Assembly (NCBI GenBank): GCA_003246755.1
Contig: QKDC01000102.1
Span: forward strand, 1 to 32,803
DNA length: 32,803 nucleotides
Direction: 5' to 3'
Source of the DNA: Gemmatimonadota bacterium
GTDB lineage: Bacteria; Gemmatimonadota; Gemmatimonadetes; Gemmatimonadales; GWC2-71-9
Part shown: positions 1-32,803 of the stretch, in pieces
Position numbering within the stretch: position 1 is the first letter of the stretch
Layout of the letters: each line of letters starts with the position of its first letter
The notes under the pieces: generated by a model
The model's input: the letters and a program-made list of their open reading frames with translations, nothing else
Told to the model about the DNA's origin: nothing
Database searches by the model: none
Position numbers and translations under genes: made by a program

Positions 1-59
1 TACCGCGACTACCGTCACCAAAATGGTGGCTGAAATCGCCTTACCTCGCCAACTTGGTG

Positions 60-82
60 GTCTCCCGAGGTCACCGGGAGAC
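60..82. repeat. perfect 8-bp hairpin upstream of first gene
   Basis: GTCTCCCG at 60-67 pairs with CGGGAGAC at 75-82 around a 7-base loop. It has no T-run on either side, so it is not a textbook terminator. It may end transcription of a gene lying before the window, or be a protein site. The rest of 1-278 shows no gene I can support, only a weaker GCAGCA/TGCTGC dyad at 172-195. Confidence 0.35.
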
Positions 83-278
83 GCATCGAACAGGGGGCAA
101 CCAAACGTGCCGACCCCCGAGCCCCTGAGTCCCAATAGCGGTTTGGGGAGTCGGATCCGGAGTTGGCGGCCGCAGCAGTCCCGAGCGATTGCTGCAGGTG
201 TTGTGCCTACGCGACAAATCTGGAAGAAAGAGCCCCCCATGGTCCTCATTCTTTCACAAACTCGGGGCCACCCGTCAA

Positions 279-1811
279 ATGACCGTCAACAGCACTAGCT
301 CACGTTGGCACCCCTCCTTGCCGGGCCTCCTGTTCATGCTCTGGGCCCTCGTCATCCCCATTCTCGAAGGGAATTTGATGGTCAACGCCGACGGGGATCC
401 GGCGCGTCATCTACGCCACGGCGAAACGATCCTCCAGAACGTCGATGTTATCAGAACCGACGTGTTTTCATACACTGCCACAGGTAAGCCGTTTGTAGGA
501 TTCGAATTCGGAAGCCAAATATTGTTCGCTTTTGGACATCGTTTTGGTGGGCTCGCCGGAATGGTCATTCTGGCCACGATCGCGATCGCCGGCACGATCG
601 GGCTGATCGCCCGTTGGCTACTTCGGTTGGGGGTCGACCCCCTTCTCACTTTCTTGGCCTCGATGACCGTCGCCCTGCTGACCTACATCCACTGGCTCGC
701 GAGGCCCCATGTCTTCTCGTGGCCCCTTGTGATTTTGCTCCTCGCGATGTTGGAAATGCGACCCCGACCATCCCTTTTCTGGTTCGGAACACTCTTCGTG
801 GTGTGGGTCAATTTGCACGGTGCCTTTCTTTTTGGGGCACTCCTCGTAGCTATGTATGTGGTAGGAAATGTCTTGGAGGCCCTCACCTCGAAAGACCCTG
901 AAGTCCGACGACGCGAGTGGATCCGGGCCAGGGGTCTCACCTGGATACTCCCTGTCGTCGCCCTCGCAACACTGGTCAATCCGTATGGGTGGCGGCTGCC
1001 GGCTCACCTGATTGCCTTTTTTGGTGACCCATACCTCCAGGACGTCACGAACGAGTTCCTTTCCCCTGATTTCCATTCAGCGGCGCTCAAACCGTTTCTC
1101 TTCGTGCTTCTCCTGACCATGCTCTTCCTTGCCTCTCGCCCCCGACCGCCTTGGACGCATCTCACCGTCCTTCTCGGCAACACGGCGATGGCGCTCATCT
1201 CACAGCGAAACATCATCTTCTTTGCTCTGGTGAGCGTCCCCTTGATCGCCTGTGATCTTGCACCTGTGTGGGGTCGCACAATCGGGCGCCGTTCGATCAT
1301 GCGACGCTTCGCGCGGACATCAGGATCGGGACGAACCGTCCCTTATGTGGTTGGGACGGTACTGCTCTTGGCCTTGCTGGCCTCCGGTCGCGGACAGATT
1401 GCGGGTCGCCAGCTCATCGACGAGGACTTTTCACCGCAGAGATTCCCCGTCGAGGCGGTGGCGCAGGGGAGACGTGCCGGTCTCGAGGGCCGAGTCTTTC
1501 ACGAGTTCACCTGGGGAGGGTACCTGCTCTGGGCATGGCCCGAACAGAAAGTGTTCATCGATGGGGGAACCGATTTCTATGGCCCGGACCTCCTCCGAAC
1601 CCACAGGGCGATTCTCGGCTTGACCCCTGGGTGGAGAGACTCCCTCGCCACCTACGATGTCGGTCTCGTACTCGTGAGCACCGAAGGATCGTTGGCTGCG
1701 GAACTGCTCCGTGACCCGACGTGGGAGACCTGGCATCGGGACAGCACGGCCGTGCTCCTCAGGCGTCGTCAGAATGGCGTGGCTGGACAGGATCCCGCCG
1801 GGCGCCGGTAA
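279..1811 (+). CDS. multi-pass membrane protein, GT-C glycosyltransferase-like
   Basis: About 510 residues with roughly ten hydrophobic segments and a soluble C-terminal part of about 130 residues. The first loop after the first membrane segment carries acidic and aromatic residues (DGDPARHLRHGE, then DVFSYTATGKPF). This resembles the catalytic first loop of GT-C enzymes that use polyprenyl-phosphate sugars, but I do not recognise a named family. The C-terminal part contains FTWGGYLLW and DGGTDFYG. I chose ATG 279; a TTG at 189 in the same frame would add a hydrophilic, poorly conserved-looking leader. Neither start has a clear ribosome-binding site. The end overlaps the convergent gene on the minus strand by 53 bases. 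The context of a GT2 transferase, methyltransferase and PAP2 enzyme supports a role in envelope glycan or lipid synthesis, by inference only. Confidence 0.7.
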   Translation: MTVNSTSSRWHPSLPGLLFMLWALVIPILEGNLMVNADGDPARHLRHGETILQNVDVIRTDVFSYTATGKPFVGFEFGSQILFAFGHRFGGLAGMVILATIAIAGTIGLIARWLLRLGVDPLLTFLASMTVALLTYIHWLARPHVFSWPLVILLLAMLEMRPRPSLFWFGTLFVVWVNLHGAFLFGALLVAMYVVGNVLEALTSKDPEVRRREWIRARGLTWILPVVALATLVNPYGWRLPAHLIAFFGDPYLQDVTNEFLSPDFHSAALKPFLFVLLLTMLFLASRPRPPWTHLTVLLGNTAMALISQRNIIFFALVSVPLIACDLAPVWGRTIGRRSIMRRFARTSGSGRTVPYVVGTVLLLALLASGRGQIAGRQLIDEDFSPQRFPVEAVAQGRRAGLEGRVFHEFTWGGYLLWAWPEQKVFIDGGTDFYGPDLLRTHRAILGLTPGWRDSLATYDVGLVLVSTEGSLAAELLRDPTWETWHRDSTAVLLRRRQNGVAGQDPAGRR

Positions 1812-3480
1812 CTCTCAGAGACCACACGAATCCGAGGCCCGCCCAGAATCCGGTGTAGATCCAGGCGAGGAGGGCCGTCGGCAAACGGTATCGTGGGAGA
1901 GGGTCGGACGATGGGGGAATGGCAGCGGCTGTTTGCGTTGGTGTCCCGCGCCGATAGACGTCGTAGTTGCCGACCGACCCGATGGAAGAGTAGCTCGCGA
2001 AGAACCGGGCGAACTCCGGGTCAGTCTCCAAGTAGTCGAGGTAGTCGAAGTGGCGGGCCCCTCCCCAACCGATCGCGTTCGCATCTGGTCGCAGCACGAT
2101 GACCAGTTCCGGGCTACCGTTCTGCAAGTCCTCCACAACGTCGTGTACGAACGAGCGCTCGAAAGGCCCCCGCTCCTCATAAGGCCGAGGGACAATGACC
2201 TTCGTCCAGTTCAGAGAGTCCGCATAGAGGGCAATCAGCGGCCAGAGACTCGGGAACCGGAGGGGCCACCTTGCGCCCGATTCGAGAATCAGGGGAAAGG
2301 CGGAGGCGATGTTCGAGGAAAGCACCGCCACCGTCACTCCGTCCCCCACCCCCTGAACGATCGGAACGAGTTTATGAAAGTTGGGGTCAGCATCGTGCAC
2401 CGAGGAGGAAGGCTGAAGTAACCTCCAGACCGTTCTTGGAATGGGAGTGATGATGGTGGCACAGAGTACCGCCGCCCCCAGCGCGTGGTAGATCCGATGC
2501 AGCCCGGGTAATCGCCGCGCGCCTTCGGTGATGATGAGGGCGAGGAGAAGAGAGCCGAAAACGATCGAGGGGAGGAAGTGGTAGAACCATCCCTTTCCCT
2601 GCAGGACAGCGGCCAGGTAGAAGGCCAGGGTAGCAACGGCGAGGGCATCCGTAAGAGAACTCCTCCACTGCGACACGTATCGCCTGAGGACGGCGAACAC
2701 ACCCAGGGCGATCAGCCCTGGTATTGAGCCATCACCGAACACGACGGTTTCCACGACACTTCCCGAGAGGAAGGCCTGATAGAGGCCACCGTATTCCTTC
2801 GCGTAGGCGTAGTATCCCGGTATGAGGATGGACACGAGCGTGAGGTAGAGGATTCCAACGAGGATGACACTCAGATGTTCGACCCAAGGCAACTGTCGGC
2901 CCAACCGCCAACCCTCCAGGACCAGGATTCCTGCCATCAGAAGGACAAAGTGGGGCTTGATTCCAATCGCGATGCCGCCCATGACCCCAGCGACAACGGC
3001 CACCCACGGAGCAACGGAAGCCCGAGTCAACCGTCTCGCCGCGAGCATGACATAGGGCAGAACCAGCACAGCGGTCAGATGTTCCTTCTGACCGAAATCA
3101 ACACTTGGAAGCACCAAGATCAGAAAAGCGGTGGCGAGCATCAGAGCGCCTTGGTCCCCGCCGTTGGGGCGCTCCGAAAGGAGTATTCGGTGGGTCAAGA
3201 GGAGTACCCCGACCGACATGACCACTACAGCGCCGATCCAGGCGGGCCACATCCCGACACCGAGGATCCCGGCCACCCACACAACCGCTAGCATGGGGAG
3301 GAAGATCATTGGGGGGGTCACTTCGAGGAGATCGACCCCGAGTCGGGCCCCGTGCGACATTTCCCGGGCGGCGTACAGCAACCAACTCACATCCGGACTC
3401 GGCCGAACCAATGTTTGCCCCAGGACCGCGGCAGCCACCACTACCCAAATGCCAAAACGGACACCGCGGGAAGTACTCAT
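1759..3480 (-). CDS. multi-pass membrane protein, GT-C/ArnT-like
   Basis: About 573 residues with about eleven hydrophobic segments followed by a soluble C-terminal region of roughly 150 residues and a last membrane segment near the end. The first loop after the first membrane segment has RPSPDVSWLLYAAREM and then GVDLLEVTPP, an Asp-bearing layout common in GT-C membrane glycosyltransferases. No diagnostic motif lets me name a donor or acceptor. An in-frame GTG lies directly before the chosen ATG (3483), so the start is uncertain by one codon. It sits 10 bases downstream of the GT2 gene on the same strand (7 if GTG is used), so the two are probably co-transcribed. A pairing of a polyprenyl-phosphate sugar synthase and a GT-C user is plausible. 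The 3' end overlaps the convergent gene by 53 bases. Confidence 0.72.
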   Translation of the reverse strand: MSTSRGVRFGIWVVVAAAVLGQTLVRPSPDVSWLLYAAREMSHGARLGVDLLEVTPPMIFLPMLAVVWVAGILGVGMWPAWIGAVVVMSVGVLLLTHRILLSERPNGGDQGALMLATAFLILVLPSVDFGQKEHLTAVLVLPYVMLAARRLTRASVAPWVAVVAGVMGGIAIGIKPHFVLLMAGILVLEGWRLGRQLPWVEHLSVILVGILYLTLVSILIPGYYAYAKEYGGLYQAFLSGSVVETVVFGDGSIPGLIALGVFAVLRRYVSQWRSSLTDALAVATLAFYLAAVLQGKGWFYHFLPSIVFGSLLLALIITEGARRLPGLHRIYHALGAAVLCATIITPIPRTVWRLLQPSSSVHDADPNFHKLVPIVQGVGDGVTVAVLSSNIASAFPLILESGARWPLRFPSLWPLIALYADSLNWTKVIVPRPYEERGPFERSFVHDVVEDLQNGSPELVIVLRPDANAIGWGGARHFDYLDYLETDPEFARFFASYSSIGSVGNYDVYRRGTPTQTAAAIPPSSDPLPRYRLPTALLAWIYTGFWAGLGFVWSLRVTGARRDPVQPRHSDDA

Positions 3481-3490
3481 CACCGGAACT

Positions 3491-4240
3491 TCAGGGTCGG
3501 GACCACGGAAAGTTGTCCAGGAGCACCCTCGATCTTATACGTATGAGATCTCCAAGCATCCTCAGAGAATCCGTCGCCAGATTGATTCTCGAACCGTCCT
3601 GGTGAACCCAATCGACGGGGATCTCCCTGATGGACAACCGCTCGCGTTGGGCGAGTAGTAGGATTTCTACGTCGAAGGCGAAGCCGTCGATCCGAGATCG
3701 ACCAAAGAGGTCACGGGCAACCATCCCCTCAAAGAGTTTGAAGCCACATTGCGTATCATGGATACCGGCTGTGCCGAGCAGTGCCACGAACCCACGAAAG
3801 ACCAGTCCAATGGCCTTGCGATGCCACCGGACCTGGAGGTGCACATCGTCCGCTTTGAGCGCCCGAGACCCGATCGCGATGTCGGCGCCCTCCCGGACGG
3901 CTGGTTCGAGGCGCTCCAATTCCGTGATCGGGGTGGAGTTGTCGGCGTCTGCAACGAGCACCAAACCGCCACGTGTCTGTAATACGCCGGTACGGACTGC
4001 ATGACCCTTGCCCCGATTGCGATCCAGGGAAATGGCACGAATCTCTGGGAACAGCTCACCGAATTCACCAACAACTTCGCACGTGCGATCGGTACTCCCA
4101 TCATCCACGACAATGATCTCGAAGTTCAACCCACGACGTCGCAGGTAATCAGCACTGTGGCGCAGCATCGCCGGGAGTCGTGCCTCTTCGTTGAAGGCGG
4201 GGACGACCAGCGAGAGATCGGGTTGTGTCACCGCGGCCAT
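3491..4240 (-). CDS. GT2 glycosyltransferase, dolichyl-phosphate glucosyltransferase-like
   Basis: A 249-residue GT-A fold transferase. Visible are the N-terminal strand LSLVVPAFNEEARLP, the nucleotide site VVDDGSTD (residues 44-51), the metal-binding DADNST (98-103), and the acceptor-side pattern GIHDTQCGFKLF seen in ALG5/DPM1-type enzymes that move a sugar from a nucleotide donor to a polyprenyl phosphate. There is no C-terminal membrane pair, so it is probably a peripheral inner-membrane enzyme. The ATG at 4240 gives the usual family N-terminus but has no recognisable ribosome-binding site. The divergent membrane gene starts 5 bases away. The gene leads into the GT-C-like gene at 3480. Sugar identity cannot be read from the sequence. 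Confidence 0.9.
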   Translation of the reverse strand: MAAVTQPDLSLVVPAFNEEARLPAMLRHSADYLRRRGLNFEIIVVDDGSTDRTCEVVGEFGELFPEIRAISLDRNRGKGHAVRTGVLQTRGGLVLVADADNSTPITELERLEPAVREGADIAIGSRALKADDVHLQVRWHRKAIGLVFRGFVALLGTAGIHDTQCGFKLFEGMVARDLFGRSRIDGFAFDVEILLLAQRERLSIREIPVDWVHQDGSRINLATDSLRMLGDLIRIRSRVLLDNFPWSRP

Positions 4241-4245
4241 TGGTG

Positions 4246-5874
4246 ATGCGACAGGGGCGGGCGGGACTTCTCATCACCCTGGTATTCGTCGGCCTCACAA
4301 CGATCGGGCTCTATCGCCAATTGTTGGGACCGGAGGGGTTCGACAGTCGAGATCATCTCGACTTCTATTTGCGGGTCACTCAATACCAGAAAGAGTTCCA
4401 GAACGGGCATTGGCCACAAACGCTTCCCGACGCGGTGGCCGGTGGTGGGCACGCCTTTCCTCGCTTCTACCCACCGGCTTCCCACTTCACAGCGGCAGGT
4501 ATGAGCACACTTCTGGGCGATGCCGTGCAGGGCACTCATTGGTCCGTTCTCCTCGCAACCGTGCTTTCGGTCACCCTTCAAGGAATGTTGATCTGGCGCC
4601 TCACGCATTCCCTTCTCGCCGTACTTCTCAGCGTGTTGGTCTTTGCCACCTTCCCGTATCGGTTCATTCAATTGTATCTACGCGGGGCATTCGCCGAGGC
4701 ATGGAACCTAGCCGTGCTCCCCGCATTCACCTTGGGTGCCGTCATCGCGGCGCAGGACGAACGAGCCCCAAGGTGGTGGGCCATCGTCATCGCCTTGATG
4801 ATCCTGAGCCATGCCGTCATGACCCTGTGGGTACTCCCGGCTATTCTGGGTCTCGTGGCGCTTGCCCTTCCGAGGAATTCTCGGAGGCCGTTCGTTGGCT
4901 CAGCAAGCCTCATGACGGTATGGGGTGCGGGATTGGCAGCCTTCTACCTCCTCCCGATGTGGAGGTACCTCCCCGCCGTTCGTGTTTGGGACCCCCAAGT
5001 CATGCGCGCGCTCCCGGAACACCTGGCGATGTCCTCCCCGACCCTTTACCTGGGCTTCCCCGCGTGGGCCATTCTCGGGAGTCTTGCGGGCCTCACCCTC
5101 ACCACGGGGATTGGCGCCGTCCGCTCCATCCGGCATGGCGGCTTCTTGGATAAGGTCATGTGGGGAGCGATCACGCTGGCAGTGGCTTATGTCGGTGTGA
5201 TCCTGGCCCCTGAAGTGATGTGGCGCTATCTCCCGCTCCCGCTCCGCATGATTCAGTTTCCCTTCCGTCTCCTAGGTCCGATCGTGTTCGCCAGCGCCCT
5301 GACCGTTGGGCTCCTGGTAGCGAGGCACCAGAGTCGCCGGCTGAAGGTGGGGTGGGCGGTTCTTGCCGGGCTCCTCGTCGTTTCCGGTTGGAGTTATGGA
5401 GGGGTCACCCTGGTCCCCAGAACCATCCGGGGTCAGGACCTAACGACTTTTCTTTCCGGTTCCTACCCTGATCGTGGCCTCTCTATCGCCGGGGAGTACC
5501 TTCCACGAGGCGAAGTACCGGCTGACCTGTCAGCCGCGATCCGCACCGCCCGGGAGAACGTGGGAAGCGGCGCGTTGGAATCGTGGGATGAGACCGAACA
5601 GGGGTTCCACGCCACGATCGTCACCGATCGGGCTCGTTCGGTCACCGTGCCCCTCGTGTATGACGAGTACCTCGACGTACGGGATGCAAATGGGACACCT
5701 ATCAAGGTCGCTGCGGATCGTGGCATTCTGTCGGTCCGGGCAGATTCGGGACGTACCGAAGTCCTGATCGCAAGACGGTGGCCGGTCGCTCTCAAAGTCG
5801 GGTTGCTCATTAGTTTCGGCGCCACGCTGATACTCTTTGTGCCTCGGCGACGACTGCGGGTGACGTGTACCTGA
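4246..5874 (+). CDS. large membrane protein, PTPS-related/YfhO-like
   Basis: A 542-residue protein with about ten membrane segments and a C-terminal extracytoplasmic beta-rich region (about residues 390-520) before a last membrane helix. The order of elements resembles membrane proteins annotated as 6-pyruvoyl-tetrahydropterin synthase-related, in the wider YfhO/GT-C group: a Tyr/Asp-rich first loop (GFDSRDHLDFYLR), GGGHAFPRFYPPAS, and LRGAFAEAWN. That group has no firm enzymatic assignment, and the name does not imply pterin synthesis. I chose ATG 4246 because an upstream GTG at 4225 would run into the divergent GT2 gene. No ribosome-binding site is visible. The methyltransferase gene follows 18 bases downstream on the same strand, so the two are probably co-transcribed. 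Confidence 0.75.
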   Translation: MRQGRAGLLITLVFVGLTTIGLYRQLLGPEGFDSRDHLDFYLRVTQYQKEFQNGHWPQTLPDAVAGGGHAFPRFYPPASHFTAAGMSTLLGDAVQGTHWSVLLATVLSVTLQGMLIWRLTHSLLAVLLSVLVFATFPYRFIQLYLRGAFAEAWNLAVLPAFTLGAVIAAQDERAPRWWAIVIALMILSHAVMTLWVLPAILGLVALALPRNSRRPFVGSASLMTVWGAGLAAFYLLPMWRYLPAVRVWDPQVMRALPEHLAMSSPTLYLGFPAWAILGSLAGLTLTTGIGAVRSIRHGGFLDKVMWGAITLAVAYVGVILAPEVMWRYLPLPLRMIQFPFRLLGPIVFASALTVGLLVARHQSRRLKVGWAVLAGLLVVSGWSYGGVTLVPRTIRGQDLTTFLSGSYPDRGLSIAGEYLPRGEVPADLSAAIRTARENVGSGALESWDETEQGFHATIVTDRARSVTVPLVYDEYLDVRDANGTPIKVAADRGILSVRADSGRTEVLIARRWPVALKVGLLISFGATLILFVPRRRLRVTCT

Positions 5875-5892
5875 AGAAGAACAGGAAATCCT

Positions 5893-6627
5893 GTGGAACC
5901 TGGTCTCCTGGAAGCCATACACGCGGCAGAGGAGTCACATTGGTGGTTCCGCGCTCGGCGGCGCATTTTGCTCGCGATCTTGCGAAGCCGACTGCCAGAA
6001 GCCGCCCGTCTTCTCGATGTCGGTTGCGGAACCGGATATCTCCTCGAGGCCGCTCAGGAGTACTGGGACGTTCACGGCTTGGACTTTGCCGAGGAGGCCG
6101 TCGCGTTCTGTCGGGCTCGAGGTCTGATCAGTGTCCGGCGGGCGTCGGTCGAGACATTGGCCGAACTGGAAGGCCGCTCGTTCGATTGTGTCTCCTTTTG
6201 CGATGTGATCGAACACCTAGATGACGATATCGGTGCGTTGCGGGCCGCGGACAGCCTGCTTCGACCCGCCGGCGTTGTACTCGTCACCGTTCCGGCCTAC
6301 CAATGGTTGTGGTCGCCCCGCGATGTGCTCCACCACCACCGGAGACGGTATACCAAGGCATCCCTGACGCGCGCGATCGTGGACGCCGGGCTGCAACCCG
6401 AATTCGTCACCTACTTCAATAGCTATCTCTTTCCTTTGGCCGCGGTTTCCCGGCTGGTCGATCGAGCCTTGAAGCTCAGGGGAAGCGAGCAAGTCCATCC
6501 ACCGCCTTTGCTCATCAACCGACTCTTCGAGCGCGTGTTCGGGCACGAGAGCCACCGCCTGAGTGGTGTCCCCAGACGCGGATTCATTGCTGGTCTCTCG
6601 GTCTTGGCCTTGGCTACTCGGCGGTGA
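5893..6627 (+). CDS. class I SAM-dependent methyltransferase
   Basis: A 244-residue methyltransferase. Residues 16-21 read HWWFRA, typical of bacterial envelope-associated methyltransferases. SAM motif I is LDVGCGTG (41-48), followed by the acidic strand end HGLDFAEE. The post-II region has SFCDVIEHLDDD, then PAGVVLVTVPAY, and RRRYTKASL, where His/Tyr-rich residues may face the substrate. The start is GTG 5893, preceded at good spacing by AGGAAA. The C-terminus is hydrophobic and may touch the membrane. It follows the membrane gene by 18 bases and overlaps the convergent PAP2 gene by 14 bases. A lipid- or glycan-linked substrate is inferred from context; a small-molecule substrate cannot be excluded. 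Confidence 0.9.
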   Translation: MEPGLLEAIHAAEESHWWFRARRRILLAILRSRLPEAARLLDVGCGTGYLLEAAQEYWDVHGLDFAEEAVAFCRARGLISVRRASVETLAELEGRSFDCVSFCDVIEHLDDDIGALRAADSLLRPAGVVLVTVPAYQWLWSPRDVLHHHRRRYTKASLTRAIVDAGLQPEFVTYFNSYLFPLAAVSRLVDRALKLRGSEQVHPPPLLINRLFERVFGHESHRLSGVPRRGFIAGLSVLALATRR

Positions 6628-7507
6628 TGTCGGGACCTTCTGACGTGTTGCGACGCCCCTCCCACCGTGCCACGACCGACCAACAGAGGAGGGCGACGAG
6701 GGTCGCTGCGATCACGTCCACGACGTAGTGCTCCCCGAGGTAGACCAGGGCCAGGCCCATCGCGAGGAGATAGCTCACTCCCAGCGCCTTCCACCACGAG
6801 CCGAGGGACCAGCACGCGGCCGTTATCACGGCAATCAAGGCCGCGTGGGTGGAGGGCATGGCGGCAACGTCGTTACCGCTCGTGACCTGGTATCCGAATT
6901 CGTAGAAGGTTGGACTTACTCCTTGCCAGATGTCACCCACGATCCGGTACACCCTCGGGATCTCCCCCAGTATCGAGGCCATCCACGGTGGGACAGTAGG
7001 GAACGCGTAGTGAATCGGCAGGCTCAGGAGAAGCGTAAGCGACAGTGCCTGGAGATAGATCGGGAGCACCCTAGGGCGCCATCGCCAGAGAGCGAGGCCC
7101 ACGAGGGGCGGGGCCAGGTAGTACGAGAGATGCACTCCGATCATGGCGACATCGAACCACGATCGGCTGCCGTACACATAGAAGCGTTCCTGGAGCCAGA
7201 GGGTGGGGAGTTGGCCGCGGCTGAGGACTCGGTCGACCGCAATGGGATAGTCGATGAATGCTGGGGGACCGAGGTCGTCGGCATACTGCCGCAGGGTGAC
7301 GAAGACGAGAAACGTGGTGATGTAACCGGCCCAGAGGGCAAAATCTCGGTCGGTCCGACCCCAGACCAGCGCGAGCACGACTGGTCCGCCCAGGAGCAGG
7401 GGACTCACCGGCCCCCAGAATCGGTACTGTGGCAGCAGCAGGAGCAGGAGGACGAGGAAGAGAATGACTACGCGAACCGGTCCGGCCCACCGACCTCCAC
7501 AAGACAC
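6614..7507 (-). CDS. PAP2-family enzyme, inositolphosphotransferase (AUR1)-like
   Basis: A 297-residue integral membrane enzyme with about six or seven helices. It shows FPTVPPWM (169-176), AMPSTHAA with catalytic His221, and LGEHYVVDV with His260 and Asp264. The FPxxPPW box plus these two His motifs, and the absence of the classic KxxxxxxRP motif, fit the PAP2_3 branch that contains yeast AUR1 and bacterial inositolphosphotransferases. Such enzymes transfer a phospho-head group between lipids, with catalysis usually on the extracytoplasmic face. The GTG start at 7507 has an AGGAGAAGAAGAG purine tract before it. It lies 28 bases after the ABC permease on the same strand and is probably in that operon. 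A lipid phosphatase function is the main alternative. Confidence 0.85.
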   Translation of the reverse strand: MSCGGRWAGPVRVVILFLVLLLLLLPQYRFWGPVSPLLLGGPVVLALVWGRTDRDFALWAGYITTFLVFVTLRQYADDLGPPAFIDYPIAVDRVLSRGQLPTLWLQERFYVYGSRSWFDVAMIGVHLSYYLAPPLVGLALWRWRPRVLPIYLQALSLTLLLSLPIHYAFPTVPPWMASILGEIPRVYRIVGDIWQGVSPTFYEFGYQVTSGNDVAAMPSTHAALIAVITAACWSLGSWWKALGVSYLLAMGLALVYLGEHYVVDVIAATLVALLCWSVVARWEGRRNTSEGPDITAE

Positions 7508-7535
7508 CTCTTCTTCTCCTAGCCCCTCACCCCCC

Positions 7536-8846
7536 TCATCCCGCTCGAATCCACCGGAAGATCTCGCGCACCGTGGCGCGCTTCCCGTACATCAGAATCC
7601 CCACCCGATAGATCCGCCCCGCGACCCAGGCCATCGCTAACACTCCCAGCGCGGTCACCACAACGGAAAGCACCAGTTCCGGGAGTGGGAGAGGACTCAA
7701 CGAGTAGCGGGCCGGCGTCACGAACGGGGCGAGTGGTGGGACCAGGCTCAGGACGTGCGCCAGCTGCCCATTGGGTTCGCCCAACAACTTGAACATCACG
7801 AACAGACCCGAGACGACCACCAGCGTCACGGGAAGGCTCGCCATCTGGGTCTCCTGGACGGTATTGCACGTGGAGCCCACCGCAGCATACGCCGCCGAGA
7901 AGAAGAAGAACCCGAGTACGAAGAACACGAGAAAGACGATGAGAAGTCCGAGCGAGATATCGGGGATCGGGAGGGCCGCAGCCGCTTCGGGGCTGATGCC
8001 CGCCAGACCGGCAATCCCACCTCGGGCCTGTGTCAGGCCGTAGGCGGCTCCGGCCCATATGCTCAACTGGAGCAACGCGACCGACCCGACGCCTAATACT
8101 TTGCCCAACATCAACTCAAAGGGCCGAAGACTGGAGACCAGAACCTCATTGATCCGGTTGGTCTTCTCCTCCACGGTGCTGGTCATGACCTGAACACCGT
8201 AGATGAGCAGTGCCATGTACAGGACGAAAGACATGATATAGGCGAGGGCAAACGAGGCCGCTCCGCTCTGCCCGGTAAGCGTTCCCTGGCTCACTTTCGT
8301 CGTGGCCAGTCTGATCGGTTTGACGGTCTGCATCAGCACGGCGGGGCTGATTCCCGCTTGGGTCAGTCTCTCCGTGAGCACGGCTTCGCGGACGCTGCGG
8401 GTGAGCACGTCCATCTCGGAAGGGCTCCCAACGTTCGCCCCGAGATAGTGGAGGGTGTCGGTGGCGAGCACGTCCTCGGTCACGAGGAGGATTCCATCGA
8501 CTCCCGCCTCCCCCAGTTCGCGCCGGTCGACCAAAGCCACGAGTGAATCCCGTACCTGCTCGAGCCGCCCGACAGCTTCCACGCGAGAGGCGACGTACCG
8601 ATGCTCACCGTCAGGCTTCCCGCCTCGCGTCGCGCGTGTGAGTGCCGCTTCGATCTTCTCTCCCAATCCCCCCTCAGCGGCGTCAATCACCACGATTCGT
8701 TTGGCGCGAGTGTTGCCCTGCAACAGGATCGGGGCGACCAAGAGAATGGCGAGCAGCGCAGGACCGAAGACCGTGGCAACGATGAACCCCTTGGTCCGGA
8801 CTCGGGAGACGAACTCGCGCTTGGCGACGACCCAGGCCTTACGCAT
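7536..8846 (-). CDS. ABC-2 type transporter permease, NatB-like
   Basis: A 436-residue permease. The first membrane helix (about 20-42) is followed by a large extracytoplasmic domain to about residue 190. Five or six helices then fill the rest, the layout of NatB/YhaP-type ABC-2 permeases. The N-terminus MRKAWVVAKREFVSRVRTKG is typical of the family. I chose ATG 8846, whose codon overlaps the stop of the ATPase gene (ATGCGTAA, 8 bases) and has AGGGAG at good spacing. An upstream in-frame start at 8969 would lie inside the ATPase. It forms an exporter with the ATPase. Substrates for the family include sodium, drugs and peptides; the sequence does not tell which. Confidence 0.93.
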   Translation of the reverse strand: MRKAWVVAKREFVSRVRTKGFIVATVFGPALLAILLVAPILLQGNTRAKRIVVIDAAEGGLGEKIEAALTRATRGGKPDGEHRYVASRVEAVGRLEQVRDSLVALVDRRELGEAGVDGILLVTEDVLATDTLHYLGANVGSPSEMDVLTRSVREAVLTERLTQAGISPAVLMQTVKPIRLATTKVSQGTLTGQSGAASFALAYIMSFVLYMALLIYGVQVMTSTVEEKTNRINEVLVSSLRPFELMLGKVLGVGSVALLQLSIWAGAAYGLTQARGGIAGLAGISPEAAAALPIPDISLGLLIVFLVFFVLGFFFFSAAYAAVGSTCNTVQETQMASLPVTLVVVSGLFVMFKLLGEPNGQLAHVLSLVPPLAPFVTPARYSLSPLPLPELVLSVVVTALGVLAMAWVAGRIYRVGILMYGKRATVREIFRWIRAG

Positions 8847-9810
8847 GGCGGGCACTCCCTGGTTGGTCGGTAATGGCTGCCGCGGTGGCCGCATCGCGAC
8901 CCACCTTGGCGATGAAGATCGATTGCAGGGAGGGTTCCACGATCTCGAAGCGGGAGAGGCCTGCGCCACTGGCTACCAGCGTCTCCAGTAGCCGATCCGG
9001 GTCGGCGTCAGGGGCGAGTTCGACTTCGGCACTGGCTCCCTCGTCATCCGCCCACGCGACGAGCGAACGATCTCTGAGGACCGGTGCCGCCCGTGCTGCA
9101 TCCCGGTGGAAGGCAAGGGCAATGTGGCGACCGCCAGCCTCCCGCTTCACCTCGGCCATTGTCCCATCCACGACCTTCTCTCCCCGGCTGATGATCACCA
9201 CCCGGTCGCACATCTTCTCCGCCTGCTCCATGATGTGGGTCGAGAAGAGTACCGTCTTCCCGGTCCGCGCCAGGTCGATGACGGTTTCCTTGAGGACCTG
9301 GCTGTTGACGGGGTCGAGCCCGCTGAAGGGCTCGTCGAGGATCACGAGTTCAGGGTCGTGGAGGATCGTCCCTGCAAATTGGACCTTCTGTTGCATCCCC
9401 TTTGAGAGGTCCTCGATCTTCTTGTCGGTCCAGTCCTCGAGTCCCAAACGCGCGAGCCACTCTCCAGCCTTGGCTCGGGCTCGTGAGGCTGACACGCCTT
9501 TCGTCTCACCAAAGAAGACCAGGTGGTCCACCACCTTCATCTTCTTGTAGAGGCCTCGTTCCTCTGGCAGGTATCCAATCCTGTGGGACAGGTCTCGGCC
9601 ACCCACGCTACCACCAAAGAGCGAGATCCTCCCTTCGTCCGGAACCAGAATATCCATCATCATCCGAATCGCGGTGCTCTTGCCGGCTCCATTGGGCCCG
9701 AGCAGACCGAAGATGGTTCCCGCGGGAACGTCGAGTGAGAGATCACGCACGGCGGTGTGCCCCGCAAAGCGCTTCGTGACATGCTCCAGGTGAATCACTG
9801 GACCGGACAT
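8839..9810 (-). CDS. ABC transporter ATP-binding protein, NatA-like
   Basis: A 323-residue ATPase. The Walker A motif is GPNGAGKST (38-46), the Q-loop region is GYLPEERGLYKKM, the signature is LSKGMQQK, Walker B is LVILDEP followed by FSGLD, and the switch His lies in LFSTHIMEQ. The last 90 residues form the extra C-terminal domain (DUF4162-type) common in NatA-like proteins. GYLPEERGLY is characteristic of this branch. I chose ATG 9810, which has GGAGAG upstream; the frame stays open to 9870, but that leader overlaps the terminator-side DNA and lacks a better site. It is the first gene of a probable three-gene unit with the permease and the PAP2 enzyme. Confidence 0.94.
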   Translation of the reverse strand: MSGPVIHLEHVTKRFAGHTAVRDLSLDVPAGTIFGLLGPNGAGKSTAIRMMMDILVPDEGRISLFGGSVGGRDLSHRIGYLPEERGLYKKMKVVDHLVFFGETKGVSASRARAKAGEWLARLGLEDWTDKKIEDLSKGMQQKVQFAGTILHDPELVILDEPFSGLDPVNSQVLKETVIDLARTGKTVLFSTHIMEQAEKMCDRVVIISRGEKVVDGTMAEVKREAGGRHIALAFHRDAARAAPVLRDRSLVAWADDEGASAEVELAPDADPDRLLETLVASGAGLSRFEIVEPSLQSIFIAKVGRDAATAAAITDQPGSARHA

Positions 9811-9867
9811 CGGCTTCTCTCCAAGACAGGGTGTCATGGATCCCACGAACAATCCCTCAAAGTAACG

Positions 9868-9893
9868 CAAAGGCCCGGCATTTCTGCCGGGCC
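9868..9893 (-). terminator. terminator of the SUF operon
   Basis: A perfect 9-bp stem, GGCCCGGCA / TGCCGGGCC at 9872-9893. Read on the minus strand it has a GAAA tetraloop and is followed by TTTGCGTTACTTT. It lies 33 bases past the stop of the last SUF-operon gene and upstream of the ABC ATPase on the same strand, so it separates the two transcription units. Confidence 0.85.
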
Positions 9894-9926
9894 CACTGTC
9901 ATCTTCGAGGCTCGACCCGAGTTGCG

Positions 9927-10211
9927 CTAGGCCGCGCCGAGTCGCTGGATCGTCTTCACGTCCTCATGTGGGACCACGAGGTGCTTTCGTGTCACCCGAA
10001 CACCGAAGCGGCGCGATTGCGCGATGAAGTCCTCGGTGGGGCCATCGGACTCCGCGTCGTGGATGGCCACATTGATGAGATGCATACCTCGTTCATCCTC
10101 GACGTCGAACCTGCCGATGTATGTCACGCTGCCCGGGGTATCGATAATGACGGTGATGCCGTGCAGGGCGTGACGCTCGGGATGCAGCACCATCCCTTCA
10201 GACATCGTCAT
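9927..10211 (-). CDS. unknown 94-residue protein at end of SUF operon
   Basis: I do not recognise this protein. It is 94 residues, soluble, with no signal peptide, no membrane segment and no cysteine. The pattern is alternating beta strands (GITVIIDT, SVTYIGRFDVED, MHLINVAIHD), then an acidic loop with TEDFIAQSRRFG, then a strand (VRVTRKHLVVP) and a short helix (HEDVKTIQRLG). It has several histidines (10, 14, 17, 44, 51, 77, 82) that could bind metal, but no known spacing. A small beta-barrel (SH3/Sm-like) is a reasonable guess. Its ATG overlaps the bacilliredoxin stop (ATGA), and a terminator follows, so it is made with the SUF machinery. An accessory role in Fe-S assembly or thiol redox control is inference from position only. 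Confidence 0.85.
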   Translation of the reverse strand: MTMSEGMVLHPERHALHGITVIIDTPGSVTYIGRFDVEDERGMHLINVAIHDAESDGPTEDFIAQSRRFGVRVTRKHLVVPHEDVKTIQRLGAA

Positions 10212-10642
10212 GCCGCCATCGTTGGACTGCAGTGCCGGTCGAAGGCGGCGATCAGGTCAGCGGCAATCGCATCCGGGCTCTGACCCTCGATCATGTGCCG
10301 GTGGACGAAGTGAACCACCTCGCCATCGCGAAGCAGAATTGCGGATGGGCTGCTGGGCTGGTACTCGCTGACATAGCTTCGGACCCGTGCGGTGGCATCG
10401 AGGTCCTGGCCCGCGAAGACGGTCAACACCTGATCGGGCACCACGGAATGTGAGAGGGCCATCGCCAGGGCTGGGCGAGCTGCCCCCGCAGCGCACCCGC
10501 ACACCGAGTTGATAAAGATCAGTTGGGTACCCGAGGGGTTCGCCAACTCGGCGTCCACCTGCTCGACTGTCCGCAACTCCTTGACTCCGAGTCGTGTCAC
10601 GTCATCACGCATGGCCTTCACCATCATCTCCGGGTAGGGCAT
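10208..10642 (-). CDS. bacilliredoxin, BrxA/BrxB (YphP/YqiW) family
   Basis: A 144-residue protein of the BrxA/BrxB family, close to the usual length. The N-terminus MPYPEMMVKAMRDDV and the active site NSVCGCAAG (Cys48 and Cys50) are diagnostic. In Firmicutes these proteins remove bacillithiol from S-bacillithiolated proteins, including Fe-S and methionine-synthesis enzymes, and have weak disulfide isomerase activity. Whether this organism makes bacillithiol cannot be judged from the window. The gene starts one base after the sufU stop, and its TGA overlaps the ATG of the next gene, so it is translationally coupled within the SUF operon. The context suggests protection or reduction of Cys residues in SufU, SufS or their clients (inference). 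Confidence 0.93.
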   Translation of the reverse strand: MPYPEMMVKAMRDDVTRLGVKELRTVEQVDAELANPSGTQLIFINSVCGCAAGAARPALAMALSHSVVPDQVLTVFAGQDLDATARVRSYVSEYQPSSPSAILLRDGEVVHFVHRHMIEGQSPDAIAADLIAAFDRHCSPTMAA

Positions 10643-10643
10643 T

Positions 10644-11084
10644 TCACACTCCTTGACTGGTCTGAAGGGCCTTCTTCATCGCGTGCCATGCGAGCGTGGC
10701 ACACTTCACCCGCATGGGAAAGGCGGCGACGCCACGAAAGACCTTGAGTTTGTTGGGAAGAGAAGCGGTCGAGTCATCGTCCGGTTCCGTGACGCCTCGA
10801 TGAAAGGCATCGAACAAACGGTTGGCCTCCTCGACGGTTCGTCCGCGAAGGGTCTCGGTCATGAGGGAGGCGGAGGCCTTCGATATCGCACAACCGGCCC
10901 CCGTGAAACTCACATCCGACACGACACCGTCTTCCACCTTGAGCATCACGCGAAACCGATCGCCGCAGAGAGGGTTGTAGCCCTCCGCCTCCTGGCACCC
11001 GTCTCCGGACAACTCCCGAAAATTGCGCGGCGAGCGGTCGTGATCGATGATCACGCTCTGATAGAGTTCGTCGAGATCGGTCAT
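10644..11084 (-). CDS. sufU: SufU, zinc-dependent sulfur acceptor for SufS
   Basis: A 146-residue IscU-fold protein. The conserved ligands are in NPLCGD (Cys40, Asp42), GAGCAIS (Cys65) and VKCATL (Cys128). A stretch between Cys65 and Cys128 (about residues 80-110) is longer than in IscU, which marks the SufU branch. In Bacillus SufU binds zinc and accepts the persulfide from SufS rather than building clusters itself. The start overlaps the sufS stop by ATGA. Gene order S-U is that of the Firmicutes/Actinobacteria-type SUF operon. Confidence 0.95.
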   Translation of the reverse strand: MTDLDELYQSVIIDHDRSPRNFRELSGDGCQEAEGYNPLCGDRFRVMLKVEDGVVSDVSFTGAGCAISKASASLMTETLRGRTVEEANRLFDAFHRGVTEPDDDSTASLPNKLKVFRGVAAFPMRVKCATLAWHAMKKALQTSQGV

Positions 11085-12346
11085 GCGCCAAGCCTCCGCC
11101 GAGCGTCGCCCAACGCCACCACCAATTGATCGACGTCCGCCCGGGTGTTGTAGAGACCAAGGGACGCCCGCAGCGTCGCAGAGACCCCGAGGTGGCGCAT
11201 CAAGGGCTGAGCACAGTGGTGGCCTGCGCGCACCGCCACACCGTGGGTGTCTACGACGGTCGCCACATCGTGGGGATGCACTCCGTCAAGGCCGAAGCTG
11301 ACGACACCGATCTTGCCCGGGGCCGTTCCAAAGATGGTGATGCCGGGTACCGTCTCGAGCTGCTCGGTCAGGTAGGTAAGCAGGGTCTGCTCGTGGTCGG
11401 AGATCGCCTGAAATCCAATCCGGCTGAGATAATCCATGGCGGCGGCGAAGCCAACGGCTTCCGCGATGGGTGGGGTTCCTGCCTCGAAGCGTGCCGGTGG
11501 AGGGGCCCACGTCGATCCCTCAAACTCCACCCGCTGGATCATCCCACCACCGGTCTGCCACGGAGTCATCTGGGACAGCAACTCGGCTCGACCGTAGAGT
11601 ACCCCGATGCCTGTCGGACCGTAGAGTTTGTGTCCTGAAAGGGCGTAGAAGTCGCAGTCGAGAGCCTGGAGATCGATTGGGAAATGGGGTGCCGCCTGGG
11701 CGCCGTCGACGAACACGAGAGCTCCCACTTGGTGGGCCATCGCGGTCATTTCGGCGATTGGAGCGACCGTACCAAGCACGTTGGACGCGTGACTCACCGC
11801 AACGAGACGGGTCCGGGGTCCCAGTAGTCTCTCATATTCACCGAGGTCGAGAGCGCCGTGAGAGTCGAGTGGAACCACTCGAAGGCTCGCGCCGGCTTGC
11901 TGCGTCGCGACTTGCCAGGGGACCAGGTTGGAGTGGTGCTCGAAGGTCGTGACTACCACCTCATCCCCCGGCCCGAGGTTCGAGCGCCCCCAACTCTGGG
12001 CAACCAGGTTGACCCCAGCCGTGGTGCCGCTGGTGAAGATGATCTCCTCCGCGAGGGAGGCGTTCAAGAACCGGCGGGCCGTGTCGCGGGCACCCTCGAA
12101 GGCCGTGGTTGCCTCCTCACTCAGGAGGTGTACCCCGCGGTGCACGTTCGAGTGGTGCTCGGCGTAGTACTCGCGCATGGACTCGATCACGGTCATCGGT
12201 TTCTGGGCCGAGGCCGCGCTGTCGAGATAGGCAAGTCGTTTCCCCCGAATCGAGCGCTCGAGGATGGGGAAATCGGCTCGCACCCTGATTTCGTCGAGCG
12301 GAGTGATCACCGCATCACTGGGGGCAAGGGTCCCACCGGCAGGCAT
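11081..12346 (-). CDS. sufS: SufS cysteine desulfurase
   Basis: A 421-residue PLP-dependent group II cysteine desulfurase that takes sulfur from cysteine as an enzyme persulfide. The PLP Lys240 is in SGHKLYGPTG, His138 is in TTFEHHSN, and the persulfide-forming Cys378 is in RAGHHCAQP. The cysteine lies in the short loop typical of SufS/CsdA rather than the long loop of IscS. I chose ATG 12346, two bases after the sufD stop; a longer open frame to 12553 lies inside sufD and is not used. Downstream sufU overlaps by ATGA, matching the SufS-SufU partnership. Confidence 0.96.
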   Translation of the reverse strand: MPAGGTLAPSDAVITPLDEIRVRADFPILERSIRGKRLAYLDSAASAQKPMTVIESMREYYAEHHSNVHRGVHLLSEEATTAFEGARDTARRFLNASLAEEIIFTSGTTAGVNLVAQSWGRSNLGPGDEVVVTTFEHHSNLVPWQVATQQAGASLRVVPLDSHGALDLGEYERLLGPRTRLVAVSHASNVLGTVAPIAEMTAMAHQVGALVFVDGAQAAPHFPIDLQALDCDFYALSGHKLYGPTGIGVLYGRAELLSQMTPWQTGGGMIQRVEFEGSTWAPPPARFEAGTPPIAEAVGFAAAMDYLSRIGFQAISDHEQTLLTYLTEQLETVPGITIFGTAPGKIGVVSFGLDGVHPHDVATVVDTHGVAVRAGHHCAQPLMRHLGVSATLRASLGLYNTRADVDQLVVALGDARRRLGA

Positions 12347-12348
12347 GG

Positions 12349-13656
12349 TCAGATCCTGTCCATGATCCCGAGCCGAGTCCGGACGACCTGATCCAACTCG
12401 TGTCGCACCGGGTCCACGGCAACTTCGTCCATGACCTCGGCGGCAAAGGCATAGGTCAGGATCTGTGTTGCCCGTTCGGGCTCGATACCGCGGCTCCGGA
12501 GATAGAAGTGTGGGAGATCGTCGAGGTATCCCACCGTCGCCCCGTGCGTGCACTTCACATCGTCGGCGAAGATCTCCAGTTGTGGCTTGGTGTCCACTCG
12601 TGCGGTGTCAGACAGAAGCAGGGTACGGTTGGTTTGCTTGGCGTCGGTTTGTTGTGCCTCGGGCGTCACGAACACCTTGCCGTTGAACACCCCCCGGGAG
12701 TGGTCGTCCAGGATGGCTTTGTAGACTTCCCAGCTCCGGCAATTCGGCTTGTCGTGGTAGATCGTGGTGTGGTTGTCGACGAGTTGCTCACCGTGCCCGA
12801 TAGAGAGTCCATACAACAGCGCTTCGGTGTTGGGCGCATCGAGACGTGTGTGCAGGTTGTGCCGGCTCACCCGCCCACCCATCGACATGCTGAAGGATCG
12901 GTAGTGGCTTTCCCGGACCTGGTGCACGTGCGAGAATCCGATGTGGTAGGCCGCCTCCGACTCCCGCTGGATTCGGGTGTGCTCCAGCCACGACTGCTGG
13001 CCCAGGGTGACCTCGGTGACGGTGTTCGTGAAGGACGCGGCGCTCTCACCCAGTCCGACATAACTCTCGACTAAAGAAAGCCGTGCCCCATCCTCGACGA
13101 CGATCAGATTCCGTGGGTGGGTCATCGCACCATCGGCATCGGCCGAGGTCACGAAGACCAAGTTGATGGGCGACGCGAGCGTGCGACCAGCGGGAACTCG
13201 CACATAGGCTCCATCGCGAATGAAGGCCGTGTTGAGTGCGGCGAACGGTGTGGCATCCGCTCCCAGGTGTTTCCCCAGGTGCGGTTCGACCAGTTCCGGA
13301 TCGGTCATCAGTGCCCGAGCGAGTGACGTCGCCATGACGCCCTCCGGTAGATCGGCGGTCTGAGACAACTCAGGCGCGAACGCTCCGTTGACGAAGACCA
13401 GCGCCGGCCACTCCGGGTGCCCGAACCGGTAGGGCTCAAGGTCCGCCTGGCTGACGGGGGCCCTCGGCGGTCCCGCTGGAGCGAACGGGGTCCTCGTCAT
13501 GTCGCCCAGGGGAGTGAACCGCCACTCCTCGTCCCTGGACGTGGGAAACCCTGCGGCCATGAATCGGTCGAGACCGGTTTGCCGTACCGGCCGCAGCCAT
13601 TCCGGCACGCCATCCGTGGGCAAAGCGTCGAACACGGCGCGATACTGGTCGATCAC
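12349..13656 (-). CDS. sufD: SufD, Fe-S cluster scaffold subunit
   Basis: A 435-residue SufD with the right-handed beta-helix core. The sequence ADDVKCTHGATVG near residue 370 holds the His (about His371) that corresponds to the E. coli SufD ligand at the SufB-SufD interface. EEWRFTPLGDM near the N-terminus is typical. The start is GTG at 13656, whose codon overlaps the sufC stop (GTGA); a longer open frame to 13689 lies within sufC. It forms the SufBCD scaffold with SufB and two SufC subunits in the cytoplasm. Confidence 0.95.
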   Translation of the reverse strand: MIDQYRAVFDALPTDGVPEWLRPVRQTGLDRFMAAGFPTSRDEEWRFTPLGDMTRTPFAPAGPPRAPVSQADLEPYRFGHPEWPALVFVNGAFAPELSQTADLPEGVMATSLARALMTDPELVEPHLGKHLGADATPFAALNTAFIRDGAYVRVPAGRTLASPINLVFVTSADADGAMTHPRNLIVVEDGARLSLVESYVGLGESAASFTNTVTEVTLGQQSWLEHTRIQRESEAAYHIGFSHVHQVRESHYRSFSMSMGGRVSRHNLHTRLDAPNTEALLYGLSIGHGEQLVDNHTTIYHDKPNCRSWEVYKAILDDHSRGVFNGKVFVTPEAQQTDAKQTNRTLLLSDTARVDTKPQLEIFADDVKCTHGATVGYLDDLPHFYLRSRGIEPERATQILTYAFAAEVMDEVAVDPVRHELDQVVRTRLGIMDRI

Positions 13657-14420
13657 GCCACGACCTCCTCGGCAACTTCGCTCAGCCATTCGTATCCCTT
13701 GGCCTCGAGCTCCAAGGCCAGCTCCTTCCCACCGGATCGGACCAGTCGCCCATCGAACAACACATGCACCTGGTCGGGCACGATGTGATTCAGCAAGCGT
13801 TGGTAGTGGGTCACGAGGATGGTCGCCCGATCGGGGCGCTTCAGGGCGTTCACACCATCGGCGACGATTCGCAGCGCATCGATGTCGAGCCCGGAATCAG
13901 TTTCGTCGAGGATCGCGAGTTTCGGCTCGAGGACGGCCATCTGGAGGATCTCGTTGCGCTTCTTCTCCCCCCCCGAGAACCCGTGATTGACCGCGCGTTG
14001 CATCATCTCCGGCCCCCACTTCACGATCTTCAGTTTCTCCTCGAGGATGTCGAGGAAGTCCATGGGATCGAGTTCCTCTTCCCCGCGACCCTTCCGCAAT
14101 TCGTTGTACGCAGCGCGGAGGAAGTAGGCATTGGTGATGCCCGGTATCTCCACCGGATACTGGAAGGCCAGGAACACACCGGCGAGCGCACGCTCTTCCG
14201 GTTCCATGTCGAGCAGATCCTCCCCTTCGAAGCGAACCTCGCCACCGGTGACCGTATACGCCGGGTGGCCGGCCAGGACCTGCGCGAGCGTGCTCTTGCC
14301 GGAACCGTTCGGCCCCATGATGGCGTGCACCTCTCCGGGGTTCACCGTGAGAGAAATACCCTTCAGAATGTTCGGTTCCCCTGGTCCGATGCTGGCGCAG
14401 AGGTTCTTGATTTCGAGCAC
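13653..14420 (-). CDS. sufC: SufC, ATPase of the SufBCD complex
   Basis: A 255-residue ABC-type ATPase without membrane partner. Walker A is GPNGSGKST (36-44), the Q-loop region is LAFQYPVEIPG, the signature is FSGGEKKRNEI, Walker B is LAILDETDSGLD, and the switch His is in LVTHYQR. DETDSGLD and SGGEKKRNE distinguish SufC from transporter ATPases. The GTG start at 14420 has an excellent AAGGAGAA site, and the gap to sufB is 10 bases. ATP binding drives rearrangement of SufB-SufD to expose the cluster site. Confidence 0.97.
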   Translation of the reverse strand: MLEIKNLCASIGPGEPNILKGISLTVNPGEVHAIMGPNGSGKSTLAQVLAGHPAYTVTGGEVRFEGEDLLDMEPEERALAGVFLAFQYPVEIPGITNAYFLRAAYNELRKGRGEEELDPMDFLDILEEKLKIVKWGPEMMQRAVNHGFSGGEKKRNEILQMAVLEPKLAILDETDSGLDIDALRIVADGVNALKRPDRATILVTHYQRLLNHIVPDQVHVLFDGRLVRSGGKELALELEAKGYEWLSEVAEEVVA

Positions 14421-14430
14421 CTGGTTCTCC

Positions 14431-15870
14431 TTAGCCGACGCTTCCCTCGAGGCTCACGCCGAGGAGCTTCTGCGCCTCGACCGCGAACTCCATGGGGAGC
14501 TCCTTGAAGACTTCCTTACAGAAGCCGTTGACGATCATCGATATCGCGTTCTCGGTGTTGAGGCCGCGCTGTTTCAGGTAGAAGATTTGATCCTCGCCGA
14601 TCTTGGTCGTGGATGCTTCATGCTCGACGGCGGAGGATCGGTTTTGCACGTCGATGTAGGGAAAGGTGTGCGCGCCACAGCGATTGCCAATCAGCATCGA
14701 GTCGCACTGGGTGTAGTTCCACGCCCGTTCGGCCTTCGGCATCACCTTGACCTGTCCCCGATAACTATTGTTTCCGCGACCGGCAGAAATGCCTTTGGAG
14801 ATGATGGTGCTCCGGGTCCGGCGCCCGAGATGAATCATCTTGGTACCGGTGTCGGCTTGTTGCCGGCCATTGGCCACGGCAACGGAGTAGAACTCGCCGA
14901 CGGAGTCGTCTCCCTGCAGGATCACGCTGGGGTACTTCCAGGTGATGGCTGAACCGGTTTCCACCTGGGTCCAGCTGATCTTGGACCGCGCCCCCGCACA
15001 CTTTCCTCGCTTGGTCACGAAGTTGTAGATCCCCCCCACCCCTTCCTCATCCCCAGCATACCAGTTCTGCACCGTCGAGTATTTGATGGTGGCTCCCTCG
15101 AGTGCCACCAGTTCCACCACCGCAGCGTGCAACTGGTTTTCGTCCCGGGCCGGGGCCGTACACCCCTCCAGATAGCTCACCGTGGCCCCTTCATCGGCGA
15201 CGATCAGGGTGCGTTCGAACTGACCCGTCCCGGCCTGATTGATCCTGAAATACGTCGAGAGATCCATAGGACAGTGCACGCCCTTCGGCACATAGACAAA
15301 GGAGCCGTCCGTGAAGACCGCCGAGTTGAGCGAGGCATAGAAGTTGTCGGAGATCGGCACCACCGAACCCAGGTATTTCTGCACCAGGGCGGGGTGTTCT
15401 CGAACCGCTTCGGAGAATGAACAGAAGATGATCCCCAGTTCTCCCAGGTGCTCCTTGTAGCTCGTTCCAACGGAAACCGAATCGAAGATCGCATCCACCG
15501 CGACTCCCGCAAGCAGTTTTTGCTCGTTCAGTGGGATACCGAGCTTGTCGTAGGTTTCCCGAAGTTTGGGATCGAGTTCATCAAGACTGCCGAGTGGTTT
15601 AACCGTCTTCGGCGCTGAGTAGTAGACGATGTCCTGGTAGTCGATGGGCGGATACGTAATGTTCGCCCACGCATGCGGCTCCTCCATCTTGAGCCAGGCC
15701 TTGTACGCCCGAAGGCGCCATTCCAATAGCCACTCCGGCTCACCTTTCTTCTCTGAAATGAGACGGATCACATCCTCGTTGAGACCGGGCGGAACGCTGT
15801 CCGATTCGATGTCGGTAACGAACCCGTGCTTGTACTCCCGATTGACTAGCGATTCGACCGACGAACTCAT
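14431..15870 (-). CDS. sufB: SufB, Fe-S cluster scaffold subunit
   Basis: A 479-residue SufB of typical length. It contains the N-terminal helical region, the beta-helix core with [16 protein letters not shown], and [17 protein letters not shown]. In that motif Cys398 matches the E. coli SufB cysteine that pairs with the SufD His to hold the nascent cluster. Its ATG at 15870 overlaps the sufR stop (ATGA), so translation of the scaffold is coupled to that of its regulator. Confidence 0.97.
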
Positions 15871-16586
15871 GACTGTTCCCTCGTCTCTTTCACGGTGGGG
15901 GACCGACTGGCGCCCGGGCCTTCAAGTGTGACCGGCCCGACCTGGTACTCACAGCAGCCACATCCACTGGCGATATGAGCCTCACGGGTCACGTGTGCCT
16001 CGAGGACCTCAGCGAGAAATCGTGCCTCGGCGTCGCAGACTTCCGGGAATCGCTCGGCCACCTGTTTGATGGGGCAGTTGTGTTCCACGAGCACGTGGGT
16101 TCCCGGTGCCGTGCGGTGCACTTGCGGCATGTACCCTTCGTCCGACAACGCTTGGGTTACGGCAGCCCATCTTTCGTCGGGACTCGCGTCAGCCAGAATC
16201 GGCCGCAACTCGTCAGCGAGTTCCCGATAGCGCGCCTCGAGCACCTCGACGGCGGCCGCTCGACCCTCCTTTTCAACCACATGGTCGAGGAGGCGGCTGA
16301 CCGCGTCTTCGTAGCGGCGCGGGAAGAGCGCCTCGCCCGCCGTGGTGAGTCGGTAGATGTGGGTCGGGGCTCCGACACCACCTCCCCGATGCTCCCGATC
16401 GTGACCCACCAACCCGCCAGCCTCGAGTTCCTTGAGATGATGTCGCACGGCGTTGGCCGACAGTCCCAACCGGACACTGATCTCTTTCGATGCGAGACCC
16501 CCGGACGCCTTCAATTCCCGGACGATCCCCGCCCGGGGGCCTTTGAGGCCAAGAGGTCTCGACCCACTCAGCGAAGACGCTTCCAT
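15867..16586 (-). CDS. sufR: SufR-like Fe-S-sensing transcriptional regulator
   Basis: A 239-residue winged-helix regulator of the DeoR/ArsR-like SufR group. The DNA-binding part is residues 20-85, with [18 protein letters not shown] as the helix-turn-helix. The C-terminal part has cysteines in the pattern C-X12-C-X24-CGCC (NCPIKQ, then PEVCDAE, then SGCGCCEY). The C-X12-C spacing is that of known SufR proteins, which ligate a [4Fe-4S] cluster and repress the suf operon when clusters are plentiful. The gene is first in the operon, so autoregulation is likely. ATG 16586 has no ribosome-binding site but sits 6 bases past a possible -10 element, suggesting a leaderless mRNA. Confidence 0.9.
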
Positions 16587-16592
16587 GCGTCA

Positions 16593-16621
16593 AGAGTACC
16601 CTCGAGAGCCCTGCTTGTCAA
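16593..16621 (-). promoter_or_regulatory. probable suf operon promoter
   Basis: On the minus strand a perfect -35 TTGACA (16616-16621), a 17-base spacer and a -10-like TACTCT (16593-16598) are followed after 6 bases by the sufR ATG. The geometry would start the transcript at or next to the ATG. The heptamer CTTGTCA, which overlaps the -35, recurs at 16654-16660, exactly 40 bases upstream. These direct repeats are candidate SufR sites. The -10 is only a 3/6 match. Confidence 0.5.
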
Positions 16622-16743
16622 TTTCTGTGGTGTTTATGGTTTTATTGCACATTCTTGTCATATCCCCGGAGGGTGGAGGGGGTTGCGCGGGATCCGTGGC
16701 GGAGCGACTGTCCTTCTCGGGAGGAGTGTAGGATTATGTTAGT

Positions 16744-16759
16744 AGTTGCGGCAACAACT
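16744..16759. promoter_or_regulatory. inverted repeat AGTTG-N6-CAACT, candidate operator
   Basis: AGTTG (16744-16748) and CAACT (16755-16759) form a perfect dyad with a 6-base spacer, in the sufR-def intergenic region 13 bases upstream of the def -35-like hexamer. Cyanobacterial SufR sites are described as CAAC-N6-GTTG; here the half-sites are in the opposite order, so SufR binding is only a guess. Confidence 0.35.
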
Positions 16760-16771
16760 TCTATCTTCTCG

Positions 16772-16800
16772 TTGCGCGACTGTCGCTCATTCCCAATAAT
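16772..16800 (+). promoter_or_regulatory. possible def promoter, leaderless geometry
   Basis: TTGCGC (16772-16777), a 17-base spacer and AATAAT (16795-16800, 5/6 match to TATAAT) precede the def ATG by 7 bases. The -35 matches only 3/6. No ribosome-binding site lies between, so transcription probably begins at or within a few bases of the ATG. Confidence 0.4.
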
Positions 16801-16807
16801 CAACACT

Positions 16808-17374
16808 ATGACCATTCACCGCATCCGGCTCTTGGGGGACCCCATCCTCCACACTCGGTGTGATCCCATCACCAAACCCAGTTCGGCGGCGGTGCGCGTG
16901 ATCGTCGACGACCTGAAGGAGACGCTGAGTGACTGGCAATCTCGCTTCGGGAGTGGCCGCGCCATCGCCGCCCCACAAATCGGGGCACCGGTGCGAATCG
17001 TGTACGTCCAAATGGATCGCCCCTGGGTGTTGATCAATCCCGAAATCGTCGAGGTCGGCGCCAACGACTTCGAGGTGTGGGATGATTGCTTCTCGTTTCC
17101 CAACCTGCTCGTGCGTGTTCTCCGAGCACATCGAATCGTGGTGCGGTATTGGGATCAGAAAGGAGAGGAGCGGGAAATCGAGCTCGAGGGCGACCGTGCT
17201 GAGCTCCTCCAGCACGAGATCGACCACCTTGACGGCGTGTTGGCCGTGGATCGGCCTCACGGTCGGTGGCCTTTCAGTCTGCGGGAAGAGTGGAACCGGC
17301 TTCATCATCCCGCCGAGCGCTACGGCGAGCCTGAACCGCGGCGTGTGCCATTCGGCCCCTCCATAATGCTCTGA
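16808..17374 (+). CDS. def: peptide deformylase, variant motif 2
   Basis: A 188-residue metalloenzyme that removes formyl from the initiator methionine of new proteins. Motif 1 is AIAAPQIG (52-59), and motif 3 is LLQHEIDHLDG with HEIDH at 136-140 as metal ligands and general acid/base. Motif 2, usually EGCLS, reads DDCFSFPN with metal ligand Cys94, so the Glu-Gly before the cysteine is Asp-Asp. The metal triad is complete. I chose ATG 16808 because it gives the usual short lead to LLGDPILH; upstream in-frame starts at 16655 and 16736 add unlikely sequence. No Shine-Dalgarno is visible. The dienelactone hydrolase follows after 23 bases. Confidence 0.88.
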   Translation: MTIHRIRLLGDPILHTRCDPITKPSSAAVRVIVDDLKETLSDWQSRFGSGRAIAAPQIGAPVRIVYVQMDRPWVLINPEIVEVGANDFEVWDDCFSFPNLLVRVLRAHRIVVRYWDQKGEEREIELEGDRAELLQHEIDHLDGVLAVDRPHGRWPFSLREEWNRLHHPAERYGEPEPRRVPFGPSIML

Positions 17375-17397
17375 GCCAAGAGAGGGAACAGAATGCC

Positions 17398-18087
17398 ATG
17401 GGACAACTGATCTCGTATCCCAGCAATGGGGATCAGTCCGCAGGCTATCTCTCGCTTCCCCCCTCGGGTCGTGGCCTTGGTCTGATCGTCGTCCAGGAGT
17501 GGTGGGGACTGGTGCCACATATTACCGAACTCGCAGATCGTTTTGCCGGCGTTGGTTTCGTGGCGCTGGCCCCCGACCACTACCACGGTGAACAAACGCA
17601 GAGCCCTGACGAGGCGGCGAAGCTCTTCATGGCTTTGGAGATTGCCACGGCGGGGAGAGAGCTCCGGGGTGCAGCGGACTACCTGCTGGGACACCCTGCT
17701 GTGGGGAGCCAGAAGGTCGGGGTGGTTGGATTCTGCATGGGTGGCCAACTGGCTCTGTACGCGGCCTCCGAATACGGAGATCGCATTGCCTGTGCCGTGG
17801 ATTTCTACGGGATCCACCCCAAGGTCCGGATCGAACCCTCGCGCCTCCGGGTCCCCATCTTGGGCCATTTCGGAACCCGGGACACCTCGGTTCCTCGGGA
17901 GATCATCGAGACGCTTACCCGCGAGGTCAACGCGGCGGGCGGGTCGTTCGAATCACACTTCTACGAAGCCGATCACGCTTTCTTCAACGACACACGCCCT
18001 CAGGTGTACGACGCGAAGGCCGCTGGGGTCGCATGGGAACGGACGATCCGGTTTCTCGAGCGGCACCTGGCAGCGCCCGAACCCTAG
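17398..18087 (+). CDS. dienelactone hydrolase family protein
   Basis: A 229-residue alpha/beta hydrolase of cytosolic type. The nucleophile is Cys113 in GFCMGG, with Asp162 (GTRDTSVP) and His193 (ADHAFFND) completing the triad, and Glu34 in QEWWG, the residue that activates the cysteine in known dienelactone hydrolases. The family opens lactone rings in chloroaromatic breakdown, but most members have unknown substrates, and no ring-cleavage genes lie nearby. It is probably co-transcribed with def, with GAGGGA about 10 bases upstream of ATG 17398. Its TAG shares the palindrome CTAG with the stop of the convergent patatin gene. Confidence 0.92.
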   Translation: MGQLISYPSNGDQSAGYLSLPPSGRGLGLIVVQEWWGLVPHITELADRFAGVGFVALAPDHYHGEQTQSPDEAAKLFMALEIATAGRELRGAADYLLGHPAVGSQKVGVVGFCMGGQLALYAASEYGDRIACAVDFYGIHPKVRIEPSRLRVPILGHFGTRDTSVPREIIETLTREVNAAGGSFESHFYEADHAFFNDTRPQVYDAKAAGVAWERTIRFLERHLAAPEP

Positions 18088-20132
18088 AACCACTTTCCAA
18101 CCCGCACGAGCACGGCTCCACGACCGGTGGTCGAGAGACCGTATTCTGCCCGGATCGGCCCGATCGGGGTTTCGGCCATGACCCCTGCTCGCGCACCACC
18201 AAGCCATCCCTTACTCGCAAAGAGAGGTCCATCAAAGCCCACTCGTCCCGCAGCAATCTCGAGCACGAATGCCAGCGGTCCATACACAGCCGCTTGCCCC
18301 CGGGTTGCGATGTACACTTCCCGGTCGCCTCGCAGTTCCTGGACGTGCAGTCCTGGGAATCCGTCGCTACCGGCAAGGGCGAAGGTTGCTTGGGAAGGCA
18401 GTTGGCTCCCCCATCCGATCCGCGTGAACGGAATCAACGTGAGACGACCGAGATCCACCTCTCCACCGATCGTGGCTTGTACCCGTCGATAGGTCTTGGT
18501 TAACCTGGCACTCACATCGACGTCGAGGCCCTGACCACGCCCTGGACGCAGGACTCTCAGCGCGGCGCCGGCGGCCCCGTCATCTCCGAGCCTCGTGTGC
18601 CAGAGACGACCATCGAAGCCGAGGTGGATGGTCCATCGTGCCAGGTCTCCTTGCAGGCCCGCGAAAAGCGCTCCCTCTCGGGTCTCCTCCTCGGGGACCT
18701 CCTCGCCATCGGAGAGAAAACGCCGGACACCCTCCTGCGCCAACCGCAGGGTAACCACAGGCGCTACCCGTGCCCCTTCGACTCCATAGTTCCGCCGGAG
18801 TCCGGCGGTTGCTTCCTTCACGAAGCGACCCAAAGACAGCGTCCCGGTCGCCTCGGTGCCCCTACCCAGGAACTCCCGATCAACCGCTGCCACACCCATC
18901 CGGCCACCGAGTTCGTTGTCGTAAGCGAGATCAAGACCCACGACTCGTCTCGGAGCTCGCACCACATCAAGGTGAAAATCGACCGGGTCACTTCCGGTAG
19001 GATTGAGCCACACTTCGCGGTAGGCATTGATCTCCGCCATGCGCTCGAGACTCTTGGCCAACTTGGCGATCGTAATGGTATCTCCGGGGTGCAACCCCAG
19101 GAGGTTGCGCAGCGTCCCCAGTTCGGCCGCTCCCAGCCGGTCCCCCTCGATCGCGCCGACGCGCCGGGCAGGCCGCCTGGCGGCGACAGTGGTCCGTGTC
19201 GGACAGGATGCATTGCTCAGGGCGGAATCCGCGGCCGCTTTCCCACGAGCAATGAGGGTTTCGATGGTCGGCCGTGTGAAGTCGAGACTTTTGACCCCGT
19301 CGACGTCCGGCCGGATGTAGACGTCTTCTCCTTCCAGGCTGTCGCGGGGTTGGGTGAAGAGAAAGCTCGACAACTGCTCCACGACCGCGAGCGGCGAAGC
19401 GAGTTGGTCGGCGCCCAGAGGTTCACTGCTGACATCGGAGACAATGACCCGGACGGCACCGAGGCGTCTGGCAATCGCAATCGGCACGTTGGCCGAAAGT
19501 CCTCCGTCGGACAGGACGCGACCCCCCATCCGGACCGGTGTGAACACGAGCGGGATGGCTGTGCTGGCACGCACGGCCCTGGCCAAGTCGCCGGCATCGA
19601 AAACGACCGGGTCGCGCGTGGCCAGATCGGTCGCCACCGCGCGGAAGGGAATGGTCAACGAGTCAAAATCACCGCGGGCGACCAGGTTCCCGTGGAGCAA
19701 CATCCCATTGAGCATTCCCGTCGTTTCGGCTTCGAGGACGACGGGGTTTCTCAGCGCAAACCCCAGCTCCCCTTGCTCCCAAACGACGAGGGGGGTCAGT
19801 TCGCCCCAGCCCGTTGGGAATCGTTGTGGCGTTCCAAAGAGCCGGGTGACATTCGTCGCGAGGGCCAAAGAATCGATCTCTGCCGCCGTGTGGCCACTGG
19901 CATACAGGGCCCCAACGAGCGCGCCGATGCTGGTGCCTACCACCATGTCGGGCTGGATTTGGCGTTGCTCGAGGGCGTGGAGCACACCGATATGCGCTGT
20001 GCCGCGTGCACCACCACCCGAGAGAACCAAGACCGTTTTGCCTGGGCCACAGTGACCCGGATCCTGAGCATGCGATGGCCCACCGCAAAGACCCAAGAGA
20101 CCCAACGCGAGAACAGACTTGCGCCACTGCAA
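18084..20132 (-). CDS. patatin-like phospholipase with outer-membrane barrel (PlpD-like)
   Basis: About 682 residues. A signal peptide ([19 protein letters not shown], likely cut before QD) leads to a patatin domain (about 33-240) with oxyanion motif SGGGARG (38-44), nucleophile Ser68 in GTSIG, and Asp209 in DGG. A POTRA-like region (about 335-395) and an Omp85-type barrel follow, ending in VRVGKWF, whose final Phe fits an outer-membrane beta-signal. This is the layout of type Vd (PlpD) proteins, in which the barrel carries a lipase across the outer membrane. I chose TTG 20132 because it gives a compact signal peptide; an ATG at 20204 would add 24 residues and collide with the ferredoxin start. 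The stop overlaps the convergent hydrolase by CTAG. Confidence 0.88.
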
Positions 20133-20202
20133 GCCGCTCTTTATCTCTATCCGGTCTGAGTGGCGCCGGAGGCCCGACGTCGCCGAGCAGAGGAGTGAGC
20201 CC

Positions 20203-20466
20203 ATGACATATGTGATCATAGAAGCCTGTATCGGCGTTAAGGACCGCGCCTGTGTAGACGTCTGCCCGGTCGACTGCATCTACGAGGGCGAGGACCAACT
20301 CTACATCCACCCCGAGGAGTGCATCGACTGCGGGGCCTGCGAACCAGAGTGCCCGGTCAGCGCAATCTACCCCGAGGATGACGTGCCGCCCGACATGGTG
20401 TCGTACATCGAGAAGAACCGCGAGGTCTTCGAGAGCGACAACCCCCCACAACTCCCGAAGCCGTAG
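20203..20466 (+). CDS. fdxA: seven-iron ferredoxin (3Fe-4S/4Fe-4S)
   Basis: An 87-residue ferredoxin and low-potential electron carrier. The first cluster site is C-X7-C-X3-CP ([14 protein letters not shown]), the second is [12 protein letters not shown] (C-X2-C-X2-C-X3-CP), and the cysteine in PVDC serves the second cluster. This is the FdxA-type arrangement with one [3Fe-4S] and one [4Fe-4S] cluster. ATG 20203 has AGGAG upstream. The gene is monocistronic: the divergent patatin begins 70 bases away and a strong hairpin follows the stop. It is a likely client of the SUF system about 4 kb away. Confidence 0.95.
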
Positions 20467-20478
20467 ATAGATGGAAAG

Positions 20479-20509
20479 GCGGCCCCGGGGCCGGACGCCC
20501 CGGGGCCGC
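20479..20509 (+). terminator. very strong GC hairpin after ferredoxin gene
   Basis: A perfect 12-bp stem, GCGGCCCCGGGG / CCCCGGGGCCGC, around a 7-base loop, 12 bases after the ferredoxin stop. There is no U-tract, so it may act with a factor or as a 3'-end stabiliser. Confidence 0.75.
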
Positions 20510-20532
20510 TTGAGGAGGGAGTTTACTGCACC

Positions 20533-20632
20533 AGCGGTGGTCCAATGGCCATCGGACCAGGCCCGCTATCTAATAAGACGCCCGAAGCCCCCTAAGGGTT
20601 TCACCACAACCGGCGTTCGGCTTGGGAATCCC
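20533..20632 (+). other. dyad-rich leader, possible structured RNA
   Basis: Between the ferredoxin terminator and RNase D lie about 215 bases without a believable gene. AGCGGTGGTCC (20533-20543) pairs with GGACCA plus CCGCT (20554-20567) to give 11 bp with a 3-base bulge. CCCGAAGCC (20581-20589) pairs with GGCTTGGG (20619-20626) with one bulge. GGGAATCCC (20624-20632) is a further small dyad. It may be a 5' leader or a small RNA; I recognise no known riboswitch. Confidence 0.35.
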
Positions 20633-20698
20633 GACACCTACTACCTTTCGTGGCCCGAGGAACAGGGGCCGGGCGTCGAGCGCACCCTTCCTCCAAAC

Positions 20699-20710
20699 AC
20701 AACGTGTTGT
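20699..20710. promoter_or_regulatory. inverted repeat ACAAC-GT-GTTGT before rnd
   Basis: A perfect 5-bp dyad lies immediately upstream of the AGGAAA ribosome-binding site of rnd. It could be an operator or a small stem modulating translation. A chance palindrome is possible. Confidence 0.3.
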
Positions 20711-20724
20711 CAGGAAACGAGTTA

Positions 20725-21861
20725 ATGTCGACTCCCCCGGAATTAGTGGCGAGTGCCAAGCAGTACAATGCCCTGATCGGCAAGCTGCGACGGGAGTCGA
20801 TTCTCGCGGTCGATACCGAGGCCGCGAGTTTCCATAGGCACGCCAACCGCATCTACTTGCTTCAGGTGTCCACCCGGACGGAGACCGCAGTGATCGACCC
20901 GGTTGCCGTGACCGACCTGACGACGTTCGGCGACGTGCTGGCGGATCCCGCCATTGAGGTCGTGTTCCACGACGCCGATTACGACCTCCGTCTCCTCCAC
21001 CACCAATATGATTTCCAAGTACGTGGCCTGTTCGATACTCGCGTGGCCGCGGAGTTTGTGGGAGAGCCGGGCTTGAGCCTCGCCGCGCTCCTCACGACGC
21101 ACTTCGGCGTACGGATCGACAAGCGCTTTCAGCGCGCGGATTGGTCGGCCCGGCCCCTGTCCGAGGACATGCTGTCCTACGCAGCGGGCGATACGCAGCA
21201 TCTCGTTGAACTTCGAGATCTGCTCAAGCGGAAGCTCGAGGACATGGGACGATTGGGGTGGGCGGAAGAGGAGTTCCGAGTCCTCGAGGGGGTTCGCTGG
21301 AAAGCGGGGAAGGACCGCGAACCGGCATACCTGAGGATCAAGGGTGCGAAGGCCCTTTCGTTGAGGCAGTTGGCCGTCTTGCGGGAGGTTCATCGTTGGA
21401 GGGTGGGCGTTGCCGTGAAACTCGATCGTGCGGAGTTTCGGGTCTTGAGCAACGAAGCCCTTCTCGACATCTCGAAAAGCACACCAACCACGGTTGAAGC
21501 GTTGGCTCGCATCAAAGGGGTGGGGCCCGACACGGTTCGCCGACGAGGAGCGGCCATCCTGGCGGCCGTGGCTCGGGGTTTGGCGCTTCCGGAAGAAGAT
21601 CTTCCCAAACCGTCACGACCACCGAAGCGCGTCCGGCAGCCAGAGATCGAGGCCCGGATCGCCAGGCTGAAGACGGCCAGGGGTGCGGTGACCAAGCGCA
21701 TCGGTCTCCCCCCGGGAGTGATCTTTCCGAACAGTCTGCTCGAAGCCGTAGCGAAATCGGGGCCCAGAAACCTCACGGCCCTCGCAGGGGTGGATGGCGT
21801 CCGGACCTGGCAGGTCGAGACTTTCGGCGTAGATCTTCTGGAGGCGATGAACGGAAGCTAG
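20725..21861 (+). CDS. rnd: ribonuclease D
   Basis: A 378-residue 3'-5' exoribonuclease of the DEDDy class, acting in tRNA 3'-end maturation. Asp30 and Glu32 are in AVDTEAAS, the motif II Asp is in HDADYDLRLL (Asp87), and motif III is SYAAGDTQHL with Tyr152 and Asp156. The HRDC domain follows (about 205-285, from LSLRQLAVLREVHRWR to ARIKGVGPDTVRRRG), and a second helical HRDC-like unit ends the protein. ATG 20725 has AGGAAA about 9 bases before it; the open frame to 20650 is not needed. It is convergent with the MIP18-type gene, with 28 bases between the stops. Confidence 0.93.
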   Translation: MSTPPELVASAKQYNALIGKLRRESILAVDTEAASFHRHANRIYLLQVSTRTETAVIDPVAVTDLTTFGDVLADPAIEVVFHDADYDLRLLHHQYDFQVRGLFDTRVAAEFVGEPGLSLAALLTTHFGVRIDKRFQRADWSARPLSEDMLSYAAGDTQHLVELRDLLKRKLEDMGRLGWAEEEFRVLEGVRWKAGKDREPAYLRIKGAKALSLRQLAVLREVHRWRVGVAVKLDRAEFRVLSNEALLDISKSTPTTVEALARIKGVGPDTVRRRGAAILAAVARGLALPEEDLPKPSRPPKRVRQPEIEARIARLKTARGAVTKRIGLPPGVIFPNSLLEAVAKSGPRNLTALAGVDGVRTWQVETFGVDLLEAMNGS

Positions 21862-21862
21862 G

Positions 21863-21876
21863 TGTCCCGGGGGACA
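21863..21876. terminator. small hairpin between convergent rnd and MIP18-type gene
   Basis: TGTCC-CGGG-GGACA is a perfect 5-bp stem directly after the rnd stop, in a 28-base gap between converging genes. It could serve either strand, but it is short and lacks a T-run. Confidence 0.35.
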
Positions 21877-21889
21877 GGTCGAGCCTGGG

Positions 21890-22189
21890 CTAGAATCCCA
21901 TGAAGGTTTTAACGCGTGGATCCATTTTCTCCGGTGTCCAGAACGGCTCCCACACCAACTCGATTTCAGCAGACGTCACACCCTCCAGGGCCTCGATGAC
22001 GGTCTTGGCGTCCCCCATGATCTCGGCTCCGGCTGGACATCCGGGGGACGTGAGAGTCATTCGCACATGAACCTTGCCCTCGGGTTCCACGACCACATCA
22101 TACACCAAGCCGATATCCATGATGTTGAGCCCGAGTTCGGGATCCTTCACCTGGCGCAGGGCTTTACGAACGACGTCGGGGGTCAGCAT
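21890..22189 (-). CDS. MIP18/DUF59 family Fe-S assembly protein, SufT-like
   Basis: A 99-residue single-domain protein. VKDPELGLNIMDIGLVYDV (about 14-32) and TLTSPGCPAGAEI with Cys51 are the conserved signature of the MIP18/PaaD/SufT family, which helps mature or transfer Fe-S clusters. The exposed Cys51 and the DPE motif are the functional residues. ATG 22189 has an excellent AAGGAGGG site. It lies 33 bases downstream of the matrixin-like protease on the same strand. It is separate from the suf operon, but with the ferredoxin and the operon it makes a loose Fe-S neighbourhood. Confidence 0.92.
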   Translation of the reverse strand: MLTPDVVRKALRQVKDPELGLNIMDIGLVYDVVVEPEGKVHVRMTLTSPGCPAGAEIMGDAKTVIEALEGVTSAEIELVWEPFWTPEKMDPRVKTFMGF

Positions 22190-22222
22190 TGGCGATCCCT
22201 CCTTTCCACCTGCAAGCTAACC

Positions 22223-23137
22223 TCACGGCTGAGTCTTGATCGTGCCCGGTGGCAGCGAGTAGATCAACTCGAGCGTGCGACGGTCGCGATCGGACAGCCG
22301 GGGGACTAATGGGGAGGGGTACATGATATCCCCGAACCGCTCGGAGTGGAGCAGGCCAAGAACGTGTCCGATCTCGTGCAGGGCGGTGGTGGCGAGAGCC
22401 TTTTGGTCGAGCCGGACGCCTTCGGGGTCACGGAGTGAAAGCGTGACCAAGGCATGTTGAATGACGCCATCGGAATTGAATTGAAGGTCGGTCTGACCGG
22501 TCCGTCGCTCGTCGGTGTCGAACCGCTCGATCCACCGAACCTCGACGTTCGGCGCGGTGGCATTTTCGACGAACGCAAACCGAATCCCCGCCCGCAGTTG
22601 CTGCCAGGTCGCGAACCCGTTCCTGATCGGACGTTCATCAACCCGCTCGGCGAGGAAGAAACTATCCCGCACCATCGCGACGGTAATGGGCTGACCTGGC
22701 TGAGGAGCCCATCGCCGCAGGAGCGAGTCTTGGTCGGCAAGGAGGGAGTCGAAGTAGACGGCTGTCCCCGCCCTGGTGATGCGGCGTTGGGCTTCGAGCC
22801 TCACCATCAGATCGAGTGTGGGTGTTGTGGTTGGAGGTTGCGCGAGAATGACCGGTCGCACACGGGGGCGGGCCGGGGGAGGCGGAGGGGCCTGGAGCGA
22901 TTCTGTAGGCGAGCCCTCAGCCGAGAGGGTCGTCGCCTCCAGCATGCCGTCCCGAGTCCCCGTGGCGAACCGACTCACCACCACGAGGCCGATCAAGATC
23001 AGGACGACGGCGAGCAGAACCGCGGTCCCCCCCCATGCGTGCCGCTGTCCGGGGCGGTGATCCCGGCCGGGACGGCCACGGGAGGAGGATCTCGTCTTTG
23101 GTCGTAGCTGGCGCGGTGTGGGACGTGGGTCTAACAT
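22223..23137 (-). CDS. membrane-anchored matrixin-like zinc metalloprotease
   Basis: About 304 residues. A basic, disordered N-terminus (1-35) precedes one membrane helix (about 37-56). A Pro-rich linker (APPPPPARPRVRP) and a metzincin catalytic domain follow. The zinc site is HEIGHVLGLLHS with His254, His258 and His264 and catalytic Glu255; DIMYP supplies the Met-turn (Met272). The topology puts the protease outside the cytoplasmic membrane. No autoinhibitory Cys-switch motif is visible. The ATG at 23137 is 53 bases from the divergent MMPL start. The stop is 33 bases before the MIP18-type gene, so the two may share a transcript although their functions look unrelated. Confidence 0.88.
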   Translation of the reverse strand: MLDPRPTPRQLRPKTRSSSRGRPGRDHRPGQRHAWGGTAVLLAVVLILIGLVVVSRFATGTRDGMLEATTLSAEGSPTESLQAPPPPPARPRVRPVILAQPPTTTPTLDLMVRLEAQRRITRAGTAVYFDSLLADQDSLLRRWAPQPGQPITVAMVRDSFFLAERVDERPIRNGFATWQQLRAGIRFAFVENATAPNVEVRWIERFDTDERRTGQTDLQFNSDGVIQHALVTLSLRDPEGVRLDQKALATTALHEIGHVLGLLHSERFGDIMYPSPLVPRLSDRDRRTLELIYSLPPGTIKTQP

Positions 23138-23190
23138 TTCGGCCTGCCAATCAGGAGCGTTGTGTCGTCGCGAAGAAAGATAGGACCTAG

Positions 23191-25437
23191 TTGCTGCTGA
23201 GCACGTTCGCCCGAGTCCTCGTCCGGTGGCGATGGCCAGTCATCGGCGTGTGGCTCGTCATCGCTGTCGTAGCCCTGGTGCGGGCACCTGGAACCGTCGA
23301 GCATCTCGATCTCCGTGGGGGAAGCAACCGCCCCACCGAGGCACGCATTGCCGATGCCATCCTGCACGACGAGTTTCCCAGGGCTTTTGGCGAATATCTG
23401 GCCGTCCTCGTGCACGGGCCAAGTTCGTTCACCACAGGGCGGCCCCGAGAGGCCCTGGACTCCCTCCTCGCCACCGCCGAGAATCTCCCGTATATCCGGG
23501 CGGTCGTCTCTTACCCATCGACCGGGGACACCCTGTTCCTCAGCACCGACCAGCGGACCACGTTCTTCCTCGCGGCTCTCGATGCCCCGGGTGAGGATGC
23601 GGGAAACTCCGTTGGACCGTTCCGCGCAGCCCTCAGTGACGCAATATCCCGTCAGCCCGCGCGGGATGCCTACACCATCGAAGTGACGGGGCGAGCCCCC
23701 CTCGAACTGGATATCAGGTCGGTGAGTGCCGAAGACAGCAAGCGACTCGAGGCCTGGGTTCTCCCCATAACCCTCGTGATCCTGGTGCTTGCCTTCGGTG
23801 CGCTGGTCGCCGCCGTGCTGCCCCTCGTGGTCGGCGTGCTCGCAATCGCGCTCTCGCTCACCGTGATCGGTCTCCTGGCCCGGGTGACGCCGATGTCGGT
23901 GTTCGTCTTGAACCTCACCAGTATGGTCGGTCTTGGCGTGGGGATCGATTACTCGCTGCTGATGGTGACTCGGTTTCGGGAGGAGCTCAATCGCGGGCTC
24001 CGGAGTCGCGAAGCCGCCGAGCGGGCACTCGTCACCGCTGGTTCGGCTGTAGTCACCTCGGGGTTGACGGTCGTCGTCGGCTTCGCGGCACTTCTCTTCA
24101 CCCCCAGCGTCGACACGCGGAGTCTGGGCATCGGCGGCCTCGTTGTCGTGGCGGTGTCCGTGCTGCTCTGTATCACACTCCTCCCCGCCCTGCTGGCGGC
24201 CATTGGCCGATCGATTGATCGACCCCGGTGGATCGCGCGGCGTCTCACATGGTACCACGCCCCCCAGGTCTGGGAGCGGTGGGCACGCACTCTCATCCGA
24301 CACCCGTGGCGTGCCCTCCTGATGGGGTCCATTGCCATCGCCATTCTCAGCATCCCCCTGGGTCGCATCCGCGTGGGCCTGCCGGCACATCACTGGTGGC
24401 CCAACCAGACCGAAGCCGGAGCGGGGGTCGAGACCCTCACCAACATGGGTCGCGGAGGCTACCTCTTTCCGATGCGGGTCGTGGTGGAGCTACCCGAAGG
24501 GGAGCGCGCGACCCGTGCGATCAGGCTCCGTGGACTACGGGCGTTGGGAGACTCGATGCGAGCCGATCCTCGTGTCCAGGAGGTGCGGAGCATCGTCGAC
24601 CTGAGTCCGGGAACGTCCATCCTCGGGTACTCCTTTCTCTACAGTGATCTCGACTCGGCCCGGGTGGACTACCCCGCATTGGACGCCTTCCTGAGCCCCG
24701 ACGCACGGTACACGTTGGTCGATGTGATCCTGTCCGACACGACGTCGCTCACCACCTCGATGGAGTTTGTTCGGGAGACGCGGGTGATGATCGGTTCGGG
24801 CGCCATCACGCAACTCGAGGATGCACGGGTGTTGGTCGGGGGGTATGTGGCCACTGGGGTGGATTTCCAGGACGACCTGTTATCCCGGTTCCCCCAGATG
24901 GTCGCCATCATTCTCACCGTGACGGCCATCATGCTTGCGATTGCCTTCCGGTCCGTCCTGGTACCGATCAAGGCGGTGATCATGAACTCGCTTTCGGTCA
25001 TGGCGACGTTCGGTATCATCGTGTTGGTGTTCCAGGAGGGGGTCGGCGGAAGCGTATTTGGCATCACCCAACCCACCGAGGCGATCTTCGTCGCCGTGCC
25101 CGTCCTGGTGTTCGCCATCGTCTTTGGCCTCAGTATGGACTATGAAGTCTTCCTGCTCAGTCGGATGAAGGAGGCCTTTGACCGGACCGGGAAGAACACC
25201 GTAGCCACCACCGAGGGCCTGGGAGCCACGGCGACCGTCATTACTTCCGCCGCGCTCATCATGATCACGGCTTTCGGTGCGTTTGCGTTTGCGAGGGTGT
25301 TGGTGATGCAGTTTCTCGGGTTTGGACTCGCCGTTGCGGTTCTACTCGATGCGACGCTGATCCGGATGATCCTGGTTCCCGCCTTCATGCACTTGGCCGG
25401 CCGGTGGAACTGGTGGCCCGGCGGCCGCCGAGGCTAG
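23191..25437 (+). CDS. MMPL/RND family transporter
   Basis: A 748-residue inner-membrane protein with two repeats of one helix, a periplasmic porter domain and a five-helix bundle, as in MmpL/HpnN. The proton-relay Asp-Tyr pairs are present in both halves, at Asp253-Tyr254 (GVGIDYSLL) and Asp650-Tyr651 (LSMDYEVFL). Known relatives export lipids or hopanoids. The substrate here is unknown, and the lipid genes at the window start are too distant to prove a link. The start is TTG 23191 with AGGA about 6 bases before it. The TAG shares CTAG with the stop of the convergent polA. Confidence 0.92.
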   Translation: MLLSTFARVLVRWRWPVIGVWLVIAVVALVRAPGTVEHLDLRGGSNRPTEARIADAILHDEFPRAFGEYLAVLVHGPSSFTTGRPREALDSLLATAENLPYIRAVVSYPSTGDTLFLSTDQRTTFFLAALDAPGEDAGNSVGPFRAALSDAISRQPARDAYTIEVTGRAPLELDIRSVSAEDSKRLEAWVLPITLVILVLAFGALVAAVLPLVVGVLAIALSLTVIGLLARVTPMSVFVLNLTSMVGLGVGIDYSLLMVTRFREELNRGLRSREAAERALVTAGSAVVTSGLTVVVGFAALLFTPSVDTRSLGIGGLVVVAVSVLLCITLLPALLAAIGRSIDRPRWIARRLTWYHAPQVWERWARTLIRHPWRALLMGSIAIAILSIPLGRIRVGLPAHHWWPNQTEAGAGVETLTNMGRGGYLFPMRVVVELPEGERATRAIRLRGLRALGDSMRADPRVQEVRSIVDLSPGTSILGYSFLYSDLDSARVDYPALDAFLSPDARYTLVDVILSDTTSLTTSMEFVRETRVMIGSGAITQLEDARVLVGGYVATGVDFQDDLLSRFPQMVAIILTVTAIMLAIAFRSVLVPIKAVIMNSLSVMATFGIIVLVFQEGVGGSVFGITQPTEAIFVAVPVLVFAIVFGLSMDYEVFLLSRMKEAFDRTGKNTVATTEGLGATATVITSAALIMITAFGAFAFARVLVMQFLGFGLAVAVLLDATLIRMILVPAFMHLAGRWNWWPGGRRG

Positions 25438-28259
25438 CCTTTCGCCTCCAACCAGTTCGGTCCGACCCCCACATCCACAACCAGCGGTACGCGGAGGTTC
25501 GCGGCGCCTTCGAGATGCTGGCGCACCAGGGCTACAACCGCGTCGGTTTCCCCAGGTGGAGCCTCGAGGACCAGTTCATCGTGAACCTGGAGGAGGAGTT
25601 GGGCCTCGTGCCCTTGCTGCCCGAGCGCGTCGTGAATCCGGATCATGGCAACCTTGATGAGGTCGGCGGCCGACCCCTGCAACGGTGAGTTTTGAGCAAG
25701 GCGCTCGCCGAAGGCACGTACGTTGAAGTTGCGGTCTTTGATTTCCGGAACAAAACGACGGCGGTGAAACAAGGTCTCGACCCACCCTTGGGTCCTGGCC
25801 AGTTCCACCTGCCCGTCGAGCCATTCCCTGACGCCCGCAAACCGTTCGAAATAGTCCGCGATGAACGCCTTCGCCTCGTCCTGGGAGATGCCGAGTTGCC
25901 TGGCCAGCGCGAAGGCGCCCTGACCGTAAATCGTGGCAAAGTTGATGGTCTTCGCCTGGGCCCGCATCTCCGGCGTCACCTGCTCGGACGGCACATCAAA
26001 GATGATGGCCGCCGTCTGTCGGTGGATGTCCTCGCCCCGGCTGAATGCATCGACGAACGCCGGATCACCCGAGAAGTGTGCGAGCAGACGTAACTCGATT
26101 TGCGAGTAGTCTGCCACGACGAACAGCCAGCCCTCTCTCGGGACGAAGCCCCTCCGTATGGCCTCCCCACGTGGGGTCCGGATCGGGATGTTCTGGAGAT
26201 TGGGATCGGAAGACGAGAGCCTGCCGGTCGCGGCTCCGGTCTGGTTGAACGAGGTGTGAATCCGCCCGGTTCGCTGACTCACGCGTCTCGGCAGCACCTC
26301 TACGTAGGTGGATTGAAGTTTCTGCAGTTCCCGGTGTTCGAGGATCAGCCTGGGCACCTCGTGCCCCATGCCAGCGAGTTGCTCCAGGACCTCCGCGTCC
26401 GTCGATGCGCCGGTCTTGGTCTTCTTCAGCGTGGGCAACTGGAGTTTCTCAAACAACACCGTCGCCATCTGTTTGGGGCTGTTGAGATTGAACTCCACCC
26501 CGGCTTCGGTGGCGATGGCGATCTCAAGGGCTTCGAGGTCGCGTGCGAGGGCCTGCCCCAAGGACAAGAACAGCGCCTGGTCGATGGCAATCCCTGCCCA
26601 TTCCATGTCCGACAACACCGGAATCAGTGGGCGTTCGATCTCGCGATAGAGACGTTGGAGTCCGGGTTCCTGGAGGGTCGGCCGGAGGAGGTCGTGGAGC
26701 GCGTGAATCCCATCCATTTCTTGCGCACACAGGAGAACGACCTCCTCCATTCCCACTACTTCAGGCGCTCGCGCCGACTTGCCGCGACCGAGCAATGCCT
26801 CATGACCGGGAATCTGGCGCCCGAGATGCTCGAGTGAGAGTGCGGGGAGTGCATAGGTCCGACGCCCGGGGTCGGTCAAGAAGCTGGCGAGCATGACATC
26901 CACACCCAGGCCATTGAGTTCGACCCCCGCACCGCGGAGCGCTTCAAGCTCCGCCTTCAGGTCATGACCGTGCTTCGGGAGGTTCGCGTCGCCCAACAAC
27001 TCCCTCAGTGGCGCCAAGCCCTCTTGGGCAAACGGCGGAAGGTTGGGGGGTGGGTCACCTCCGGCGAGTGGACCATCCGGGGGTTCATGGGCAAAAGGGA
27101 AGTACCACACCGAGGACGGCGCAGCGGAGAGCGCCAACCCAACCAGCCGCCAGTCCCTTGGCTCGGGACCGGTCACCCACGATCGCACCACGACCTGTCC
27201 GGCGTCGCGAAGGTGTCGGACGGCGCGCCGGACCTCCTCCAAGGTCGTGACCACGTGGACGTGCGGCGCCGAGGGTTCGGGGGCTTCGAGGCCACCTTCC
27301 TCTACGTCACCCGCGGGGGCGGTTTCCTGCCCGGTGCCTAGAACGGTCGTCAGCGCGTCGGTCTCCAGCACCCTGCTGATGAGGGAATGAAACTCCAGGC
27401 GCGTCAGGACCGAGATCAGCGCGTCACGGTCCGCAGCCTGAACTTTCACATCCTCAAGGTCCAGGGTAACCGGCACATCGCACTGAATGGTCACGAGTTC
27501 CCGAGAGAGCCGGGCCTCATCCGCATGTGCCAGGAGCCCTTCGCGCGCGCGCTTCGATGACACCTCGGAGGCGCGAGCCAACAAGGAATCAAGATCACCG
27601 AATTCCGTGAGGAGCTTCCTTGCCCCCTTGTCCCCAATCCCTTTGACTCCTGGGACGTTGTCCGAGCTGTCTCCCACCAGCGCCAGATAGTCCACCACCC
27701 GCTCGGGGGCGACTCCGAGGCGTTCAGACGCGTTCGACGCATCCACCCAGTGCTCCTCGACTCCCGCGGGCCCTCCTCGCCCCGGGTTGAGCAGCATCAC
27801 GCCCGGCCGTACCAATTGGCAGAAATCCTTGTCGCCGGAAACGATGACCGCCTCGATCCCCTGCCCTGCCGCCTGCATCGCCATTGTACCGATCACATCG
27901 TCGGCCTCATAACCGGCTACCTCGATCACTGGAACACGAAATGCCGTCAGGAGATCACGGACGTGTTCGAGGGCGAGATCGAAATCGGCCTGCATCGCTT
28001 CGTCGAGTTTCTCGCGGGTCGACTTGTAGTCCGGGTAGCGCTCGGTACGACCGGAGTCACCAGCATCGTTGACCCACGCGATGAACTCGGGGTGGTGCTG
28101 AGCGCGCAGGCGGAGAAGGAAGTTGGCGACCCCCCAGGCGGCCGACGTGTTTTCTCCCCGCGTCGTCCTCAGGGGGCGGCTGATGAGGGCGTAAAACGCC
28201 CGGTACAGAATCGCGTAACCATCGAGGAGGAAGAGCCGCTGCTTCGCGGTGCTTGGCAT
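25434..28259 (-). CDS. polA: DNA polymerase I with degenerate proofreading domain
   Basis: A 941-residue family A polymerase for Okazaki-fragment processing and repair. The 5'-3' exonuclease domain (1-300) is intact, with GYEADD (117-121), SGDKDFCQLV (141-150) and GDSSDNVPGVKGIGDK. The polymerase domain (about 550-941) has motif A VADYSQIELRLLAH (Asp717), motif B RAQAKTINFATIYGQG and motif C QVHDELVLE (His893, Asp894). The middle 3'-5' exonuclease domain has lost its metal ligands: the DTE site reads VVVRSWVTGPEP (356-367), the second Asp site DLKAELEAL, and the YxxxD site LLCAQEMD, so proofreading is very likely absent. ATG 28259 has CGGAG upstream. The GWxTD gene ends 14 bases before, so the two are probably co-transcribed. 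Confidence 0.97.
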   Translation of the reverse strand: MPSTAKQRLFLLDGYAILYRAFYALISRPLRTTRGENTSAAWGVANFLLRLRAQHHPEFIAWVNDAGDSGRTERYPDYKSTREKLDEAMQADFDLALEHVRDLLTAFRVPVIEVAGYEADDVIGTMAMQAAGQGIEAVIVSGDKDFCQLVRPGVMLLNPGRGGPAGVEEHWVDASNASERLGVAPERVVDYLALVGDSSDNVPGVKGIGDKGARKLLTEFGDLDSLLARASEVSSKRAREGLLAHADEARLSRELVTIQCDVPVTLDLEDVKVQAADRDALISVLTRLEFHSLISRVLETDALTTVLGTGQETAPAGDVEEGGLEAPEPSAPHVHVVTTLEEVRRAVRHLRDAGQVVVRSWVTGPEPRDWRLVGLALSAAPSSVWYFPFAHEPPDGPLAGGDPPPNLPPFAQEGLAPLRELLGDANLPKHGHDLKAELEALRGAGVELNGLGVDVMLASFLTDPGRRTYALPALSLEHLGRQIPGHEALLGRGKSARAPEVVGMEEVVLLCAQEMDGIHALHDLLRPTLQEPGLQRLYREIERPLIPVLSDMEWAGIAIDQALFLSLGQALARDLEALEIAIATEAGVEFNLNSPKQMATVLFEKLQLPTLKKTKTGASTDAEVLEQLAGMGHEVPRLILEHRELQKLQSTYVEVLPRRVSQRTGRIHTSFNQTGAATGRLSSSDPNLQNIPIRTPRGEAIRRGFVPREGWLFVVADYSQIELRLLAHFSGDPAFVDAFSRGEDIHRQTAAIIFDVPSEQVTPEMRAQAKTINFATIYGQGAFALARQLGISQDEAKAFIADYFERFAGVREWLDGQVELARTQGWVETLFHRRRFVPEIKDRNFNVRAFGERLAQNSPLQGSAADLIKVAMIRIHDALGQQGHEAQLLLQVHDELVLEAPPGETDAVVALVRQHLEGAANLRVPLVVDVGVGPNWLEAKG

Positions 28260-28273
28260 CGGCTCCGAGTCGA

Positions 28274-29674
28274 TCAGTCGGGTGTGTTCTGGCGTTGTTG
28301 CGCGAGGACACGTACCCGGGCGAACTCCGCCCGCGACGCGGGGGTCAACCTCAACCGCGAGAACCCGATATTTCCCTCGAACAGGAGCTGGGTCCCGTAG
28401 GTGTTGTACTCCCAGAGGACGTATCGTTGGTCGTTGCCCGGAGGTGTTTCCTGAATCAGGTCGGGTTCCCCGAGTGTGATATAGACCTCACCGCGGTCGG
28501 TGCGCCATCCTCCCGTCGCGCCCCCCTCATCACGGAATCGCTGGTTCGCGATCGCAATGCGCGTGAAGTAGCGGTCCAGTGCTTCGTTGTCGGCCGTGCT
28601 CGGATTGGGATCGGTTTCTTTCCAAAACACTCTCCACAGCGCGGGTCGTTCTTCCGGGGCGGCCCTCCGCAGAGCGTCCAGGCGGTCGTCCTGTCCGAAA
28701 TAGCGGAGGAGGCTGAAGAGGTTGTCGTAGTTGGTGAGAGCCCACGACCGCGAAAAGGAGACCAGCGCTGTCAAACGCTTCGTGGAGTCCCCGGGGTCAC
28801 CAACCTGAAGCACCAAACGGCCTAACGCAGGGGTTTCGGCCGGCAGGTGGAACAGATGTCCTTCGACCGCCATCCCGCCCTTGAAGGAGAGAGCCAGGGT
28901 ATGCGACTCGTTTCCGAATTCATCGGTCGTCCTAAACGGCACCTCGGTCTGTCCCCCGAACCCGTACCCCTCGACGTAGACGGAGAGCGAATCATCGCCG
29001 TGTGCCACCATTCCGCGGGGGTTGAGCAGGATCTGTGGCTCGGCCCATATGTTCTTTCGCGGGGTCGCCTGGTAGACCAGAATGGGTGCGGTGGTCGAGC
29101 CAACGCCGAGACGCGGAACCCGAACCGTGGACTCGGTCTGGCTGAATGAAGCCGAACCGGGGTCACGGACCGTCACCGTGACACGGTACACATCGGGTTC
29201 AAGGAGAAAGCCCTGCTGGAACACGACGGATTCGTCCGACCGCTGGGTTTCCTGAAACGTGGCGACGCTCACGACTTCGTTTCGAGCGTAGAACACCGGG
29301 AGTTGATCCGGACGGTGGAACGCCATTTCGACTCGATACCGTGCGACGAAATCCCTCCCGGAACGCTGAAAGGCCAAGGTCCGGTTGTCGAGCGAGATCC
29401 CCATGAGCGTGAGTGTGGAGTCCCCGCGGCCGGCAAGGAATGCCAGTTGGCCGACGAAGGAGATCGGTGGCCCGGCGGCGATTCGTCCAATGCGTTGATA
29501 GAGGCCGGTCAGGTTGAAGAGCTCGTTGAGGGTCTCTTCGGCCGTTCCGGGCTGACCGGCGGCAAGTTCGTTACGCGGGGGTCCCGCCGCACATCCTGCG
29601 AAGACAACGGTGGCCGCGAGCGCCCCCAAGAGGGCGCGATGACGTTGGACGAGGTGGTGTGACAAAACGGACAT
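28274..29674 (-). CDS. GWxTD domain-containing lipoprotein
   Basis: A 466-residue predicted lipoprotein: a basic start, hydrophobic stretch LLGALAATVVFAG and lipobox Cys28. The middle consists of repeated beta-rich segments. The C-terminal GWxTD domain contains GGWRTDRGEVYITLGEPD (GWRTD at 389-393) followed by YVLWEYNTYGTQLLFEG. The domain is frequent in Gemmatimonadota, Acidobacteriota and Bacteroidota-related lineages, and its role is not established; envelope protein handling is a guess. ATG 29674 is 121 bases from the divergent kinase start. polA follows by 14 bases, an odd pairing of envelope lipoprotein and replication enzyme. Confidence 0.88.
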   Translation of the reverse strand: MSVLSHHLVQRHRALLGALAATVVFAGCAAGPPRNELAAGQPGTAEETLNELFNLTGLYQRIGRIAAGPPISFVGQLAFLAGRGDSTLTLMGISLDNRTLAFQRSGRDFVARYRVEMAFHRPDQLPVFYARNEVVSVATFQETQRSDESVVFQQGFLLEPDVYRVTVTVRDPGSASFSQTESTVRVPRLGVGSTTAPILVYQATPRKNIWAEPQILLNPRGMVAHGDDSLSVYVEGYGFGGQTEVPFRTTDEFGNESHTLALSFKGGMAVEGHLFHLPAETPALGRLVLQVGDPGDSTKRLTALVSFSRSWALTNYDNLFSLLRYFGQDDRLDALRRAAPEERPALWRVFWKETDPNPSTADNEALDRYFTRIAIANQRFRDEGGATGGWRTDRGEVYITLGEPDLIQETPPGNDQRYVLWEYNTYGTQLLFEGNIGFSRLRLTPASRAEFARVRVLAQQRQNTPD

Positions 29675-29753
29675 TATGGTCCCCGCAAGTTCAGAGCGTT
29701 ATGGTTGCCCGGGAGACGATCCGCCAAGCAGGGAGGGACACGCGACACGCCGC

Positions 29754-29783
29754 TTGCCGCATCGCCTACGGCGCGTGTAGCTT
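29754..29783 (+). promoter_or_regulatory. possible promoter of the kinase-pyrE unit
   Basis: TTGCCG (29754-29759, 4/6), an 18-base spacer and TAGCTT (29778-29783, 3/6) lie 12 bases before the kinase ATG, which has no Shine-Dalgarno. The transcript would have a leader of only a few bases. The match is weak. Confidence 0.25.
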
Positions 29784-29795
29784 CTCCGAACTCCA

Positions 29796-30701
29796 ATGGG
29801 CCAAGATAATCTGATCGGAACGACCGTGGCTGGCTACCGCCTCCTGAAACACGCGGGGGAGGGTGGAACCGCGCTCGTCTACAAGGCTGAGCACCCCGAA
29901 CGCGGCCCGGTGGCCATCAAGATCCTGCGCGGCAAGCAGGCCGAAGACCCCGTCGCCGTCCAGCGCTTTCTGAAGGAAGGGGACTTCGGGGTAAAGGCCG
30001 CTCACCCGAACATCATCAAGACCTTCGATTTCGGTGAGGAGAACGGCCTCTACTACATCGCCCTCGAATGGGCGGATGGTGAGCCCCTGGCCAATTTCAT
30101 GGCGGCGGCGGGGAAGGTCGCCCCAACGCTCGTGGCGCGAATCATCAATCAATTGGGCGAGGCCCTCACTGCCGCCCACAGGGCGGGGATCATCCATCGG
30201 GACCTCAAGCCCGCGAATATCATGTATGACCCGGCCACACAGACCGCCCGGCTGCTCGATTTCGGCATCGCCCGAGACACCGAGGACGCCCCGGAAGCGA
30301 GGCTCACCCGTGCGGGATTCTTTGTGGGGACCCTCCAGTATGTCGCGCCCGAGGCGTTGAGTGGTGAGCTCGTCAGCGAACAGGCCGACGTTTACAGCCT
30401 TGCGACCATCGCATACCACCTCCTCACTGGGAAACTCCCTTTCTCGGGGCGCAACCCGCGTGAGTTGTTCCAACAACTACTAAGCCAGGATCCGATCCCC
30501 CTCGAGGAAGCTGCCGAGAACACGCGCTTCAGTCCCGCCCTCACAGCGGCCGTGATGAAAGGCCTGGAAAGAGACATCGGGAAGCGGTGGAAGACGGTTG
30601 ACGATTTCGCGATGGCCGTATCCGAGGCGGCCTCGGGGGGTGGGGGCTCCTCCGAACCCAAAGGGGGGCTATTCTCGCGGCTGCTCGGACGCAAGAAGTA
30701 A
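29796..30701 (+). CDS. Ser/Thr protein kinase, soluble with basic C-terminal tail
   Basis: A 301-residue Hanks-type kinase. The Gly-loop is AGEGGTALVYKA (third glycine replaced by Ala26), the ATP Lys is in VAIKIL (Lys42), and catalytic motifs are HRDLKPAN (134-141), DFGIA (155-159) and VAPEAL. All phosphotransfer residues are present. Unlike PknB there is no membrane helix or extracellular sensor; instead a Gly/Ser linker (about 278-286) leads to GGLFSRLLGRKK, a short amphipathic basic tail that could bind membranes. The gene has no ribosome-binding site before ATG 29796. pyrE starts 8 bases after its stop, so the two are coupled. Confidence 0.93.
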   Translation: MGQDNLIGTTVAGYRLLKHAGEGGTALVYKAEHPERGPVAIKILRGKQAEDPVAVQRFLKEGDFGVKAAHPNIIKTFDFGEENGLYYIALEWADGEPLANFMAAAGKVAPTLVARIINQLGEALTAAHRAGIIHRDLKPANIMYDPATQTARLLDFGIARDTEDAPEARLTRAGFFVGTLQYVAPEALSGELVSEQADVYSLATIAYHLLTGKLPFSGRNPRELFQQLLSQDPIPLEEAAENTRFSPALTAAVMKGLERDIGKRWKTVDDFAMAVSEAASGGGGSSEPKGGLFSRLLGRKK

Positions 30702-30709
30702 GGGCCGAG

Positions 30710-31264
30710 GTGGGGGAGCGTCCGGACCTCATCCGACTCCTCCAGAGGCGCTCGGTCTCCCACGGTGAGTTCCTGCTGGCTTCAGGGAAACGATCAACCT
30801 ACTACATCGATGCCCGCCGCACGACCATGTCCGCCGAGGGCCAGTTCGTGATTGGCCGCGCCGGCTTGAACGCCATCCGTGCCGCGGGCTGGGCCCCCGC
30901 GTCCGTCGGGGGGCTCACCATGGGTGCCGATCCTGTGGCCTACGCCATCGCCCGAGCCAGTATCGATTCTCCCCCCACCGTCGACGCCTTCAGTGTACGT
31001 AAGGATCCGAAATCTCATGGAACGGGCCGCCGGATCGAGGGAGTATTCGAGCCGCACACCCCCGTCGTAGTCATCGAGGATGTGATTACGACAGGGGGGT
31101 CAGCTCTCCGGGCTGCGGAGGCGCTTCGAGAGGAGGGGGCGACGATTCTCGGCGTCCTCGCCGTGGTTGATCGTGAAGAGGGGGGGCGAGAAGCCTTGGA
31201 GAAGCTAGGATATCACGTTGTTGTCTTAACTACTACTACGGAACTCCTCCACGTGGTGAGCTGA
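30710..31264 (+). CDS. pyrE: orotate phosphoribosyltransferase
   Basis: A 184-residue enzyme joining orotate and PRPP to give orotidine 5'-phosphate in pyrimidine synthesis. The PRPP loop is VVVIEDVITTGGSA (119-132), the flexible catalytic loop is VRKDPKSHGTGRRIEG (96-111) with Lys98, Lys101 and His103, and the N-terminal SGKRSTYYIDAR (25-36) is typical. The GTG start at 30710 follows the kinase stop by 8 bases with an AAGGG near the junction. Its stop is 3 bases from the stop of the convergent regulator. No other pyr gene is in the window. Confidence 0.96.
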   Translation: MGERPDLIRLLQRRSVSHGEFLLASGKRSTYYIDARRTTMSAEGQFVIGRAGLNAIRAAGWAPASVGGLTMGADPVAYAIARASIDSPPTVDAFSVRKDPKSHGTGRRIEGVFEPHTPVVVIEDVITTGGSALRAAEALREEGATILGVLAVVDREEGGREALEKLGYHVVVLTTTTELLHVVS

Positions 31265-31267
31265 CGG

Positions 31268-32140
31268 TCAAACCACATCCTGCCTCGAGATAAACTCCGC
31301 CTCCGGGCCGATCGGCCGAAACCCTTGCCACGCATTGACATACGGATCCACAAAGAGCCGAAGGAATCGATCCAACGCTATTGGGAATGGGAACCGTTGC
31401 CGAAACTCCGAACAGGTGATACCAAGAGCCGAGCGAACATGTCGACCGAAGCTCTGGGGTGATGAGCATTCGAGTCGATACGCCACATCCGCGATCGACA
31501 GGCCACCGTTCTCAAACAACTGCGCGGCGAACAGCAGTCGGATACCGGCGAGGTAGCGCTTCGCTGATGGCAGCCTCGCACGAGTGAACCTGGACATCAG
31601 AGTGCTCGGGCACACCCCGAAGACCTTGGCGAGCCCACGGACCGTGGGGGTTGTGGGAGCCAAACGGACCGTGGCCTCCAGGAAGATCCGAGCATCCCGG
31701 TGTATCTCTGGTAGCCTCTCGATCAGGGGTCCTAGAATCCTGGCAGACTGTCGTGTCGTGGGTTGCGACACCAGGTGCCGGAGGCGGCCCCACCCCGTGG
31801 GGACGGTAACGTCGACAACATCCCTCACGCCCGAGGCTCCCAGCCGGAGGAGGGCGGCGGGGGTCTCAGCATCGTGCCGACTGACGAGAGCGACGGCCGG
31901 GAGCCCGGGGAATGACTGGACCAGTCTGCTCACCGCAGCGCTTGCAGTTCGATCGCAACGGTGCACTGAGACGAGCACCGCATCGACCGGTCGCTCGCGA
32001 ACCACCGCCATGGCCTCGCCAACGGATTCCCGATGGACCAGATTGAAACACCCACTCCCCGCCGCCTCGACCCGCGAACGCTCGGCGGGCTCGAGTACGG
32101 CCGCGACCGTGGTCTGGGACTGTTCGGAATACCGGTCCAT
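31268..32140 (-). CDS. AraC-family regulator with pseudo-receiver N-terminal domain
   Basis: A 290-residue regulator. Residues 10-125 look like a receiver fold (alternating strands TVAAVLEP, VDAVLVSVHRCD, LPAVALVSRHD) but lack a convincing phospho-acceptor Asp: the strand that should end in Asp reads VLVSVHRC. Residues 150-251 form the AraC double helix-turn-helix (TVRGLAKVFGVCPSTLMSRF and LSIADVAYRLECSSPQSFGRH). About 40 further residues follow. I chose ATG 32140 with GAGG/GGAAGG upstream; the frame is open to 32410, but that would overlap the divergent kinase gene. Target genes are unknown; the divergent kinase 231 bases away is the obvious candidate. Confidence 0.87.
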   Translation of the reverse strand: MDRYSEQSQTTVAAVLEPAERSRVEAAGSGCFNLVHRESVGEAMAVVRERPVDAVLVSVHRCDRTASAAVSRLVQSFPGLPAVALVSRHDAETPAALLRLGASGVRDVVDVTVPTGWGRLRHLVSQPTTRQSARILGPLIERLPEIHRDARIFLEATVRLAPTTPTVRGLAKVFGVCPSTLMSRFTRARLPSAKRYLAGIRLLFAAQLFENGGLSIADVAYRLECSSPQSFGRHVRSALGITCSEFRQRFPFPIALDRFLRLFVDPYVNAWQGFRPIGPEAEFISRQDVV

Positions 32141-32267
32141 CGCCTCGCCTTCCGTGTAACTCAGGACGGGGGACGATACTCGCCGTGTCTCAACCGGGGA
32201 TAAATTCGGAACGTCGGCAAAAGAGGATAGAGGGGTCCTCGTGCAACCCAAAGGCCCCCCTGGTCGT

Positions 32268-32282
32268 CTATAGTAGATATAG
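32268..32282. promoter_or_regulatory. AT-rich inverted repeat between regulator and kinase
   Basis: CTATA-GTAGA-TATAG is a perfect 5-bp dyad and the main AT-rich spot in the 231-base divergent region 32141-32371. It includes TATAGT, a 5/6 match to a -10 on the plus strand. It could be a promoter core or an AraC-type site. A second short dyad, GAGG-GGT-CCTC, lies at 32230-32240. Confidence 0.35.
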
Positions 32283-32371
32283 GCCATGAGCCCGGATCCC
32301 CAGCTTCTCGGACAGGGGAGCGGGAGACGTGTCTCTAAACCATTTAGTGACAACGCTTTGAGGTGTTCTTG

Positions 32372-32803
32372 GTGAGCAGTTCCACGAATGACCTTGCCAC
32401 CATGCTCCAAAACGCGCTCGGGGAGCAGTACCGGATCGAGCGCGAAATTGGCCGTGGGGGCATGGGCGTGGTCTATTTGGCCACCGACCTCGCCCTGGAG
32501 CGAACCGTCGCGGTCAAAGTCATCAGCCCCGAGCTAGCCCTCCACCAGGCCCTGGCCGATCGTTTCATCGCGGAAGCGCGTCTCATCGCCCGCGTCCGGC
32601 ATCCCAATATCCTCTCCGTGTACACTGCTGGTGCCACCCAGGGCCTCCTCTATTACGTGATGGACTACGTCGAAGGCCGGAGCCTTCGCGAACTCCTCCA
32701 GCGCGAGGGGCGACTGGACCCGGCCCTCGCCATGAGCCTCTCCGCCGATATCGCCGCTGCCCTTGATGCCGCCGCCCGGGCCGGGGTGGTCCACCGCGAC
32801 ATC
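32372..32803 (+). CDS. Ser/Thr protein kinase, N-terminal part (cut by window end)
   Basis: The open frame runs 144 codons to the window edge. It begins VSSSTNDLATML and shows a canonical Gly-loop (EIGRGGMGVVYLA), ATP Lys in VAVKVI, RHPNILSVY, DYVEGRSL and VVHRDI, where the window ends inside the catalytic loop. This is the PknB/Stk family. GTG 32372 has GAGG 8 bases upstream and is preferred; ATG 32402 is an alternative. In this lineage such genes often continue with a membrane helix and a TPR or WD-like sensor part, which cannot be seen here. It is divergent from the AraC-type regulator. Confidence 0.93.
   Translation, partial: MSSSTNDLATMLQNALGEQYRIEREIGRGGMGVVYLATDLALERTVAVKVISPELALHQALADRFIAEARLIARVRHPNILSVYTAGATQGLLYYVMDYVEGRSLRELLQREGRLDPALAMSLSADIAAALDAAARAGVVHRDI

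Follow-up and report, generated by a model that had tools for sequence, protein, structure and literature searches.

In Pseudomonas aeruginosa, the genes for TfpO and TfpW adjoin pilA. Both proteins are type IV pilin-associated glycosyltransferases, and TfpW is called a GT-C arabinosyltransferase (PMC11841053). For Tad pili, Flp1 of Aggregatibacter has been described as glycosylated and carrying phosphorylcholine (PMC6182317), and RcpC is said to be implicated in Flp glycosylation (PMC12307814). Among the matches listed for Tad/Flp pili, drawn mostly from non-subscription literature, there was no report of a dedicated glycosyltransferase gene kept beside flp. Pilin-linked glycosylation is already known, and the new elements here would be the Tad pilus and an AUR1-fold partner. 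On balance, we favor the view that the genes described below are a Tad-pilus-linked glycan or decoration module at the edge of a Tad/Flp island, most likely acting on the Flp pilin.

The window, by which we mean the whole stretch of DNA analyzed, covers positions 1-32,803 of contig C59 in a genome of 3.15 Mb and 190 contigs. The original prediction had claimed six clustered open reading frames near its left end, and all six were found, approximately where it had placed them. They encode the multi-transmembrane proteins GTC1 (279-1811, plus strand) and GTC2 (1759-3483, minus strand), a GT2 glycosyltransferase of the polyprenyl-phosphate-hexose synthase type (3491-4240, minus strand), a YfhO/PTPS_related-like membrane protein (4225-5874, plus strand), a SAM methyltransferase (5893-6627, plus strand), and an AUR1-like protein, phosphotransferase-like and of the AUR1-fold PAP2_3 type (6614-7507, minus strand). 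The genes do not form a single operon, because their strands alternate (+ - - + + -), with short overlaps at three junctions; their clustering is not due to chance, as its recurrence in relatives (below) shows. The flank to the right is formed by an ABC-2 permease (ABCm; 7536-8969, minus strand, true start probably near 8846), a chromosomal gene that marks the boundary of the island, and by its partner ABC ATPase (8839-9870, minus strand), which lies outside the module. Reading frames in these GC-rich genomes were called with a codon-usage caller and tblastn; gene starts are approximate. This caller passed over the methyltransferase of the window and a number of AUR1-like genes, and at loci L067, L070 and L137, where its genes were doubtful, tblastn positions were used.

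Profile searches bore out most of the enzyme classes that had been proposed for the cluster. The GT2 protein matched the Pfam GT2 family (8.8e-26), and, among PDB sequences, dolichol-phosphate-mannose synthase (1e-18) and ArnC-type chains (4.1e-15). The methyltransferase matched Methyltransf_23 (3.9e-18) and contains the expected HWWF residues within an SHWWF stretch, while the AUR1-like protein matched PAP2_3 (3.5e-21) and was predicted to have the AUR1 fold. The PTPS_related match of the YfhO-like protein exists, but at 23.9 bits it lies below the Pfam cut-off of 26.4, and relatives of the gene were found in none of the 60 other genomes searched. The pair of GT-C-like membrane proteins fared unequally. 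Neither had a Pfam, NCBIfam, PHROGs or credible PDB-sequence match, and there was no credible Pfam match in the 20 members of the GTC1 family scanned and no Pfam match in 9 members of the GTC2 family. Profile comparison with hhalign gave GTC2 a weak match to a set of PMT_2-containing proteins (probability 47%, E 1.9e-4, 356 columns), in keeping with a weakly PMT/GT-C-like protein. The same approach revealed no likeness of GTC1 to GTC2 or to PMT_2-containing proteins, and no homology between GTC1 and any GT-C family could be detected. The assignment of GTC1 is by topology and by a conserved DGD motif in the first loop, which suits a GT-C enzyme and makes the protein a candidate member of that class; its single-sequence structural model was unusable (pLDDT 44.7).

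The AUR1-like protein was modeled from a 40-row alignment with a pLDDT of 86.7. Among solved structures, the predicted model was most similar to Aur1-Kei1 (Z 20.1) and an inositol phosphorylceramide (IPC) synthase (Z 20.0), with Z about 20 to the entries 9ivc and 9vj4, followed by LpxE (16.4). Residues H221, H260 and D264, which we take to be catalytic, were unchanged across 40 sequences, and the PSxH and HxxxD residues were invariant. The modeled fold and the intact active site suggest that the protein is likely a phosphotransferase or phosphatase. Matches to this protein occurred in 5 of 61 genomes, and were strong in only two, this genome and G058; in the latter a transposase-like gene, judged by eye, adjoins the AUR1-like gene. 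In a tree of 77 rows, from which every second wider row was omitted and in which the label of L092 looks wrong, the window protein grouped with window-type proteins of other phyla and was split (98/99) from the second AUR1 type of this genome, which is encoded on contig C105. Its nearest neighbor was a protein of the Chloroflexota, from locus L059, a placement of moderate certainty (97/60, SH-aLRT 60).

Examination of the contig ends pointed to the probable setting of the cluster. We read the ABC pair in 31 other genomes, and in 16 of them mnmG and/or parA, identified by sequence, followed ABCm within three genes; different genes or a contig end followed in the other 15. In the window, the genes that come after ABCm are instead the AUR1-like, methyltransferase, YfhO-like, GT2, GTC2 and GTC1 genes, up to the contig end. 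The mnmG-parA genes of this genome are on contig C130; on their other side are genes for a small coiled protein, an AAA ATPase and DUF192, and then Tad genes to the contig end in the order TadC, TadB, CpaF, CpaE, TadG, CpaC, CpaB, TadE, CpaA and flp. Flp_Fap, RcpC, Secretin, Peptidase_A24, T2SSE and T2SSF all scored above their Pfam cut-offs on C130, identifying it as a Tad/Flp locus. The Tad genes of G008 likewise end beside mnmG-parA, and those of G003 lie near parA. No ABCm turned up in G003, G004, G008 or G013, and the ABC pair is therefore not a fixed neighbor. The end of C130 holds flp and the start of a second, inverted copy (98% identical over 259 bp), which is cut by the contig end. 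The edge of the window (1-78) resembles the spacer of this flp repeat: positions 2-78 match the sequence between the inverted copies on the reverse strand (92% over 77 bp), and no further copy turned up when eight stretches, a small part of this genome, were compared. The inverted repeat explains the break in the assembly and puts the left edge of the window at the flp array. The locus continues beyond the left end of the window, and we infer that C59 and C130 join where position 1 meets the flp array.

In this genome, the adjacency of GTC1 and flp comes from contig-end evidence only; in relatives it can be read directly. GTC1 was found in 7 of the 61 genomes; a search of 288 genomes of the order (E <= 1e-20) located it at 28 places, spread over 25 genomes. 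It is divergent from flp at 13 of the 27 places outside the window, in six genera and two families, with 143-1302 bp between the two starts. The 14 places measured for this distance were picked after Tad/Flp matches had been seen, and the fair count is therefore 13/27 rather than 13/14. Of the 28 places, 16 show Tad genes in the sequence read and one is the window itself; eight are cut by contig ends (G090 twice, G123, G004 on C47, G093, G247, G195, and G190 on C85), and at the last three (G143, G164 and G207) no Tad gene was seen in flanks of 2.0-2.7 kb on the side where flp would lie and about 9 kb in the opposite direction. Beyond the 13 divergent pairs, the places with Tad genes are G052, where GTC1 is some 10 kb away from them, and G258 and G177, where TadC alone matched among the Tad queries. 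In 34 control stretches, the Tad queries matched in two, with one gene each. GTC1 is thus linked to Tad/flp genes in relatives, in an arrangement with flp that has been conserved.

The distribution of TadB across genomes is consistent with this linkage. TadB was found in 12 of the 61 genomes, comprising six of the seven with GTC1 and six of the 54 others (p = 1e-4); it was also present in five of the seven genomes with GTC2 (p = 0.002), while the C105-type AUR1, used as a control, showed no such association (p = 0.82). These Fisher probabilities ignore shared ancestry and count this genome. In the seventh GTC1 genome, G041, GTC1 is present in fragments only and TadB is absent; within its genus, G276, G280 and G283 have GTC1 beside flp and G039 has neither. 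In G031 and G038, GTC2 is present and TadB was not found. Half of the TadB genomes (6/12) are without GTC1, indicating that GTC1 is not needed for Tad pili; two of these six, G011 and G014, have just fragmentary Tad contigs. In the family of the window, 8 of the 11 other GTC1 stretches also carry a gene related to GT2, GTC2 or the methyltransferase (the exceptions are G097, G091 and G093); the YfhO-like gene had no relative in the 60 other genomes. G123 has the same site as the window, in the order ABCm, GT2, GTC2, GTC2, methyltransferase, GTC1 and contig end; the AUR1-like gene and the YfhO-like gene are missing there. Such relatives are not independent of each other, and a kept gene position is not proof of a shared pathway.

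AUR1-fold genes recur at some of these Tad loci. A profile search found PAP2_3 genes in 5 of 30 Tad/GTC1 locus sets (about 667 kb) and in none of the other 25; since G000 and G058 had served as profile seeds, the independent finds are those in G003 (two), G008 and G091, and all four of these proteins were confirmed by Pfam. The 34 control stretches (542 kb) yielded none. Across 80 wider loci with window-type AUR1 genes, TadB and CpaF occurred together within 10 kb in only four. We also considered whether the AUR1-like protein is a steady partner of GT-C proteins everywhere and rejected this idea, as relatives of GTC1, GTC2, the YfhO-like protein, the methyltransferase, ABCm and serine palmitoyltransferase (SPT) were detected in 0 of the 80 loci by tblastn at 1e-5; GT2 relatives were detected in six. 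The best-scoring of these 80 relatives, from the Chloroflexota locus L059, lies on one strand with genes for a PMT_2 glycosyltransferase, the AUR1-like protein, flp, TadE, TadE, CpaB, CpaE, CpaF, TadB and TadC, in that order. The AUR1-like gene is 0.25 kb upstream of flp, and the GT-C protein of this locus gave a weak match to GTC2 (29% over 140) by blastp at a threshold of 1e-4.

Because the six genes border a Tad/Flp pilus island, decoration of the fiber or of a nearby surface glycan is likelier than synthesis of an inositol- or sphingolipid-type lipid. GT2 enzymes of the DPMS/ArnC type make polyprenyl-phosphate sugars, which GT-C enzymes take as donors for reactions outside the cytoplasmic membrane. 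We infer a scheme in which the window GT2 would load a hexose onto polyprenyl phosphate on the cytoplasmic side, and GTC2, along with other GT-C-like proteins, might build or transfer the sugar at the outer face. GTC1 could then attach the sugar or glycan, either to the Flp pilin or to some glycan of the cell surface with which the pilus works. A methyl cap may be placed on the sugar by the methyltransferase, and the AUR1-fold protein would add or remove a phosphate-linked group, or possibly recycle the carrier.

The original prediction had envisaged a pathway that builds a head group, with an inositol- or sphingolipid-type membrane lipid as the example. Its glycan side agrees with our reading; its lipid side does not, and we regard it as very unlikely that the AUR1-like protein and its neighbors build such a lipid head group. 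The similarity of the model to an IPC synthase and Aur1-Kei1 speaks for the lipid reading, as does the gene content of the genome. Of the two enzymes that the original prediction had named as worth seeking, myo-inositol-phosphate synthase (MIPS) is encoded on contig C137 and an SPT-like protein on C105, the latter with SPT as its best NCBIfam match (515 bits, where the cut-off is 640). On C105, the SPT-like gene is followed by an epimerase-type reductase and then by the second AUR1-type PAP2_3 gene; relatives of this AUR1 type are present in 40 of the 61 genomes, this one included, and of 30 such loci read, 29 have the reductase next to the AUR1-type gene. Together with MIPS, this locus makes an inositol-sphingolipid route plausible in the organism, but at a locus of its own. 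SPT occurred in none of the 80 wider loci with window-type AUR1 genes, and the window protein belongs to a branch separate from the sphingolipid AUR1 type; the idea that the sphingolipid locus is the window cluster was therefore rejected. More generally, the branch and the gene neighbors of a bacterial AUR1-fold protein need checking before it is assigned as a sphingolipid enzyme.

Two further explanations accept the proximity to Tad genes and interpret it differently. The cluster could make a surface glycan or glycolipid (for an adhesin, a capsule or a holdfast-like structure) that shares an adhesion island with the pilus while Flp stays unmodified. We consider this a genuine possibility, if a rather unlikely one: the accessory genes differ between genomes (PMT_2 proteins, sulfatase-fold proteins and other multi-transmembrane proteins) and GTC1 is missing from half of the TadB-bearing genomes, yet GTC1 and flp are always divergent at the 13 places, in two families, while the other neighbors change. 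Alternatively, the site beside the ABC pair and mnmG could be a general insertion hotspot that caught the glycan and Tad genes independently. Tad or GT-C genes do occur close to the ABC pair in G000, G058, G123, G187 and G177, and the transposase-like gene of G058 would fit such a site; however, in G276, G280, G283, G003, G004 and G013 the GTC1-flp pair is found where the stretch read contains no ABCm, and we find this explanation quite doubtful. The GTC1 family, which is without a credible Pfam match and is repeatedly encoded divergently from flp in both families, offers a concrete candidate for deletion or expression work. A bolder version of our preferred reading is speculative and, as a whole, unlikely: Tad pilins of this lineage and of at least one member of the Chloroflexota would be decorated by a dedicated system, in which a previously unclassified GT-C-type enzyme would add a methylated sugar, and Flp or its glycan would receive a phosphate head group of lipid origin from an AUR1-fold enzyme. 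If true, it would provide a case of an AUR1-type enzyme that works on a pilus rather than on ceramide.

Compared with described enzymes, the window GT2 resembles dolichol-phosphate-mannose synthase and ArnC-type GT2 proteins in its catalytic domain, but at 249 aa it is without the C-terminal membrane part present in the longer chains. The AUR1-like protein resembles AUR1 and IPC synthase in its predicted fold and its PSxH and HxxxD residues; it differs in its Tad and GT-C neighbors, in belonging to a branch apart from the SPT-linked type, and in its score against the curated phosphoinositol dihydroceramide synthase model (19.3 bits, far below the cut-off of 480). Flp of Aggregatibacter offers a Tad pilin with both a sugar and a phosphate-linked group, as proposed here, and in the accessible part of that report no dedicated transferase is named (PMC6182317). 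This precedent makes a sugar-plus-phosphate decoration plausible in the present organism. GTC1 is like TfpO and TfpW in its link with the major pilin: a putative membrane glycosyltransferase, it is encoded beside flp at 13 of 27 places. In contrast to that system, the pilus here is of the Tad/Flp type, GTC1 is divergent from the pilin gene, and the neighbors in the window add a GT2 enzyme, a methyltransferase and an AUR1-fold protein.

The genome to which the window belongs (G000) also carries, on contig C105 (L027, 4309-8470), an SPT-like gene, an epimerase-type reductase gene and an AUR1-type PAP2_3 gene, a trio that probably constitutes a sphingolipid locus; its AUR1 type was found in 40 of the 61 genomes. 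The AUR1-like gene of another genome, G058, is directly adjoined by genes judged by eye to be transposase-like (L025, G058:C1, 7967-9078). Within the GTC1/Tad neighbourhood of G013, PAP2_3 gave no hit, and two membrane proteins encoded in tandem (L020, G013:C64, 2344-3900 and 4038-5540) matched Sulfatase at 3.4e-10 and 3e-4, the latter below the cut-off. It is possible that these proteins are alternative phosphate-group transferases.

GTC1, the multi-TM GT-C-like protein of the window, is reduced to a short remnant in G041 (L186, G041:C23:26941-27519), a genome in which no TadB was found, and three congeners of G041 retain both GTC1 and TadB. Two Tad gene sets flank GTC1 on opposite sides in L212 (G182:C76) and L213 (G190:C61). 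On the Tad locus contig of G000, two inverted copies of the flp pilin gene, 98% identical over 259 bp, lie at the contig end (L187, G000:C130, 3283-3993); the break in the assembly falls within the second of them.

The ABC-2 permease/ATPase pair (window 7536-9870) may be a mere marker of a stable site. Tad or GT-C genes occur near this pair in G000, G058, G123, G187 and G177, representing two families.
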